The notes under the pieces are model-generated. The model was not told where the DNA came from. It saw only the letters and a program-made list of their open reading frames with translations, and did no database searches. This document shows positions 1-64,000 of a stretch of 64,000 nucleotides of DNA, one piece after another. Source of the stretch: Kaiparowitsia implicata GSE-PSE-MK54-09C (GTDB lineage: Bacteria; Cyanobacteriota; Cyanobacteriia; Elainellales; Elainellaceae); NCBI GenBank assembly GCA_019359435.1, contig JAHHHI010000064.1:1-64000 (forward strand), written 5' to 3'. A program made the translations under genes and the position numbers. How positions within the stretch are numbered: position 1 is the first letter of the stretch; each line of letters begins with the position of its first letter.

Positions 1-290
1 GCATCCACAACGAACTAGCCTTGCCATCTTCGCCACGCTGACGCTCGCTAAAATCCAGCTCGCCAACACGCTCATGCAGGGTGTGCTGGAACATATTCGT
101 CGCGGCCATCTGGTTGCCCAGGTACGCACCCACTTCCGGACGATAGATCGGCGTGCTCGGCTTACGCTGAGGCGGCTCAATCGGCTTGATCGGGTCTTGT
201 GGATCAACCGGACTTTCAGGATCGGTGGGCTCCTCAGGCTCAACCGGAGGCTCAACCACCGGCAACTCCGAGCGTAGGTACCAGTTGCCA
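1..290. repeat. Shared barrel/linker cassette, copy 1
   Basis: Positions 1-127 match 4250-4376 base for base. The match continues with scattered changes and a length difference in the proline-rich linker up to about 290 (4640 in copy 2), and protein-level similarity extends upstream past 500. The segment covers the start of the beta-barrel and the Pro-rich linker of two adjacent autotransporter genes on the same strand. Confidence 0.9.
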
Positions 291-2338
291 TCCGCGGCAT
301 AGCTCTTGCCGCCTTTATCCAGCAGGTACTCATTGGTGCCCGCGATAACGCGGTTAGCCAGTGAGAAGGTGCCGTTAGATTCACCGCCAACCTCAATCAG
401 CTCAATACCATTTGCGGCGGTGTGAGCCCCCCCCCCCCCCATGTTGTTGACCTGCACAAAAGTGTGGCCGTTGGTATCACCCAGTACCGTTAGCTTACTT
501 GAAGGCGAACTGTCATCACCAAGCACACTATCAAACACAAGTGTTCCGTTATTGCCAGTGTAACTCCCCCCAATGACCAGGGTTTCCATTGCTTCTGGTA
601 ATGAATATCCTTTATAGCTAAACGCTGGAGCACCTCCAATTTTCAGAAGTCCGCTATTAACCACATCCCCCCTTATATCCCCACTGGCGATCATTTGGCC
701 ACTTGAGAAAATATTGACATTGCCACCAAGACTTGTGTTACTCGTTAGAATCCCACCAAACACGTTTGTTGTGCCACTAAAAGAGCTACTAACTGCCTCC
801 AAAGTGGTAGATCCTGCAATAATATTGATAATTCCTGCCCCTTGAATTCGCGGGGAGAATATATAATCGTTATTGGTGTGATTGAAATTAAGCTCACTCG
901 TAGCGCTGACAAGATCAATGTACCCATCAATTATATAACCTGCACCGGAAGCGGCTTGCCCTTTCTCGGAGCCTATATTGATTGAACTCACAGCGCCATC
1001 TTCAGCGTATGTACCCACGCTGAACTGGTTTGCTTTAACCGTAGCCTCATCTGAAATGGTCAACACACCAGATTTTGTGCCAATCCCAATAAACATGGCT
1101 CCATAATCGAAAGCATTAAGATCAGTTGTTAAAGACGACCCTTTGCCTCGAACATGGACAACATCGCTACCAGAAAAATCAAAGGAAGTACCAATCTGCA
1201 CACCTGAGGTATTTACAGTTGATCCATCAGCGATAACCAGCGACCCTGAGCCATCCTTACCGACAGATAACTGGCCAGTATTGAAGATAGAGTTTCCAGA
1301 GACATGCATCGCACCTAACCCGAAGTCACCAATGGTCGTGGAGCCCTTAGAGTTGACGACCGCGTTGTCGGAAATACTAAACCTCCCTTCGCCTCGATAA
1401 CCTACACGAATATCGTTGGTCAGATTTATCGTTGACCCTGCTCCCAGCACTCCAACAGATCCTACTGAAGACGACCCAGAGGCAACGATCAAATGCTTTG
1501 CATTGACAACACCACCGTTGGTTACCGTCAGATGCCCGTCACCATCACGTCCGGCGTAAATACTTTGATTAACATTGAATGTAGAATTTTCGCCATCAAC
1601 ATTTACATAGCCTTTGCCAGTCAAGCCATTGCCAATGTACGCGTACGTTGTGCTAGCGGAACCACCTTCCGAGATATTCAGCGCACCACTATTGTCGCCT
1701 CCAGAATCATCAGAAGCGATATACATAACACCACTCACATCAAGCGTAGAGTCTTGCCCCTTGACGTTCACCGTGCTTTTGCTGTCACCCTTAAAGGAGA
1801 TTAGCAGGTCGGACGCGGCTGTGACGCCTGCACCGGCAACAATATCCAGTACACCACTTCCTTCAGTGCCCACAAATAAATTTCGATCAACATCGAGCCG
1901 CGAACCAGAACCAGACACTAAAACTGAGCCTTCGGAATTATGTTGCTTGCCGATAGTCAGACCTTCTGTGTATGCATCAATGTCAGTATTAACTTTTGCA
2001 CCATCAGTGATGACAAGATAACCAACTCCTGCCTCACCTACCACAATACGTCTTGAGCTATCCCATTTGGAGTCTGCACCTGATACAGCCATACTGCCCA
2101 TGCTTCCTTGAAGCAAGCCGAGAGTACCACCAACAGTATTCAGAACAGAACCCGAATCAACGAGTGCATCAGATGAGCTTGTTTGCCCAACAATCAAGGC
2201 ATCCGTATACGTCAGTTCTTTATCAGATGTTTCTATATTCTTATTCGCATCACCGTTAATCATTATATCTGAGTACACCGGAGATGATACAGCCAAACTC
2301 AATGAAGCAGCTATAAACGTTCTATTAAAAAAATTCAT
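1..2338 (-). CDS. Autotransporter adhesin A (type Va), 3' end beyond window
   Basis: I translated this frame from the ATG at 2338 and found it open to position 1, about 779 residues. It starts with a signal peptide (MNFFNRTFIAASLSLAVSS) ending near residue 24. The passenger (about 25-600) is made of short repeats rich in G, V, S and D with local patterns such as GSGVLDI and GYLVITDG, as expected of a beta-helix passenger. A Pro/Glu linker (VEPPVEPEEP) follows, then the first part of a barrel domain nearly identical to that of the gene at 3441-8861. The role is surface display or adhesion, inferred from the family. GAGAAAG lies just upstream of the ATG as a weak ribosome site. A run of 14 G sits in the coding strand right before the linker. 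No stop codon is visible because the gene leaves the window. Confidence 0.9.
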   Translation of the reverse strand, partial: MNFFNRTFIAASLSLAVSSPVYSDIMINGDANKNIETSDKELTYTDALIVGQTSSSDALVDSGSVLNTVGGTLGLLQGSMGSMAVSGADSKWDSSRRIVVGEAGVGYLVITDGAKVNTDIDAYTEGLTIGKQHNSEGSVLVSGSGSRLDVDRNLFVGTEGSGVLDIVAGAGVTAASDLLISFKGDSKSTVNVKGQDSTLDVSGVMYIASDDSGGDNSGALNISEGGSASTTYAYIGNGLTGKGYVNVDGENSTFNVNQSIYAGRDGDGHLTVTNGGVVNAKHLIVASGSSSVGSVGVLGAGSTINLTNDIRVGYRGEGRFSISDNAVVNSKGSTTIGDFGLGAMHVSGNSIFNTGQLSVGKDGSGSLVIADGSTVNTSGVQIGTSFDFSGSDVVHVRGKGSSLTTDLNAFDYGAMFIGIGTKSGVLTISDEATVKANQFSVGTYAEDGAVSSINIGSEKGQAASGAGYIIDGYIDLVSATSELNFNHTNNDYIFSPRIQGAGIINIIAGSTTLEAVSSSFSGTTNVFGGILTSNTSLGGNVNIFSSGQMIASGDIRGDVVNSGLLKIGGAPAFSYKGYSLPEAMETLVIGGSYTGNNGTLVFDSVLGDDSSPSSKLTVLGDTNGHTFVQVNNMGGGGAHTAANGIELIEVGGESNGTFSLANRVIAGTNEYLLDKGGKSYAADGNWYLRSELPVVEPPVEPEEPTDPESPVDPQDPIKPIEPPQRKPSTPIYRPEVGAYLGNQMAATNMFQHTLHERVGELDFSERQRGEDGKASSLWM
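427..440 (-). repeat. Poly-G (14) tract inside autotransporter A
   Basis: Fourteen consecutive C on the plus strand are 14 G in the coding strand. They encode the end of Met and four Gly codons, and the frame is kept with exactly 14. The equivalent point in the neighbouring paralogue reads GGCGGTAAAGGC, so the run is specific to this copy. A gain or loss of one base would end translation soon after, before the linker and barrel. Confidence 0.9.
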
Positions 2339-2768
2339 CACTTTCTCTTGCTCGCCTTTAGTGACCATCCCATATCAACAGGATAAAGGGACTTATAAAT
2401 CCAGCCGCGCACTATAGAGATGGAACCTCAACGGCTGTATCGGAAAGATACCGTGTGACTGTAGGAACTTTCTGACTGAGGGGTGATTGGCGAGCAATGA
2501 CCTATACAGATCTAGCCACATAAATAATATCAACAGGCATCCATGCCGTCATGCCTAACACCATGCCGACAGAATAAATCCAGATATATTAGAAATATGC
2601 CAAATTAAATATTTAGCAGACGCAAGATTAAAAATGCAAGCCTACATCAGAAAAATTATAAATCGAATGAGAACAACTTATCACAACGCACTCACAACAC
2701 TAAGCCCCCGCAACATATAAGCACACAGAAGTGACTCTTGAAAAAGTGATGAAATCAATGACCCAATA
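2339..2768. other. Intergenic region upstream of autotransporter A
   Basis: About 430 bases, AT-rich, with stops in all frames. It must hold the promoter of autotransporter A (reading left). No clear promoter, terminator or small gene was recognised. Confidence 0.5.
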
Positions 2769-3131
2769 TTATTTCTTCGATGACACTAGATGAATAATAT
2801 TTGACGGACTAGATATCCAAAACGCCTTGAATTCATCCGGAAGCGGCTCGATCTCGTCTCTACGATGACAACCCGCTTCTCTAAGCCGCTCATCAGCTTG
2901 GCTAATATTATTGGTTACGATTTCCAACCATATTTCAGACTGACTGAGGCCAGGCATGCAGTCTAGCCAAAGAACTTTATCGCCATATTCAAAGCAAGGT
3001 GTATCTCCTACAGAGTTACCCGTAACCTCTTTTAAGCACAATATCTCCCGATAAAAATTGACTGTCTTAGCATACTCATGAGCGGGGATTTTTATTGCAA
3101 TATTATTACCTGTCTTAAACTCTATATCCAT
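2769..3131 (-). CDS. VOC (glyoxalase/bleomycin-resistance fold) protein
   Basis: A small protein of 120 residues beginning MDIEFKTGNN. The motif HEYAKTVNFYREILCLKE is the typical first beta-alpha unit of the vicinal oxygen chelate fold, and EIWLEIV with the late IHLV stretch fits the second half. Enzymes of this fold bind a metal and act on small oxygenated or thiol substrates, but the substrate cannot be told here. The frame extends ten codons upstream, but the ATG at 3131 is preferred because AAGGAGC lies about six bases before it. It sits alone between the two autotransporters on the same strand, with no sign of a functional link. A regulator or unassigned VOC member is equally possible. 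Confidence 0.75.
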   Translation of the reverse strand: MDIEFKTGNNIAIKIPAHEYAKTVNFYREILCLKEVTGNSVGDTPCFEYGDKVLWLDCMPGLSQSEIWLEIVTNNISQADERLREAGCHRRDEIEPLPDEFKAFWISSPSNIIHLVSSKK

Positions 3132-3358
3132 ATACAGCTCCTTATCGTCAAAGACACACAACTTTTAGATCAAACGACTATAGTACAAACTTACAGCACT
3201 AGTTAAGCATCTCTTATTCATAAGAAGCCATATAGAACACATAAAAAACTAGCCGCAATCGCACCTGCATATAAGAAATTTCTGAAAATGAGATTCTTCA
3301 GAAAACAGTAATATGAGGTTCTTAGTGCAATCGGCTCCCCCACTAAATAACCGGCCCA

Positions 3359-3390
3359 ATAAAAAAGCCGCCTCAGTTACCTGAGGCGGC
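3359..3390 (-). terminator. Rho-independent terminator after autotransporter B
   Basis: The stem GCCGCCTCAG/CTGAGGCGGC (3367-3376 and 3381-3390) has loop TTAC and is followed on the minus strand by a run of T (the A run at 3361-3366). It sits about 50 bases beyond the stop of the autotransporter. A near copy lies at 25243-25272. Confidence 0.92.
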
Positions 3391-3440
3391 TTGCCTTCCA
3401 TGGCCAGGAGATCCTTCTCCCAGCCATCCGTGCTGACTCC

Positions 3441-6400
3441 TTACCAGCTGAACTTAACCCCCAGCTGACCGCCCAGGGTGCGCTCATCGCCAGCCGCACT
3501 CTGCGAGCTCAAATGGCCCCAGGTGCTCCAGCCATTACCCACATCCACTTCCGCCCCCAGCTTCGCTTCGAAGACATCCTTGGCGCGGTTGAGCTTCAGC
3601 GTCGAGTCGTTGAATGCCATGGCGTTGTCGCCTTCGTTATGCCACCAGTTCGCTTCCACGAACGGCTGCACCCGGGTACCCGACTCATTCAAGGGACGGA
3701 TATAAGCGCGCGCGCCCAGACGGGTCGTCACACCACCGGCTTCCTTAGACTCAACCACCGTGCCGTTGTGCTCAACATGCTTGTCCGCATCGTACTCGCT
3801 GTAGATCACCTGGGCCTGCGGCTCGACGAAGTAAGCGCTGACGTCATCACGACCCACTTCAACCGCATAACCCGCTTCCAGCGACGCACTCCAAGTGCGG
3901 CTGTCGTAGCTCTCCTTCGTCAGGCCATCACCCTTCACGGTGTTCTTGTAGCGGCCATGCTGCAGCCAGGTATCGATGTACGGCCCAGTGCCTTCCTTAC
4001 CTGTCTGGTACCAAGTGCCGTATACGCCCACGCTATAGCCGTCTACTTCACCTTTGGCGCCGTACTGGGTCACATCCGATTTCACCTGGCTACGGGACTT
4101 GCCCTCACCCGCCATCACACCCACGTGGAAACGGTTGTCACCCTCACCCCAGCGCGCAATATCACCACCAATCTGCATCAGGTCTGTCGTGGTCGCCAGG
4201 TCGATCTGCTTCGAACCAGTGTCAGCTGTGAACTCGCTACGCTTGCCTCGCATCCACAACGAACTAGCCTTGCCATCTTCGCCACGCTGACGCTCGCTAA
4301 AATCCAGCTCGCCAACACGCTCATGCAGGGTGTGCTGGAACATATTCGTCGCGGCCATCTGGTTGCCCAGGTACGCCCCCACCTCCGGACGATAAATCGG
4401 CGCACTCGGCTTCCCCTGAGGCGGCTCGATCGGCTTGATCGGTTCTTCCGGATTGCTCGGGGCCTTCGGATCAACCGGGGTTTCCGGATCGATCGGATTC
4501 TTCGGATCAACCGGAGCTTCCGGCTCGTTCGGATCCTTCGGCTCAACCGGGGTTTCCGGATCGGTCGGCTCCTCAGGTTCAACCGGAGGCTCAACCACCG
4601 GCAACTCCGAGCGTAGGTACCAGTTGCCATCTGCGGCATAGCTCTTGCCGCCTTGTTCCAGCAGGTACTCGTTGGTACCGGCTACTACACGGCTAGCCAG
4701 GGTAAAGGTGCCATCCGATGCACCACCAACTTCGACCACCTCGATGCCATCGGCCGTGGTGTATGCGCCTTTACCGCCCGCATTGTTGACCTTCAAGAAG
4801 GTGGTGCCGGACGTATTGCCTTCTACCACCAGCTTGTCGGTGACGGAGTTGTCGTCGCCCAACACTGTATCCAGCTCAACCACGCCGTTAGCACCGACGA
4901 AGTCGCCCGACACCGTCAGCGCGGTACCCGCAATGCCATTGTCCAAGGTGACGCGGCCTGCGTTTGCCACGCTGCCCAGTACCGAGTGGCCGTCTTGCAG
5001 TGCAGCCAAAGTGCTGCTCGCATCGATGGCCAGCCAACCGGCCAGGTTGTTCGTGTCCAGGCTGGCGCTGCGCTTGGCAGCAGACGCACCACTGCTCAGT
5101 TGGAAGTCGCGCTCCAACGTCAGCGTCGTGCCATTGATCAGCTCAACACGCTCGAAGTTTTGAATCTGGTCTGTGTTCTGCGCCGTGGCTTGGTAGTCGT
5201 GCGCGTTAAACACCAGGGTGTCGAGCCCTGACGTACCTCCGAGCAACTGTCCGAAGCGCACATCGGCGCCCTGTACTTCAACCAGGTTGTCACCCTCGCC
5301 GGTGAAGAGCACACCATCCAGCTGGCTCGCGTCGGCAAGCAGTACGGTGCTGTCGCCATCACCCATGTTCACCGCACCGGTGATACGCCCGTCGCCCAGG
5401 TTGGCGAAGGTGCCTGCGCCTTCCAAGGACACGGCGGTCGCATCTGCACTGGCAGCCTGCAGCACGCCACGGTTGACCACGGTGTCGGCCTTGCCGCTGA
5501 CCAGCGTCGCTTCAGCATTGCTAGCGGTCAGGCGCGCTTCTTCAGAAAGCACCAGAACGCCCTTCTCGTGCGCACTTGCCACGGCGGTGCCGCTGCCGCT
5601 TACATTGACCTGGCTACCAATCACTGTGGTACCGGCGTTGTTGGTCGAGAAACCAGAGCCTTTACCGGTCACATCGACCAGCCACTCTTTACCAAAGGCC
5701 ACGATACGGTCGAGCATGCTGCGATCACTCTTCATCACCGCAATACCGGTACCCTCACCGCTGGAAATCACATGACCATGCGAGTCCTGGTGCAGGTTGT
5801 TTTCCGTCAGCAGTGCAGCACCCTTACCGGCCATCTCCAGCGTGGCACCGTCCACCAGGGTATTGCCGGCCACAGCCAGGTTAGTGATCAGGTTGCCAAG
5901 CGCTGAGCTGATGCCGGTGATCTTGGCATCTTTCTCGATCACCACCCGACCAGCATCAGCGCCCACCAGCACACCCGAGGCCGAACCATCGACGGTGATG
6001 TCGTCCATGGTGTTAAGCGTGGCACCCGCATGCACGTGAATACCGGCGATGCCGTGATGCACCGTGATCTTGCCGCGCTGACCATTGGCATCGGCCACCA
6101 TGCTCGAACCAATGCCGGCGATTTCAATCGCAGTACCGTGACTCAGCTCAATATCGCCGGCGTTGATCAGCTTGCCGCCATTGCGCACGGAAAAGGCCGT
6201 CACGTCCTTGGCATCCAGCACCTTCAAATCGGCGCTGTTGGTGAATGTCGACTGCGCGCTCGCCACCGCCTGGCCGCTGAGATCGTACTTGAGATTGTCG
6301 ACTACCACCGCCGTGGTGCCATCCTTGAGTGCGAGTTTGGCCGCACCGCTCATCTGGCCAGTCGCACCACCCTCGACTTTGACCGCCGTCGCGCCGTCGC

Positions 6401-8861
6401 CGGACACCGTGATGTCCATACCATCCAGGTTGGCCGTCGAACCCACACCGGTGACCTGCACCGCAGTCGAGTCCTTACCCGATGCAATCAGCTTGGCACC
6501 CGCCGCGTTGTTAATGGTGGCGCCGTCCTCAATGCGGAACAGCGTGGAATTAGCAGTGCCTACGACTAAGCCGGCCTCAGGCGCTGAGGTGATATTGACC
6601 GAAGAGCCAATACCATGAGCGAAGAAGCCAATTTGCTGCTCCCCATTGACAAAATCGATAGCACCACCGCCCATGCTTACATTGCCGCCATCATGGGCAT
6701 ATGCACCAATAGCACCATCACCGGTCAGAGTAATAAGACCATCGCTGATCAATGCTAGAGCTTTATTGCCTTGGGCCTCTACACCAATATTCCGAAGCCC
6801 GTTAGGGTCAATCGAGCCAGAAACATTAATGGTTCCCGTATTAATTACTGTAGAAGCCAGGCCACTGCTCGCATCAGCCTTAAGGCCAACAGCATTCGCA
6901 CCAAGTAAGTCGATACGACCATTGTTGCGAACATCAGTAGCGCCATAGGCCAACATACCGACGTTCTGCAACTGATAAGCACCTAGGTCGCCCAGGATAC
7001 GGATCTGGCCTTCATTGACCGCACTCGCCTTAGAACTGGCAGAAATAGCTACGGCATTGCCCATTTTTGAACCCAATGTAATTGAGTTCCGGTTAACCAC
7101 CGATCCATTCATACCTGATGTCAGGATTGCATATGTAGCGGCTCCAGATGCACTTTTTCCAGCCTCGACATCGGCAACAACTTCCGGACTATCAAGCTCA
7201 TACTGCGGGCCACGCCCAACATAAATCTCGCCGTCGTTGGTAAAGCTGCCATTGGTGGCAACAACACCGCTTAAGGTACCTTGAGATTTGTTCGGACTGA
7301 CCCCGACGTTGATAGTCCCTGTATTGGTTGCACTCGCGCCATTTCTAACACCTATGCCATAGACACTCGCTCCACTACTAGCACCGCTGTTACCAGCAAT
7401 GTTTAAGATACCGTTATTCTCAAACGTAGCATTAACGCCCTCGGCAACAGCACCGTAGGCTGCCCAGGTATTCATAGCCGCAATTTCGTCAGCGTCAGGA
7501 TCGTGGTCGGCCGCCAGAAAATTCACATTAATCAAACCATTATTGATGCCTGATCCGTCTAGTACTTGGATACCAGTTGACACACGTGCCCCACTCGAAC
7601 TACCCAAGGATATCCGCCCCTCATTGATCACTGTGCCGCCTTGCTCCGCTAGCAACACTCCGCCTTTCTGATCACCGTATGTACCCACGTTCAATGCGTC
7701 AATTCGCGCGTCACGCCCTACTATTGCAGTCGCGTTGGCACCTTGGGCATGTAGTATCGCCACTTTACCCAAAGGCAAGAGAGTTTCGTCGCTAGGGGAA
7801 ATATCATTGCTATAAGTGATCTTGCGCGATGTTAGCTGCATGCCCTGCGCGAAGGCTGCATCATATTCAGTCTGGCTACGAATCGCCCCTTCGCTGGCTT
7901 TTTGCTTCAGCCAATCGCTATAAGCGACCATCTGATCGTAATCATTGACCTCCCATTGAGTGCCATCAAAAGCAGTGAATGCACCTTTATAGTCAGGACG
8001 AAAATTTAACTCTAGAGTGCCATCTGCACTCTCACTATTAGGAGGCACTGAGCCCTGATAGTTAACACGCATATTGCCTGCATTCCACTCAACAACGCTT
8101 TGCGCGTCGCCGGTACCGTCAGCAAGAAACAGCGACGTGCTTTTCGGCACAATGGTGATGCTATTGGCAGATGAAGTAGACTCCTGTGATGCGTCGCCAA
8201 TACGCACGTCCAAATGCCCTCCACTCGCATCTACAGTGCCTACACGTAGGTCAATGTATTGACCACCTTTTGCATTAGCCAACGCCGAAACATTCGGATC
8301 TCCCAGCTTGGAAACCTTGAATAATGAAGAGTCGTTAACACTTAAGGTTTTATAGCTGTTGGTAGCGGCATCGAAGTAGCGCACATTGGTTCGAGCCAAA
8401 GTAATGTGATCAGTGAGCGGATTGTTAGGCGTAGCATACTCAGCACCCGAGATAATGCGCCCCTCACTCAGCATCTGACTGAGCTTAATCGGCTCAGTTC
8501 CGGTCACACCTCGCTCGAATTGCGCATCGCCAACAATTGTAACGGAAGAACCGCCACCAACCACTGTCGATCCGACCTGATTGTCATTATCATAGGGGTT
8601 GTAGGAGCCAATAGTTACAGTCTCGGCGCTAACAAATGTAGGCGCAAAAGCAACAAGCACGGAAGCCATCAAGAATTCGCGCGCCCCTGTAGCCCATCTC
8701 GATACCAATCCCAACCCTTGGATCGAAGAGTCAAGATTAGGCTTGCGAGCTATAACAATTGACTTACTTACTGAGCACTTCTTATTACGCGTTGCGACTT
8801 CAGAGACAGCTACCCAGGCCTGAAGCGTGGAATGCCATACAAGAGAAAAAATTTTATTCAC
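3441..8861 (-). CDS. Autotransporter adhesin B (type Va, AIDA-like)
   Basis: 1806 residues. It starts with an extended signal peptide region (MNKIFSLVWHSTLQAWVAV) and a delayed hydrophobic core ending near FVSAETV, the arrangement of ESPR-bearing large autotransporters. Residues about 60-1430 form a long passenger of degenerate repeats such as INVGVSP, NNGLINV and GGTVINEG, consistent with a beta-helix. A Pro/Asp/Glu linker (about 1434-1495) leads to a C-terminal beta-barrel of about 280 residues ending in LGVKFSW, with the terminal aromatic residue typical of outer membrane proteins. Start codon is GTG with AGGA upstream. Expected role is surface adhesion or aggregation (family knowledge). 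The 3' third is GC-rich and more diverged from AT-rich DNA than the 5' passenger, suggesting mosaic origin. Confidence 0.95.
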   Translation of the reverse strand: MNKIFSLVWHSTLQAWVAVSEVATRNKKCSVSKSIVIARKPNLDSSIQGLGLVSRWATGAREFLMASVLVAFAPTFVSAETVTIGSYNPYDNDNQVGSTVVGGGSSVTIVGDAQFERGVTGTEPIKLSQMLSEGRIISGAEYATPNNPLTDHITLARTNVRYFDAATNSYKTLSVNDSSLFKVSKLGDPNVSALANAKGGQYIDLRVGTVDASGGHLDVRIGDASQESTSSANSITIVPKSTSLFLADGTGDAQSVVEWNAGNMRVNYQGSVPPNSESADGTLELNFRPDYKGAFTAFDGTQWEVNDYDQMVAYSDWLKQKASEGAIRSQTEYDAAFAQGMQLTSRKITYSNDISPSDETLLPLGKVAILHAQGANATAIVGRDARIDALNVGTYGDQKGGVLLAEQGGTVINEGRISLGSSSGARVSTGIQVLDGSGINNGLINVNFLAADHDPDADEIAAMNTWAAYGAVAEGVNATFENNGILNIAGNSGASSGASVYGIGVRNGASATNTGTINVGVSPNKSQGTLSGVVATNGSFTNDGEIYVGRGPQYELDSPEVVADVEAGKSASGAATYAILTSGMNGSVVNRNSITLGSKMGNAVAISASSKASAVNEGQIRILGDLGAYQLQNVGMLAYGATDVRNNGRIDLLGANAVGLKADASSGLASTVINTGTINVSGSIDPNGLRNIGVEAQGNKALALISDGLITLTGDGAIGAYAHDGGNVSMGGGAIDFVNGEQQIGFFAHGIGSSVNITSAPEAGLVVGTANSTLFRIEDGATINNAAGAKLIASGKDSTAVQVTGVGSTANLDGMDITVSGDGATAVKVEGGATGQMSGAAKLALKDGTTAVVVDNLKYDLSGQAVASAQSTFTNSADLKVLDAKDVTAFSVRNGGKLINAGDIELSHGTAIEIAGIGSSMVADANGQRGKITVHHGIAGIHVHAGATLNTMDDITVDGSASGVLVGADAGRVVIEKDAKITGISSALGNLITNLAVAGNTLVDGATLEMAGKGAALLTENNLHQDSHGHVISSGEGTGIAVMKSDRSMLDRIVAFGKEWLVDVTGKGSGFSTNNAGTTVIGSQVNVSGSGTAVASAHEKGVLVLSEEARLTASNAEATLVSGKADTVVNRGVLQAASADATAVSLEGAGTFANLGDGRITGAVNMGDGDSTVLLADASQLDGVLFTGEGDNLVEVQGADVRFGQLLGGTSGLDTLVFNAHDYQATAQNTDQIQNFERVELINGTTLTLERDFQLSSGASAAKRSASLDTNNLAGWLAIDASSTLAALQDGHSVLGSVANAGRVTLDNGIAGTALTVSGDFVGANGVVELDTVLGDDNSVTDKLVVEGNTSGTTFLKVNNAGGKGAYTTADGIEVVEVGGASDGTFTLASRVVAGTNEYLLEQGGKSYAADGNWYLRSELPVVEPPVEPEEPTDPETPVEPKDPNEPEAPVDPKNPIDPETPVDPKAPSNPEEPIKPIEPPQGKPSAPIYRPEVGAYLGNQMAATNMFQHTLHERVGELDFSERQRGEDGKASSLWMRGKRSEFTADTGSKQIDLATTTDLMQIGGDIARWGEGDNRFHVGVMAGEGKSRSQVKSDVTQYGAKGEVDGYSVGVYGTWYQTGKEGTGPYIDTWLQHGRYKNTVKGDGLTKESYDSRTWSASLEAGYAVEVGRDDVSAYFVEPQAQVIYSEYDADKHVEHNGTVVESKEAGGVTTRLGARAYIRPLNESGTRVQPFVEANWWHNEGDNAMAFNDSTLKLNRAKDVFEAKLGAEVDVGNGWSTWGHLSSQSAAGDERTLGGQLGVKFSW
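4250..4640. repeat. Shared barrel/linker cassette, copy 2
   Basis: This is the partner of the copy at 1-290. It carries a longer linker, with extra PxDPETPV/DPK-type units. The direct repeat of about 0.3-0.4 kb is spaced by about 4.25 kb and is a possible substrate for homologous exchange of passengers between the two genes. Confidence 0.9.
4411..4600 (-). repeat. Proline-rich linker repeats in autotransporter B
   Basis: The coding strand holds imperfect units of 18-24 bases that encode the patterns EEPTDPETPVEPK, DPNEPEAPVDPK and NPIDPETPVDPK. Autotransporter A has a shorter linker with fewer units, so unit number has changed since the cassette was duplicated. Confidence 0.85.
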
Positions 8862-9256
8862 AGCGTTAATCCTACCTAGAAAAATTTAACGCCTGCAAAT
8901 TAAACTAAGAGCCTTGCATTCTCTGTCGGCACACGGCCAAGAGCTTGTCGGAATTTTCTGACGAAGCGAGAAACAAGCCTTCCAACTCATTTAGTCCAGC
9001 AAGGGCTGGTATTACTTTCCCGGTCGCCCATGCATAAAAATAACTATTAAATTTACTTCCAAAAAAGTTTCCACCCACTTACTTTCTTGATATCCAAGCA
9101 AACTCAACTCAACTCAACTCAACTCATAAGCAGTAAGCACTCACTCTTCAAATAAATAAGCCCCTATCGTTCAGCAAAACTATATGCATATCAAGAAACA
9201 GCCCCGCACCAAAAGCCTAACCCCACAATATAACGCCCCTTGCAACGTGCATGAAG
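8862..9256. other. Intergenic region upstream of autotransporter B
   Basis: About 395 bases, AT-rich, with no convincing gene. It contains the promoter side of autotransporter B (reading left) and a pentanucleotide repeat at 9101-9125. The gene at 9257 ends here, so both genes read leftward. Confidence 0.5.
9101..9125. repeat. AACTC pentanucleotide x5
   Basis: Five perfect tandem copies of AACTC followed by AT. They lie about 240 bases upstream of the autotransporter B start codon. Confidence 0.9.
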
Positions 9257-10438
9257 TCAATCATCCAAATATGCCAAAAAATTTTCGTAAGTCAGTGGCT
9301 CCGAATAATAGAAGCCTTGAACAATACAACCACCGATATTTCGCACCACCTCCAGCTGCACCTCATCTGCAACCCCTTCGACGACAACATCGAGACCCAA
9401 CTCCCTTCCTAAAAAAGCAACGCTCTTTATAATGGAAGCGCTCCAGGGCCTGAAGTTTATATTTTCAATAAAAATAGCATCTAATTTTATTTCATTAAAA
9501 GGAAGCTCCGCCAAGCGACTTAAAGATGAATAGCCCGCACCGAAATCATCCATTGCGATGCCAACTCCCATCAAGCGCAGCCTCACCAAGTTTTCCAAAG
9601 TAGTAGCTGGCGCCGTCAAAAATCCTGTTTCCGTTAGCTCAAGTTTTACTTCACGCGCGGGTACCCGATACATCCTCAACATCTCTCTTACCTCCGCCGG
9701 AAAGGAAGGAGAAGATATCGTCGATGCAGTTACATTAACGGATATTTCCATACTGTTTTTTACAGAAGAGCAACTATTCTTAAACTGGCAAACCTTCTCA
9801 AAAACTGACCAAAATAAGCAATCTGAAATACCTTCACGCTCCACGGCAGTCAAAAACTCTTTTACACCTAGCAACCCTCTTTCAGGGTGCAACCAACGAG
9901 CCAAGGCCTCAGCCCCAACGATCTCCCCCGTTTCAACTTTAATTTTAGGCTGAAAGAGTGGAATAAATTCGCCAGCCTTCAACGCTCTTTTAAGCTCTTG
10001 TCGATCTGGCAACTCAACCAAATCGAGAAGTGCAGGAAAATGGCTTAACCGTGATTCAGTACCATAACTTCCAATCATCTCTCTAAGCCGCTCGACTTCA
10101 ACAGGCTTGCTAAGGTCACCAAGAAACTCTAATCCGAGGTGGCGAATCATTGTTATGATTCCTTGCCGCATAGAGACATGTATCGCCGAGCTTAGTACCA
10201 CCGCTTTAACAAGGCCCGCATTGGCTGCTTTCCTCAAAAAGCGTAGCCCGTCCTCGCCCGGCATTGTGATGTCGCAGATGACTATATCTACACCTCCTGC
10301 TTGCTTCACAGCATTGAAGGCCTGCCCTCCCTCCGTTGCAGTTAGAACAGATGACGCCCCACATGACTTAACGGCTGATGCAGTAGCGGCCAACTGCAAA
10401 GGGTGATCTTCTAGAATCAAAATTTTTATTGAGTTCAT
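9257..10438 (-). CDS. rocR: RocR-like response regulator with EAL phosphodiesterase domain
   Basis: 393 residues from the ATG at 10438, which has GGAGG seven bases upstream; the frame extends further but without such a site. Residues 1-125 are a receiver with acidic pair ED at 10-11, phospho-acceptor D56 (VICDITMP) and K near 107 (DLSKP). Residues about 150-390 are an EAL domain with EALARW, the metal-binding loop DDFGAGYSS, catalytic-type IKLD and VVEGV, so it should hydrolyse c-di-GMP. Length and sequence closely resemble P. aeruginosa RocR (SadR), including D56 and the ETGxxxAPxxxLENLVRLR stretch. It is divergent from a RocA1-like regulator and close to a RocS1-like kinase. In P. aeruginosa this system controls cup fimbriae and biofilm maturation; the same output here is inference. 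Confidence 0.88.
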   Translation of the reverse strand: MNSIKILILEDHPLQLAATASAVKSCGASSVLTATEGGQAFNAVKQAGGVDIVICDITMPGEDGLRFLRKAANAGLVKAVVLSSAIHVSMRQGIITMIRHLGLEFLGDLSKPVEVERLREMIGSYGTESRLSHFPALLDLVELPDRQELKRALKAGEFIPLFQPKIKVETGEIVGAEALARWLHPERGLLGVKEFLTAVEREGISDCLFWSVFEKVCQFKNSCSSVKNSMEISVNVTASTISSPSFPAEVREMLRMYRVPAREVKLELTETGFLTAPATTLENLVRLRLMGVGIAMDDFGAGYSSLSRLAELPFNEIKLDAIFIENINFRPWSASIIKSVAFLGRELGLDVVVEGVADEVQLEVVRNIGGCIVQGFYYSEPLTYENFLAYLDD

Positions 10439-10573
10439 AAACCACCTCCATAAGTGTTTACAAACTTTATCATCCACCGCTTCAGCATTATCGCGGAACC
10501 AGCCCAAATGTACGTGGGAATTTTCCCAGGCACTATGGTTCAATTGCTACAGCCTGAGCTACACTAGTAAAAT

Positions 10574-10582
10574 CCCCCCCCC
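10574..10582. repeat. Poly-C (9) tract in rocR/rocA intergenic region
   Basis: Nine C in the 165-base gap between the divergent rocR-like and rocA-like genes, about 20 bases before the ATG of rocA. A length change here could alter the untranslated leader or promoter spacing. Confidence 0.85.
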
Positions 10583-10603
10583 GACCGGCGAGATTTATAA
10601 AGC

Positions 10604-11230
10604 ATGAGTACTATCCTGATAGTTGATGACCATCCAGTTATTAGAATCGCCGTGAAGGCCGTACTAGAAAAACAAGGACATAAGGTTATCGCTGAAAGCG
10701 ACAATGGCGTTGACTGTATACAGCAGTCCCGCGAACTTTCCCCAGAACTTATTATCCTAGATATAGGCATTCCGATGCTCGATGGCCTAGAGGTCATAAG
10801 CCGAGTAAAGACGTTTAATAGCAATATCAAGATAATTGTTTTCACATCTCAACAGGCAACTCTTTTTGCGCCCCGCTGTTTAAAGGCCGGAGCATCAGGT
10901 TTTGTCACAAAAGGGGGGGCGATGGAGGAGCTTGTACGAGGAGTAAGGACAGTCCTTGACGGCTATTCATTTTTTCCTTCAAGCACGATGAACAGCGCTT
11001 ATCCAGAACGAACAACCAATTCAGACCAAGCACTTATCAAGTCTTTGTCAGATAGAGAGCTCGTTGTACTTACGCACTTAGCTGCAGGTTTATCAAACAA
11101 AGAAATTTCTGAGATCTTACTCTTGAGCAACAAAACCATCAGCACCTATAAAACAAGAATAATGGAAAAGCTTAACTTAAGTAACCTATTAGAAATATGT
11201 GATTTTGCCAGAAGAAACAAAATAAGCTAA
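10604..11230 (+). CDS. rocA1: RocA1-like response regulator (receiver + LuxR HTH)
   Basis: 208 residues. The receiver has DD at 8-9, phospho-acceptor D53 (IILDIGIP), T near 85 (VFTSQQ) and K near 105 (VTKGG). The C-terminal part (about 145-205) is a LuxR/NarL helix-turn-helix with LSDRELVVLTHLAAGLSNKE and KTISTYKTRI. Domain order and length match RocA1 of the P. aeruginosa Roc/Sad system and BvgA-type regulators. It is divergent from the EAL regulator and convergent with the kinase. The likely phosphodonor is the HPt domain of the kinase at 11275-14874. Targets cannot be read from this window; autotransporter promoters nearby are possible but unproven. No strong ribosome site precedes the ATG. 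Confidence 0.87.
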   Translation: MSTILIVDDHPVIRIAVKAVLEKQGHKVIAESDNGVDCIQQSRELSPELIILDIGIPMLDGLEVISRVKTFNSNIKIIVFTSQQATLFAPRCLKAGASGFVTKGGAMEELVRGVRTVLDGYSFFPSSTMNSAYPERTTNSDQALIKSLSDRELVVLTHLAAGLSNKEISEILLLSNKTISTYKTRIMEKLNLSNLLEICDFARRNKIS

Positions 11231-11252
11231 AAGCTAAAAGCTAAAAGCTAAA
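11225..11252. repeat. AGCTAAA heptamer x4 over the rocA stop codon
   Basis: Four perfect copies of AGCTAAA, plus a partial fifth. The first copy contains the TAA stop of the rocA-like gene. The array separates the convergent rocA- and rocS-like genes and is not an obvious terminator. Confidence 0.9.
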
Positions 11253-11274
11253 AGCGGAGGTTCGTCACGGAAAA

Positions 11275-14200
11275 TTATTTACCCAACACATCCGCTGACA
11301 TGATCTGCTCAAACTCCGCTAGCATTGACACAAGCTTATTGATTGATGCTTCAAGCTCAGAGCTGATAGCCAAACTAGACAACCTCTCTATTTTTTCACA
11401 TTTCGCTACTATTTTTCCTGCGCTAACTAGCTTCATCCCCCCTTTAATTCTATGTGCGATAGATGAAATTTCAACAAGGTCCCCCGAAGCCAACGCCTCT
11501 TTCATCGCTAAGCTGTCTTCATAATTACTTTTGAACAGCTCTGTTAGCAGCAATCTAGTCAGCGCCGCATCCTCACCAGCAATTTTCCTTACCTCGCCAA
11601 GATCATAAGAAAAAACCACTGCTGCATCCCGACTGGCTGAGGAGCTATACCCAGCAATTACACGCTTTAGTTCTCCGAGAGTAATCGGCTTAAACAAGCA
11701 TTCATTCATACCAATCTTGAGGCACCTCTCGCGCTCTTCAATCTGAGCATTCGCTGTATATCCGATTATCGGTACTTTACCTTCCGTGCGCTGGCGTTCG
11801 GACAGTCTGATTTGTTCTGTTAACTTATAACCATCCATAATCGGCATCTGACAATCCGTTATCACCATGTCAAAACTATGGCTACTACATAGCTCTAGCG
11901 CCTGAGCCCCATCTCCGGCTTCTACAACCTGGTGCCCTAAAAAACTTAACTGCTGCGAAAGTAAAAGCCTATTGGCGGGGTGGTCATCAACTAAAAGTAT
12001 CTTTTTCACATCGTCGTTAATAGAAACGTGCTCATCAAGTCTTACGCGATCTACAGACTCTTGGTAATTTCTTTTAGCTTCAACTAGCGGTAGTTTTGCA
12101 ATGGCAACAACACCACCACCCTCTCTACTTAATATTTTTAAATCCCCCCCCATCATTTCACAAAGCACGTTACATATCTTAAGCCCCAGCCCAGTACCTG
12201 CTCTTTTATCGGCCTGCGCCCCTTGAACAAACGGCTCAAAAATTCTTTCTAAATCAATGTCGGAAATCCCAACTCCGGTATCGCGGACTTCAATCAATGC
12301 AAGTAACTCACCGCCCTCGATATCAGCCACCCTTAAGTGCAAGCTAACACCGCCTTGATCCGTAAATTTAATAGCATTTCCAACTAGATTTGAAATTACC
12401 TGCCTTACTCTAACCGAATCAAATAAGTACTCATCATTTAGCTTTTCATCAGCCTCAAATGCAAGCAACAATCCTTTCTGCTTTGCCAGACCTGAAAAAA
12501 CATTAACAACAGAGCTAGCAACTTTGACTAAATTCGCAGGCTGGCGGCTAATCTCGATTCGACCCGATTCGATTCTTGACATATCCAGCACATCCCCTAT
12601 CAAGTCTAAAAGCTCACTTGCAGAAGAAAATGCTATTTTAACCCCATCAATATAGAATTCTCCTAGCTCATAACGAGCAATTACCAACTCCAACATACCT
12701 ATAACTGCATTCAGTGGTGTACGAATTTCATGACTCATCGTAGCCAAGAAAGTAGTCTTTGCCTTATTCGCACTCATGGCTTGCTCTTTAGCAAATGCCA
12801 TCTCTTTGATTAGCTCCTGCTTATCAGTAACATCTATCCAGCCACATATCGTCCCTTTTATATTACCCCCAGCAGTAGTGTATGGTCTTGCCCAGTGATA
12901 TAGTGTATAGAATGTACCTTTATACTTAATTTCCTTATCGCCTTCCGCTCCACTGAGCAGCGAGTCACCTGACAGTTGATATTCCAAAAACTCTCTAAAA
13001 AGCTTATTGAGCAGTGATAGCTCGCCAGGGATATCTATATCACCACTCACTCTTGCAGAAATAAGAAAAACAGCAAAAGAAGCGTTATATCCAGCTAACT
13101 CCCCTTGCGCATCGCAAAAATAAACAGGATGCGGGATACTGTCTAACATATCCCGTATGAAAGCCAGTTTATCACCCAACTCTTGCTCTGCTTTCTTTCT
13201 ATGAACTATCTGCCTCTTAAGATATTGAACCCATATAAATGCCAAAGACAAAAGCACAGCAGCAAGTAAAGTAAACTCAATTATAATAGCGCGATAGTCA
13301 TACCAGGTCTTAACTCTCTCCGCGCTATTTGAGCGCCATCGAGTAGCGACAATATTAAGCTCATCAGGAGGAATAACTGCTAATATTTTATCCAAAATCG
13401 ACTGCAATTCCACATTTCGCTTTGAAATTCCAAAAGCAAAACTAGCCGGCACATAGTCTAAAACACCAGCAATCTTTAAATCATCCCCGTCTTGCCGCGC
13501 CAAGTAGTACTGAACTACACTAATTGCAGCAATAGCGCAGTCAGCCTGACCACTTCGCACCAGCTCTAGAGCCTCATTAAACGTATAAGAATTTTTTATA
13601 CGATTTTTTTGACTTACGCTATTTAAATAGCTTAACAACACATGCCCTTTAGGCATCGCGATTACGCCCTGGTTCAATCGACACCCTAGCGGGTCTTCAC
13701 TCCTAGACACCAGTGCGAAAGGCTTTTTTAAAAATTCTCTTGTAAAGAGTATCTCTTTTTTCCGCTCCTCACTTTCTGATAGCACAACTATATCTGCACC
13801 ATCACCCCTTACCTCTACAAGCAAATCGTTCAATTTATTTGCACTGCCAGCATCTACCCTGATGCCGGTCCTTAACGTAAATAGCTTCATTACATCCGCA
13901 GCAACACCGCTAAAATTCTGATCTTTATCAATAAAAGCGACAGGTGCTTGATCACCGCTAACAAGGAATCGAATACTACTAGTTCTAGATACCCACTCCT
14001 TCTCTGATTCAGTGAGTTTGATATTTAAGACCTTCAAAAACCCTATACCACCACTCCATCTTTTGATGATTCCTTCACGCACATCAGAATTGACACTAGA
14101 GATAACCTCATCGATAGCCTTCAAAAAACCAACATGCTCTTTATTTATAACAAATGCCGCCCCGTAGCCTTCTCCCGAAAGAACTTTATCCACTTTAACA

Positions 14201-14874
14201 TAGTTAAAATAACTGCTATTGATCAGGCTGTTTGTTGAAATTAACTCCCCGACAGCAACATCGACCTCTCCAAACGAGAGCGCAGCTAAAGCTCGCTCAT
14301 TTGTGCTGTAGATAGCTGGGTCGCTTAAAGAAATACCTTCCAACCCGTTTCTAGCATTATATAAATCCTCAGGAAAACCTATCTTTACACCACGATAATC
14401 GACAGCCATATTTCTTGAATCATTTATTCGCCTAAACACAGCAACTTGTGACGACACATATTTCTTACTATAAGAAAAACCATCTTCTTTAGGCGGCAGC
14501 CATCCTTGAACACTAATTGCATCTATTTTTTTTTCTGTTAACGCCTGCTTTGCCGTAACAGCATCAGGATAGACTCTTATCACTGGCTCTAATAAAAGTG
14601 CCGAGGCAACAATCTGAATCATATCCGAGGCAATACCCTCATACCCTCGCCCGGGTCGAATCATGCTGTAGGGCGGATTATCATTAGCCAAAACGCCTAT
14701 ATATAACTTTCTATCCCCTCCCTGAGTAGACATACGATCATCTATAGGGATGAGCCCAATCGCGCCTGCATCTGAAAGTGCTAGCCTTATAGACTCTGCT
14801 TTGGAATATCCCGTAGACGTAAAAAAAACCAAAAATAACACTAATATCGGCTTCACAAATATCGAGCTACTCAT
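11275..14874 (-). CDS. rocS1: RocS1/BvgS-like unorthodox hybrid sensor kinase
   Basis: About 1199 residues from the ATG at 14874 (AGGTGAG upstream; farther upstream only TTG/GTG starts exist). Signal peptide, then two periplasmic bacterial solute-binding (SBP_bac_3) domains at about 55-270 and 295-510. A membrane span lies at about 529-553, a PAS-like region at 570-690, and HisKA with H715 in TMSHEIRTPL. The ATPase domain has N833 region (NLVGNAIKF) and DTGVGIS/GTGLGL boxes, a receiver follows with D1007 (ITDCQMP), and an HPt domain ends it with H1141 (IAHRIKGG). This is the layout of RocS1 and BvgS: the periplasmic domains sense a ligand and phosphate runs H-D-H to the response regulators. 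The gene directly downstream of a small receiver-like gene on the same strand. Confidence 0.9.
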   Translation of the reverse strand: MSSSIFVKPILVLFLVFFTSTGYSKAESIRLALSDAGAIGLIPIDDRMSTQGGDRKLYIGVLANDNPPYSMIRPGRGYEGIASDMIQIVASALLLEPVIRVYPDAVTAKQALTEKKIDAISVQGWLPPKEDGFSYSKKYVSSQVAVFRRINDSRNMAVDYRGVKIGFPEDLYNARNGLEGISLSDPAIYSTNERALAALSFGEVDVAVGELISTNSLINSSYFNYVKVDKVLSGEGYGAAFVINKEHVGFLKAIDEVISSVNSDVREGIIKRWSGGIGFLKVLNIKLTESEKEWVSRTSSIRFLVSGDQAPVAFIDKDQNFSGVAADVMKLFTLRTGIRVDAGSANKLNDLLVEVRGDGADIVVLSESEERKKEILFTREFLKKPFALVSRSEDPLGCRLNQGVIAMPKGHVLLSYLNSVSQKNRIKNSYTFNEALELVRSGQADCAIAAISVVQYYLARQDGDDLKIAGVLDYVPASFAFGISKRNVELQSILDKILAVIPPDELNIVATRWRSNSAERVKTWYDYRAIIIEFTLLAAVLLSLAFIWVQYLKRQIVHRKKAEQELGDKLAFIRDMLDSIPHPVYFCDAQGELAGYNASFAVFLISARVSGDIDIPGELSLLNKLFREFLEYQLSGDSLLSGAEGDKEIKYKGTFYTLYHWARPYTTAGGNIKGTICGWIDVTDKQELIKEMAFAKEQAMSANKAKTTFLATMSHEIRTPLNAVIGMLELVIARYELGEFYIDGVKIAFSSASELLDLIGDVLDMSRIESGRIEISRQPANLVKVASSVVNVFSGLAKQKGLLLAFEADEKLNDEYLFDSVRVRQVISNLVGNAIKFTDQGGVSLHLRVADIEGGELLALIEVRDTGVGISDIDLERIFEPFVQGAQADKRAGTGLGLKICNVLCEMMGGDLKILSREGGGVVAIAKLPLVEAKRNYQESVDRVRLDEHVSINDDVKKILLVDDHPANRLLLSQQLSFLGHQVVEAGDGAQALELCSSHSFDMVITDCQMPIMDGYKLTEQIRLSERQRTEGKVPIIGYTANAQIEERERCLKIGMNECLFKPITLGELKRVIAGYSSSASRDAAVVFSYDLGEVRKIAGEDAALTRLLLTELFKSNYEDSLAMKEALASGDLVEISSIAHRIKGGMKLVSAGKIVAKCEKIERLSSLAISSELEASINKLVSMLAEFEQIMSADVLGK

Positions 14875-14924
14875 CAGATACTCACCTATAGCATTCACCA
14901 AATATATAGCTTTATCGATAATCC

Positions 14925-15314
14925 TTATGCCCTGCCAAGCGCCCCATCAGGAAAAACCGAATAACCTCCAATTACAGAGTCCAGAATATTGTATAGCTCT
15001 TTCAAATCACATGGCTTATTTATAAGGGCAATAGTAGCAAGGTGCCTAGAGCGTTTTAATGCCAGATTAGCCGGCAGAGATGTTACTATCATAACGGGTA
15101 GATTTTTATTTTTTGTCTTCTCTCGCAACCCACACAAACTACCCCCGTACAACAATGGTTCTACAATCATCAAGCTTGGTGTTCTTTTATCAACCAATTC
15201 AATTAGCTCACTATAATCTCTTGCCACAGTTGATTTTCGCTTGCGTTTATGCAGATATTTTTGAATTGTTTTATCCAACATATCATCACACGTCGCTATT
15301 ATTATGCCATGCAT
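14925..15314 (-). CDS. Degenerate receiver-domain protein
   Basis: 129 residues that follow the receiver fold: hydrophobic strand MHGIIIATCDD with acids at 10-11, strand SLMIVEPLL, strand PVMIVTSLP with T78, and LINKPCD with the conserved-type K100. The phospho-acceptor position is E52 instead of Asp (MIVEPL), which in other receivers mimics the phosphorylated state or marks a non-phosphorylated decoy. No output domain is attached. GAGG lies eight bases before the ATG. The stop is about 50 bases before the kinase ATG at 14874, so the two are probably one transcript. It may be a regulator or phosphate-independent partner of the Roc-like kinase (inference). A fast-evolving stand-alone receiver unrelated to the kinase is the alternative. 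Confidence 0.7.
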   Translation of the reverse strand: MHGIIIATCDDMLDKTIQKYLHKRKRKSTVARDYSELIELVDKRTPSLMIVEPLLYGGSLCGLREKTKNKNLPVMIVTSLPANLALKRSRHLATIALINKPCDLKELYNILDSVIGGYSVFPDGALGRA

Positions 15315-15942
15315 TTTAATCGCCTCATTTTACCCCGCACGAACGAATATACATGCACAAAAGACGAATAGCTGACACCACCCTTAATAAGCGAATTTTC
15401 TTACGCAAAAATAGCCTAACTGCCTGACATGAAATTTTTTCGCTAAGGTGATTGCTCATATGGAGATCGCCAACCCACCTGAAGCATCAGACAAATACGC
15501 AGAATTTTATTGTAGGTTATAAATCCCAATTATCCAGCCCCGCTGGATGGGGCCTGAAGGATACCTGCTTGTCCGCCCGGCCTATAATCCGACTGCTGCC
15601 CAACCTCCCTTGCATGTGCTAGCAATGTCTACGTGACAACCGCTGACGCTACATGGCGAACAGGATCATCCGATGCGATCCTCTTTAGGCGCTACCAGTG
15701 AAGCACCTTGTTATAAGTAAACTAACGTTTAATCACGCTCTGTCACTTGATCATCGAATCTACCTTAACAAACCTTGCCTTAGAATGTTGCAGGCCCACT
15801 AGGCTACTGGTGGCTAGAGAGGGTTTTGCCTAGCCCAGGGCTTACATCTAGATGCAGTTCACGAACTGCGCTTGGTGTGAATATATTTAAATCAAGGAGG
15901 GACGCCAGAAAAATCCTGCTTTTATTATTTCAGCTTCTCTCT
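15315..15942. other. Intergenic region
   Basis: About 630 bases without a supported gene. A 7-base inverted repeat GCAGTTC/GAACTGC with a 2-base gap lies near 15853-15868. The left end should carry the promoter of the receiver/kinase pair (reading left). Nothing else was recognised. Confidence 0.45.
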
Positions 15943-15972
15943 AAAGCAAACGCCCCGAACTAGTCGGGGCGC
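15943..15972 (-). terminator. Terminator after oprF-like gene
   Basis: Stem CGCCCCGA/TCGGGGCG (15951-15958 and 15965-15972) followed on the minus strand by TTTGCTTT. It lies about 65 bases downstream of the stop of the porin gene at 16039. Confidence 0.85.
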
Positions 15973-16038
15973 ATATGGTTGAATCAATTTATTGCCAATT
16001 TTCCAAGAAACTCGAGCGTCCTGATTCTTGTAAAATCA

Positions 16039-17034
16039 TTACGGCTTAACCTGAGTTTCTACTTCAGCTTCTACACGGCGGTTGATTGCACGACCAGAAT
16101 GAGTAGCGTTCTCGGCGACCGGACGCGACTCACCGTAACCGGCTGCGCTAACACGAGCTGCATCAACACCGTACTGATTGACTAGAACTTCACGTACTGC
16201 AATTGCACGACGTTCGGACAAATTCTGGTTGTAGGCCTCACCGCCACGGGAGTCGGTGTGACCTTCAACCACGGTGGTGGTCGAGGGGTACTGGCTCATA
16301 AAGTCGGCCAGTGCCTTTATATCGGCATAGCTTTCTGGCTTGACATTGGCCTTGTCGAAATCAAACTTGACGTCCAACTCAACACGAACCACTTCCGTAG
16401 CCTCTTGGGTTTGGACAGTCTCGGCCGTAGGTTCTGGCTGGTAAGCAGCTGTAACCGGCGCATTAGGCTTGCTGCTGCCGCCGAAGTTGACACCCACGCC
16501 AACACCCGCTTGCCACTCTGTATTCTCGGTATCCAGGCTATGCAGAACATCCACACCGGCTTTGGCAAAGAACATTTCAGAGAAGTAGTACTTTGCACCT
16601 GCGCCCACGATAGCGAAAGTTGTCTCGTCATTACCGCGGCCGTAGGTGTTGTCCAGGTTCTGATGACCGAAGCCGGCAGACACATAGGGACGAAAGCTTT
16701 TAGCCTCCGGGGTACCAAAGTGATAGACGGCTTCCAGAGTACTCAAATGGCCGTCGATCTTTTCACGACCATGGGTAGAGCCTGGCAAGGTGTCGTTAGA
16801 GCGAATACTCTTGTACACGCCATGAGACAGGTTCAGGGAAACGTCGTCGGTCAAGTAATAGCCAACGCTGCCTCCGAATAGGTTGCCGTCAGTAGCGTCA
16901 CGATTGCTCTCAGTAAAGGCTCGCTTGCCAAAAACATCTACCTCAAATGCGTTCTGGCCCTGAGCCAGAACGCCAAAAGAGGAAACGGCAGCCAACGCGC
17001 CAATTACAACACCTAGAGTATTCTTAAGTTCCAT
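16039..17034 (-). CDS. OprF/OmpA-family outer membrane porin
   Basis: 331 residues from the ATG at 17034. A signal peptide ends at VLAQG. Residues about 25-180 form an 8-strand-type barrel with GGSVGYYLTDDVSLNLSHG and YVSAGFGHQNL. A Pro/Glu/Thr-rich linker (about 190-215) follows. The C-terminal domain (about 220-325) is an OmpA peptidoglycan-binding module with VEGHTDSRG, NLSERRA and GYGESRP. It anchors the outer membrane to peptidoglycan and forms a porin (family knowledge). The protein has no cysteine, unlike P. aeruginosa OprF, which has a central Cys-containing loop, so it may be a second OprF-type paralogue and I give no symbol. AAGGG lies about ten bases before the ATG. Confidence 0.92.
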   Translation of the reverse strand: MELKNTLGVVIGALAAVSSFGVLAQGQNAFEVDVFGKRAFTESNRDATDGNLFGGSVGYYLTDDVSLNLSHGVYKSIRSNDTLPGSTHGREKIDGHLSTLEAVYHFGTPEAKSFRPYVSAGFGHQNLDNTYGRGNDETTFAIVGAGAKYYFSEMFFAKAGVDVLHSLDTENTEWQAGVGVGVNFGGSSKPNAPVTAAYQPEPTAETVQTQEATEVVRVELDVKFDFDKANVKPESYADIKALADFMSQYPSTTTVVEGHTDSRGGEAYNQNLSERRAIAVREVLVNQYGVDAARVSAAGYGESRPVAENATHSGRAINRRVEAEVETQVKP

Positions 17035-18059
17035 CAATCAAGCCCTTGAATAGTGATTTTTAACTTGCGGTTATTTGGCGTATCAATTTATATCGGCGCT
17101 TTGTAGCCCCCTTGTAGACAACAACAATGCTTATTGCTCGCTTGCTAGAGAACTGCCCACCACCAAGCTCAGGCCAGCACTAAATATGTCGCCATTTTGC
17201 TCCACAGCTTAAGTTATCCCTATAACGCCTACATTCAGAACCTGTGAAACATAGGTTTCGGGAACTTAGCCAATGCCAACTCCTGACAGGTATATTTCCG
17301 AGAAGCCGCTTCCACTTTCCTGCTTTATATCTACTAATTTACTTTCAATCCAATTACGCTATCGAATACACACAGCCCAACATTAAATTTACTACGTTGA
17401 TAGTACAACCTGATCGATTGAAAATATAGCGAAAGCAAAACTAAAGGAAATCTCCTACATCACCTAAGGAATGGCATTTTCAAATACTATAAAAATGCCC
17501 CGAGCCCGAGCAGTTGCCTGCACTTGCATCTCAGACTTATGGCGTACTCATATTCGATCACCTATGGCTATTGACCTTAGATTTTTCGACACAACTCAGG
17601 AGCGGAATGAAGCCGAAAAATTCTTGCTGGCTAGGCAGATCAAGTGATCTTTCATTTCTGTGTTGTAGCTGCTTACAGGACGCTAGAGCGTGAAGCCGAA
17701 AAGAAGATGCATTTTGCTGCTTCGTTACCCCCTAACTAGAAGGCTGCAAATCGGGGGAGCCCCATTGAAGAATCAGTCGCTTATAGAAGTTCAATAGCGG
17801 CTATTTCAACGCACAGCCCAAGACATCGGAGGGGGGGATAACGGCGACTACGATCAAACCACACCTATCAGGACAGCTGGCAAGATTGAAGCTGGAGCCT
17901 CACGTCCAAGCATTGGCTAAACTCGTAGTGACGAACAGCGCCTGCATCAAACCCAGAGACGTTTACTGCAGAGCAGGTGATGCAGCTCTCCGCAGAATAA
18001 TTTGACTTCGTACCGCACAAGATCAGCCCTGGTGCCTGTAACTGTGTGCTGGACTTACA
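17035..18059. other. Intergenic region upstream of the porin
   Basis: About 1 kb with no supported gene. The right part precedes an NRAMP remnant and could be decayed coding sequence, but I could not assign it. The left end should hold the porin promoter. Confidence 0.4.
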
Positions 18060-18420
18060 GTGCTCAGGTATAAGCGGCAGATGTTCAGCGTGGTGCTGTT
18101 GGCTGCCACACTGTCATCAGTAATCGGCGCGACCTGTACCAGCGTCAGCTTCATGTACTTACTGCACCCAGCCATCCGCACACATAACCAACAGGTAGTG
18201 ATTACCTTCATCGCTTGCTCCACGCTGATCTACAGCCTGATCGGGCAACCAGTGAAAGTTTTGATAGTTGCGGGGGCACTGAATGCCTTGGTGCTGCCTC
18301 TAGCGCTGGGCGGCATCCTCTGGGCGGCGAAGAAACCGAACATCGTCGGCAACGAGTATTGGCATCCGCACTGGATGCCAGTTGCCACTGCCGTTGCGTT
18401 GCTCTCTCATTCAATGCATT
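18060..18420 (+). pseudogene. C-terminal remnant of an NRAMP-family metal transporter
   Basis: The frame reads like the last third of an NRAMP (Mn/Fe) transporter: LSSVIGATCTSVSFMYLLHP, then VVITFIACSTLIYSLIGQPV, then VLIVAGALNALVLPLALG, which are three consecutive membrane helices of the family. Full NRAMP proteins have 10-12 helices and about 400-440 residues, and the N-terminal helices with the DPGN metal site are absent upstream. After residue about 118 the frame continues into unrelated sequence. No ribosome site is seen. It is therefore a fragment, unlikely to be functional. Confidence 0.75.
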
Positions 18421-18596
18421 GCTGCAATTCTGGCAATCATAAAGTGCTAATGGCGTTGCTTATACCTAGAAAGCTAGTGGGCGATGTTAGAGTATGTAGG
18501 TGCTAGGCTGTCGATATGTCGTCGAGAGGCATGAAAAGCACCATAGCTGCAGTGAACTCACTACCGCAGCTATGGATTTCCTAACTTGACGTGGTG

Positions 18597-19370
18597 TTAG
18601 CTGCGCTCAGGAATCCCTGAACCATCAGCGGATATGATTACCTCTACTCGGCGGTTCAGTTGACGGCTATCCGAGCTAGCGTTACTCGCCACCGGGTACT
18701 CTTTACCGTAACCTGCGGTGAGTATTCGCTCCGGAGTCACCCCCAAACTTTGTAGGGCAAAGGACACAGCATCCGCACGGCGCTCGGACAAACGTTGGTT
18801 AAAGGAGTCCTCACCAACGGAGTCGGTGAAACCTTCGACGCGAATTCGGCGATTCGGATTGTCGCGTAGGTAGCTGGCCAACTGTTGCAGCTTGTATAAA
18901 CTTCCGGAACGCAGCTCAGCCTTACCCGTATCGAACAGTACATCACCGAAAGTTACCACGGTGCCGCGCTCAGTCTTCTTGGCATTCATTTCCTGCAAGG
19001 CTTTGAGCTGCGCAGTACGCACGTCTAAACGAACTTTTGTACGTTCAGCGTCTAGCCCTTGGATCTCTGCCTCCGCTTTACGCAATATGATCGTTTGCTC
19101 AGCCAGATTGATCTTGCTGGAAGCGAGGTAAGCAGCTTGTTCGACAGCCGGAGCCGTCCGATCCTGATTAGAAAGCATATCGGCCTTGGCTAATGCAGCA
19201 AATGCGTCTCGCGTCTCCAGGGCTGCAAGGGTATAAGCATCTGGCTTTTCCTTTAGCTTCTCATACTGCGTACGCGCTGCTAGCAGCTCGGCATTCTCAG
19301 GGGTTGAGCCGCAACCCGCTATAGCTAAGGCTAGAAGCGAAACTACGGAAAGAGATAAATTCTTGTGCAT
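18597..19370 (-). CDS. OmpA-family lipoprotein with DUF4398-like N-terminus
   Basis: 257 residues from the ATG at 19370, which has GAGG six bases upstream. A lipoprotein signal ends at LALAIAGC, so Cys21-type acylation and outer membrane location are expected. Residues about 25-120 are a helical, Ala/Lys/Glu-rich region resembling DUF4398. The rest (about 140-250) is an OmpA peptidoglycan-binding domain with FDTGKAELR, VEGFTDSVG, QRLSERRADAV and TAGYGKEYPVASN. It likely tethers the outer membrane to the cell wall. The stop of the DUF4398 gene at 19379 lies nine bases upstream, so the two form an operon. Confidence 0.9.
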   Translation of the reverse strand: MHKNLSLSVVSLLALAIAGCGSTPENAELLAARTQYEKLKEKPDAYTLAALETRDAFAALAKADMLSNQDRTAPAVEQAAYLASSKINLAEQTIILRKAEAEIQGLDAERTKVRLDVRTAQLKALQEMNAKKTERGTVVTFGDVLFDTGKAELRSGSLYKLQQLASYLRDNPNRRIRVEGFTDSVGEDSFNQRLSERRADAVSFALQSLGVTPERILTAGYGKEYPVASNASSDSRQLNRRVEVIISADGSGIPERS

Positions 19371-19378
19371 AATCGGCC

Positions 19379-19789
19379 TCAAAGTGCGCTACTGTGGAAA
19401 GTCTGCGGTACACCAGGTGCATGGAGCATTTCCTGCTCTAACACTTTGATGCCTTCACGAGCACTTTTTAGTGTCTGCTGTGCTTTATTAGCGCGAGCCT
19501 TGCGTTCGGCCAAATTGGCATCTGCCTCAGCCTGCTGAGCCAGTACGCGAGCTAAATTGTAGTTTTTCTCACCGAGAGCCCGCTCCATACTAAACAGCTT
19601 GTCTTGAGCGCTCTTCATTTCCACCGGTGCGTAGCGGGTGGCTTCCGCCGAGACTGCGCGGTTCACCGCATTCTTCGAAAGCAGCATTTGGTCTTCTGGT
19701 AGCGGTACACTTGAGCAAGCACTGAGAGAGCCTAACAGCACAAGCACGCCGCAGTGAGAAACGTAACCACCCAAGGTTCTCTTGGTCAT
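19379..19789 (-). CDS. DUF4398 lipoprotein
   Basis: 136 residues from the ATG at 19789, with GGAG six bases upstream. The signal ends in the lipobox LGSLSAC. The mature part is one helical hairpin-like domain rich in Ala, Gln, Lys and Glu (for example RVLAQQAEADANLAERKARA), the pattern of DUF4398 proteins. Such proteins usually sit beside OmpA-like lipoproteins, as here, and are thought to act together in the envelope; the exact function is unknown. The last bases approach the start of the OmpA-like gene. Confidence 0.85.
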   Translation of the reverse strand: MTKRTLGGYVSHCGVLVLLGSLSACSSVPLPEDQMLLSKNAVNRAVSAEATRYAPVEMKSAQDKLFSMERALGEKNYNLARVLAQQAEADANLAERKARANKAQQTLKSAREGIKVLEQEMLHAPGVPQTFHSSAL

Positions 19790-20075
19790 TTGTAACTCCA
19801 AAGGTTTCATCAAGTAGTCGCGCGGATTACGCGTGATTCCTGCAGAAGCAAGCTCCAACTTAATATGGAACTTGCGGCCACTTTAGGGACAAGAGCGGAG
19901 TAGTATCTAGGTATTTAAGGTCAACGCACCTATATCTTTCCGCGTTAGTCGCTGTCCTACACGCAACAATACGGACAAAGCGTGTGCACCTGTATAAGAA
20001 AAGTCTGAAGACAGCATCAGCCCTAAGCTGTGCCACATCCGATTATGAGGCATTGAAGAGGATCAACGTCATTCG

Positions 20076-21137
20076 CTAGATAGGTAGAGTTCTAATCGGG
20101 GCGTCATAAAATTTACTATGTTTACGAAACTGACCTGCCGTCACACCAAACATGCCACGGAAACGGTGCTGAAAATGCGCGGACGTAACGAATCCGCTGG
20201 AAATGGCGACTTCGAGCAAGGGTTTATTGGTGTATTGCAGCAACTGGCGTGCACGCGTCAGTCGCAGCTCCATGTAGTAACGAGGTGGCGTCGCCTTTAC
20301 GTACTGGCAAAAAAGGCGCTCCAACTGGCGCCTAGAAATACTCACATACTGCGCGATCTCATCTATGCCGATTGGGTCCTCAATATTAGTGTGCATTAGT
20401 TCTAACGCGGCTTTCAGTGGTTGTGGCAATGTAGGATCGGTGTCGATCGAAACAACAGAAACGTCTAACGTCTCGCGCAAATTGTCGCAACTCAACACTT
20501 CTTCGACCGCACTCACCAGCTCTCGCCTCGTACTGCGGCGGACCACTTCTAGCATCATGCCCAAAGAGCTGTTTGCCCCCGCGCAACTGATCCGACGCCG
20601 GTCGACTACATACGAACGACTCGTCACCCTTGCCTTGGGAAACAACTCAGTCATCATGACCCGGCCATCTGGATGAAAGGCGTACTCGTAACCGTCCAGC
20701 AACCCCGCTTCGGCGATAAAATAGGCGCCATTCCATAGCCCACCAAGCATCGCACCCGCAGCATCAGCCTGACGCAGCTTAGTTCTGAGCAACGGATTGG
20801 CATGCAACTGCACACGAAAACCGCCGCAGACTACAATCAGATGCTGCTCACGCTCACGTAGGCTCTCCAGACTACAATCCACCGAAATGGAAAGCCCCAA
20901 ATCGCTGACAGCAACACCCAGACTACCGCTGACTACCAACACCTCATAAAGCGGTGTGGGGCTCATCAGATTGGCAGTTACGAGGGCGTCAACCGCACCG
21001 GTAAACGCCATCATCGAGAAATTATCCAGCAGGACGAAGGCAACACGCTTCGTCACAATACTCGACTCGCTAGATTGCACTCGCTTTAGATGTACCCGAT
21101 TTTTGTCCTTCAGGACACTCTCAAACGACGGTTTCAC
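20076..21137 (-). CDS. GlxA-type AraC-family transcriptional regulator
   Basis: 353 residues if the GTG at 21137 is used. Residues about 30-195 are a DJ-1/PfpI-like amidotransferase fold (VAFVLLDNFSMMAFTGAVD, VVCGGF, GLWNGAYFIAEAGLLDG) that serves as a ligand-sensing domain in GlxA-type regulators. Residues about 235-340 are an AraC double helix-turn-helix with ISRRQLERLFCQYVKATPPR and VTSAHFQHRFRGMFGVTAG. The family includes regulators of choline, carnitine and arginine catabolism, but the ligand cannot be read here and no catabolic operon lies next to it. The start is uncertain; an internal GTG at VTKRVAF is possible. Confidence 0.85.
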   Translation of the reverse strand: MKPSFESVLKDKNRVHLKRVQSSESSIVTKRVAFVLLDNFSMMAFTGAVDALVTANLMSPTPLYEVLVVSGSLGVAVSDLGLSISVDCSLESLREREQHLIVVCGGFRVQLHANPLLRTKLRQADAAGAMLGGLWNGAYFIAEAGLLDGYEYAFHPDGRVMMTELFPKARVTSRSYVVDRRRISCAGANSSLGMMLEVVRRSTRRELVSAVEEVLSCDNLRETLDVSVVSIDTDPTLPQPLKAALELMHTNIEDPIGIDEIAQYVSISRRQLERLFCQYVKATPPRYYMELRLTRARQLLQYTNKPLLEVAISSGFVTSAHFQHRFRGMFGVTAGQFRKHSKFYDAPIRTLPI

Positions 21138-21465
21138 CTGGTAACTATTTAATTAATGTAGAGGCCAGCGACGGCGATAAGAGACAGCTCTCACCAAGCG
21201 GTTATCAGAACGACAATAGCTGCTTGCCTTAGCACCTACGAGCCGGATAGCTCGAACACACCCTCATGGGTGAAGACTCATTCAAATTCGTGGCAGGCGG
21301 CTTCATGCTATCAACCATAAATATTCTTTTCTAGGGTACGCGGAAGGACACGCTTAATTGGTCGACACAAGATCGGAAAGATACATAATGGCAATCCGTA
21401 TTAAGAGTCAACAATACGACGCTGCAGCACTACATCAAACTGATACTCACAAGTTACCATTCTAG
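21138..21465. other. Intergenic region
   Basis: About 330 bases with no supported gene or clear signal. Confidence 0.4.
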
Positions 21466-21693
21466 CTATAACGTCGACGATTGTTGCCGTACCGACAACT
21501 TCGGCCAGAGCAAATAACGTAAAAGTTGCCAACCGCTGTGAGTTTGCCAAGTAAACATTTTGCCTTCACTCTCAGGCTTATCAAAATCATGACACTCGTA
21601 AAGTAAGTGCTCTGATTCTTGCCCTGTAAAGGCAACTGACGAATATCCAACGCAGATCAATAACCCACAAACATCAGCAAAAAAACTGATCAA
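21466..21693 (-). CDS. Small hypothetical exported protein
   Basis: 75 residues that begin with a hydrophobic stretch (MISFFADVCGLLICVGYSS) that could be a signal or membrane segment, followed by a polar tail with ECHDFDKPESEGK. The start codon would be TTG 17 bases after the stop of the gene at 21711, with no good ribosome site. It may be real and linked to its neighbour, or a chance frame. Confidence 0.3.
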   Translation of the reverse strand: MISFFADVCGLLICVGYSSVAFTGQESEHLLYECHDFDKPESEGKMFTWQTHSGWQLLRYLLWPKLSVRQQSSTL

Positions 21694-21710
21694 TCGATTA
21701 TTTAATTACG

Positions 21711-22229
21711 CTACGCAACACCCCACCATGGCTTAGGCTCGAATTTATAAAGATCTTTTAAATGAGAGCGAATGACTTCTTGTGCACGCTGCATTCCTAC
21801 GGCGCAGGGGTAGTCATTAAACAGGACAACCGGGGGCGGTACTAAATTATCCGGACTGGAACCTGCGTACAGGGCCTGACTAACGGAATTAACTTCTACA
21901 GAACGAAAAACAACCTGATCCAAAACCGACTTTGTTAAAAGTATGGGCGCAAGCTGAAATGCAGCCGAGAATATTTTATTTTTTTCAAGAGAACCGCGAT
22001 ATAAAACTCTCCCTACAGAGTTAAATATCCAAAATTTATCACAGAAAGCAATGCCTAAATCACGTAAAATATGGCGACCAAATGCAATAGGGATAAGCTG
22101 TACTGCTTGCGTAGCAACTCCAGGAGAAACTTCCTTCTCACAAAGCGAATTATAAATGAATTCATCGCTAGTATATTCCACCTCCACAACAAGCCTTGCA
22201 TACAAACCAACAACCTTTTGGTTATCCAT
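21711..22229 (-). CDS. Hypothetical protein beside S-pyocin-domain gene
   Basis: 172 residues, not recognised. It has no signal peptide or membrane helix and looks soluble, with a mix of hydrophobic strands (LYARLVVEVEY, APILLTKSVLDQVVF) and a C-terminal helical, Trp-rich end (EPKPWWGVA). An AGGAG-like site (TTAGGAG) precedes the ATG. It lies about 660 bases after the S-pyocin-domain gene on the same strand, so an immunity or accessory role is possible but not shown. Confidence 0.65.
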   Translation of the reverse strand: MDNQKVVGLYARLVVEVEYTSDEFIYNSLCEKEVSPGVATQAVQLIPIAFGRHILRDLGIAFCDKFWIFNSVGRVLYRGSLEKNKIFSAAFQLAPILLTKSVLDQVVFRSVEVNSVSQALYAGSSPDNLVPPPVVLFNDYPCAVGMQRAQEVIRSHLKDLYKFEPKPWWGVA

Positions 22230-22892
22230 AAAACCTAGACTCCTAACGATTAAGTTAAAGCGTGAAACAAAAGCATTAAGTTAATCGGGCGTATATCTGG
22301 GAAAATAATATCAGATACGACACAAAAGAAACCTCTCAACCCAAGGCACAAGAAATTTCTGACTCCACTACCAGACAGCGGAGTCCTGTTTCCCTGATCA
22401 AACCACTACAACCTGAAGCCGCCATCAGGATTCCCTTTAAAGTCGCCGAACAATTCCTATTTTATAAGCCTACCCATATCGAACGACGATGGATTTTGCC
22501 AAATCTTCAATACATATACTTTACTTATCCACGAGAATTTATCCTCCGGAACATAGTTATTCTTTAATAGCACCTTACCCGATTTATCAGCTGCGCAGCC
22601 ATCAAAGCGACGTGACGCATACCAACTTCAGCCTACTATTCGGCGATTTCAACGCAGTACTTTTATTGCTGAAATTAAATAAATCAGAATAATATATACT
22701 CTCACGCCACAAGAAATACGAAGCTCTATTCATCAAAGGTGCTAGTAGCTGCTGGGCAGCGCTGGGGCTAGCTTCAGACATTATGAAGTTGGGGCTGTTG
22801 ATTTATCGGGAAAGACTGCAAATAGCTAGCCACATCGCCATTCACATTATTGAGGAGCTTCCGATACTTGCCGTTACCTCAGCGCGATACAT
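22230..22892. other. Gap between hypothetical gene and S-pyocin-domain gene
   Basis: About 660 bases, without a reading frame of note on the minus strand. In a complete S-type bacteriocin a killing domain would be expected directly after the pyocin domain, and nothing resembling one was seen. Confidence 0.4.
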
Positions 22893-23798
22893 TTAAACCG
22901 TTACAGCGTCTGAGTCGAAGTGCAAGCTCAGTGCGATGTATATAGGCTGGATATCGCCGCTTGGGAACCAAATGATCGCATCTTGATACTCGGGCGGATA
23001 CACAGGGTTGACTAAGATCTGTTCGGACCTTTCGGTGGGAGGATAGACCCACACTGCTGGTAACTTATGCGCCCCTTCTAGAGTCGGAATTCTTGGTACC
23101 TCGTTCGGATCGGCGGCAGGCGTCCAAATTAGTTCGATGCCACGAGCTATATTGGCGGTGAACTGATCCCCTCGGGGGGCGGCCTTAATAATTGGCACGC
23201 TCTCCCATTTAGGTTTGCCCCCCGTATAAAAACCATATACATCGACCGCCCCTTCAGGTGAGCGCCTGATGTTCAGTCGCACACGGGTTCGCCCCATATC
23301 GATCGCAGCATATTGTTCTTGAGTGTAGTAGGCACTATCTGGGGAGAGGGTATTGTTAGGTAGAAGCACAGCAATGGTCCCATGCGCCGTCCCGCCCATA
23401 CAACCGGCCGTGACCATTTCATCAGTAAGCCCCAAAGCGATATTGCCGCCCAGGCGTGCAGATAATGTAATACTGGAAGAAGAGCCGCCTGCTAATTTCA
23501 ACGGTGTACCGGTTGCCGAAATAGAGGTCTCGGTAACTAATACAGCCCATTCCCCATAGCTTTTCAACAACTCCAATGGAACGAAGTTACCAGGGTGATA
23601 ATAATTGATAACGCCGTCAGGCAAGCTGCAAGACTTGGCAAACACGCAACCGGCCTGCCTCAATTTTTTGTGAGGGGCCTCTTGCCGATTTCCCACCACA
23701 AGAGATTGCGAAATCTCATGGTCAAAATTTCGGTTATATAGCTCAACACCTAACGGCAGTCGCCTACCTCTATTATTAGACATATAGACGCTACTCAT
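22893..23798 (-). CDS. S-type pyocin domain protein, no visible killing domain
   Basis: 301 residues from the ATG at 23798 (GGAG nine bases before it). The C-terminal half has the signature of the S-type pyocin/colicin-like translocation domain: WTPAADPNEVPRIPTLEGA, then YPPTERSEQILVNPVYPPEY, then DAIIWFPSGDIQPIYIALS. The middle part contains Gly-rich GTAHGTIAVLLP and YTGGKPKWESVPI. The protein ends 11 residues after this domain (FDSDAVTV), so the nuclease or pore-forming domain that normally follows is absent. It may be a truncated bacteriocin, a member of a stand-alone domain family, or part of a split toxin. No signal peptide is seen. Confidence 0.7.
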   Translation of the reverse strand: MSSVYMSNNRGRRLPLGVELYNRNFDHEISQSLVVGNRQEAPHKKLRQAGCVFAKSCSLPDGVINYYHPGNFVPLELLKSYGEWAVLVTETSISATGTPLKLAGGSSSSITLSARLGGNIALGLTDEMVTAGCMGGTAHGTIAVLLPNNTLSPDSAYYTQEQYAAIDMGRTRVRLNIRRSPEGAVDVYGFYTGGKPKWESVPIIKAAPRGDQFTANIARGIELIWTPAADPNEVPRIPTLEGAHKLPAVWVYPPTERSEQILVNPVYPPEYQDAIIWFPSGDIQPIYIALSLHFDSDAVTV

Positions 23799-24142
23799 TT
23801 TCGATAGCTCCAGCAGATATGGCACGGGTCCGGGAAAATCTCATCTCGTCTCTGTGCATCACGGCTTTCGCATTGATATAGGAAAGTATTAAACTTGGTG
23901 ATGGACTGAGTTAGCCATGCATATTTGAATAAGGTGACCCGATCTAAATGGATCAGGTCACCCGCTCATTAAGGCATTTCAGCCGCCGCTAAGCCTTCCA
24001 CAGCTACCATTTTCCACATTCCAAACGGCCCACTCTGTAGTCGCCAGCAGGTGTCAGTGCACTAATCACAGGTTCGATGGTGCGAAGTTCACCTGCTTCG
24101 CCTTAGTGCCCCGCAGGTAAAATCTTGGTTTTTTTTCAAAAA
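23799..24142. other. Region between S-pyocin gene and aqpZ terminator
   Basis: About 340 bases with no supported gene. It should contain the promoter of the S-pyocin-domain gene, reading left. Nothing else recognised. Confidence 0.4.
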
Positions 24143-24171
24143 TCAGGGAATCATTTTCAGTGTTTCCCTGA
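24138..24171 (-). terminator. Terminator after aqpZ
   Basis: Stem TCAGGGAA/TTCCCTGA (24143-24150 and 24164-24171) with a 13-base loop. On the minus strand it is followed by TTTTTG and more T. It lies about 35 bases beyond the aqpZ stop. Confidence 0.75.
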
Positions 24172-24205
24172 CACTTCAACCAAGTAGCCTATCCTCTCCA
24201 CTTGT

Positions 24206-24892
24206 TCAGTCTTCTTTAGCTATTACTCTAAACATGAAAGCCCCCAGCAAAGCCCCTACTAACGGAGCAAACCAGAACAACCAAAGTTGCTCTATAGCCC
24301 AATCACCAACATACAGTGCAACCGCAGTACTACGCGCGGGGTTCACGGAGGTGTTAGTCACCGGAATACTAATCAAGTGAATAAGCGTCAAGGTTAAGCC
24401 AATAGCAATTGGGGCAAAATCCTTTGCGGCTTGTTTGGTAGTTGCCCCAAGAATGATGAAGAGGAAGAATGCGGTGAGCACCAACTCACAAACTAGAGCA
24501 GCCCACACCGAGTAACCGCCCGGCGAGTGAGCCCCATAACCGTTAGCCGCAAAACCGCTGGAAACATCGAAATCGGGCTTACCACTGGCAATCGCCATGA
24601 GGACGCTTGCAGCGATTATCCCTCCGAGTAATTGAGCAATCATATAAGGCGCTAACTTACGCACCGGAAAACGTCCGCCAACCCAAAGACCAATAGAAAC
24701 TGCCGGATTAAAGTGCCCCCCTGAAATAGGACCTACGGCATAAGCCATCGTCAACACGCTCAACCCAAAAGCCAGAGAAACCCCGACAAAACCGATCCCG
24801 AAATCTGGATAACCCGCAGCCAAAACTGCACTACCACACCCCCCTAGAACCAGCCAAAATGTGCCAAAGCATTCGGCAATATACTGTTTCAT
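24206..24892 (-). CDS. aqpZ: Aquaporin Z (water channel)
   Basis: 228 residues from the ATG at 24892, which has AAGGTG six bases upstream. The two NPA boxes are present (HFNPAV at 62-64 and SVNPARS at 184-186), with H172 and R187 at the selectivity-filter positions expected of water-selective AqpZ. Six membrane helices are clear, and length equals E. coli AqpZ. It allows rapid water movement across the inner membrane during osmotic change. Single gene with its own terminator. Confidence 0.95.
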
Positions 24893-25242
24893 CGTAAGCA
24901 CCTTGTTATACATTTTAGAAGTGAATTAAAGAACCCACACAAGACAACCCTCACATCAAACTTATGAGGCTCGATTAATTCACAAATCACATGAAGAAGC
25001 TCTGCATAAAAACCAGATATAAAGGCCTAAAGCCGTCTCAATGCATTCTCTATTCTTAAGTTACCTAATAACTCAATCAGGCAAAAAATATTTGCGATAT
25101 AATAGTGTGCAAAAAAAAATAATTCACTCAGCAAACCACCCTTCGGCACGTGGGAGTTTTCCGAAAGATATTTTTTGCGAAATTAGCTGATTAACGTACT
25201 CGAACAGATAAACCCAAGATGCATAACACAACATTTTCCCCA
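24893..25242. other. Intergenic region upstream of aqpZ
   Basis: About 350 bases, AT-rich. It should hold the aqpZ promoter (reading left). No gene seen; the relic autotransporter terminator begins at 25243. Confidence 0.4.
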
Positions 25243-25272
25243 TAAAAAAACCGCCTCAGTCACCTGAGGCGG
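25243..25272 (-). terminator. Terminator, copy of autotransporter-B type
   Basis: Stem CCGCCTCAG/CTGAGGCGG (25251-25259 and 25264-25272) with loop TCAC, followed on the minus strand by a T run (A run 25244-25250). The stem and surrounding bases match 3359-3390, including the TTCC and CCAGCCATCCGTGCTG beyond. It now ends transcripts of the CapA-like gene at 25491. Confidence 0.85.
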
Positions 25273-25445
25273 CTTGTCTTCCTTGACCGGGAGCTCCTGC
25301 TCCCAGCCATCCGTGCTGCTTTAGTTACTCCTTACCGCCTGAAGCCACAAGGCTGCGTAGTCTTGGGCATCACCCTTCACGATGTTCTTGTAGCAGCCGT
25401 ACTGAAGGCAAGCGTCGATGTACGGACCAGTGTCTTCTTTACAGC
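25273..25445 (-). pseudogene. Relic of an autotransporter 3' end (barrel fragment)
   Basis: The DNA at about 25283-25320 matches the end of autotransporter B (compare 3396-3440, CCAGCCATCCGTGCTG). Further on, 25366-25440 (GCATCACCCTTCACG, TTCTTGTAGC, CGATGTACGG) matches 3926-4000 in the barrel coding region. The roughly 500 bases between are missing, so it is an internally deleted, non-functional remnant. It lies directly before the CapA-like gene at 25491 on the same strand. Confidence 0.8.
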
Positions 25446-25490
25446 CCGGGCCCACCCTACCAGTGGAGCGGTAAACAATGGTGCGCAGCC

Positions 25491-27140
25491 CTAATGATCC
25501 ACGGGCCGCTGAGGTAAGCTTGAAAGAGGAGACAGGATTTCATTCCACACCCTGTCACGCAAATGTGGAAGCTGACTCTTCTCAAGTTCGGTTAGGCCGT
25601 AATCGTCCGGATTCTCTAAGACATCGTAGAACTTGACGATTCGGCAGTTGAAACTTCCGCCGCCAAGATCCTGGTTAACAATATAAATCGGCAATGCTTC
25701 GAGACCACATAATACCCTACCGTTCGTGACCGATTCTGTTGCTGTAACCTTCGCAATTTTGAATTTTATAATGTAGGAAAGCTTCGAGTTTCGACTTTCC
25801 GGATGATAACTAACAAAATCGCCGAAACTGTAGACGACTAACGCGTCCTGCTTGCCTGGGCGCGCAATAAGCTCCGAGGGCTGACTAACATGCGCATGGT
25901 TACCTAAAATGGTATCGACACCGCATGCAATAATTTTCTGGGCTGCCTCGCGAATATTGGTATGTGGATACATCTCAAACTCCCACCCCCAGTGGCAGTA
26001 AGCGATGATCCAGTCTGCGCCTTTGGCTTTGGCTGCCGCGACCTGCCTCTCGATCATCGAGTAATCGGGGGCGGGATTGACGTCGTTAAATCGTACTTCG
26101 TTGGCAAGATACGACTTACCTGGGGGCGCTGCATAGCCGTTAAGATCCATTGTGAACGCCAACAAAGCAATGCACAGGCCATTCGCCTGAATGAAACGTA
26201 TTGCTAAATCTTGGCTGGACTGACTTGGCGCAGTCCCAGAGTAAACCGCCCCTGAATCGTTTAGTACACTAAGTGTGGCGAGAATACCTTCCTCACCCCA
26301 GTCCATCGCATGATTCGTTGCGGTACTAAAAAAATTTATCTTAGCTTCTGAGCGAAATTTTTGGAACATCGCCTCAGATGTATTCATTTTAGCAGGGGCT
26401 CCCAGCGCTTGAGTACGCCCCAAAGGGCTGCTCTTATCAACGGTCGTCTCTAAATTAGCGCTAACGATATCAGCGCTGCTATAGAAGTCGACAATATCGT
26501 CGAACAAGTGCTCTGTATTTTTCGGTGTCAAAACATCGACCGCAAGTAGGTCTCCCGCACATGATATAGAGACACTAGTGAAGTTATGCGGAACCTCACT
26601 GAGCTTACTAAGGTCCTGAGATGCGAATAAAGCTTCCAACCCCGAGCCTTTTTCAGCTACTTCAAGCTGATTGAACCAATAGCGGTAAAGCCATTTTAAT
26701 TTTTCAAATGGATTATTCGCAATATCATAGACGCCTGTTTCTGGTTGCGGATAATGGAACTCATCATAAAAAATATAGCTAACCAGCAAAACTACTAGCC
26801 TAGCCAGGGTACGCTTATCGATATCGTTAGCTGCGAAAGGAAGCTTTATCGCGGACTCAGATTCGCCGAAAATTTTATCGAGCGCTAACTCTCCACTAAA
26901 TTTACCCGGTTCGTTCAACACAGGTTGAATCTTTGCCAAGATGTTTAGCAACCCAACTTTCGTAACCCAACCGAAAACCTCTCGTGCGTGCTCTTTCTCA
27001 TCAGAGCTAAGCGTCTCACACAGCTCCAACTCACCAATCGCTACACGCTCAAGTGTAGCAACCACTTCATACCCATGTTTATCAAGGTAAATTTTTAGAA
27101 TTAACATTAATTCTTTTAGCTGCATTAAATATTCTTTCAT
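25491..27140 (-). CDS. CapA-like metallophosphatase-fold protein 1
   Basis: 549 residues from the ATG at 27140 (aligned with the start of the paralogue at 27722-29332). The C-terminal two thirds is a CapA (poly-gamma-glutamate synthesis, calcineurin-like) domain with ISCAGDLLAVD, SANLETTVD, NHAMDWGEEG, CHWGWEFEMY, LGNHAHVSQPS and YSFGDFVSYHP, all expected metal-site motifs. The first 180 residues are helical and acidic without recognised domain, and no signal peptide or membrane helix is visible, unlike membrane-bound CapA. Substrate unknown. No capB/capC partners lie nearby. It is followed by the autotransporter relic and terminator. The frame extends upstream but without support. Confidence 0.8.
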   Translation of the reverse strand: MKEYLMQLKELMLILKIYLDKHGYEVVATLERVAIGELELCETLSSDEKEHAREVFGWVTKVGLLNILAKIQPVLNEPGKFSGELALDKIFGESESAIKLPFAANDIDKRTLARLVVLLVSYIFYDEFHYPQPETGVYDIANNPFEKLKWLYRYWFNQLEVAEKGSGLEALFASQDLSKLSEVPHNFTSVSISCAGDLLAVDVLTPKNTEHLFDDIVDFYSSADIVSANLETTVDKSSPLGRTQALGAPAKMNTSEAMFQKFRSEAKINFFSTATNHAMDWGEEGILATLSVLNDSGAVYSGTAPSQSSQDLAIRFIQANGLCIALLAFTMDLNGYAAPPGKSYLANEVRFNDVNPAPDYSMIERQVAAAKAKGADWIIAYCHWGWEFEMYPHTNIREAAQKIIACGVDTILGNHAHVSQPSELIARPGKQDALVVYSFGDFVSYHPESRNSKLSYIIKFKIAKVTATESVTNGRVLCGLEALPIYIVNQDLGGGSFNCRIVKFYDVLENPDDYGLTELEKSQLPHLRDRVWNEILSPLSSLPQRPVDH

Positions 27141-27721
27141 GTTTATAACTCTTTCGCCTTTAATAAAAATTTCATAAACCCATGTGTAAATTCCAAAATA
27201 CGGAACCCAGGCTTTCAAGCCTGTTTATAGAATTTTCTAAGGAAATTAGTCAAGAATCTAAAAGGCACTATCCAACCTGGCACGCCAACCGACAATGCAG
27301 TTCTAAACAGCCTAGATAGAGCATTTTTTTCGTAGCACCCACTGAATGACCACCATGTCAAGCAATACACCAACTACTTACACCAAGCCTTACTAAATAA
27401 CACTGCAGAATTGGCCATTAATTAGTAATTAAAAGTAGCAATTTCCCCAATACCGTCAACCACACAATTAACTATACCCATCCACTTTAGTTTTTAGACG
27501 TGAAGCACTATCGCAATACAGCACAGCCTGCAGGCCAAGGTGCCGAATCTCACCGCCCATATTTTTCGTATAGAACCAGTCGCACCTTATAAAATGAAAG
27601 GCATAAAACATAAAAGCCCAGGCTACACCTGGGCTTTTATGTTTTATGCCTGTTTCGGTACAGAAATCAAGTTACGCTGTACAGCGCAGCAACCTTAATA
27701 ACGCAGGCTTCCCGGCGCTCT
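27141..27721. other. Gap between the two CapA-like genes
   Basis: About 580 bases, AT-rich, with no gene. It contains the long palindrome at 27599-27651 that probably ends the upstream gene. The promoter of CapA-like 1 should lie at the low-coordinate side of the region around 27141-27300. Confidence 0.5.
27599..27651. terminator. Perfect 24-bp inverted repeat, bidirectional terminator
   Basis: Arms at 27599-27622 and 27628-27651 are perfect reverse complements with loop CTACA. The core AAAAGCCCAGG/CCTGGGCTTTT gives T runs on both strands. It lies about 70 bases past the stop of the CapA-like gene at 27722, in the correct place to end its transcript. Confidence 0.88.
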
Positions 27722-29332
27722 TTAAGACTTTGTAAGCAGCGGGTTCAAACTTGAAAGTGGAGACAAAATCGCTCCCCAAACATTATCACGTAAATGGTTA
27801 AGTTGGCTTTTCTCTATATCAGTAAGTCCATAGCCATCCCGGTTACCTAAGACATCACTAAACGGCACAATACGGCAGTTGTAACCCCCCCCCCCTAAAT
27901 GCTGGTTCACTATGTAAACAGGCATTGCTTTTAGGCCACTCACCCCGATTTCTGCAGAAGAACCGCTGCCGCTTTTATAGACTTCAAATTTTACTATGTA
28001 AGAGAGCTTTGAATTGCGACTGCTGGGGTGAAAGCTAACGAAGTCACCGAAGCTATAAATAACCAATTTACCATTAATGATCTCCGAAGGCTGACTTACG
28101 TGTGCATGGTTACCAAGGATAGTGTCAACTCCTAGGTCAATAATCTCCCTTGCTGCGTCGCGAATACTGCTATGAGGGTACATTTCAAATTCCCAGCCCC
28201 AGTGGCAATAAGCGATGATCCAGTCTGCGCCTAGCTCTTTCGCAGTATTCACCTGACTCTGAATCAGGCTGTAATCGCGCGCTGTTGCGGGAACGTCATT
28301 GAACCGTACCTCATTAGCAAGGTACGGTTTAGTTGGAGGTGTCGCATAGTCATTAAGGTCCATAGTGAATGATAATAACGCGATCTTGATGCCATTTATT
28401 TCGCGAATCACCACCTTACTCTGACCTGTTTGGTCTTTAGCCGTGCCTGCGTAGTCCACGTTATATTTGTTGATAACATCAATTGTGGCTTCAACACCAA
28501 TTTCACCCCAGTCCATTGAGTGGTTTGTTGCTGTGCTAAAGAAATTTATCCCTGCCTCCGAGCAGAATTTCTTGAACATATCCTCAGTCGTGTTCATTTG
28601 TGCAGGCTTGCCTTGGTTTATTTTACGCCCTGGCTGCCCACCTGCGTAAACAGTTGACTCTAGGTTGGCACTCACTATATCAACACCGCTGCTATAAAAA
28701 TCAGCGATATCATTAAACAGGCGGTCTGTGTTACCCGTTAGCAGCGCGTCAACTGCAAGTAAATCGCCTGCGCACGTAATAGTGGCAACGGAAGACCCAA
28801 GTGGCGCAACTCTAGCAAGGCCACTCAAATTTTGCTCTTTAAAATACTTCTCCATCCCCGACCCTCTCTCAGCAACTTCCAGTTGATTAAGTTGGAGACG
28901 GTAAGCCCACTTCATTTTTTCAAATGGGTCATTCGATATATCGTATTTTCCTGTTGCTGGCTGCGGGTAATGAAAATCCTCATAGAAAAAATAGCTCATC
29001 AGCATAAGCACCTCCTGCGGCGTAAGCTGCTCATTCGCGAGCGGTAGCTTTGCCTTACCGCTTGGTTTTCCTGAAGTATTGCCAAGCACTACTTTTCTGA
29101 GTGTCGATTGCAAGGACTCCGGCAACCCTGTTTCTAATACCGCTTCACAAATTTTCCGAAACCGCTCGGCCTCCTCATCAGTCACCGTCTCGACCAGCTC
29201 CAGCTCACCACTTACTACGCTCTCAAGGGTGGCGATAACTTCATCTGGATGTTCCTTAAGACGAGCCCTGAGTATCTCAATAATCTCTTGTATTTCTGGG
29301 ATTATATGCTCTGGTATATCAAAGTTTTTCAT
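27722..29332 (-). CDS. CapA-like metallophosphatase-fold protein 2
   Basis: 536 residues, paralogue of the 25491 gene along the whole length. CapA motifs: GD at 189-190, NLE at 223-225, NHSMD at 270-274, HWGWE at 377-381, GNHAH at 407-411 and SFGDFVS. An N-terminal helical region (about 1-180) without recognised domain, no signal peptide or membrane segment. The stretch of four Gly codons near 480-483 is written as a run of 11 G, in frame, while the paralogue has GGCGGCGG-type codons there. Slippage would remove the last roughly 55 residues, after the metal sites. Function unknown; a role in polymer or cell-surface metabolism is only an analogy to CapA. Confidence 0.8.
   Translation of the reverse strand: MKNFDIPEHIIPEIQEIIEILRARLKEHPDEVIATLESVVSGELELVETVTDEEAERFRKICEAVLETGLPESLQSTLRKVVLGNTSGKPSGKAKLPLANEQLTPQEVLMLMSYFFYEDFHYPQPATGKYDISNDPFEKMKWAYRLQLNQLEVAERGSGMEKYFKEQNLSGLARVAPLGSSVATITCAGDLLAVDALLTGNTDRLFNDIADFYSSGVDIVSANLESTVYAGGQPGRKINQGKPAQMNTTEDMFKKFCSEAGINFFSTATNHSMDWGEIGVEATIDVINKYNVDYAGTAKDQTGQSKVVIREINGIKIALLSFTMDLNDYATPPTKPYLANEVRFNDVPATARDYSLIQSQVNTAKELGADWIIAYCHWGWEFEMYPHSSIRDAAREIIDLGVDTILGNHAHVSQPSEIINGKLVIYSFGDFVSFHPSSRNSKLSYIVKFEVYKSGSGSSAEIGVSGLKAMPVYIVNQHLGGGGYNCRIVPFSDVLGNRDGYGLTDIEKSQLNHLRDNVWGAILSPLSSLNPLLTKS
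27885..27895 (-). repeat. Poly-G (11) tract inside CapA-like 2
   Basis: Eleven C on the plus strand, 11 G in the coding strand, in frame over Gly codons 480-483. The paralogue uses mixed Gly codons at the same position, so the homopolymer is not needed for the protein sequence. Confidence 0.88.
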
Positions 29333-29934
29333 TTTATTTCTCTTCTATTAGTCATGGTGATGCTGCAATAAACGATATAGCCAAAAATCTTTGGCATATG
29401 CCACAAGGCCGCAAATGAAACTGTTTGAGGCGAGAACTCTCACCCCAGATAGAAATTTCACGCAGTTCCCTATATTCGAGCTTAGGTGCTTTCAGGCTCT
29501 ACAGCCTTCCATTTAGCTATAGGTATAACTATTGCCGAATCGTTACGAATGACCGCATAGCTCCCATGCCTAGGTGGCAGAATGATTAAGGATTTTTCAT
29601 GGATTGAAGCTATAGCGTCGTTTTTAGTGGCACACGTTCGAAGAGGTGCCTGAATGAGAACCGCAGGGTCGGTACTAACTTCGACATGCTGGACTCAAAT
29701 TTAGCCATCCGTGGTCACGCGAATCTCCACGCTTCAGTGCCCATGGCATTACCTTTCGCAGAGAGATCTATCACCTGCTCGTCTTTTGGCTATAGGTATA
29801 AGTTTTTTTCAGAAGGCAGAACTTCAGCTACCTCCTAGGATGCCAGCGCAACTGCCCTCAGGCAGTTACCCAACAATGCGCCGTACGGCGACCGCCACGG
29901 CCTTCATTGCACAGCAGCTTAGGTGGATAGCCTT
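29333..29934. other. Intergenic region between CapA-like 2 and DUF1302 gene
   Basis: About 600 bases without a supported gene. It holds divergent promoters. Two short signals are seen upstream of the DUF1302 gene: a stem AACTGCC/GGCAGTT at 29850-29867 with a 4-base loop, and a perfect 12-bp palindrome CGCCGTACGGCG at 29879-29890. Their role is unknown; an operator is possible. Confidence 0.45.
29879..29890. promoter_or_regulatory. 12-bp palindrome upstream of DUF1302 gene
   Basis: CGCCGTACGGCG is a perfect palindrome about 45 bases before the ATG at 29935, at a place where an operator would act. The binding protein is unknown. Confidence 0.35.
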
Positions 29935-31749
29935 ATGAATAGAACAAAAAAAGGTGCAGGGGCTATATACCCCCATGCTCTGGCAATGGCTGTAGCCCTT
30001 GGGCCGTTAACGGCACAGGCTGCCAGCTTCAAAATCGGAGAGGTTGAGGGGCGTTTCGACTCTTCGCTATCCATTGGCGCTAGCTGGGCCATGGACGATG
30101 CCGACCGCAAGTTCATTGGCAAGGCCAACGGCGGTACGGCCTCGACCCGCACCAGTGATGACGGCCGGCTCAACTTCAAGAAGGGCGAAACGTTCTCGAA
30201 AATATTCAAGGGCATCCATGATCTGGAGCTGAGCTACGGTGACACTGGCGTGTTTATGCGTGGCAAGTACTGGTATGACTTCGAACTGAAGGATGAACAC
30301 CGGCTGCTCTACAACATCGATGACAGCCGTCGTGACAGCGCAGCGCAATCGTCGGGCTTCGAACTGCTAGATGCCTTCGTCTACCACAACTACCTTTTGG
30401 GCGACCTGCCAGGCAGCGCTCGAGCTGGCAAACAGGTGGTGAGCTGGGGTGAAAGCACGTTTATAGGGAACAGCATCAATGCCATCAATCCGGCCGACGT
30501 TGCCGCGTTCCGCCGCCCTGGCTCGGAACTTAAGGAAGGCCTGATCCCGGTCAACATGCTCTATGTCGCACAAGGGCTGAGCGACTACTTGTCCATCGAA
30601 GCCTTCTACCAGTTGAAGTGGGAGAAAACCGTCCTCGACAATTGTGGCACATTCTTTGGCAGCGACACAGCGGCCAAGGGCTGCAACATCGGAATGACGA
30701 CTTTCGGCAGCGACTTCGACCGCGATGACCTGACGGCCTACGGCTACGTGCCGCGCCTAGACGACCAGAAAGCACGCGACAGTGGCCAATTCGGCGTGGC
30801 CATGCGCTGGCTGGCACCGGAGCTAAACGACACTGAATTCGGCTTTTATGCCATGAACTACCACAGCCGCACACCGGAGAGTATGTGGCTAGTCGGTGCT
30901 CCTAGCCTGGCCAGCCTGACGGGTGAGCCCGGCCCGTCTACGTCTCGCTACTACCTGAATTACCCTGAAGACATTCGCTTGTACGGCATCAGCTTCGCTA
31001 CCACCACCCCAGATGGCACGGCGCTGTCTGGGGAGATCAGCCATCGCCCGAATATGCCGCTGTCACTCAACGGTACCGAAGTATCCACAGCAGCTGGCGT
31101 CGGCAGCCTGGTCCAGATGCTCGGTATCGAAGGCCTGTCAATCTTCGACAAAGGCTGGGCCGATGCCAGTCAAGGCAGTCTAGTTCAGGGTTACAAGCGC
31201 ATGCCTTACACCCAAGCCCAACTCAGCGCCATACGAACCTTCGACCAAATGCTAGGCGCCGATCGCCTGACTCTAATTGGTGAGGTGGGCTACAGCCATA
31301 TCGGCAACCTAGGCCCCAACGACGGCTCCGATCTGCGCTTCGGCCGCAGTAGCGTATTTGGCTATGGCCGGCTCAGCGATGCTGCAGCAGCCTTGGGCAT
31401 AACCGGTAACCAGCTCTGCCAGAAGTTACTCAACACCAGTAACCCTGACGAGTGCAGTAACAAAGGCTTCTTCACCCAAAATTCCTGGGGCTATCGCCTA
31501 CGCACCGTACTCGACCTCAACAATGCCATCGCCGGCATCAACCTCAAGCCCAACCTAGCCTTCGCCCACGACGTCGAGGGCTATGGACCCACTTTCACCG
31601 AGGGCAACAAGTCGATCAGCGTCGGCCTCGACGTCGACTACCTGTCCAAATACACCGCCAGCTTGAGTTACACCGACTACTTCGGCGGCGATTTCAACAC
31701 CAATACCGACCGCGACTTCCTCGCGTTCAGTCTCGGCATGAGTTTCTGA
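29935..31749 (+). CDS. DUF1302 outer membrane protein
   Basis: 604 residues from the ATG at 29935, with AGGTGG upstream. A signal peptide ends at PLTAQAAS. The rest shows alternating beta-strand sequence (GDTGVFMRGKYWYDFELKD, GVAMRWLAPELNDTEFGFYAMNY) and ends in FSLGMSF with a terminal Phe, so a beta-barrel in the outer membrane. DUF1302 proteins are found beside DUF1329 proteins, often near RND exporters or hydrophobic-substrate catabolism. Here DUF1329 follows five bases after the stop, so the two are co-transcribed. Likely role: passage of a hydrophobic or acyl substrate across the outer membrane (inference). Confidence 0.88.
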   Translation: MNRTKKGAGAIYPHALAMAVALGPLTAQAASFKIGEVEGRFDSSLSIGASWAMDDADRKFIGKANGGTASTRTSDDGRLNFKKGETFSKIFKGIHDLELSYGDTGVFMRGKYWYDFELKDEHRLLYNIDDSRRDSAAQSSGFELLDAFVYHNYLLGDLPGSARAGKQVVSWGESTFIGNSINAINPADVAAFRRPGSELKEGLIPVNMLYVAQGLSDYLSIEAFYQLKWEKTVLDNCGTFFGSDTAAKGCNIGMTTFGSDFDRDDLTAYGYVPRLDDQKARDSGQFGVAMRWLAPELNDTEFGFYAMNYHSRTPESMWLVGAPSLASLTGEPGPSTSRYYLNYPEDIRLYGISFATTTPDGTALSGEISHRPNMPLSLNGTEVSTAAGVGSLVQMLGIEGLSIFDKGWADASQGSLVQGYKRMPYTQAQLSAIRTFDQMLGADRLTLIGEVGYSHIGNLGPNDGSDLRFGRSSVFGYGRLSDAAAALGITGNQLCQKLLNTSNPDECSNKGFFTQNSWGYRLRTVLDLNNAIAGINLKPNLAFAHDVEGYGPTFTEGNKSISVGLDVDYLSKYTASLSYTDYFGGDFNTNTDRDFLAFSLGMSF

Positions 31750-31754
31750 GGGTT

Positions 31755-33137
31755 ATGCACATGACGTTTTCCCTGATTAGTACCGAACGGCTGCGTTCCG
31801 CCTGCTTATCTCTCGGCATATTCGCTGCCGGCCAAGCGCTGGCGGCCGTGCCGGCCGAGCAGGTCGGCCGTCTGGACCAAGACCTTACGCCAATAGGTGC
31901 CGAGCGGGCTGGCAGCACCGACGGCAGCATCCCTGCCTGGGCCGGCGGCATCGGGCCGGACGCAGGTCAGCGCGATGCCAGCGGTTTTCTTAGCGATCCA
32001 TTCAGCACCGACCAGCCACTTTTTACCATTACCGCAGAGAACGTCACGCAGTATCAGGACAATCTGACGCCTGGCCAGCTCGCCCTGTTCAAACGATACC
32101 CGCAGACCTATCGAATTCCAGTTTACCCAAGCAGGCGCTCAGTCAGTCTGCCCAAAGAGTACCTAGACAACAGTCGCCTAAACGCTGCAAATACTCAGTT
32201 AGCCGAGAACGGTAACGGCTTACTCAACTATCAAAGCGGTGGCCTGCCGTTCGCCGTTCCACAGAACGGCCTTGAAGTGATCTGGAACCATATCGGTCGC
32301 TATCGTGGCCTGACATTCCAGCGCACGGTTGTTCAGGCTTCGCCCCAAACCAACGGTGCATTCACCCCGAGCCTGATCAAGCAACAGCTGGCCTACCCGG
32401 TCGGCTTGACTGACTATGCCTCACAGGAAATGTCCAATGTTCTCTACTTCTATCGAGAGGAGTTCCTCTCCCCGGCCCGCCTAGCTGGGGGCGTGCTGTT
32501 GGTTCACGAAACCATTAACCAGGTGAAAGAGCCGCGAATGGCATGGCAATACAACGCCGGACAACGCCGCGTACGCCGGGCACCGCAGATAGCGTATGAC
32601 AGCCCGGGAGCAGAAGGCATGCGTACCGTGGACGACTTCGATATGTTCAACGGCTCACCGGATCGATTCAATTGGGAACTGGTAGGCAAGAAGGAAATAT
32701 ATATCCCATATAACAGCTACAAGATGGGGTCGCCCAATGTGAAGTACAGCGAGATCATCCAGCCAGGTCACCTCAACCCGGAACATGCCCGGTACGAGCT
32801 ACACAGGGTCTGGCATGTAAAAGGTACTCTAAAGGAGGGCCAGCGCCACATCTACTCACGTCGCGACCTATTCATCGACGAAGACAGCTGGCAGGCTGCT
32901 GAAGCTGATGCCTATGATGGCCGCGGTCAGCTATGGCGTGTTTCCGAAGGGCATGGAGTGTTCTTTTATGACCAGCAGGTGCCGCAGTTCAGCGCCGAAA
33001 CCCATTATGACGTACTGTCTGGGCGCTATGCCGTCAGTGCGCTATACAACGAACAACAAAACGCCTACCAATTTGGCATGCCGTACAGCCGAAAGCAGTT
33101 CACCCCAAATGCCCTCAGGGCCTCAGGCATTCGCTGA
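31755..33137 (+). CDS. DUF1329 outer membrane/periplasmic protein
   Basis: 460 residues. A signal peptide ends near AAGQALAAV. The mature part begins with LGxDLTPIGAERAG-type sequence (RLDQDLTPIGAERAG), characteristic of DUF1329, and ends with YAVSALYNEQ and GMPYSRKQFTPNALR. DUF1329 proteins resemble LolA/LolB-fold lipoprotein carriers and almost always pair with DUF1302 barrels, as here. The pair may move a hydrophobic compound across the envelope. A terminator follows at 33164. Confidence 0.88.
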   Translation: MHMTFSLISTERLRSACLSLGIFAAGQALAAVPAEQVGRLDQDLTPIGAERAGSTDGSIPAWAGGIGPDAGQRDASGFLSDPFSTDQPLFTITAENVTQYQDNLTPGQLALFKRYPQTYRIPVYPSRRSVSLPKEYLDNSRLNAANTQLAENGNGLLNYQSGGLPFAVPQNGLEVIWNHIGRYRGLTFQRTVVQASPQTNGAFTPSLIKQQLAYPVGLTDYASQEMSNVLYFYREEFLSPARLAGGVLLVHETINQVKEPRMAWQYNAGQRRVRRAPQIAYDSPGAEGMRTVDDFDMFNGSPDRFNWELVGKKEIYIPYNSYKMGSPNVKYSEIIQPGHLNPEHARYELHRVWHVKGTLKEGQRHIYSRRDLFIDEDSWQAAEADAYDGRGQLWRVSEGHGVFFYDQQVPQFSAETHYDVLSGRYAVSALYNEQQNAYQFGMPYSRKQFTPNALRASGIR

Positions 33138-33163
33138 AAACACAACGACCACTCTGAGCTTTT

Positions 33164-33191
33164 CGGCGGCCTTTCGGCCGCCGCTTTTGCT
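33164..33191 (+). terminator. Terminator after DUF1302-DUF1329 operon
   Basis: Stem CGGCGGCC/GGCCGCCG (33164-33171 and 33176-33183) followed by CTTTTGCTT. It lies 27 bases after the DUF1329 stop. Confidence 0.82.
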
Positions 33192-33241
33192 TCAAGTGCT
33201 TGCCAACATCCTCTCTACCCCAAGACAGGTTAGGAGTCCCA

Positions 33242-34165
33242 ATGAAGCTGCACCAACTCCGCGCTATCGTCTCAATTTGTGAAAGCGGCAGTATCCAGGA
33301 GGCCTCTCGCCTTCTTCATATCTCTCAACCCGCACTATCCAAGGGGATCAAAGACCTTGAGGCGGAGCTGGGCGTTCCCCTGCTGCTTCGCTCTAATCGT
33401 GGTATTACAGCCACAGAATATGGCGACCGCTTGGTTAAGCGTGCGCGACTAGTGCTCGAAGAAATACGACGCGCACGCGAGGAGATCGAGACACTCAAAG
33501 GTTTGATGGACGGCAAAGTCGCCATTGGTGTGTCACCTGTTACGCCCAGCCAGCAGTTTGTGGCTTGCCTCAACCGTTACCGCAAGCGCTTTCCCAAGGT
33601 TCAGGTACAGATCCATGAAATGCGTCCTTCCAAGCTTATGGAAGGATTGCGAGAAGGACAGTTGGATCTGGTGTTGACGTCAATGCCTCAAACCCAAAGC
33701 TCAGATGGTTTTCACTGGACCGAGCTATACGAACAAGCCACCGCACTTGCTGTTCGCAAAGATCACCCAATGCGCCACGCACGCTCATTAAGCGAATTGC
33801 AAGGCCAGGAGTGGCTGCTGCAAGAGTCACTGGAACAATCGAAAGTCGCACAAATGCTCAATGAAAACGGAACCGCGAGGCCAGAAAACATAGTCGAATG
33901 CGCCTCGGTCGTTTTGTACGCGGAGTTGGCGGCAAGCAGCGACGCTATTAGCTACTGGTCAGTACGCGTTCTTGAGCTAACCCAGAAACTGCTCAACAAC
34001 TTGGAAATACTGCAGATTCATGAGCCCGTCCCTTCAATGGACATCTCCCTGGTTTGCCGAGACCAGGAGCTGATGACGCGTGAAGCCAAGGCACTAGCAG
34101 ATGAGCTGATATACGCCTACACAAGCCCACATGCGCCCAAGACCAGTGATCTGCTCAACAGTTGA
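33242..34165 (+). CDS. LysR-type transcriptional regulator
   Basis: 307 residues from the ATG at 33242, with AGGAG six bases upstream (TTAGGAGTCCCA). The N-terminal winged helix-turn-helix (1-60) has MKLHQLRAIVSICESGSIQ and SQPALSKGIKDLEAELGV. The remaining part is a LysR substrate-binding domain. It lies in front of an M20 amidohydrolase, an MFS transporter and a peptidase gene, all on the plus strand, and so probably controls them or the DUF1302 pair; the inducer is unknown. A 10-base inverted repeat at 34188-34217 separates it from the next gene. Confidence 0.88.
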   Translation: MKLHQLRAIVSICESGSIQEASRLLHISQPALSKGIKDLEAELGVPLLLRSNRGITATEYGDRLVKRARLVLEEIRRAREEIETLKGLMDGKVAIGVSPVTPSQQFVACLNRYRKRFPKVQVQIHEMRPSKLMEGLREGQLDLVLTSMPQTQSSDGFHWTELYEQATALAVRKDHPMRHARSLSELQGQEWLLQESLEQSKVAQMLNENGTARPENIVECASVVLYAELAASSDAISYWSVRVLELTQKLLNNLEILQIHEPVPSMDISLVCRDQELMTREAKALADELIYAYTSPHAPKTSDLLNS

Positions 34166-34187
34166 CCCTGCCTTAGTGTCAACGGAT

Positions 34188-34217
34188 GTCTCATAGCCGC
34201 CTGAATCGCTATGAGAC
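34188..34217. repeat. 10-bp inverted repeat between LysR gene and amidohydrolase gene
   Basis: Arms GTCTCATAGC and GCTATGAGAC with a 10-base loop. No T run follows, so it may be an operator or a weak terminator rather than a standard one. Confidence 0.6.
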
Positions 34218-34330
34218 GCTTGGCACATGCTTAACCAAACCTGATACACATACGCAGAGGTGATTATTCACCACTCGGAGCCTGCGGCATGCTGCGACAC
34301 ACCTATCGTGCTCACGTCCGAGGTTGTCGC

Positions 34331-35521
34331 ATGTATCCGACTCAGCCCGCGCTGATTCCACAGATCGTCGCTTGGCAGCGCGAGTTTGCGCAGATTCGCC
34401 AACGAATTCACCAAAACCCCGAACTGGGCTTCGAGGAGCAGCGAACCAGCCAGTTGGTGAGTACGTACCTGCATCAATGGGGCTATAAAGTACACACTGG
34501 TATAGGTGGGACAGGTGTTGTAGGTGTATTGAAATGCGGCAGCAGCAACAAGTGCATCGGTATTCGGGCAGACATGGATGCCCTACCGATTCAGGAAGAA
34601 AGTGGCGTGCCTTATTGCAGCCAGCATGACGGCATAATGCACGCCTGTGGTCACGATGGTCATACTGCCATTCTGTTATGCGCAGCTCGCTACCTGGCAG
34701 AAACGCGCCAGTTCGACGGTAACCTCGTGCTGATTTTCCAGCCCGCCGAAGAAACTCTCGGTGGAGCAAAGCGGATGATCAAAGAAGGATTGTTTCAACA
34801 ATTCCCCTGCGATGCTGTATATGCCCTGCACAATATGCCGGGCTTACCAGTGGGCGTTTTCCTAACTCAGGCAGGCGCCATGAGCGCCTCATCCGATGTA
34901 GTAACCATCCGCCTGATTGGCTTAGGCGGCCATGGTGCGATGCCGCACAAGGCCAAGGATCCAGTAGTAGCCGCTGCTGAACTGGTGCTAGCACTGCAGT
35001 CGATTATTGCGCGTAATGTACCCGCTGGTGAAGTAGGTGTGATCACTGTCGGTTCTCTTCAGGCTGGTGAAGCGCATAACGTCATCCCTGATGCAGCAAC
35101 ACTGAAACTCAGCGTGCGTTCGACCAATCCGGATATTCGCAAGCTGCTAAAAAAACGCATCAGCGAAATCAGCCAGGGGGTGGCGCAAGCCCACGATTTA
35201 ACTCTGGAACTGGATTACGAAGAGCGTATCGGCGTATTGGTCAATACTGAAAGAGAAACCGCCCTTCTAAAGGATGTGGCACGCACACTTGTAGGTGAGC
35301 AGTCCGTTCTAACCACTATTCCTAGCGGCTATTTGGGTAGTGAAGACTTCGCCTCCATGCTCGAAGTGAACCCAGGTTGCTACATCATCCTGGGCAATGG
35401 CAGTAGCGGTCCAAGCGGCTGCATGGTGCACAACCCCGGATATGACTTTAACGATCAGGTAATTCCCTTCGGCGCCAGTCTCTGGGTACGCCTGGTCGAA
35501 ACCTACCTGAGCGAGGCATAA
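34331..35521 (+). CDS. M20 family amidohydrolase (hippurate/N-acyl amino acid hydrolase type)
   Basis: 396 residues from the ATG at 34331, with GAGG upstream. Metal site motifs: HACGHDGH with C106 and H108, PAEETLGGA with paired Glu, LHNMPG, and a late GSEDFASM. This is the M20D aminoacylase/hippurate hydrolase pattern; RADMDALPIQEESG marks the catalytic-domain start. It hydrolyses an N-acyl or aryl-acyl amino acid in the cytoplasm; the substrate is not defined. The MFS gene begins four bases after the stop, so they are one operon, and transport probably delivers the substrate. Confidence 0.9.
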   Translation: MYPTQPALIPQIVAWQREFAQIRQRIHQNPELGFEEQRTSQLVSTYLHQWGYKVHTGIGGTGVVGVLKCGSSNKCIGIRADMDALPIQEESGVPYCSQHDGIMHACGHDGHTAILLCAARYLAETRQFDGNLVLIFQPAEETLGGAKRMIKEGLFQQFPCDAVYALHNMPGLPVGVFLTQAGAMSASSDVVTIRLIGLGGHGAMPHKAKDPVVAAAELVLALQSIIARNVPAGEVGVITVGSLQAGEAHNVIPDAATLKLSVRSTNPDIRKLLKKRISEISQGVAQAHDLTLELDYEERIGVLVNTERETALLKDVARTLVGEQSVLTTIPSGYLGSEDFASMLEVNPGCYIILGNGSSGPSGCMVHNPGYDFNDQVIPFGASLWVRLVETYLSEA

Positions 35522-35525
35522 GACA

Positions 35526-36824
35526 ATGCAGTCCACTCCAGAGAGACGTCGCGGCCTGATCGTTCTGATGCTTATGACAGTAATGGTCATCAGTGTATTA
35601 GACAAAACCATCTTCGCCTTTGCCGGCCCACAACTCATTGAGGAGCTGCAGTTATCACCGGAGCAGTTCGGTTTTATCGGTAGCGCATTCTTCTTTCTTT
35701 ACTCAGTTTCTGGCGTGTTGGTTGGATTTCTAGCCAACCGTATTCCAAGCCACTGGATTCTCTCAGGCATGTCTGTGGTTTGGATGGTGGCTCAGATACT
35801 TACGGCCCTCAGCACCAGCTTCTATGCAATGGTTGCCAGTCGCATGCTGCTCGGGGCTGGCTGCGGCCCAGGCACAGCGGTAACCCAACACGCTTGTTTC
35901 AAATGGTATGGACCACGCGAACGCGTGCAGCCAGCTGCTTGGATACAAGTTGCAATCATGGTCGGGGCTATCGTGGGGGCACTTTCACTGCCCTTACTGA
36001 TCCAGCATGTCGGCTGGCGCAATGGCTACTTTATCCTTGCAGGAATTGGCTTGGTCTGGCTAGTCGTCTGGCTGATAGTAGGCCGCGAGGGGCAGTATGA
36101 TGATTCGGCTGCTGAAGGCTGTGGCGGTACTGCGCCTTATCGGCACCTGCTGCTCAACCGTACGTTTGTGTTCATCACACTAGCCGGGTTCTGCACTTAC
36201 CTGCCCACGGCGTTGATCTATAGCTGGGTACCGACCTATTTGCAGAAAGGTCTACAGATGACCCCGATGCAGTCAGGCTATGTAGTGATGGCAGCGACGG
36301 TCGGAGTGATCATTCTTAATCTGGCAGTTTCCGGCCTGTCACAGCGCGCACTCAGGCGTGGCGCTAGCGTACGCATGGCGATGGTCATGCCACCAGCACT
36401 GGCATGCTTAATTGGCGGAGTTGCCCTGAGCCTTATGGGCTTCATCGAGCAGGATCTGTACGGCACCATGGCTCTTTATCTGGTGGGGGGAATCGTAGTG
36501 AACCTAGTACCAGCTTTCGCCAACACAATCGTCGCCTATATTGCCCCGCCCAAACAGCGCGGCAGCATGTTGGCCATCCACATTGGGCTGCTGACCAGCG
36601 CCGGCATGCTCGCCCCTCACGTTGTCGGGCAAGCAATTGGCTGGGAGGGCGGCGATCTGGTCAAAGGCTTCGAACTCAGCATCGGTTTGTTTGGTATCGC
36701 ATTACTGGTGGGTGGCTTGCTCGCTCTGCGGCTGGTTGATCCGGAACACAGTCGCCAAAGGTTAACAGCGATGGCTTCTGTTGACTCACCACTTAGTCGT
36801 GAGCCAGCGATAAGCCAGATATAA
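35526..36824 (+). CDS. MFS transporter (ACS/anion-cation symporter type)
   Basis: 432 residues with about 12 hydrophobic helices. The first helices read VMVISVLDKTIFAFAGPQLIE and IGSAFFFLYSVSGVLVGFLA, and the loop 2-3 type motif and RMLLGAGCGPGTA are typical for carboxylate/ACS-type symporters. Start lies just after the amidohydrolase stop. Predicted to import the compound hydrolysed by the M20 protein or its product (inference). Confidence 0.88.
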   Translation: MQSTPERRRGLIVLMLMTVMVISVLDKTIFAFAGPQLIEELQLSPEQFGFIGSAFFFLYSVSGVLVGFLANRIPSHWILSGMSVVWMVAQILTALSTSFYAMVASRMLLGAGCGPGTAVTQHACFKWYGPRERVQPAAWIQVAIMVGAIVGALSLPLLIQHVGWRNGYFILAGIGLVWLVVWLIVGREGQYDDSAAEGCGGTAPYRHLLLNRTFVFITLAGFCTYLPTALIYSWVPTYLQKGLQMTPMQSGYVVMAATVGVIILNLAVSGLSQRALRRGASVRMAMVMPPALACLIGGVALSLMGFIEQDLYGTMALYLVGGIVVNLVPAFANTIVAYIAPPKQRGSMLAIHIGLLTSAGMLAPHVVGQAIGWEGGDLVKGFELSIGLFGIALLVGGLLALRLVDPEHSRQRLTAMASVDSPLSREPAISQI

Positions 36825-37121
36825 CCAAGGAAACCAATCAATTCCGAATGGAGTCACCTCCCCTTGCAACCTCATAACTGCCTAGGACTGCAAGCACGTT
36901 GGTGTAGTGCAAACATTGAATGCTTGCAAATCGGCGTTACTCAAAACTGAATTGGCCGTGTTCATAAACACCACCCTAAGCTGATAGCCCACAAGGCTAC
37001 GTAAGGGGCTTAGGCCCTCACCTACATGAATCTCGCCGTCGCCCGGTGCTGGCCACAAGCCGCTACCGAAGGCTCGGCCATGCCCACAGAACTCCAGGCA
37101 CTTTCGTATAAGGGGCTCCAA

Positions 37122-38249
37122 ATGGATCATTCCAGCTTCTCGCAAACCTACGCCGAAGCCCGGCAGAAATTCCTTGATGCCGGCACTGCTGCGGGATTGG
37201 TCATCGAATCCCATGTACACCCACTTAAAGGGCAAAAGGGTGAGGAGCTTGCTCTTGATGTAGCACGACTCGGAGCACCTGATGCAACCAACCTGCTGGT
37301 ACTGAGCAGCGGCTGCCACGGCGCAGAAGGATTCTGCGGCTCGGGACTACAGATCGATCGATTACGTGATGCGGCCTGGATTGAGCACTGTCGGCGAGAA
37401 GGGCTGGCCGTTCTGTTTCTGCACGCCCTTAACCCCTATGGTTTCTCCTGGCTGCGCAGAGTCAACGAGGACAATGTTGACCTCAACCGTAACTTCCTCG
37501 ATTTCACGCAGCCTCTACCAGATAACCCGGACTACCGAGCAGTCGAAAATTTGCTACTGCCCAAACATCAGCCGCCGACTCTGGCAAGCACGCTCGGTCT
37601 GGTTGGCTATGCGTTGCGCAACGGTCGCATGGCCCTACAAGGGGCTATCTCGCGCGGTCAACACAGCGACCCAAGCGGCTTGTTTTTTGCGGGCACAGCA
37701 CCAGTCTGGAGCAACCTCACTCTACGTCACGTTCTGCTCCAGCATGCTCAGCTTTGCCGACGCATCGGCTGGATTGATGTGCACTCAGGACTCGGTCCAA
37801 CCGGTGTCGGCGAGTGCATATATAAAGGGCGGCAACAACCGGCAGATATTGCTCGCGCTCGAGAGTGGTGGGGGGAACACATTACCAACAGTGCCGAAGG
37901 CAACTCAGTATCGGCGAAGCTCAATGGCACGATCGACCTGATGGTAATGGAAAGCTGCCCACAAGCTCAGTACAACGGGTTGACCCTAGAATATGGCACC
38001 TTACCAGGACTGAAGGTGCTTAATGCATTGCGCGCGGATCATTGGCTGTACCGCAATCCGCAAGTTTCAGGAAGGCAACGTCAGAGAATCAAACGTCAGC
38101 TGCGTGATGCGTTTTATGTTGATACCGACAGCTGGAAACATCAGGTACTTCAGCAAGGTCGACAGGTACTAAATCTTACGGCACTGAATCTTTCCACGGA
38201 ATATGCCCCCTATGACGTCATGCCATCGAAAAACTGCTTTGATGTTTAA
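37122..38249 (+). CDS. DUF2817 (M14-like) metallopeptidase
   Basis: 375 residues from the ATG at 37122, with AAGGGG upstream; the frame stays open for another 32 codons to the left without a better site. Zinc-site motifs of the M14-like/DUF2817 family are present: SSGCHGAEGFCGS (His and Glu), VDLNRNFLDF and IDVHSGLGP (His). It likely cleaves a C-terminal or acyl-amide bond of a small peptide; the substrate is unknown. It follows the MFS gene on the same strand, about 300 bases later. Confidence 0.85.
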   Translation: MDHSSFSQTYAEARQKFLDAGTAAGLVIESHVHPLKGQKGEELALDVARLGAPDATNLLVLSSGCHGAEGFCGSGLQIDRLRDAAWIEHCRREGLAVLFLHALNPYGFSWLRRVNEDNVDLNRNFLDFTQPLPDNPDYRAVENLLLPKHQPPTLASTLGLVGYALRNGRMALQGAISRGQHSDPSGLFFAGTAPVWSNLTLRHVLLQHAQLCRRIGWIDVHSGLGPTGVGECIYKGRQQPADIARAREWWGEHITNSAEGNSVSAKLNGTIDLMVMESCPQAQYNGLTLEYGTLPGLKVLNALRADHWLYRNPQVSGRQRQRIKRQLRDAFYVDTDSWKHQVLQQGRQVLNLTALNLSTEYAPYDVMPSKNCFDV

Positions 38250-38725
38250 GAAAACAGGAACTTAGCATTAATAATTAATGGAGCTAGCCGAGCTCAGAGC
38301 TACTGCATAAGCCTCAAAGGCTGGCCTAGCAACAGTCGAAAAGGCTAAGCAAAAGCCACACTTGCGCCTGAGACAAAATAGCCAAGAAGAAAGCCGCCAA
38401 TTGCAGCAAGAACTACTCGGAGTGTGCCGACGCCTTCATGCTTATCCGAACAGTGCTGTTTTATCCAATAAATTGGCTGCTGGAGTTCACTCATAAGATC
38501 GCAAAACGCGGTTCGCGCAACCACTGGCCACAGATCATCGCCCAGCGCCTGCAGTCCAATGGCCCAATAACTTTGTTGGTAGTGCTGGAGTGCCAACGGG
38601 GACTCTGTGTATGAAGCTCCTCCGTCTTGATATACCTATCTTGAGCGGAGATCATTCGCGTAGGAACTTGATTCGTGAATCAAGCACCACAGTGCATACA
38701 GAAACATCAACCAAAGCGAAAAAAC
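38250..38725. other. Gap between peptidase and Nudix gene
   Basis: About 475 bases, with only the low-confidence frame 38345-38596. No terminator or promoter was recognised with confidence. Confidence 0.4.
38345..38596 (-). CDS. Small hypothetical protein with C-terminal membrane segment
   Basis: 83 residues if a TTG start at 38596 is used. The C-terminal part (VVLAAIGGFLLGYFVSG) looks like a membrane helix and the rest is polar. The ribosome site is weak and no homologue was recognised. It may be a short ATG-started form beginning MSELQQP or a chance frame. Confidence 0.3.
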   Translation of the reverse strand: MALQHYQQSYWAIGLQALGDDLWPVVARTAFCDLMSELQQPIYWIKQHCSDKHEGVGTLRVVLAAIGGFLLGYFVSGASVAFA

Positions 38726-39124
38726 ATGACCACGCTGACCATTTCCGCAGCCTGCTTAATCGACGACGCCGACCGCTTACTGCTGGTACGCAAACGTAAC
38801 ACGCAGTCCTTTATGCTTCCTGGCGGCAAAGCCGAGCCCGGTGAACCCCCCATCACAGCACTACTCCGGGAACTGCAAGAAGAACTCAACCTTATTCTGC
38901 CCCCCGCCGCGCTACAACTACTTGGTCGGTTCCACGCCGCTGCCGCCAACGAGCCCAACACTTGGATCGACGCCAGCGTTTTCCAAGCTTATCTACCCCA
39001 TAGCGTCAGCGCCGCCGCCGAGCTGGAGGAACTACGCTGGCTCGCACCCGGCGATGAACTGCCGGCCACACTAGCTCCGCTGCTACGCGAGCATGTGTTA
39101 TCACGGCTGTGGCCTGCGGCTTAG
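38726..39124 (+). CDS. Nudix hydrolase
   Basis: 132 residues from the ATG at 38726. The Nudix box is complete: G34-x5-E40-x7-R48E49 and E52E53 (GGKAEPGEPP followed by LLRELQEELNL). Nudix enzymes hydrolyse nucleoside diphosphates linked to another moiety (NDP-X) with a divalent metal. The substrate is not defined. The gene seems single, not part of the neighbouring catabolic operons. Confidence 0.88.
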   Translation: MTTLTISAACLIDDADRLLLVRKRNTQSFMLPGGKAEPGEPPITALLRELQEELNLILPPAALQLLGRFHAAAANEPNTWIDASVFQAYLPHSVSAAAELEELRWLAPGDELPATLAPLLREHVLSRLWPAA

Positions 39125-39385
39125 ATGCACTGCACCATACCTAGAGTTAGCCACAGGGCAGCCATCAGCTTGAGCATGGAATATCCTAAAACACAGGAAG
39201 TATTCTGATACTAGGTGCTAGGGCTGCCTGCCCGCCGCATGGCCAGGCTCTGCGAACGGCTCTTGAGAATAATTCATTAAGTAGGCATCGAAAGCGGGAC
39301 CTTCTCCGACCAACTTTTAAATGGCCGCACGCTTAAGTGTAGTAGCTACAAGAATTGTAAATTTTTAGTTGCAACCCTACTCAAC

Positions 39386-41878
39386 TCAAGCCGTACCGTT
39401 AACCCGACGGCGACGCTGCAACCAGACCACTAGGGCGAACAGCAGGAAGCCAGGAATCCACATCAGCTCCTTGGTCCAACGATCCGTCGGGGCGTGGACC
39501 TTGAGGATTTCCTGATCGAACTCCAGACCGGCTTCGGCCGCTGGGCTGCCGAAGGTGACGCTGTCGACCAGCACCTTGCCGCCCTCTTCATAGGTCAGCA
39601 GGCCGAGTTTCTCCAAGCGCTCTTCGCCACTGGCACCGTCCGGCACAGGCAGCAGCAGGCTGAACTCGCGGGCATCGCCCACTGCATCCTCACCCTTGAT
39701 GCGCAAACGCAGCTGGCTGCCATCGGCCACATCACCCAGGGCTTGGGCCAGCTGTGCGGGCGGGATGTCGCGGTAAGGGTCGTGCACGATGTCCATCCAG
39801 AAGCCTGGGCGGAACAGGGTGAAGGCCACCAGCAACAGCAGCACGCTCTCGTACCAACGGCTACGCACCAGGAAGTAGCCCTGGCTGCCAGCGGCGAAGA
39901 TCAGCATGGCGGCGGTGGCGATGATAAAGATCAGCACACCTTGCCAGAAGTCCACGTCGATCAGCAGCAGGTCGGTGTTGAAGATAAACAGGAACGGCAA
40001 CACCGCCGTACGCAGGCTGTAATAGAACGCCTGAATACCGGTCTTGATCGGGTCGCCCTTGGACACCGCTGCAGCGGCAAACGAGGCCAGGCCCACCGGC
40101 GGCGTCACGTCGGCCATGATGCCGAAGTAGAAGACAAACAGATGCACGGCAATCAGCGGCACGATCAGGCCGTTCTGCTGGCCGAGGGTGACGATCACCG
40201 GCACCAGCAGGCTGGACACCACGATGTAGTTGGCAGTGGTCGGCAGGCCCATGCCCAGCACCAGGCTGAAGATCGCCGTCAGCACCAGCATCAGCAGCAG
40301 ATTGCCCATCGACAGCAACTCGACCAGATCCGCCAGCACCAGGCCAACCCCGGTTTGCGACACTGCGCCGACGATGATCCCCGCCGCCGCAGTAGCAATG
40401 CCAATGCCAATGCCGATCATATTGCGCGCGCCAGCAATCAGGCCTTCACGCAGATCGATCACGCCGTCCATAAACGAGCCGTGGGCATGCGTGCCATCGG
40501 TGCGCAGCCAGCTCAGCAGTGGACGCTGAGTCAGCAGGATGATCACCAGCATCACGCTGCCCCAGAAGGCCGACAGGCCGGGAGACAGACGCTCGATCAT
40601 CAGGCACCAGACCAGCACCACTACCGGCAGCAGAAAGTGCAATCCGGAAAGCAGCACGGCGCGGGTTTGCGGCAGTTTGTCGAGCGGCGCATCCGGGTCT
40701 TCGGCCGGCAGCACCGGCACACTGGCGGCGATTTTCAGCAGGCCCAGGTAGATCAGCGCCAGCAGCGCGCCGATACCCGGCAGGGCGTATTCACCCAGCG
40801 CCGGCTTGAGCCAGCCGAGGCCGTAATACACCGCCAGCGACAGGCCGCTGATCAGCGCTGCACCGAAGGCAAAACCAATCAGGCGACGCAGCCAGGGCTT
40901 GGGTTGATGCCCGCCCACCGGCTGCAGGCCGAGCTTGAGGGATTCCAGATGGACGATATACAGCAGGGCGATATAGGAAATCGCCGCAGGCAGGAAGGCG
41001 TGCTTGATGATCTCGACATAGGGCATGCCGATGTACTCGACCATCAGAAAGGCCGCCGCACCCATCACCGGCGGCATGATCTGGCCATTCACCGACGACG
41101 CCACTTCCACCGCACCGGCCTTCTCAGCCGAGAAGCCGGTGCGCTTCATCATCGGAATGGTGAAGGTGCCGGTGGTCACTACGTTGGCAATCGACGAGCC
41201 GGAAATCAGCCCAGTCAGCCCCGATGCCACCACGGCCGCCTTGGCCGGGCCACCACGGAAGTGGCCGAGCATGCTGAAGGCCAGCTGAATAAAGTAATGC
41301 CCCGCGCCAGCGCGCTCGAGCAAGGCACCAAACAGCACGAAGAGAAACACGAAGCTGGTGGATACGCCGAGGGCGATGCCGAACACCCCTTCGGTGGTGA
41401 TCCACTGGTGGTTGGCCATGGCATTGAAGCTGACCCCACGGTGCGCCAACATCCCCGGCATATAGGGCCCGGCAAGGCTGTAAACGAGGAACAGCAGGGC
41501 GATGATCGCCAGTGGCGGACCAAGCACTCGGCGGGTTGCTTCCAGCAGCAAGGGGATGCCGATGCACGCGGTCAACATGTCCGCAGTGGTCAGGCTGCCC
41601 GGACGTAAAGCCAGCTGCTGGTAGAAAATAAACAGGTAGGCGGCGCTGGCTGCAGCGACCAAGCCCAGGGCGATATCCAGCAGAGGTATGCGATCGCGCG
41701 GCGACTTGCGAAAGGCCGGATAGGCGAGAAACGCCAGCAACAGGGCAAGCGCCAGGTGGATAGAGCGGGTTTCGGTGTCGTTGAACACACCAATGCCGAA
41801 CACGAACGGCAGTGGCGAGGCGATCCACAGTTGAAACAGCGACCAGAGCAGGGCCAGGCCGGTGATCACCTGCGCCAT
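39386..41878 (-). CDS. TRAP transporter fused permease (DctQM type)
   Basis: 830 residues from the ATG at 41878. The N-terminal 4-helix DctQ-like part and the 12-helix DctM-like part are fused, as is usual for TAXI-type TRAP permeases, with GLPTTANYIVVSSLL and GPAKAAVVASGLTGLISGSS typical of DctM. The last part (about 700-815) is a soluble C-terminal region (DUF3394-like, GSPAAEAGLEFDQEILKV). The frame continues leftward as KLSTEEL and then hits TGA at about 41942, so the normal start codon seems lost. It probably works with the TAXI binding protein at 42119. A long antisense open frame of 704 codons is a codon-usage shadow. Confidence 0.9.
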   Translation of the reverse strand: MAQVITGLALLWSLFQLWIASPLPFVFGIGVFNDTETRSIHLALALLLAFLAYPAFRKSPRDRIPLLDIALGLVAAASAAYLFIFYQQLALRPGSLTTADMLTACIGIPLLLEATRRVLGPPLAIIALLFLVYSLAGPYMPGMLAHRGVSFNAMANHQWITTEGVFGIALGVSTSFVFLFVLFGALLERAGAGHYFIQLAFSMLGHFRGGPAKAAVVASGLTGLISGSSIANVVTTGTFTIPMMKRTGFSAEKAGAVEVASSVNGQIMPPVMGAAAFLMVEYIGMPYVEIIKHAFLPAAISYIALLYIVHLESLKLGLQPVGGHQPKPWLRRLIGFAFGAALISGLSLAVYYGLGWLKPALGEYALPGIGALLALIYLGLLKIAASVPVLPAEDPDAPLDKLPQTRAVLLSGLHFLLPVVVLVWCLMIERLSPGLSAFWGSVMLVIILLTQRPLLSWLRTDGTHAHGSFMDGVIDLREGLIAGARNMIGIGIGIATAAAGIIVGAVSQTGVGLVLADLVELLSMGNLLLMLVLTAIFSLVLGMGLPTTANYIVVSSLLVPVIVTLGQQNGLIVPLIAVHLFVFYFGIMADVTPPVGLASFAAAAVSKGDPIKTGIQAFYYSLRTAVLPFLFIFNTDLLLIDVDFWQGVLIFIIATAAMLIFAAGSQGYFLVRSRWYESVLLLLVAFTLFRPGFWMDIVHDPYRDIPPAQLAQALGDVADGSQLRLRIKGEDAVGDAREFSLLLPVPDGASGEERLEKLGLLTYEEGGKVLVDSVTFGSPAAEAGLEFDQEILKVHAPTDRWTKELMWIPGFLLFALVVWLQRRRRVNGTA

Positions 41879-42118
41879 GGCCCCCAGCGGGGTGCGTGTA
41901 CCGACATCCTGGGCAATCAGTTCTTCGGTGGACAGTTTTTCTCAGGCACAGAACGGTACACCTACGTTGTCATTTAGATAAAAGCGGCAAGCTCCCGCCG
42001 GACGAGAGGAGCTAGGTTCTGACCCAGAATACGGGACACTAAACGCGCAATTTTCTATTCAACTTCAAATGCGCCCGCTAGAAGAGTTCAGAGCCCAGCC
42101 AACTGCTCTCCATGACGG

Positions 42119-43090
42119 CTAAAGCCAGCCCTTCTCTTTGTAGAAACGCTTTGCACCTTCATGTATAGGGGTGGTAAGACCAGAGCGAATCATGTGCTCA
42201 GCGCGGAGTTCAGCGAATGCCGGGTGCAAGCGTTTGAAACGCTCCAAATTGTCAAATACCGACTTAACCAGCTGATAAACTACCTCGGGGTCGGTTTTAG
42301 CCGAAGTCACCAGTAAAGCTTTGCCGCCAATAGACGGAATCAACACGTCAACACCCGGATAGAGGCTGGCAGGAATATTCGCCTTAGTGAAGTAGCTGGC
42401 CTCGGCTAACAGTTTGTCGATACCTGGACCGGAGACAGGGATAAGACGTGCATCGACGGTGGCCATAGCCTCTTGGATAGCTCCGCTGGGATGGCCAACA
42501 ACATAGGTAATGGCGTCAAGGTTGTTGTCGCCCAGTGCGGCAGCCATTTCGGCCGGTTTCAACTCAGCGGCGAGGGAAAAATCGGACTTACTCCAACCAT
42601 TAGCCTGCATCACTTCATCAAACGTGTCGCGGCTACCGGAGCCTGGTACTCCAATATTCACCCGCTTACCTTTGAGGTCAGCGAACGTCTCAATACCGCT
42701 GTCGTTACGTGCAACTACGGTCAGTATTTCGCTCTGCAAAGAAAACACTGCACGCAGATCCTCGACAGCACCGCTCTTCTCGAAAGGCGGTAGGCCTTTC
42801 AGTGCTTTGTTCTGGTGATCTGACTGAATAAATCCAAAGTCATAGTCACCGTTCTTGATCGAGACGATATTGCTTACGCTTCCGGCGGATGACGGTGCAT
42901 TACACTTAATGCCGTGGTCAGTGCCACTGCGATTGAGGAAGCGACAAATCGACTGACCTGCAGTGTAATAAACCCCCGTTTGACCACCGGTACCAATAGT
43001 AACGTAACGCTCTTCGGCTATAAGCGGAGTGCCCAGCAAGCAGCTCCCCAGGACGCACGCCAACAACCCCATAATTTGATATTGCTGCAT
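42119..43090 (-). CDS. TAXI-family TRAP solute-binding protein
   Basis: 323 residues with a signal peptide ending near TPLIAEERY. Motifs of the TAXI family are present: YVTIGTGGQTGVYYTAGQS, AVFSLQSEILTVVARNDSG and VNIGVPGSGSRDTFDEVM. It binds an organic solute in the periplasm and passes it to the permease gene that follows on the same strand. Next to RidA and DadA genes, an amino acid or keto acid is a reasonable guess for the ligand, not shown by sequence. Confidence 0.9.
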   Translation of the reverse strand: MQQYQIMGLLACVLGSCLLGTPLIAEERYVTIGTGGQTGVYYTAGQSICRFLNRSGTDHGIKCNAPSSAGSVSNIVSIKNGDYDFGFIQSDHQNKALKGLPPFEKSGAVEDLRAVFSLQSEILTVVARNDSGIETFADLKGKRVNIGVPGSGSRDTFDEVMQANGWSKSDFSLAAELKPAEMAAALGDNNLDAITYVVGHPSGAIQEAMATVDARLIPVSGPGIDKLLAEASYFTKANIPASLYPGVDVLIPSIGGKALLVTSAKTDPEVVYQLVKSVFDNLERFKRLHPAFAELRAEHMIRSGLTTPIHEGAKRFYKEKGWL

Positions 43091-43170
43091 ATCTATGTCC
43101 TCGTATTATTGTTTTTGAACGAGTGATGCGCTGTCATCGTTGGCATCATCTACTGAAGTAAATGCGGCAA

Positions 43171-43530
43171 CTACGCAGTTCTGCGTACCGCAACCACCAT
43201 TATTTCGACTAGCACATCAGCGGAGGCCAAACGTGCCTCGACTGTTGCCCGAGCGGGTGCGCAACCAACCGGCAGCCAGGCACTCCAGATGTCATTCATG
43301 GCCTCAAAATCTCTCTCAATGTCGCTCAACCAGATCTGAGCACTGAGCATTAGGCTACGATCTGAACTTGCTTTGGTGAGCAATGCGTCAACCTTCGCTA
43401 ACACTTGAGCGGTTTGCCCGGCAACATTCTGACTACGATCAGTTGGAACCTGCCCAGAAAGAAAAACCAGATCGGAGAAGATCGTCGCGCCAGAAAGGCG
43501 GTCGTTGGTCTGAATACGTTGAACAGTCAT
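43171..43530 (-). CDS. RidA-family enamine/imine deaminase
   Basis: 119 residues. The fold is Rid/YjgF: SDLVFLSGQVPTD, with the conserved binding Arg at R94 (APARATVEARLA) and E109 (VLVEIMV). RidA proteins hydrolyse reactive imines and enamines formed by oxidases and dehydratases of amino acids. Its location next to a DadA-type D-amino acid dehydrogenase fits removal of the imino acid product. It lies 45 bases after the dadA stop, so probably one transcript. Confidence 0.9.
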   Translation of the reverse strand: MTVQRIQTNDRLSGATIFSDLVFLSGQVPTDRSQNVAGQTAQVLAKVDALLTKASSDRSLMLSAQIWLSDIERDFEAMNDIWSAWLPVGCAPARATVEARLASADVLVEIMVVAVRRTA

Positions 43531-43574
43531 AACAAATACCTAACTTAGGTCACGGTTGATCGCCCGAGACAGCC

Positions 43575-44816
43575 TCAAGAAGCAAGCTTCAATCCTTCCA
43601 GAGAAATGTCCGGCTGTTGCTGGCTAATTAGGCAGGCCAGCACCTCTGCACTCCCGCAAGCCAGGGTGAATCCCAAGCTGCCATGGCCGACGTTCAACCA
43701 GAGGTTGTCAATGCCACTGGCACCCAACAAAGGCGTACCTGCTGGCGTAGCCGGACGCATTCCGGCCCAAGTCATGGCGGAAGCGTAATCCCCGACGTCA
43801 GGAAAACTGGCCTGTGCCAATGCCTTCAATGCAGCGATACGCCCCGCATCAGGGTTGGCATCCCAGCCACCAATGTCGACCATTGCCGCGACCCGTAAGC
43901 GATCACCGAGACGGGCATAGACCACCTTGTTGTCGTAGTCGGTAACATTGGTTTCCGGCACCGCCACTCCATCCGACAGCGGTAGCGTCAGGCTGTAACC
44001 TTTCAGGGGATATAACGGCAATCTCAGGCCCAGCGGGCGTAACAGCGCGACACTGCCGATGCCAGCGGCGATCACCAGATGATCGACCGCCATCTCTTGG
44101 CTTCCCAGCGCCACGGCCCTCACCCTGCCCCGCTCTATAGATATCCCTGAGACCTGCTGCCCCGTATGCAGACGGAAGAGCGAACTGCATAACAATTGAC
44201 GTAACAACTGCTGGCAAAACAGATAACAGTCGCCCACCTCGTCTCCCGATGCGAAGATGCCACCCTGAAACCTACCAGCTTGTCCGGCCAGAGCCGGCTC
44301 TACTTCAATGCACTGATTGGCATCCAGCAGCCGCTGATGTGCTGAATCACCAACACCAGCGCAGGCCTTATGCAGACTTGCGATACTGCGATAGATCACC
44401 AACTTGCCATTGGCGCGCCAAGCAAAATTCTCCAGCCCTTGGTTCTCGCGCCAATCCTGTAACACCGTCTGGCTATACAACGCTAGGCGCAACAAGTGCG
44501 CGCCATTGCGTTGGTTCACCGAACGCCTACAAGCCATCAAAAAGCGCAGACACCAACCCCACTGGTGCGGACTCAGACTGGGGCGAAAACGTAGCGGCGA
44601 ATCGCTCTGTAGCATCCACGAAAGCGCCTGCAGCGGCACGCCGGCATCAGCCAATGGAGAGACATAGCGGTAGCTGAGCTGACCACCATTGGCAAAGCTG
44701 GTTTCCAACGCCACTTCGTCACGCTGCTCAATCAACTCAACCTGGTGCCCTTGGCGAACCAGCGCAAAAGCTGTCGTCAGGCCTATCACTCCGCCACCAA
44801 TAACAGCGATCCGCAT
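43575..44816 (-). CDS. D-amino acid dehydrogenase-like FAD oxidoreductase
   Basis: 413 residues. The N-terminus has the FAD-binding Rossmann signature IAVIGGGVIGLTTAFALVRQG, and the C-terminal region TWAGMRPATPAGTPLLG and GHGSLGFTLACG closely match DadA. It oxidises D-amino acids to 2-keto acids, likely at the inner membrane face, feeding electrons to the respiratory chain (family knowledge). Divergent LysR gene at 44938. I give no symbol because several DadA paralogues exist in pseudomonads. Confidence 0.9.
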   Translation of the reverse strand: MRIAVIGGGVIGLTTAFALVRQGHQVELIEQRDEVALETSFANGGQLSYRYVSPLADAGVPLQALSWMLQSDSPLRFRPSLSPHQWGWCLRFLMACRRSVNQRNGAHLLRLALYSQTVLQDWRENQGLENFAWRANGKLVIYRSIASLHKACAGVGDSAHQRLLDANQCIEVEPALAGQAGRFQGGIFASGDEVGDCYLFCQQLLRQLLCSSLFRLHTGQQVSGISIERGRVRAVALGSQEMAVDHLVIAAGIGSVALLRPLGLRLPLYPLKGYSLTLPLSDGVAVPETNVTDYDNKVVYARLGDRLRVAAMVDIGGWDANPDAGRIAALKALAQASFPDVGDYASAMTWAGMRPATPAGTPLLGASGIDNLWLNVGHGSLGFTLACGSAEVLACLISQQQPDISLEGLKLAS

Positions 44817-44937
44817 TGCTCATCTCCTAGCGCCTGTACAGACTTAGAGTACGAAAGCGCCAGACAGACGACTAATGAAAGGATAGAGCCAGCCCATAAC
44901 CCAAGGTTATCCTCCGCAGTCACGGTATTACGAGAGC

Positions 44938-45849
44938 ATGATCATGCGTTTACGCCATGTAGAGCTATTCCAGGCTGTCCTTCAGACCGGTAGCCTCACT
45001 GCTGCGGCCGAGTTGCTGCATATCTCGCAGCCGGCGGCCAGCAAAATCCTTCAACATGCTGAGCAACAGTTAGGCTTCACCCTTTTTAGCCGTGTGCGCG
45101 GCAAGCTATTACCCACAGCCGAAGCACGCATACTGCAACAGCAAACCGAACGTTTGTCCGCAGAGCTGCAGGACCTGCGTCGCCTCTCCGACAGCCTGCG
45201 CCGAGGCGAAGAGCGCGCACTACGCCTGGTCTGCACGCCAGCCCTGGCCCAGACGTTGTTATCAGACGCAGTTTGTAGCTGGCGCAAGGACTTCCCACAG
45301 ACCCGATGTGTTCTCGCAACCCAACACACCAGTGAAATTGTTCAGGCCTTGTTACTACGTGAGGCTGATCTCGGCCTTACTCTGCAACGGGTAGAACACC
45401 CAGGTCTGCACACAGAAGTGTTGGCACAAGGGAAAATGATGGCGATCGCCCCGCTCGGTTGGTGGAGTGAGGATCAATGCATCGCGCCTATAAGACTACA
45501 AAGTATGGCCGGCCTGAGCCTTATCGGCCTGGACACCCGGGACGCACTTGGAGGCCTGCTACGTGGACATATTCAGGAGCTGGAACCCCCTGTCCATATT
45601 GAAATATCAGTTCAGACCTACCAGTTAGCGCGGATGTTGGTTGCCGCGGGGCAAGGGCTGGCCCTCGTCGATCCTTTCACTGCGCTGGCAGACCACTTGG
45701 GTGACATTCAGGCTCGTCCTCTGGAACCCAACATACCTGTTCCCTTGTATCTGCTGAGACGTGTTGACGAGACACCCACGACGGCTCAAAAAGCGCTGCT
45801 GAAGCACCTGCAAACCCTGGCTATCGACCTGCTTGAGCTGCACGGCTAG
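44938..45849 (+). CDS. LysR-type regulator of the DadA/RidA module
   Basis: 303 residues. N-terminal winged helix-turn-helix with MRLRHVELFQAVLQTGSLTA and SQPAASKILQHAEQQLG, then the substrate-binding domain with LVAAGQGLALVDPF. The start ATG at 44938 is followed by another at 44944; either is possible. Divergent from dadA-like gene with a gap of 121 bases, the usual layout for a LysR controlling its neighbour. Confidence 0.9.
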   Translation: MIMRLRHVELFQAVLQTGSLTAAAELLHISQPAASKILQHAEQQLGFTLFSRVRGKLLPTAEARILQQQTERLSAELQDLRRLSDSLRRGEERALRLVCTPALAQTLLSDAVCSWRKDFPQTRCVLATQHTSEIVQALLLREADLGLTLQRVEHPGLHTEVLAQGKMMAIAPLGWWSEDQCIAPIRLQSMAGLSLIGLDTRDALGGLLRGHIQELEPPVHIEISVQTYQLARMLVAAGQGLALVDPFTALADHLGDIQARPLEPNIPVPLYLLRRVDETPTTAQKALLKHLQTLAIDLLELHG

Positions 45850-46246
45850 CTATCTAACCAACTGGTAAACCACTTTTAGCCTGACCATTGCTTAGGTGGA
45901 AAACACCGCCTTGCCCCCTTCAAAATCAAAAGACGGTTTGAGTAGCTCATTGCACGCCTTTGAACCGCAAATATTCACCCAACCCGGCGCAATAGAACAT
46001 CTGGAGGACGCTTTTAACAGTCGTCCAAATTGCACGCTCAGTAGAGTCACTCGCAGCAGCGAACGGAAAACTCAGCACCGCTTACTTGGCGTGAGTAAAA
46101 GCAGTACCCCGCACGTTTACTCAGTGATGGCCGCCTAACCAGGTTGCCTTATCGCCCTAGATACGTCTGCGCCAATCGTGCCGCGTTGTTGCAACCCGTT
46201 TCCTGACTGACCGCGGCTAACCCCAACCGCCCAAACGGTGCTGACC
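45850..46246. other. Intergenic region
   Basis: About 400 bases. A short frame of 80 codons at 45896-46138 has no known features and I consider it spurious. The promoter of the MFS gene should lie at the right end. Confidence 0.4.
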
Positions 46247-47485
46247 ATGCGTTTGAATGCTGCGATTGTAGTGTTGCTAACCAGCCTGGTGGCAGCGACC
46301 TATGGCTTCGGGATTTACCTGTTTGCTCAGCTCGTGCCCGATATGCAGGCATCTCTGGGTTTCGACTTCTCGTACGTAGGCGGTATCACGGCCTCGGCGC
46401 AGCTTGGTTTTCTAATCTGCGCCCTACTGGCCGTCTGGCTGACGCCAAAAATCGGCGGCGGCTGGATGATCGTGGCATCAGGGGCGGTCTGCGCGCTGGC
46501 GTTACTGCTGATACCCCTGTCAAACAACATCCTGGTTATCGGTGCATTACTTACTATGCTGGCGGGCACGGCTGCGACGGTCTTTGTCCCAATGGTCGAT
46601 GTCGTCGCCAGAGTTACAGCCTACCGCTACCGGGGTTTGGCCATGGGCCTGGTATCCAGCGGGACGAGCTATGGGGTCGCAATCAACAGCCTGCTGGTGC
46701 CCTTATATGCCGCGCAAGGGGAATGGCGCAGCGTCTGGTGGTGGGTAGGCCTACTGACGGTAGCCATGGCTCTTTTGGTGCTGGTGGTATTCAAGAAAGG
46801 TGGCTTGCTTAGCCCTACCGTGACTCCGACCGTAACGACCATGGCGGTCGAACCAACGGTGCCAAACAGGCGCTTAACGCTTATAAAGCCCTGGATATTG
46901 CTGATCTGGTCGATGAACTTTCTGATCGGCTTTGCCACCTTCCCGTTCCAAACCTACCTCTCATCCTACCTGAGAACCGAACTGGGTTTTGACGTGCAGT
47001 TCAGCGCCCAGGTCTGGGCCGTAATCGGCTTCGTTGGCATGTTTGCGGGACTGGCAGTCGGTTGGCTCTCAGATCGCACTGGGTTACGCGCTGCCATGTT
47101 GCTGGTCTATGGCTGCGTGGTAACGGCGGCACTGATCTTCGTAATACATCCTTCCGGTTATTGGCCATTAGTCGCTGCGGGGCTGTTTTCTACAGCCTTT
47201 TACCCAATCTTCGGCCTCATCCCCGCTTACGTTTCTAAGCTGGCATCATCCAGCGCGATGGCCGTATCCATATTTGGGATCGCCAACGTGATGCAAGGCT
47301 CTGGCGGCATGCTCGGCAATTACGGTGCGGGGTTGCTGGCCAATCACAGCGGCAGCTTTGCTGGGGTGTATGCCACCATTAGCGGCGTGGGGGTATTGCT
47401 TATCGTGTTGACCCTGAAGCTTCCCAAAGAAGCACCAGAAGCTACATCAGCAGGTTTAACCGCGAACTATCCGACTACGAGTTAG
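46247..47485 (+). CDS. MFS transporter
   Basis: 412 residues with about 12 hydrophobic helices (ALLVLVVFKKGG between two bundles). The first helix VVLLTSLVAATYGFGIYLFA and the sequence YRYRGLAMGLVSSGTSYGV fit MFS proteins of the YbfB/oxalate-formate type. The substrate is unknown. It may belong to the DadA module or be independent; the regulator at 44938 lies just before it on the same strand. Confidence 0.88.
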   Translation: MRLNAAIVVLLTSLVAATYGFGIYLFAQLVPDMQASLGFDFSYVGGITASAQLGFLICALLAVWLTPKIGGGWMIVASGAVCALALLLIPLSNNILVIGALLTMLAGTAATVFVPMVDVVARVTAYRYRGLAMGLVSSGTSYGVAINSLLVPLYAAQGEWRSVWWWVGLLTVAMALLVLVVFKKGGLLSPTVTPTVTTMAVEPTVPNRRLTLIKPWILLIWSMNFLIGFATFPFQTYLSSYLRTELGFDVQFSAQVWAVIGFVGMFAGLAVGWLSDRTGLRAAMLLVYGCVVTAALIFVIHPSGYWPLVAAGLFSTAFYPIFGLIPAYVSKLASSSAMAVSIFGIANVMQGSGGMLGNYGAGLLANHSGSFAGVYATISGVGVLLIVLTLKLPKEAPEATSAGLTANYPTTS

Positions 47486-47669
47486 CGTCCAGCAAGCGAC
47501 AGACAGACTGTCGAGAACAGGACGCGTTTTGATACTTATGGCGGCAGTAATTGCTGCCTACTGAGGGCATATCTAAGAGGCGGTACCCGCGGCTCTTCGA
47601 ACAGCCTCATCATCACTTCGCGCACCGTGTCAGTGATTAAGCGACACGATGCCGAGCGGGAGTAATCCC

Positions 47670-48182
47670 TTAATCCACGATCTCTTCCACAACGGCCTCG
47701 ACAGCCTTGTCCTGTACAAGCTCTTTCGGCCTTGTCTGATTCCGTCGAGCTTGTCCGCGCTGCCGTGTAGCCTGATGTTTCGCATGCAGCGCCTGAGCCG
47801 CCGTCACAATGCCTACAGCCTGGCCACTTAAGTTCAAGCGCGGCGCATTCTCCGTCATGCTTGCCCAGTATCGACTTCCTCGGCACCAGGTACCGATGCC
47901 CAGTTTGAGCTTTTCACTGGTTATTCCGAGCAGCTCCAGGTGTTGCTCAGCATCTTTGAGAATGCCTTCCTTTAGCGGAACTTTGGGGGCGGGACTGACC
48001 GGAAAGGCCAATGGGAAGTGCTTCTGCAATAGCCAGATCGCTTCTACTGCAGGATCTTGCTCGCGGAGCTTCGCCTGCGGAGAAGGCTTCCGCTTAGGCA
48101 GCTTCGTATTCTCAGGCTTTACCTGCACTTTTTCGGCCCGCAGGCGGTCGCGTAACTCAGCTAGTTGTTCAAAACCCATCAT
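47670..48182 (-). CDS. ProQ/FinO-domain RNA-binding protein
   Basis: 170 residues. The central part, with DPAVEAIWLLQKHFPLAFP, PLKEGILKD and IGTWCRGSRYWASM, is a ProQ/FinO domain that binds structured RNA. The ends are charged and likely flexible. Many such proteins are chromosomal or carried on mobile elements and plasmids; at this place, next to the Hachiman operon and element-type genes, it may belong to a mobile element. Specific RNA targets are unknown. Confidence 0.88.
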   Translation of the reverse strand: MMGFEQLAELRDRLRAEKVQVKPENTKLPKRKPSPQAKLREQDPAVEAIWLLQKHFPLAFPVSPAPKVPLKEGILKDAEQHLELLGITSEKLKLGIGTWCRGSRYWASMTENAPRLNLSGQAVGIVTAAQALHAKHQATRQRGQARRNQTRPKELVQDKAVEAVVEEIVD

Positions 48183-48386
48183 TCAGTTCGCAGCTTCAGT
48201 TGAAATGTGGAGCAAGGTTATCCCATGCTGTCTTTTGACACAGCCTAATCAAGAGCCGACATGATTAAGCATAAGGACTACTTTTGGCCGGGAGACACTC
48301 GTTGTGGCGGGCTACAACTGGCCAACAGCGGACAAAACCAGGCGCGCAAAGACATAGTCTAAAAACGAAGAGATTTATCTACGTTG

Positions 48387-48680
48387 TTAGCCGCGAATAG
48401 AAGCGGTGATGGAAAATTTCTCCGTCGTACCATCAGAACGGTTGACCCAGAAGCATCTGGTGCCATAGTCGGCGCTTCGAACGCTAAAATCGGTAATGCC
48501 ACAACCGATTTTATTGGCAGAGTCCGGGTGATTCTCCAGGGCCGCTCGCAAGAACACTGCGTCGTCCGCGTTGACTCTATCGCCTAAGTCATAGCGCGCG
48601 AGAATGGCTTTGAGAAACGCAATAGCGTCTCCCCGCCTTTCAAAGTGTAAGGAGCCGAGAGTGATAGGCTTTGCCGGCAT
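48387..48680 (-). CDS. DUF3223 (DCL-family) protein in Hachiman operon
   Basis: 97 residues from the ATG at 48680, with AGAGG seven bases upstream. The sequence ITLGSLHFERRGDAIAFLK and VNADDAVFLRAALENHPDS matches the DUF3223 family, as does SVRSADYGTRCFWVNRSDGT. The frame starts further upstream, but this start follows the good ribosome site. The hamB stop lies 28 bases upstream, so it is probably the last gene of the hamA-hamB-DUF3223 transcript. A role in defence is inferred from position only; DUF3223 proteins are otherwise of unknown function, some linked to plant plastid rRNA processing. Confidence 0.8.
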   Translation of the reverse strand: MPAKPITLGSLHFERRGDAIAFLKAILARYDLGDRVNADDAVFLRAALENHPDSANKIGCGITDFSVRSADYGTRCFWVNRSDGTTEKFSITASIRG

Positions 48681-48708
48681 AGGTAAACCTCTAATTCCTG
48701 GGGTGACA

Positions 48709-51309
48709 TTACTTAGCTGGTTCATCGGGTAGTGCAAGACGCTCACGCACCTCGCGTATGATAATTGCTGGAATATCCATTGCGTGGAGTTGGCCTGCGC
48801 GCTCGTAGACCCACGCTATGCATCCCTCCCTGCTGAGATCGTCGCGGGCAATTTTTTCGTATAAAGCAACAGCGCTCATGCGGGAGAGGCCAAGCTCCAT
48901 GAGCGAAAGTAGCGTCGTCGAGGAAACGCCAAATTCAAGTTGCGTTCCGATATCCAAACCGTCATCGATTAGGTCTTCACGGCCAATCTCGCGAAGATGC
49001 AAATACAGCACATCCATATAGGCGGAAAGGTATTTTGGTGCTCTAAACCGGGCGATTTGCTCCACTAACTCCATCGTGCCACGGATAAGCTCAGGCAAGT
49101 TGAAAGACCTGCCGGCCTCTTGGTGCCAATCAATACTGTCGCGAATGATCCTGGCCAGCGAGTACCCCTTTAGCCATTTGACGACGATCAACGCATATAG
49201 CTTGATGCGGGTCCCGGGGGTAAAAGCAAGAAACAAGTGCTCGTTGACTCTCCCCATAATCGTTATGAATCGGTCATAGCTGTCGTTGCTCGCAACTTCA
49301 GCAGGGAGCAGGTTTTCTACATCACCTGGGTAGGCACGAAAAGCTTCGAGAAGGTGCTGAAGGCCAATCGCATTCACACCTGGGTGCCGAGCGGCCAGGT
49401 CGACGCTGATTTCGATCTGCTCTGCTAGCACCCCCAGGGCTTGGTCGAGTTTCGCAATCGATGCGGCGTCATGGCGTTTCGCGAGGCTAGCCGCTGATAT
49501 GGAGCCGAGCCGCATAAAAGTGGTGAGCAAATAGGCTCCAACCTGCTCGAACTTATCCTTGTCCTCAATACTGGAGAAATCCGATAGTCCACGATTGGAG
49601 AGATAATCCGCCATGCCGTCACCAAGATCGAGAACAGCGTCACTTTCGCGCTTAATGGGGTAGCGTGCGCGACCAGGAACCCCGGCAGGCCAAGCCTGCT
49701 TGTCTTCCGGATCAATGCAGATGATGTTTCCTTGGAACTCATCACCCCATCTCCCTGCGCGACCAGCCAAGTTCCAGAAGTCGTGCGGCTCCATCGGGTG
49801 GCCTTTCCCTTTACGCGGTCCGCGCACCACAATTGTCCGACAGGACAAATTCACGCCCTCGATCAGAGTGGAAGTGCAAACCAGGAAACGTATCTTGCCT
49901 GACCGAAATAGCCGCTCTATCTCCAGACGGAGCAGTGACGGCATGTTGCCGTAGTGGAACGCTACCCCGAGCTCCACAAGCGGTGCCAGCCGAAAGTGCT
50001 GATGCACGCCCTTTCGAGCAAGCTCAGCGAGTTGTGAAAGTTCCAGATCAATGGGTTCAAGTTTGGGCAAAAGCTGGCTGATCAAGTCAGCGACCTCTTC
50101 CGCCTCTCCAGCTCCGTTCGCGTAGACGAGCGTACCGCCTCTTTCGCCGACAGCTGCTGCGATAAATGCGAGGCGCTTCTTGAGTCCGGCTGGTGTACTC
50201 GCGAGCTGAAGAACCCCTATTGGAAGTTCTGAGCCTTGCTGCCGAAGAGTAAGCGCCCAAAGCTTCGATTTTCGCGGCACTTGGGTCGCGACTATTAGAT
50301 TCTGAAGGACCGTAGAGGAATCGCTATCGACAGCGATGGTCTGTACACCATCGGGAGCGTCGGAGAGTAACTCCTCCGGATTTTGGGTTGCAGGGCTGAT
50401 AAAAACGGCTTTCAGTTTTGGGTTGGCGCGAGTGGCTCGCTCTATTGCGTCCTGCAAAATCACGCCGCGCTGGTTGTCACCGATCTTGTGCGCCTCGTCC
50501 ACGATGAGCAGGTCGACCGAAAGCACATCGCCGAGCACGTTGGCGAGAAGGTGCAACCGCTCTTGCGTAAAGACGAGAATCACTCGAGCGCCACCCGCCC
50601 GCGCAGCTTTATATTTATCGGTGAGGGGAAGGGACGAAACCTCCACTAGCTCGGTATTACCGAGGAGCTCCTTGAGATTGGTCTCAATTTCGGAGACTAG
50701 CGCGCGGGTCGGGGCGAGATAGACAACCACCCGGCTCTCACCCGCTACCACTTGGTCGATCAGCCACTGAAGCACAAGAAACGTCTTACCAGAAGCAGTC
50801 GGTGCTGATGCCGAGAGCCAGTTATCTCCAGTCGCATTAGTCCAGAAGCGCTGCTGAAAATCGTTTACCTGAAGCCAAGCCCCGCTCGATTGCACCAGGA
50901 TGGAACGATCCATCTCACGACGCTGAGCTTCAAGACGCAACGCAATACCAAGCCGCGCATTGAGATCGGCCTCCACCAATTCGCGATCGGTGGCTAACGT
51001 AATTGCCCGAAAGTTGGAAAGCTTGCCCATCAGGACGGCACCAGCATCTTTGAGTGCTTGATCATCCGTCAAAGAAATCGCAGCGGTTGCGACTCGTAGC
51101 GCGGCTTCTTGATCGACCCTTTTATCGGATCGCGCGAGAATACTGCCGGCGAGCAACAATCTGGGCCAGTCAATGGACGCTGAGGACTGTACCGAGGTAT
51201 CTGATGCCAGATTGTCGAGTTCATTGCGTACTGTGAGTTGAGTGATCGTATCGAGATCGCATCGAACGCCTTCTTGGAGAAGCCACGATTGTAGACCGGC
51301 GAGGCTCAT
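48709..51309 (-). CDS. hamB: Hachiman helicase HamB
   Basis: 866 residues from the ATG at 51309, which overlaps the hamA stop by one base (TAATG), so translation is likely coupled. A superfamily 2 helicase: Walker A SAPTASGKT (about 168-176), DEAH at 271-274, SPATQNPEEL, and later TLIEGVNLS and NLAGRAGRWG (about 513-522). A long C-terminal helical part follows. In Hachiman, HamB senses or unwinds aberrant DNA and frees the HamA nuclease to attack cellular DNA during phage infection (established for the family). Confidence 0.9.
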   Translation of the reverse strand: MSLAGLQSWLLQEGVRCDLDTITQLTVRNELDNLASDTSVQSSASIDWPRLLLAGSILARSDKRVDQEAALRVATAAISLTDDQALKDAGAVLMGKLSNFRAITLATDRELVEADLNARLGIALRLEAQRREMDRSILVQSSGAWLQVNDFQQRFWTNATGDNWLSASAPTASGKTFLVLQWLIDQVVAGESRVVVYLAPTRALVSEIETNLKELLGNTELVEVSSLPLTDKYKAARAGGARVILVFTQERLHLLANVLGDVLSVDLLIVDEAHKIGDNQRGVILQDAIERATRANPKLKAVFISPATQNPEELLSDAPDGVQTIAVDSDSSTVLQNLIVATQVPRKSKLWALTLRQQGSELPIGVLQLASTPAGLKKRLAFIAAAVGERGGTLVYANGAGEAEEVADLISQLLPKLEPIDLELSQLAELARKGVHQHFRLAPLVELGVAFHYGNMPSLLRLEIERLFRSGKIRFLVCTSTLIEGVNLSCRTIVVRGPRKGKGHPMEPHDFWNLAGRAGRWGDEFQGNIICIDPEDKQAWPAGVPGRARYPIKRESDAVLDLGDGMADYLSNRGLSDFSSIEDKDKFEQVGAYLLTTFMRLGSISAASLAKRHDAASIAKLDQALGVLAEQIEISVDLAARHPGVNAIGLQHLLEAFRAYPGDVENLLPAEVASNDSYDRFITIMGRVNEHLFLAFTPGTRIKLYALIVVKWLKGYSLARIIRDSIDWHQEAGRSFNLPELIRGTMELVEQIARFRAPKYLSAYMDVLYLHLREIGREDLIDDGLDIGTQLEFGVSSTTLLSLMELGLSRMSAVALYEKIARDDLSREGCIAWVYERAGQLHAMDIPAIIIREVRERLALPDEPAK

Positions 51310-52256
51310 TATTCCTTGATCCCCATTGCCTTGAGGAATGCGGCGCGGAAACCTTCGGCCGACGGCAGAGGGATGCAAAACAACTCCACTTCTATCTGAT
51401 CGAGCTTCTCCAATTTCAGCCGTTCACCAATACGATTGCTCCAACCTCTAAGTGCAGTACGGGACGCCTCGACGATCTCCTCAGCGACCGCCTTCGCTTC
51501 GCCTTTCGGGTAGAACGGTGCGTCGAAGCCTACAAGGGCCACGCCGCAATATTGAACCCGCTTAGACATGACCGATGACTTGTCAAAATACTTCTTGAGT
51601 GCATCGGTGAGTGCCGGATTGCTAAGGTCGGCCTTATCGCTAAGGAGCATCAGATCGCGCTCCCTCCCTGCCTCCTCGTGTTCGGGCTCCAGTAGAAAGG
51701 GGGAGAGAGAATTGAGACAGTCGCGAATCGCAGCACTCGCATCTGCGTAGACTTTTGATTCACCCCAGTAGAGCTTTAAAGTGCCCTCCGATGTCACTCC
51801 CGCATACACACCATCCGCACCGTGATAGTGCATACGCGTGTCCGTCTTGAGATCCATCTTGCAAAGTATCTGCGGCAGCTTGAGGAAGCGCTCCGCCAGC
51901 AGGAACAGCAGCATCTCTCCGCCCTCCCCGGTGTTCGCCAAGTCAGTAAACGAGCGCTTGGCCCGCTCGATTAGTTCGGCGACTGCCTCGGTGCTGTTGA
52001 ATCTGTTGTCACGCGCTTTTGCGTCGGCGAGCTTCGAGCGCGGGATAGCATAATCAACGACGGCATTCCGCATGAACTCTGCCAGTCGATGAGGTTGAAC
52101 ACGGCCATTTCCATCCACTGATAGGCAGTGGCAGTGAATCTTGACTAAATGCCCATCAATGGGCACGTCACGCTCTACGAGCGTCAGGTGAACCTCAAGT
52201 GCTTCCGGGTTCCCCGTTAGAGCAGATTCGAGTTCGGCAGGGGTAATGATCGACAA
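51309..52256 (-). CDS. hamA: Hachiman nuclease HamA (DUF1837)
   Basis: 315 residues if TTG at 52256 is the start, with GGAGG four bases upstream; the frame is open to 52526, but the extra N-terminus does not look like the family. The DUF1837 core has GEMLLFLLAERFLKLPQIL and MHYHGADGVYAG, and the nuclease-type acid/lysine pair LYWGESKVY (the PD-(D/E)XK-like ExK). Length fits HamA. It heads the operon, followed by hamB with overlapping stop/start and then DUF3223. Confidence 0.88.
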   Translation of the reverse strand: MSIITPAELESALTGNPEALEVHLTLVERDVPIDGHLVKIHCHCLSVDGNGRVQPHRLAEFMRNAVVDYAIPRSKLADAKARDNRFNSTEAVAELIERAKRSFTDLANTGEGGEMLLFLLAERFLKLPQILCKMDLKTDTRMHYHGADGVYAGVTSEGTLKLYWGESKVYADASAAIRDCLNSLSPFLLEPEHEEAGRERDLMLLSDKADLSNPALTDALKKYFDKSSVMSKRVQYCGVALVGFDAPFYPKGEAKAVAEEIVEASRTALRGWSNRIGERLKLEKLDQIEVELFCIPLPSAEGFRAAFLKAMGIKE

Positions 52257-52900
52257 ACGGCCTCCGTTCCTTGTAGTCCACTCATCTGCAACGAGATGGC
52301 ATATTGAGATCGCAATGTAACCGGCTTGCGCTGTGCTGAATAGGCCAAGCATTTGTAGGGCTCTTGAGCCTCCGCTTCTGGCCGACTGCAGCCATTGTTG
52401 TGGCTCACTCCTCGAATCCCCAAAAATTTGCACAAAAGTCCGTGGACTTAAGAATCCTCGTACGCATGAACAAGTGCGGCCCCTGCGGAAAAACATGGTA
52501 GAAGCCGAATCGTACACACCGCCCATCTACGCCCCAACATGTTGCCATCCTGAAACCCGCGAGCTAGAGTGCGCCCGTCGTGGTAAATCCCGCGACCGGG
52601 CGTCAGAACCCGACAAATCGAGGGCGCGGTAGCGTCATAGCGAAGCGGCAGGCACTCCAGTGTTTTGCTATCGCTTTTCTATGGCAGGCCGTGCGGGGCA
52701 GGCGTTTGCCTGGCCGGTTCCCTCGGTTACCGGTTTCTGACCCCCGTACGGTCTGCCACCATACTGCGTCAGAACGGATGGTGGCGGCTCCTTAATCAAA
52801 CCGAGGAGCATAAGGAAAATGCGCTACCCCTTTTTTACCCAAGAGCTCCGCCTTGGCCTTCTACTCTGGCTGTTCATCTCTGCTACCGCGGAGGTGCGTC
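52257..52900. other. Region upstream of hamA and element-type genes
   Basis: About 640 bases with no clear gene except the possible N-terminal extension of hamA to 52526. It should hold divergent promoters for hamA and for the small gene at 52901. The stretch 52640-52800 has the look of leader DNA in integrative elements, but this is an impression, not a match that I can show. Confidence 0.4.
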
Positions 52901-53170
52901 ATGGCTGAGTTCGAAACCTGCGTTGTACCCTTCCCACGGCAACCGAGCCCACTGCACGAATCAGAGCGCTCTGCCCTCCCCGTCGAAGCTGCAGCTGAAC
53001 TGCGCGCAATCATGCTCGGCAATCTGCTGGATCAAATGGCCGAGCCCGATGGCCTCCAACCAGAAAACCTACGGTCCCGCGTGGCGGCTTACTCAGCCTT
53101 GGATCTGTTAGACGAAATGGTGGTGCTCTACCGCCGTGCACTTTCCGAAGTGCGAGGAGGTGCCAGATGA
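52901..53170 (+). CDS. Small hypothetical protein, mobile-element type
   Basis: 89 residues from the ATG at 52901, with GGAGG six bases upstream. No recognised domain; helical, acidic and Leu-rich in the second half (AAELRAIMLGNLLDQMAE, YSALDLLDEMVVLYRRALSE). The stop overlaps the next start (ATGA at 53167), so the two are translationally coupled. Such pairs are common in element DNA; function unknown. Confidence 0.6.
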   Translation: MAEFETCVVPFPRQPSPLHESERSALPVEAAAELRAIMLGNLLDQMAEPDGLQPENLRSRVAAYSALDLLDEMVVLYRRALSEVRGGAR

Positions 53171-53463
53171 GCAAAGGCGTTATGACTTGCCTACCGGCCC
53201 ATGATGGCCACCCAGGAATAGAGATCATATGGGCGGCTGACTGCCGGCAGGCGTTCAATCAAGGCGTAAAGCTGGCTCAGGCATGGCTCGACAATGCGAA
53301 GACTGGTTGGCTGTGGGCAGCCATGATCGCCGAGCGCGACCTTCTACCCTGCGCCATTGAAAGGCGTGCCTTCGAAGTGGGCTTCCTGAGCCGAATTCAT
53401 CAACGAATATGCTCGCTACAGCGCAACGAGCACCAGGTAAGGGACCTTCCTTTGACCTTGTAG
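53167..53463 (+). CDS. Small hypothetical protein coupled to upstream gene
   Basis: 98 residues beginning with an ATG that overlaps the previous stop. No recognised domain. It has Trp/Ala-rich stretches (EIIWAADCRQAFNQGVKLA and TGWLWAAMIAERDLLPCAIER) and three Cys. Function unknown. Confidence 0.6.
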   Translation: MSKGVMTCLPAHDGHPGIEIIWAADCRQAFNQGVKLAQAWLDNAKTGWLWAAMIAERDLLPCAIERRAFEVGFLSRIHQRICSLQRNEHQVRDLPLTL

Positions 53464-53768
53464 CAGATACCTCTAGCCGGCAATGCCGGCTAGTGACTCT
53501 ATCAACGCTGACTTATCCACCAAAGTGATCTGAGTCTAGTAGCTGCTTTCGGCCCAGGCTGTGTAAAAACACAAGCTCCGTTCTTGGTCAGTCAGCAGAC
53601 CTGAAATTTGCGTAGGAACGCGATTTTTGTTCCGACTCAGACCATCAAGCCTGCTCGAAAACGTTTTTACACAGCCTCGGCCAAGAGCGGTCATATGGTC
53701 TCTATAAACCCTCCCGGCAATTGAACTCGATAGGTGGCAGCCGACTGACGGCCGCCACCCATTAGGAT
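53464..53768. other. Gap before TerC gene, includes MITE
   Basis: About 300 bases between a small gene and the TerC-family gene. It contains the 122-bp MITE at 53556-53677 and otherwise nothing recognised. Confidence 0.5.
53556..53677. mobile_element. 122-bp MITE with 15-bp terminal inverted repeats
   Basis: The ends AGGCTGTGTAAAAAC (53556-53570) and its reverse complement (53663-53677) are perfect. Nothing codes between. The size and the end sequence fit a non-autonomous miniature element whose mobilising transposase is elsewhere. Confidence 0.75.
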
Positions 53769-54761
53769 TCAGCCCTGCGGGCTAGCTGAGGGCTGACCAC
53801 GGGTTTTCCAAAGCGAAAGCAGCACACCGCCCAGCAGTAGACCCAGAGTCACGCTCAAGGAAATGACGGCCGGAATCTTGCCGATGATGCCAACCAGGAA
53901 GATCTTACCGCCGATAAACACCAGCACTAATGCCAGGGCGTACTTGAGGTAGGCGAATCGGTGAATCATTGCCGCCAAGGCGAAGTACAACGCGCGTAGA
54001 CCAAGGATGGCAAAGATGTTCGAGGTATAGACGATGAAGGGATCCTGGGTAATGGCGAAGATCGCCGGCACGCTGTCTACCGCGAACACTAGGTCGGCAC
54101 ACTCGATCAGCACCAGGGCAAGGAACAACGGCGTCGCCCAGACCACGGCTTTACCGCTGGCATCTGCCTGGCGGACGAAGAAGCGCCACTCATGCAGGCG
54201 CTCGGTCACCCGCATGTGTTTGCGCAGAAACTTCACGAGTGGGTTTTCGCTGAGGTCAGGGTGTGCGTCGACCTTGCTGAAAAGCATCTTCACCCCAGTA
54301 AGCAGAAGGAAGATGCCAAACACATAGAGAATCCAGCTGAACTCGGCGATCAGCGCCGCCCCGAGACCAATCATGATCGCGCGCAGCACGATTACCCCGA
54401 GAATGCCCCAGAACAGCACCTCGTGCTGGTACTTACGCGGAATGGCTAGAAAGCTGAAGATCATCGCCATCAGGAATACGTTGTCCATCGACAACGATTT
54501 TTCGATCAGAAAGCCGGTGTAGAAATCCATCCCGGCGTCACCGCCCTTGACCTGCCAGACCCAAAGGCCGAACAGCAGGCCGGCCGTGATATAGCCAGCC
54601 GACAGCAGCAGGCTTTCACGAACGCCGATTTCTCGATGCTCACGGTGTAACACCCCGAGGTCAAAGACTAACAGGCTGATGACGATGCTGATAAAAACGA
54701 GCCACAACCAGGTGGCAGTGCCGAGAAACTCGGCTAGGAAGAACGGTTCTAGGGCAGTCAT
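53769..54761 (-). CDS. TerC/Alx-family membrane protein
   Basis: 330 residues from the ATG at 54761, which has GGAGGGG close upstream. Nine or so membrane helices. The conserved TerC motifs SLSMDNVFLMAMIFS and ECADLVFAVDSVPAIFAIT are both present, with Asp residues in the membrane thought to bind metal ions. The family takes part in tellurite resistance or in manganese export and pH response. Single gene. The leader upstream has a GCCGGCAACGCCGG hairpin but no recognisable yybP-ykoY riboswitch. Confidence 0.9.
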   Translation of the reverse strand: MTALEPFFLAEFLGTATWLWLVFISIVISLLVFDLGVLHREHREIGVRESLLLSAGYITAGLLFGLWVWQVKGGDAGMDFYTGFLIEKSLSMDNVFLMAMIFSFLAIPRKYQHEVLFWGILGVIVLRAIMIGLGAALIAEFSWILYVFGIFLLLTGVKMLFSKVDAHPDLSENPLVKFLRKHMRVTERLHEWRFFVRQADASGKAVVWATPLFLALVLIECADLVFAVDSVPAIFAITQDPFIVYTSNIFAILGLRALYFALAAMIHRFAYLKYALALVLVFIGGKIFLVGIIGKIPAVISLSVTLGLLLGGVLLSLWKTRGQPSASPQG

Positions 54762-55017
54762 GAGCCCCTCCTCTAAGTGTCGAAGTTGTACAAACTGCAA
54801 CTCCGACATGGCAGCGGTTAGCTGTCAGAGGGGCCCGGCGTTGCCGGCGGAAATGTAGAGGGGTGTGTGGAGCTTCTCAATCACTCAAGAGTTGCAAATT
54901 ATTTCATTTTTGGAGGCCACAGCTGGGCTCAAAACGGCCAAAAGCGGAAGTTTGCGGCTGGCAGCCCAGGCAGAAAAAGACCTCCAAGGTGCCGACAAAA
55001 TTAGGGGCGACTCACTG

Positions 55018-55911
55018 TTAGCTCTTTCCGCAAACACCAAGAACCAGACTGCGAAGCCATCGATGAGCCGGATCAGCACTAAATCGTGGATGCCAAAGCA
55101 TTGAAACGGTGAACTCCGCAGTATGGAAAGGAAGCGGGAAACTATGCATGCCCTCGCGCAAACTCGCGGTATGGCGCTCGGGAACACTGGCGATCAGGTC
55201 TGATCCCCGGGCCAGCCCCAGCGCGGTTGAAAAGCCACCGACGATCGTGACTATCTTTCGCTCCAATCCAAGTGGCAGCAGCGCGTCATCGATGGGGCCT
55301 TTTTCTATCCCTTCTCGCGACACGGAGATATGCATGCCCGCCGCATACTTTTCCGGCGTGATTGTGCCGCGACTTAATGGATGACTGGCTCGTACAACGC
55401 CAACGTAATTGTCTCTGAACAAAGACTGGCCCTTCAGCTCGGGGGCAGAGGCCAGATCTATCACACCGGTTTCGAGATCGACGATTCCATCGCGTAATGG
55501 CTTACTGTCTTTGTCCGGCTTCTGCATAAAGAACAGCCGTACTCCAGGGGCTTGCTCCCCTATACGCGCGATAAGTGCAGGGCCAAAGTTCTCAGCAAAA
55601 CCCTCACTGGTCCTGATCGCGAATGTCCGGTCGAGTTTTTCCAGGTCAAGAAGCTCGGCTGGGCGCAAAACCTCCTGCGCATCCCGAACAAGCTGACCGA
55701 TGCGATCACGAAGTTCGATCGCCCTGGGAGTAGGAACGAGCCCACGTCCCGCCCTAACCAAAAGCGGATCTCCCGTGGTTTCTCTAAGCCGCGCAAGTGC
55801 CCGGCTCATCGCCGAGGGACTGAGCCGCAGGCGTTTAGCTGCACGCGCGACACTTCCCTCAGAGAGCACTGCGTCAAGGGTGATGAGCAGATTAAGGTCT
55901 GGATTCGACAT
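55018..55911 (-). CDS. LysR-type transcriptional regulator
   Basis: 297 residues. N-terminal winged helix-turn-helix with NLLITLDAVLSEGSVARAAK and SPSAMSRALARLRETTGDPL; substrate-binding domain follows with GIVDLETGVIDLASAPELKG. It is divergent from the cupin-MFS pair starting at 56056, with a gap of 144 bases, so it probably controls that pair. Ligand unknown. Confidence 0.9.
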   Translation of the reverse strand: MSNPDLNLLITLDAVLSEGSVARAAKRLRLSPSAMSRALARLRETTGDPLLVRAGRGLVPTPRAIELRDRIGQLVRDAQEVLRPAELLDLEKLDRTFAIRTSEGFAENFGPALIARIGEQAPGVRLFFMQKPDKDSKPLRDGIVDLETGVIDLASAPELKGQSLFRDNYVGVVRASHPLSRGTITPEKYAAGMHISVSREGIEKGPIDDALLPLGLERKIVTIVGGFSTALGLARGSDLIASVPERHTASLREGMHSFPLPFHTAEFTVSMLWHPRFSADPAHRWLRSLVLGVCGKS

Positions 55912-56055
55912 AGTCCGATGTTAGCCCAACTCGCCTAATACATGGCGTCAGACGCAACAATAAAGTGCAACCAGTGCGTCTTCCGCCATGTCTGTACGCT
56001 GCATACAGTTCTCTCCATCGGCACATTCGTACCGAAGTGGATGAGGAGATGATGC

Positions 56056-56619
56056 ATGAACTCGTTGAGCAGATTTGTTGAGGGTGTCCAATCAATCTGG
56101 GGCCCGCTCAGTTCTGAAGTGGTCGCAGGCTGCCAGCAGCAGCTGGATGAACTTCTGAAGACGCCTGTCACCGAGCCGTGGTTGGCGGACCTACACCAGC
56201 AGGCATTGGCCCAACAGGAGATGTACCGAGATCCGGTAAACGGATTTATGCTGCTGGCACACACCGAACCTGAAGGGCTCTATCGGCCGCCTCATGATCA
56301 CGGTCGTGGCTGGGTCATTTACGCGGTGCAGCACGGTGAAATAGAGATGGGCACCTATGCCAAGGTGCAGGCCCCAGATGGCCAGGTGAAACTGGTAAAA
56401 CGCGGTTCCACGCGGGTGAGCGCCGGTCAAACGCAGGTCTATCTACCGGGAGATATTCACGATACGCACTGCATTTCCGGGCCGGCTTTGCTCTTTCGCT
56501 TCACCGAGCGGGATTTGAAGAAAGAGGACAAAGAGGCCCGCAAGCTGACACGGTACATCGAGCAGGATGGTGATTGGGTTCCGGTTAGTCAGTGCGCTCC
56601 CGAGCTGTTGAAGCCATGA
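56056..56619 (+). CDS. Cupin-fold protein
   Basis: 187 residues. A metal-site pattern of the cupin fold is visible: H80, H82 and E96 (PPHDHGRGWVIY, HGEIEMGTY), then H135 and H138 in LPGDIHDTHCISG. A cysteine dioxygenase-like or other small-molecule dioxygenase/isomerase function is possible, but the substrate cannot be told. The stop overlaps the ATG of the following MFS gene (ATGA at 56616), so they are coupled. Confidence 0.8.
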   Translation: MNSLSRFVEGVQSIWGPLSSEVVAGCQQQLDELLKTPVTEPWLADLHQQALAQQEMYRDPVNGFMLLAHTEPEGLYRPPHDHGRGWVIYAVQHGEIEMGTYAKVQAPDGQVKLVKRGSTRVSAGQTQVYLPGDIHDTHCISGPALLFRFTERDLKKEDKEARKLTRYIEQDGDWVPVSQCAPELLKP

Positions 56620-58037
56620 GGCTCGGCCCAGCTACCAAGGAGCATGCTGTTGACGCGCGATCAGTCCGCGCAAAACCGAGGCACCTGGCAGCCGTCAGCT
56701 CAGTGCTGGCCGCCATGGTGCTGGTGGTGCTCAACACGGCGATAGCCAACATGGCGTTGCCAACGATCGCCCAGTCGCTGCAAGTGACACCTGCGCTGTC
56801 CATCTGGATCATCACGGCTAACCAGGCGGCGCTCCTGATGGCTTTGCTGCCCTGCGCAGCGCTGGGTGAAAGCCTTGGCTACCGTCGGGTATTCCGGTGG
56901 GGAGTGGCGCTTTTTCTGGGCGCCACTTTGATGTGCGCACTGGCGCCGACGCTGTCTTGGCTTATCGCCGCGCGGTTGCTGCAGGGGCTTGGAGGCGCGG
57001 CAGTCATGGCGCTCGCCATTGCACTACTTCGCCAAGTAGTGCCGAGCCAGAAACTGGGCGCCGCTATAGGTTGGAATGCACTTGCGGTAGCCCTGTCATC
57101 AGCAGCAGGCCCCGCAATGGGAGCAGCGATTCTCAGCGTGGCAGACTGGCCATGGCTGTTTGCTGTGCTGCTCCCCTTCGGGCTCTGGGTGATGCTAGCG
57201 GCTCGCGCGTTACCTGCTGTGGACGGCACTGCGCGCAAAGCTGATCTGTTGAGCATTGCATTGAATGCCGGGACCTTTGCATCGCTGGTCATAGCCGCTG
57301 GGGTCATCACTGAACACCCTGCACTGGCTGCAGCGTTGCTGGCCACCTCTGCCATCCAACTGACGCTATTGGTTAAGCGGGAAAGGCAGAAGGAGTCGCC
57401 ACTGATTCCGCTTGATCTGCTCAGATCCAACTCATTTCGTATTTCAGTTATTGCCTCGGTACTCTGCTTTGCTGGGCAGACCGCAGGCCTCGTGGCGCTG
57501 CCCTTCTACCTTCACCACAGCCTTGGACAAGAGGTGCTGATGACAGGCCTCTACATGATCCCCTGGCCTTTAACCGTTGCGCTTGTAGCTCCGCTAGCTG
57601 GCCGTCTTTCAAACAGATGGCCGACTGCCTGGTTCTGTTCGGTAGGTGGCATTTGTCTTTCAACAGGATTAGCAGGGGCTGCGCTTTGGCCACTGCAGGA
57701 AAACCTCATGATGCTTGTGCCGCTGACCATGCTTTGCGGTCTCGGCTTCGGCCTCTTTAACGTGGCCAATAACCGCAGCATGTTCCTCTCGGCGCCAATG
57801 AGTCGGAGTGGTGCGGCAGGAGGGATGCAGGGTACCGCTCGCTTGCTCGGACAAACTGCTGGAGCAGTCATCATGACACTGCTCTTTAACCTATTCCCCG
57901 CCGACTCTGCGCCTCAGCTTGCCCTTGGCGCGGGAGCCTTATTGAACGTATTCGCAGCCCTGATAAGCGCACTGCAAGGCAGGCGCACAGCTACAAATCA
58001 TGACGTTGAATCGCCCCTGACGCTCATGACGAAGTAA
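56616..58037 (+). CDS. MFS transporter, 14-helix (EmrB/QacA) type
   Basis: 473 residues from the ATG at 56616, overlapping the cupin stop. Helix pattern and SVLAAMVLVVLNTAIANMAL, QVTPALSIWIITANQAALL and GGAAVMALAIALLRQVVP match drug/metabolite:H+ antiporters of the DHA2 family. With the cupin it may form a small export or detoxification unit under the divergent LysR regulator. A longer start at 56592 is possible but lacks the coupling. Confidence 0.88.
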   Translation: MRLGPATKEHAVDARSVRAKPRHLAAVSSVLAAMVLVVLNTAIANMALPTIAQSLQVTPALSIWIITANQAALLMALLPCAALGESLGYRRVFRWGVALFLGATLMCALAPTLSWLIAARLLQGLGGAAVMALAIALLRQVVPSQKLGAAIGWNALAVALSSAAGPAMGAAILSVADWPWLFAVLLPFGLWVMLAARALPAVDGTARKADLLSIALNAGTFASLVIAAGVITEHPALAAALLATSAIQLTLLVKRERQKESPLIPLDLLRSNSFRISVIASVLCFAGQTAGLVALPFYLHHSLGQEVLMTGLYMIPWPLTVALVAPLAGRLSNRWPTAWFCSVGGICLSTGLAGAALWPLQENLMMLVPLTMLCGLGFGLFNVANNRSMFLSAPMSRSGAAGGMQGTARLLGQTAGAVIMTLLFNLFPADSAPQLALGAGALLNVFAALISALQGRRTATNHDVESPLTLMTK

Positions 58038-58482
58038 CTGCCCGAAAGGCCATCGGCAGTGCGTTTCAGCGCGACTTCCACCTGCTTGCTCTCGGTCCCG
58101 GTGATCTATATGCAGGCCTTTCAGGCCTCCATTGCTTCAAAAAATCCCTACGATCGTGAGGTTAACGCAACCGCAAAATGGATGGAGTTGAAAATCCTCA
58201 CGACTGTGCGGATTAGCCAAAAATCATAGCGCCCGTCATAAGCCCTCAAATTCATGCGGACAAACTCAAGAGCCTGCGCGCTTCGCTTGCGTGCGGTGAC
58301 CATACAATCGGGGGAATAACGGTCTTGCTGTTTCCTCTCACCCTATCACGGCGTTCTCGCCGTCAAGGGCTGCGTGCGCTTCGCGTACTTGCGGCAGGGC
58401 CGGCTATCGCCCCCTGACTGCTGCGCTACACCGTGCTTGTGCCGGTTCCGGGCAATTCCGCCCGAGCAACTGGAGCACGATC
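58038..58482. other. Region upstream of radC-like gene
   Basis: About 445 bases with no gene. The part near 58331-58480 has short GC-rich palindromes (for example CCGTCAAGGGCTGCG) and runs into the radC-like leader, similar in style to leader DNA of integrative elements. I see nothing firm. Confidence 0.4.
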
Positions 58483-58989
58483 ATGTCGCAACTCTCTCTG
58501 GCTTTTAACGCTTCGCTACTGGTTCAAGACGACCAGGGTCGCTACTTGCCAGCCACTGCGGAGCAGATTTTGGAAGAGGCACGTCGGGTCATCGACCTCA
58601 AAACACAACGCGGTGAAGCGTTCACTTCGCCTGAGTTGGTCAAGGAGTACTTGGTGACCAAGCTGGCCGGTTTCGAACATGAGGTTTTCGCAGCACTGTT
58701 CCTGGATGCCAAGCACCAACTGATTCAGTACGTTGAGATGTTTCGCGGCAGTATCGATAGCGCGTCGGTCTACCCTCGGGAAGTGGTCAAGGAAGCACTT
58801 CATTACAACGCGGCAGCAGCGATCTTCGCGCACAACCACCCAAGCGGAAATCCTGAGCCAAGCCAGGCGGACAAAACGCTGACCCAACGGCTCAAGGAAG
58901 CATTGATGCTCGTCGAGGTGCGCTCACTGGATCACATCGTGGTCGGAGGCCGACAAACAGTGTCATTTGCCGAGCGCGGATTGATGTGA
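58483..58989 (+). CDS. RadC-like JAB/MPN-domain protein
   Basis: 168 residues. The JAMM metal motif is present: E67 region (GFEHEVFAAL), H117-x-H119 (AHNHPSG) and D130 (PSQAD), as in RadC proteins carried on genomic islands and integrative elements, which lack the N-terminal HhH domain. Precise activity is unknown; despite the name it is probably not a DNA repair factor. A terminator follows at 58995. Two partial copies of the same DNA lie at 60730 and 62644. Confidence 0.88.
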   Translation: MSQLSLAFNASLLVQDDQGRYLPATAEQILEEARRVIDLKTQRGEAFTSPELVKEYLVTKLAGFEHEVFAALFLDAKHQLIQYVEMFRGSIDSASVYPREVVKEALHYNAAAAIFAHNHPSGNPEPSQADKTLTQRLKEALMLVEVRSLDHIVVGGRQTVSFAERGLM

Positions 58990-58994
58990 ACATC

Positions 58995-59015
58995 GGGGGC
59001 TTCGCCCCCCTTTTT
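58995..59015 (+). terminator. Terminator after radC-like gene
   Basis: Stem GGGGGC/GCCCCC (58995-59000 and 59004-59009) with loop TTC, followed by CTTTTTG. The first arm recurs in the partial copy at about 62722-62727, but the second arm is lost there. Confidence 0.85.
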
Positions 59016-59059
59016 GCTTCGTCTATGGTCGATTGAGAATCCCATAATCACGACCGAAC

Positions 59060-60274
59060 TCACTCTCTCAACCTAAAGGCTCCAATTGCTTGAGAAGCCA
59101 ACATCAGTTCATCACCTGCCAGATGCTGTTGATAGTGAGTAATAAGTTCAGCCTCCCAACCAGCGACCTCGTCAAGCACTGACTCGGCTTGCTCGATGCT
59201 CAAGTCGAAATGCTTAGCATGGCTGAGCATGTTTTCCCGTGTGACGCGACGCCCACTACTGCCAACCTCCATAGAGAGGGAAGCCGGAGACTCACCGTCC
59301 AGTGTCGGCACCACGTCATACATAGGGGAAAGCCGCCAAGCGTTCCCCTGCCAAATGATTGCATGGTTTTTGGGATGGTCGTCATCGTTGCCAACCAGAG
59401 CGTTGAAGCACATGCGCTTATAGAGCTCATGTAGATCACTGAGCGGTACCTGGCGCCGCCGCATCTCGTCAGCAACAGCGGCGTAGCGCCATCTGTTTCG
59501 CTCAGGAGCCTGCCAGTCGCTATCTAGCAACGTCAGCGCGCTGAGCATGGGAATGCGCCGGAAACGGCCGTCCTGAGCTATACGGTCAAAGCGATCCACA
59601 AGCAGCACATTCTTGCTGCCTCGATGCAATTCCACCTTCGCGACATTCAGTCCTTTGACCTGCGCAAAGCTCATGCAGGCGTATTCCATAGCGGGGACAT
59701 CGAAGTCGTCATGACGATCACGTGGCTTGGCGAGAATCAGCTGTTCGCCTCGACGCAGCGTGCACTTCGGCCGCGCACCGCCCAGAGATGAACGCTGTCG
59801 CAAAGCCTGCCGTGCGACAACATCGATTTGACGCGGGAACTGGCTCTGGATGTTGTCAGCAAAGGCGATAAAGTCTTCCAGGCTAGTGATGTTGGCCATG
59901 CCGGCCTGACCAACCCCGCGCGGTGGCGTTTTTGTAGTGCCTACCATCAGGTTGCCGGTGCGGTCATGGTTAGTCGATTTCATCAGATAGCCAATAGCGT
60001 CCAGATCACTGCCAGCGGCCTTTGCCAGCACCCGCTGACCCCAGCCATCGGGCGCAGCATCGCGAATGAACCCTGGGATGCCACTGTTGGTTGTGATTCC
60101 TTCGTGAAATTCGCCACGCAATGGATAACGTATAGGGTCGGGCACCCAGCCGCGTTGGTTCACATAGGTAGGGCTGTACACGAACGCTCCAATCCCCCTA
60201 TTGATGTCCAAACGTCCCAGGGTAACGACTTCATCCGACTCGGGAAGCTGCATGTAGATGTAGGCGCTGGCCAT
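59060..60274 (-). CDS. hipA: HipA-type toxin kinase
   Basis: 404 residues. HipA features: N-terminal GRLDINRGIGAFVYSPTYV, P-loop-type SSLGGARPKC (about 163-172), AKPRDRHDDFDVPAMEYACM, LLVDRFDR, the kinase core MCFNALVGNDDDHPKNHAII, and the metal-site LSPMYDVVPT. HipA kinases phosphorylate an aminoacyl-tRNA synthetase or related target and cause growth arrest or persistence (family knowledge). The start overlaps the hipB stop by one base (TAATG), a typical toxin-antitoxin layout. Confidence 0.9.
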   Translation of the reverse strand: MASAYIYMQLPESDEVVTLGRLDINRGIGAFVYSPTYVNQRGWVPDPIRYPLRGEFHEGITTNSGIPGFIRDAAPDGWGQRVLAKAAGSDLDAIGYLMKSTNHDRTGNLMVGTTKTPPRGVGQAGMANITSLEDFIAFADNIQSQFPRQIDVVARQALRQRSSLGGARPKCTLRRGEQLILAKPRDRHDDFDVPAMEYACMSFAQVKGLNVAKVELHRGSKNVLLVDRFDRIAQDGRFRRIPMLSALTLLDSDWQAPERNRWRYAAVADEMRRRQVPLSDLHELYKRMCFNALVGNDDDHPKNHAIIWQGNAWRLSPMYDVVPTLDGESPASLSMEVGSSGRRVTRENMLSHAKHFDLSIEQAESVLDEVAGWEAELITHYQQHLAGDELMLASQAIGAFRLRE

Positions 60275-60576
60275 TAAAACTCATCCCTTTTGGGCTTCTT
60301 CAGGCGGACACGTTGCTGAGGCGGCTCCTCCGCAGATGCAGCATCAAGCTTAGCGATCACCTCGTCGAGCAAACCCAATTGCCACAACACATGCATAAAG
60401 GTGCCCAGTTCCACCCTACGCTCGCCGGCTTCGATTCGGCCAATGGTCGGGTTTGAAACGCCCACACTCGAGGCGAGATCAGACTGCCGCATCTTTAACT
60501 CAAGACGCCTCTGCTTAACTAGAAGCCCTATCCTGCCTAGCTTCTCGCTGCAATCGAGTGGAAAGTAGTCGCTCAT
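60274..60576 (-). CDS. hipB: HipB-type antitoxin (XRE helix-turn-helix)
   Basis: 100 residues. Residues about 13-66 are an XRE helix-turn-helix (LGRIGLLVKQRRLELKMRQ, SDLASSVGVSNPTIGRIEAG). It binds the HipA toxin and the operator of its own operon. First gene of the hipBA pair. An imperfect palindrome AGATA-AAT-TATCT lies right before the ATG (60578-60590). Confidence 0.9.
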   Translation of the reverse strand: MSDYFPLDCSEKLGRIGLLVKQRRLELKMRQSDLASSVGVSNPTIGRIEAGERRVELGTFMHVLWQLGLLDEVIAKLDAASAEEPPQQRVRLKKPKRDEF

Positions 60577-60577
60577 A

Positions 60578-60590
60578 AGATAAATTATCT
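60578..60590 (-). promoter_or_regulatory. Candidate HipB operator
   Basis: Imperfect palindrome with arms AGATA and TATCT around AAT, immediately upstream of the hipB start codon. HipB often binds a site of this kind in its own promoter, but the sequence alone does not prove it. Confidence 0.3.
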
Positions 60591-60729
60591 ATCACTTTAA
60601 GTAGCTTTATATAAAATATAACAGCATTTAAATTCATCACAAGCTGTTCATAACGCATTTAGCGCGCAGCCCGTATTACCTTCAGCTAACGCGATGGTCG
60701 GAAGACTACGACCGCCTCAAGCACGATCT

Positions 60730-60856
60730 CAACGCGGCAGCAGTGATCTTCGCGCACAACCACCCCAGCGGAAATCCTGAGCCAAGCCAGGCAGACAAGA
60801 CTTTGACCCAACGACTCAAGGAAGCATTGATGCTCGTCGAGGTGCGCTCACTGGAT
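60730..60856 (+). pseudogene. Partial copy of radC-like gene (middle part)
   Basis: Nearly identical to 58806-58932 of the intact gene, covering the metal site ([15 protein letters not shown]) up to CTCACTGGAT, and then breaks off into unrelated DNA. No start codon or C-terminus, so non-functional. Confidence 0.88.
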
Positions 60857-61089
60857 AGGGATAAAGCCGACATATTGTCCAAAGATTGAATCTTCAGAGG
60901 AAGTACCTTGGCAATTTCCATCTACTACACCGCTCGACGTGTTGTGGCTCAATGATTCTGGACACCCCGATAGGGCGTTTCCCTCCCCAGCTTTTCTGAG
61001 CGTCTTGTCGACTTTGCAACCAGCCTTCCGCCCGAATCAGCATCGGCCAGACCTTCTGGGGGGGGGAGGCTTGGCGGTGCAGGTTGACC
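60857..61089. other. Region without gene, includes G9 run
   Basis: About 230 bases without a supported gene. A run of nine G lies at about 61058-61066. The XRE relic begins beyond it. Confidence 0.4.
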
Positions 61090-61314
61090 TGGCGGTAGCA
61101 ATGCTGCGCCTTGGGAGGCAGTCCATCTGGCTTAGCCTACGCTCCAACAGCGCAGTGTCCATACCAAGCAATGCAGCCGCTTGTTCGGGGACAAGAGCCT
61201 TGGACTCGATCAGATCGCCAATCCAACTGACCAGTGTCGCTTTTGCAGCATGGCATCAGCATCGAGTATGCCCAGATCGGCATAGTCGTTTCGGCTACCT
61301 CTTTCGATGAACAT
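61090..61314 (-). pseudogene. Broken XRE/HigA-like antitoxin gene
   Basis: From the ATG at 61314 the frame reads MFIERGSRNDYADLGILDA and then MLQK, matching the start of small XRE-family antitoxins. One base is missing after the AAG of MLQK; in the shifted frame the next part reads TLVSWIGDLIES, EQAAALLGMD and LLERRLS, which continues the same family. No stop-free single frame covers both, and the usual C-terminal end is absent, so the gene is a relic. No toxin gene was found next to it. Confidence 0.7.
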
Positions 61315-61391
61315 TAGAAGCCTCGTTGTCCACTGAAAACTGCCGGCACTTTACCCACCTCAGTTTCCCGATCGCAGGTCGGATTAAAACT

Positions 61392-61607
61392 TCATGACAA
61401 ATAGCAAGATCCAAGCCGCGTAGCTGCTCCCAGGCACAGAACCGCCTGTTGACTATCGTCGGTTAACACCTGAATAGCCAAATTACCTAACTGTAACCTC
61501 GACGAAGTCGCCAGCGGACGACCGTCGAGTGCCGCGGCAGGCTGTGTGCAGTGAATAAAGTGTGCATCGAAGCTTGAGTGGGCTAATACTTTAGGCAATT
61601 TCCTCAT
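61392..61607 (-). CDS. Short hypothetical frame
   Basis: 71 codons from ATG at 61607 with no recognised domain or good ribosome site. It is divergent from the binding-protein gene at 61623 with only a 15-base gap. Possibly a chance frame. Confidence 0.2.
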   Translation of the reverse strand: MRKLPKVLAHSSFDAHFIHCTQPAAALDGRPLATSSRLQLGNLAIQVLTDDSQQAVLCLGAATRLGSCYLS

Positions 61608-61622
61608 TCATGGGGTGCCAGC

Positions 61623-62405
61623 ATGTCGTCGCGTAGTTGTCAGACTCTCGTTCGTAGAATTCTGTCGCTGATGCTCATAGGCCTGGCCAGCGCAGTGAGA
61701 GCAGAGACGCTGGTTATCGCGGCGGATATCTGGTGCCCAATTAACTGTGTGCCGGGCGCTGAGCGTCCCGGCATCTTCGTCGAGCTGGCGCGGGAGATCT
61801 TCGCCGAAGCCGGCATCACAGTGGAGTACCGGGCTCTGAATTGGGCGCGCACTCTGCATGGGGTGCGCCGTGGTGAGCTGAATGCGGCAATCGGCGCAGG
61901 TATCGAGGATGCCCCGGACTTTCTTTTTACCGCAACGCCGGTGGCGCAATCGCGCATTTGCTTCTTCACCCGCGCAGACTCCACCTGGCGATTCAGCGGC
62001 GTGCCATCGCTGACACAACTGCGTGTTGGTGTAATCAACGACTATAGCTACGACGACGAGCTGAATGCCTACATCGACCGGTACCGTAGCAACAGCACGC
62101 GCATCCAGGTCGCCTCCGGTGACAAGGCGCTGGAGCTAACCCTGGACAAGCTGCGCCTAGGGCGGCTGGACGCCGTGCTGGAAAACAGCTGGGTGCTCCA
62201 GGCCATGCTGGCCCAACAGGGCAGGGAGGGCGAGCTGCGCGAGGCCGGCTGTCGCGAGTCGGATATACCTATCTATCTGGCCTTTTCCCCGGCGCTGCCT
62301 TCCAGCGCGCACTATGTCGAGCTATTTGAACAGGGTCTGCAGCGCTACCGAGCCAATGGTCGTTTGCAGGAATTGCTAGATGCTTACGGGGTGAGTCGGC
62401 CCTAG
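61623..62405 (+). CDS. Periplasmic amino acid-type solute-binding protein (SBP_bac_3)
   Basis: 260 residues with signal peptide ending near ASAVRAETL. Typical SBP_bac_3 features: PGIFVELAREIFAEAGITVE, WARTLHGVRRGELNAAIG and VGVINDYSYDDEL. Usually delivers a polar amino acid or related compound to an ABC permease or senses it, but no permease lies near it. It lies in the insert between two radC-like fragments, so it may have arrived with mobile DNA. Confidence 0.85.
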   Translation: MSSRSCQTLVRRILSLMLIGLASAVRAETLVIAADIWCPINCVPGAERPGIFVELAREIFAEAGITVEYRALNWARTLHGVRRGELNAAIGAGIEDAPDFLFTATPVAQSRICFFTRADSTWRFSGVPSLTQLRVGVINDYSYDDELNAYIDRYRSNSTRIQVASGDKALELTLDKLRLGRLDAVLENSWVLQAMLAQQGREGELREAGCRESDIPIYLAFSPALPSSAHYVELFEQGLQRYRANGRLQELLDAYGVSRP

Positions 62406-62564
62406 ACTGCGCCGTGCGCACTAGCAACCTTGGCGAGGCCACAGTGCGAAGAGTGCAGCCTGGAAGTACCAGAGCGCCTTGCTGACGCTGGTCACCGCCT
62501 CGGTGGAGCATAGGTCGTCATAGCCGCTGAAGATGCGCTCATTGCCGGCATCCTACCCACGAAA

Positions 62565-62597
62565 GGTGGGTCAAAAATCTCCAGCATAGGTGGGTCA
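62565..62597. mobile_element. Possible IS21-type terminal repeats
   Basis: Two copies of GGTGGGTCA at 62565-62573 and 62589-62597, 24 bases apart, followed by GAACC-type sequence. IS21-family ends often have such repeats. No transposase is seen, so at most an end relic. Confidence 0.35.
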
Positions 62598-62643
62598 GAA
62601 CCAGTAGAACAAAGTGTCAGAATCATTAGCGCCTACACGTCAA

Positions 62644-62731
62644 GGTGCGCTCGCTGGATCACATCGTGGTCGGAGGCCGGCAAACAGTATCATCTGCTGA
62701 GCGTGGGTTGATGTGAACATCGGGGGCTTCG
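62644..62731 (+). pseudogene. Partial copy of radC-like gene (3' end)
   Basis: Matches 58917-59004 of the intact gene, from GGTGCGCTC to the stop codon and into the first arm of its terminator, with a few changes. The copy begins with about 16 bases that are also the end of the 60730 fragment. Non-functional. Confidence 0.88.
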
Positions 62732-62768
62732 ACATGTGCGGCCGACCTTTGTCTACCAACCTGAACAC

Positions 62769-62963
62769 TCAGTGGCAGTGAACACTTCCTGCCTTGTTGT
62801 CCATGTGACAGCACTGCCCTGGCGGGGAGCTTTTGCGACAGCCACCGCCGTGCTCAACAATTACGGTTCCGCCTTGCGACAAACCATGACTCGCTGAGCT
62901 GGCCGCTAAAGCCGGGGAATTAATTGCGAGCAACAGGAAAAAATACATAGCAAAACGCTTCAT
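62769..62963 (-). CDS. Small Cys/His-rich exported protein
   Basis: 64 residues from the ATG at 62963, with GAGG six bases upstream. A signal peptide (MKRFAMYFFLLLAINSPALA) is followed by a short mature part ending GGGCRKSSPPGQCCHMDNKA and HCH. Four Cys and several His suggest metal binding in the periplasm, but no known family was recognised with certainty. Confidence 0.65.
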   Translation of the reverse strand: MKRFAMYFFLLLAINSPALAASSASHGLSQGGTVIVEHGGGCRKSSPPGQCCHMDNKAGSVHCH

Positions 62964-63151
62964 GCGTGACCTCACCGTGCCATCATCCTAATTGACCAAA
63001 AGAACACGTTATGGCGCCGCAGTCCATCATTCCGTCCCGTCCAGATGCTGGGGTTGGATGCTAGAAGCTATCCCATTCAGGAATTGACCGACCGATACAA
63101 GCCGCTCTACTCCGCTAAACTCACAAAATGCATTTTCTGCAGGTATCCCGC

Positions 63152-63424
63152 GTGACCGATACAACTGTCTCAGAAGCCGAAATGCGCCGCGCATTTGGCC
63201 TTGATCAGATACATGAGAAACAACCCGCCAAAAAGCCAAATCCATTTTCGATCTACACGATCGTTGAACTGAGTGTGCGCGAGAATGGTGGAAAACCTTT
63301 CCGCTTCGAGCATCGGTCAAACTCCATTAGCACACTGACAGCCCAACTCGAGGCCGAAAAAGCTGCACGGGACAAAGGCTATGAGGTGTGGGTCGTGCTG
63401 GATATCCGGCAGGTTTCAACCTGA
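63152..63424 (+). CDS. Small mobile-element-type protein
   Basis: 90 residues if the GTG at 63152 is used; a frame to 63128 also exists. The beginning VTDTTVSEAEMRRAFGLD resembles small proteins of PAGI-2/ICE-type elements that often lie near the radC-like gene, recalled from memory and not checked. The last part is basic and acidic with EKAARDKGYEVWVVLDI. Function unknown. Confidence 0.55.
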   Translation: MTDTTVSEAEMRRAFGLDQIHEKQPAKKPNPFSIYTIVELSVRENGGKPFRFEHRSNSISTLTAQLEAEKAARDKGYEVWVVLDIRQVST

Positions 63425-63562
63425 CATCTCCTGGCCTCTATCCGCGTATTGCGCTCACGTGCCTCGACGCGACCTCCGCCTCGGGTGCACGGTAAGAACG
63501 AAGCGATAGGTTGGATGCAGTTCGTCGACTCAACTTGACCATGACCTGCACTTAAGCAAATA

Positions 63563-63578
63563 CTGTATATTAATACAG
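63563..63578. promoter_or_regulatory. LexA/SOS box
   Basis: CTGTATATTAATACAG fits the consensus CTGT-N8-ACAG exactly. It lies 18 bases before the ATG of the imuA-type gene, so LexA-family repression and DNA-damage induction are expected. Confidence 0.88.
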
Positions 63579-63596
63579 CATCTTGGTTATCCCTTC

Positions 63597-64000
63597 ATGC
63601 CATCCGTCGTGACCATAGAAAGCTTGCTTGATGCGCGGCGCATTTGGCGTGGGCAAGCAGTCGCCACCTCGGCAGAGCACTGCCAGCCAACAGGGAACGC
63701 CGCTTTAGACGCCGTGCCCCTGGGGGTGGTTGGCCTGATGCAGCGCTGAGCGAAATACTGGTTGCTGCGACAGGCACGTGGGAATTGCGTCTCCTCTGGC
63801 CGATCTTGGCTCGCCTGACTCGTGCTGGCGAGCGTGTAATGCTGATCGGGCCTCTTCACCAACCCTACCCCCAAGCCTGGCTCGCAGCGGAAATCGACTT
63901 GCGCTACCTGAGCATTGTTCAGTCGCAGAGTCGTGACATTTTGTGGGCTACTGAACAGTGCCTGCGCTCAGGTAGCTGCGGTGCCGTAGTGTGCTGGCCT
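63597..64000 (+). pseudogene. imuA: imuA-type gene, frameshifted, runs past window end
   Basis: From the ATG at 63597 the frame reads MPSVVTIESLLDARRIWRGQ and AALDAV, matching ImuA (SulA-like, translesion synthesis partner of ImuB and DnaE2). After GTG one base is missing: the shifted frame continues PGGGWPDAALSEILVAATG, then ERVMLIGPLHQPYPQAWLAA and SIVQSQSRDILWATEQCLRS to the window end, all characteristic of ImuA. The first frame stops 50 codons in. It is either a pseudogene or a sequencing error. The LexA box lies directly upstream; no lexA2 gene is between. Confidence 0.82.

What the first reader, a model, noticed from the sequence alone, without database searches (positions are those of the whole stretch)
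427..440. Poly-G(14) switch at the passenger/barrel junction of an autotransporter
The coding strand of autotransporter A has 14 G in a row, in frame, exactly before the linker and beta-barrel. The adjacent paralogue encodes nearly the same peptide here with mixed codons. A change of one base would stop translation before the barrel, so the adhesin would not be inserted or displayed. This is the architecture expected of slipped-strand phase variation, but this particular gene was not known to me as phase-variable.
Basis: partly seen in the sequence, partly recalled or inferred. Interest (0 to 1): 0.78.

Follow-up and report, generated by a model that had tools for sequence, protein, structure and literature searches.

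The report
Poly-G tract in Pseudomonas autotransporter
A Pseudomonas surface-adhesin-like gene carries 14 Gs in a row inside its coding sequence, so gaining or losing one G would cut the protein off before its membrane anchor; this is probably a slippage-prone on/off switch of a kind already known in Bordetella, Campylobacter and Bartonella, but no length change has been seen yet.

Summary
Window 427-440 is 14 C on the + strand, i.e. G14 in the coding strand of ORF A, a classical (type Va) autotransporter. It reads ATG-GGG-GGG-GGG-GGG-GCT. A shift of +1 or -1 ends translation 8-12 codons later; G11, G14 and G17 stay open. Correction: the tract lies inside the autochaperone domain (AC_1, PF18883), in its conserved NxGGxGAxT motif, about 55 residues before the Pro-rich linker, not exactly at the junction. 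The window starts at a contig end inside the barrel.

The host assembly is cyanobacterial; this contig is a Pseudomonas contaminant. No relative examined, including paralogue B, has a G run longer than 7 near this motif. In 398 Pseudomonadaceae genomes G>=12 runs are rare. Of about 97 inspected, about four lie deep in convincing genes, one of them another autotransporter (L149/L219). The same contig holds a second in-frame tract (G11) in one of two tandem PGA_cap paralogues.

Best reading: a contingency locus switching by slipped-strand mispairing. Coding G tracts in autotransporters are already known (Bordetella tcfA and bapC, Campylobacter capD). New member of a known kind; length variation is untested.

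The parts
427..440 (-). G14 homopolymeric tract (coding strand), encoding M-G-G-G-G-A in the NxGGxGAxT motif of the autochaperone domain
1..2338 (-). ORF A: autotransporter gene, ATG at 2338, cut by the contig start inside the barrel; ends in a 204-bp stretch 95% identical to B whose last ~115 bp are identical
2264..2338 (-). Probable Sec signal peptide of ORF A (MNFFNRTFIAASLSLAVSSPVYS-)
   Evidence: read directly from the sequence; no signal-peptide predictor run
600..2128 (-). Passenger of ORF A with six T5SS/PEP-CTERM-associated repeats (TIGR04393); limits approximate
320..595 (-). AC_1 autochaperone domain type 1 (PF18883), E=3e-25; related to solved AIDA-I 4MEE and IcsA 3ML3
155..277 (-). 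Pro/Glu-rich linker before the barrel
1..154 (-). Start of the autotransporter beta-barrel (rest beyond the contig end; probable 3' end on contig C68:12568-13032)
3441..8861 (-). ORF B: paralogous 1806-aa autotransporter (ESPR, AC_1, Pertactin, full barrel)
4758..4784 (-). Equivalent motif in ORF B (NNAGGKGAYT), mixed codons, no tract
27885..27895 (-). Second in-frame poly-G (G11) in PGA_cap gene 27722-29332; tandem paralogue 25491-27140 has GGC GGC GGA AGT here; a +-1 shift replaces the last ~53 residues by a short tail

Best explanation
ORF A is a type Va autotransporter of a Pseudomonas, and its G14 tract makes it a contingency (phase-variable) gene. Inferred mechanism: slipped-strand mispairing during replication adds or removes G. 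At 14 G (or 11, or 17) the frame is open and passenger, autochaperone and barrel are made, so the adhesin is displayed. At other lengths translation stops 8-12 codons after the tract; the cell makes a signal peptide plus about 640 residues without a complete autochaperone or any barrel, which can at most reach the periplasm and should be degraded. Shown: the tract, its frame, the stops, the domains, the mixed codons elsewhere. Inferred: slippage rate, switching, surface phenotype. G14 gives exactly the motif length seen in relatives, so this assembly is in the ON state.
For: Tract and stops. Chance expectation 2.7e-4 per 64 kb; one of two G>=12 runs in the assembly. 250 of 398 Pseudomonadaceae genomes have no G>=12 run at all. 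Of about 97 runs inspected, nearly all are intergenic or in unconvincing frames, about four are deep in convincing genes, and one of those is a 1697-aa autotransporter with G12 in frame (L149/L219). No relative examined, including paralogue B, has a G run >7 near the motif, so the peptide does not require the tract. A second gene on the contig shows the same pattern: G11 in one of two tandem paralogues. G tracts of about 8-13 in Bordetella tcfA and bapC vary within single cultures (PMC1891110).
Against: No direct evidence of length polymorphism: one assembled sequence, no reads, no orthologue. The set of in-gene G>=12 runs in the survey is small and was judged by eye. A run of conserved glycines makes this a place where a tract can arise by drift. 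Tract length in a draft assembly may be off by one or more, although 14 is in frame.
Confidence: 0.68

Rival explanations
1. Neutral accident: the glycine-rich motif drifted into a long G run (GGG codons plus slippage expansion), and it mutates as any long run does, but switching has no adaptive role.
For: The motif NxGGxGA already asks for three glycines. Several other G/C runs of 7-11 lie on this contig, which might point to a general slippage bias or weak mismatch repair. GGG makes up 19% of ORF A's glycine codons, the tract included.
Against: G>=12 runs deep inside genes are almost absent from the family, and none of the relatives read has a run >7 near this motif.
Confidence: 0.24
2. The tract acts on expression in another way: RNA polymerase or ribosome slippage, or a G-quadruplex in mRNA or DNA that slows translation at the autochaperone, giving a mixture of full and truncated protein from one genotype.
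For: G14 could form G-rich structures; the position, between passenger and barrel, is where a pause might matter. No direct evidence.
Against: In frame at the DNA level, so no slippage is needed for full-length product; relatives make the same domain without any such element.
Confidence: 0.05
3. Artefact: the tract or its length was created by sequencing or assembly (poly-G errors are common in some short-read chemistries).
For: Draft assembly with contaminant contigs. Some genomes in the survey carry artefact-like poly-G clusters at contig ends, and this tract is only 427 bp from a contig end.
Against: The flanks on both sides read as one continuous AC_1 domain in frame with the motif length conserved. 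The contig end is explained by DNA identical between A and B, and there is only one tract here, not a cluster.
Confidence: 0.03

Closest known systems
Bordetella pertussis tcfA and bapC (coding G tracts in autotransporters; PMC1891110)
   Same: Poly-G inside the open frame of a classical autotransporter; indels truncate the protein; tract length varies within single cultures. A BvgS-like kinase lies near the genes here as well.
   Different: Other genus. The bapC tract is near the 5' end per the paper; here the tract is late, in the autochaperone. Variation not shown here.
Campylobacter capD autotransporters (PMC7168839)
   Same: Homopolymeric G tract within the coding sequence of an autotransporter family.
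   Different: Different genus and family; capC tracts are upstream of the gene, and the authors found capC tract length unrelated to intact/inactive status.
Bartonella badE (trimeric autotransporter) and a C11-bearing autotransporter barrel protein (PMC11466379)
   Same: Mononucleotide repeats in autotransporter reading frames; badE tracts changed in evolution experiments.
   Different: badE is type Vc and its repeats are in the first portion of the frame.
Pseudomonas putida flhB poly-G frameshifts (Segura et al. 2004, cited in PMC2831843)
   Same: Frameshifting in a coding poly-G tract in the same genus, so Pseudomonas can use such a switch.
   Different: Flagellar export gene, 5' tract, not an autotransporter. 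Known to me only through the citing paper.
AIDA-I (4MEE) and IcsA (3ML3) autochaperone domains
   Same: Sequence-level homologues of the domain that carries the tract.
   Different: In the aligned chains the motif differs (VNEDGSGGQT, VTNEGGSGDKT), and no tract is known to me in these genes; their DNA was not examined.

Membership tests
Simple-sequence contingency locus (slipped-strand phase variation) | Pure repeat tract long enough to slip (about 8 or more G/C) | tested here: met
   G14
Simple-sequence contingency locus (slipped-strand phase variation) | Indels switch the reading frame or promoter | tested here: met
   +-1/2 give stops after 8-12 codons; G11/14/17 open
Simple-sequence contingency locus (slipped-strand phase variation) | Tract not required by the protein sequence and rare elsewhere in genes | tested here: met
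   Paralogue and relatives use mixed codons; survey
Simple-sequence contingency locus (slipped-strand phase variation) | Length polymorphism between or within strains | not testable with these tools
   No reads; no orthologue in the assembly's own family or in 398 Pseudomonadaceae genomes
Simple-sequence contingency locus (slipped-strand phase variation) | ON/OFF phenotype that tracks tract length | not testable with these tools
   Needs bench work
Type Va autotransporter | Autochaperone / passenger repeats | tested here: met
   PF18883 E=3e-25; TIGR04393 x6
Type Va autotransporter | C-terminal beta-barrel | tested here: inconclusive
   ORF A is cut by the contig end; TIGR01414 matches residues 585-781; the last ~115 bp are identical to the complete barrel gene B; probable 3' end on C68
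Type Va autotransporter | N-terminal Sec signal peptide | not tested
   Looks typical by eye; no predictor available

The most novel reading that the evidence does not exclude
This Pseudomonas lineage runs a small set of G-tract contingency genes for its surface: autotransporter A (G14), a tandem PGA_cap gene (G11), and possibly the neighbouring BvgS/EvgS-like regulatory cluster (C9 in the divergent upstream region, G8 in the kinase). For the two gene pairs one paralogue is switchable and the other fixed. The autochaperone glycine motif would be an unusual, late switching point that leaves an unanchored passenger in the OFF state.
Probability: 0.2. Interest if true: 0.6.

Novelty: new member of a known kind. 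Interest (0 to 1): 0.42.

Why it matters
Coding G-tract switching of autotransporters is known mainly from host-adapted bacteria (Bordetella, Campylobacter, Bartonella). A case in a Pseudomonas found with a cyanobacterium would suggest that adhesin bet-hedging is used outside animal hosts. The paired arrangement (one paralogue with a tract, one without) gives an internal control that makes the idea easy to test.

Tried and rejected
Looking for variants in relatives: the own genus holds one genome and the own (cyanobacterial) family none with ORF A, because the contig is a Pseudomonas contaminant; genome contigs gave only a distant Gilliamella hit. I reached Pseudomonadaceae through G036 and G198 and found no orthologue. 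The TerC gene was a poor probe for this. A 16S search in G000 found nothing. Viral-contig pattern scan: no match. Plasmid autotransporters in the best rows are at most ~37% identical. I checked whether the G11 gene 27722-29332 is frameshifted (OFF): it is in frame. I considered the G17 run on C67 as a second phase-variable gene: it lies in an intergenic stretch by the ORF list apart from a 100-aa mechanical ORF. A promoter scan upstream of ORF A gave no more than shuffles. No structure prediction was run, since loss of the barrel on frameshift needs none.

Full report
Observation. Window 427-440 is 14 C on the + strand, i.e. 14 G in the coding strand of ORF A, which starts at ATG 2338 on the minus strand and runs off the window start. 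The tract is codons ATG-GGG-GGG-GGG-GGG-GCT: the first G belongs to Met and the last to Ala. Translating with 10-18 G shows the frame open at 11, 14 and 17 only; at the other lengths a stop follows within 8-12 codons. Under a first-order model of the window 2.7e-4 G/C runs of 14 or more are expected. In the whole 6.7-Mb assembly only one other run of 12 or more exists, on contig C67, in a stretch between the convincing genes.

Where it lies. Pfam places PF18883 (AC_1, autochaperone type 1) at residues 584-675 of the ORF A protein, and the tract falls in the middle of it, at the motif NxGGxGAxT. The related solved structures are AIDA-I (4MEE) and IcsA (3ML3). The Pro-rich linker begins about 55 residues later and the barrel follows. 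ORF A also carries six T5SS repeats (TIGR04393).

Source of the DNA. The window is the start of contig C69. The assembly is a cyanobacterium: contig C70 encodes a protein I recognise as the phycobilisome linker ApcE. C69 and C68 are a Pseudomonas contaminant: most plasmid-record matches to the C69 end are Pseudomonas (15 of 19), a TerC-like gene is 89.8% identical to a Pseudomonas plasmid, C68's IS element matches Pseudomonas, and C69 carries an arrangement I read as dusA-tal whose best match in a gammaproteobacterial sample is syntenic in G198. That G198 belongs to Pseudomonadaceae is my inference. C69 begins inside the barrel because the last ~115 bp there are identical to paralogue B. The probable remainder of ORF A is at C68:12568-13032; this join is inferred.

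Is the tract required by the protein? No. Paralogue B encodes NNAGGKGAYT with GCG GGC GGT AAA GGC GCA. In the relatives read at this motif the longest G run anywhere near it is 7 and the motif itself is coded with mixed codons. ORF A's peptide (NNMGGGGAHT) has the same length as these, which suggests that 14 G is the ON state.

How unusual is it? A search of 398 genomes of the family of G198 found G>=12 runs in 148 and none in 250, with most positive genomes holding one or two; a few outliers hold many, mostly poly-G clusters at contig ends that look like artefacts. I inspected about 97 runs in their context. Almost all were intergenic, at the edges of open frames or in unconvincing frames. 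By my reading, deep in-gene cases were about four: a 1697-aa autotransporter with ESPR, PATR repeats and barrel (L149/L219, G12 in frame), an RTX-repeat protein (L189), a LysR-type regulator (L143, below Pfam's cut-off) and an unassigned large protein with an ATP-binding-like motif (L207). So long G runs are rarely found inside genes here, and an autotransporter appears again in a very small set; the sample is too small for a firm enrichment claim.

A second case on the same contig. ORF 27722-29332 (PGA_cap, PF09587) has G11 in frame at LGGGGYNC, near its 3' end; its tandem paralogue 25491-27140 has LGGGSFNC with GGC GGC GGA AGT. Indels of one or two bases replace the last ~53 residues by a short tail, leaving proteins of 490-495 instead of 536 residues.

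Mechanism. The best-supported reading is slipped-strand switching: ON at 11/14/17 G gives a complete adhesin; OFF gives a passenger fragment without the end of the autochaperone and without the barrel. Steps shown: tract, frames, stops, domains, rarity. Steps inferred: slippage, surface phenotype, benefit. The chief rival is a neutral run in a glycine-rich motif. An assembly artefact is unlikely because the flanks are in frame and homologous on both sides.

What is known. Coding homopolymeric G tracts in autotransporters are described for Bordetella pertussis tcfA and bapC, with within-culture variation (PMC1891110), for Campylobacter capD (PMC7168839), and mononucleotide repeats for Bartonella badE and a C11 autotransporter (PMC11466379). 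For Pseudomonas, a poly-G frameshift in P. putida flhB is cited (PMC2831843), and indels in intergenic homopolymers are reported in P. aeruginosa (PMC8115180). In the library searched I found no report of a G-tract autotransporter in Pseudomonas; the library is partial. The finding is a new member of a known kind, with the late, autochaperone-located position as its own feature.

Noticed in passing
window 27885-27895 (ORF 27722-29332, minus): Second in-frame poly-G (G11) in a PGA_cap (capsule-synthesis-like) gene whose tandem paralogue has mixed glycine codons at the same place.
   Followed up: yes
window 9257-14901: BvgS/EvgS-like hybrid kinase (SBP_bac_3, HisKA, receiver, Hpt), EAL response regulator and LuxR-type response regulator next to the autotransporters. 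Runs: C9 at 10574-10582 upstream of the LuxR-type regulator (divergent region), G8 at 12144-12151 in the kinase, T8 and A9 in its 5' part.
   Followed up: partly
G726:C1:1437729 (L149/L219): Another Pseudomonadaceae autotransporter (1697 aa) with an in-frame G12 in its passenger (ISGGGGLTFAG).
   Followed up: partly
L189, L143, L207: Other in-gene G12-G14 runs in Pseudomonadaceae: RTX-repeat protein, LysR-type regulator, and a large protein with an ATP-binding-like motif.
   Followed up: partly
L081 and L082 (C69:84001-124000): trb-like conjugation genes, then an integrase-like gene beside dusA: looks like an integrative conjugative element; gene names are from reading, not from a family search.
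   Followed up: no
window 25366-25536 (minus) and C69:80157-80339: Fragments resembling the autotransporter barrel, the second with stops: probable remnants of further copies.
   Followed up: no
G000:C67:8832-8848: G17 run about 110 bp upstream of a histidine-kinase gene, on another contig of the assembly (GC ~0.6, possibly another contaminant).
   Followed up: no
whole assembly G000: Cyanobacterial draft with contaminant contigs (at least C68 and C69 from Pseudomonas); no 16S found.
   Followed up: partly
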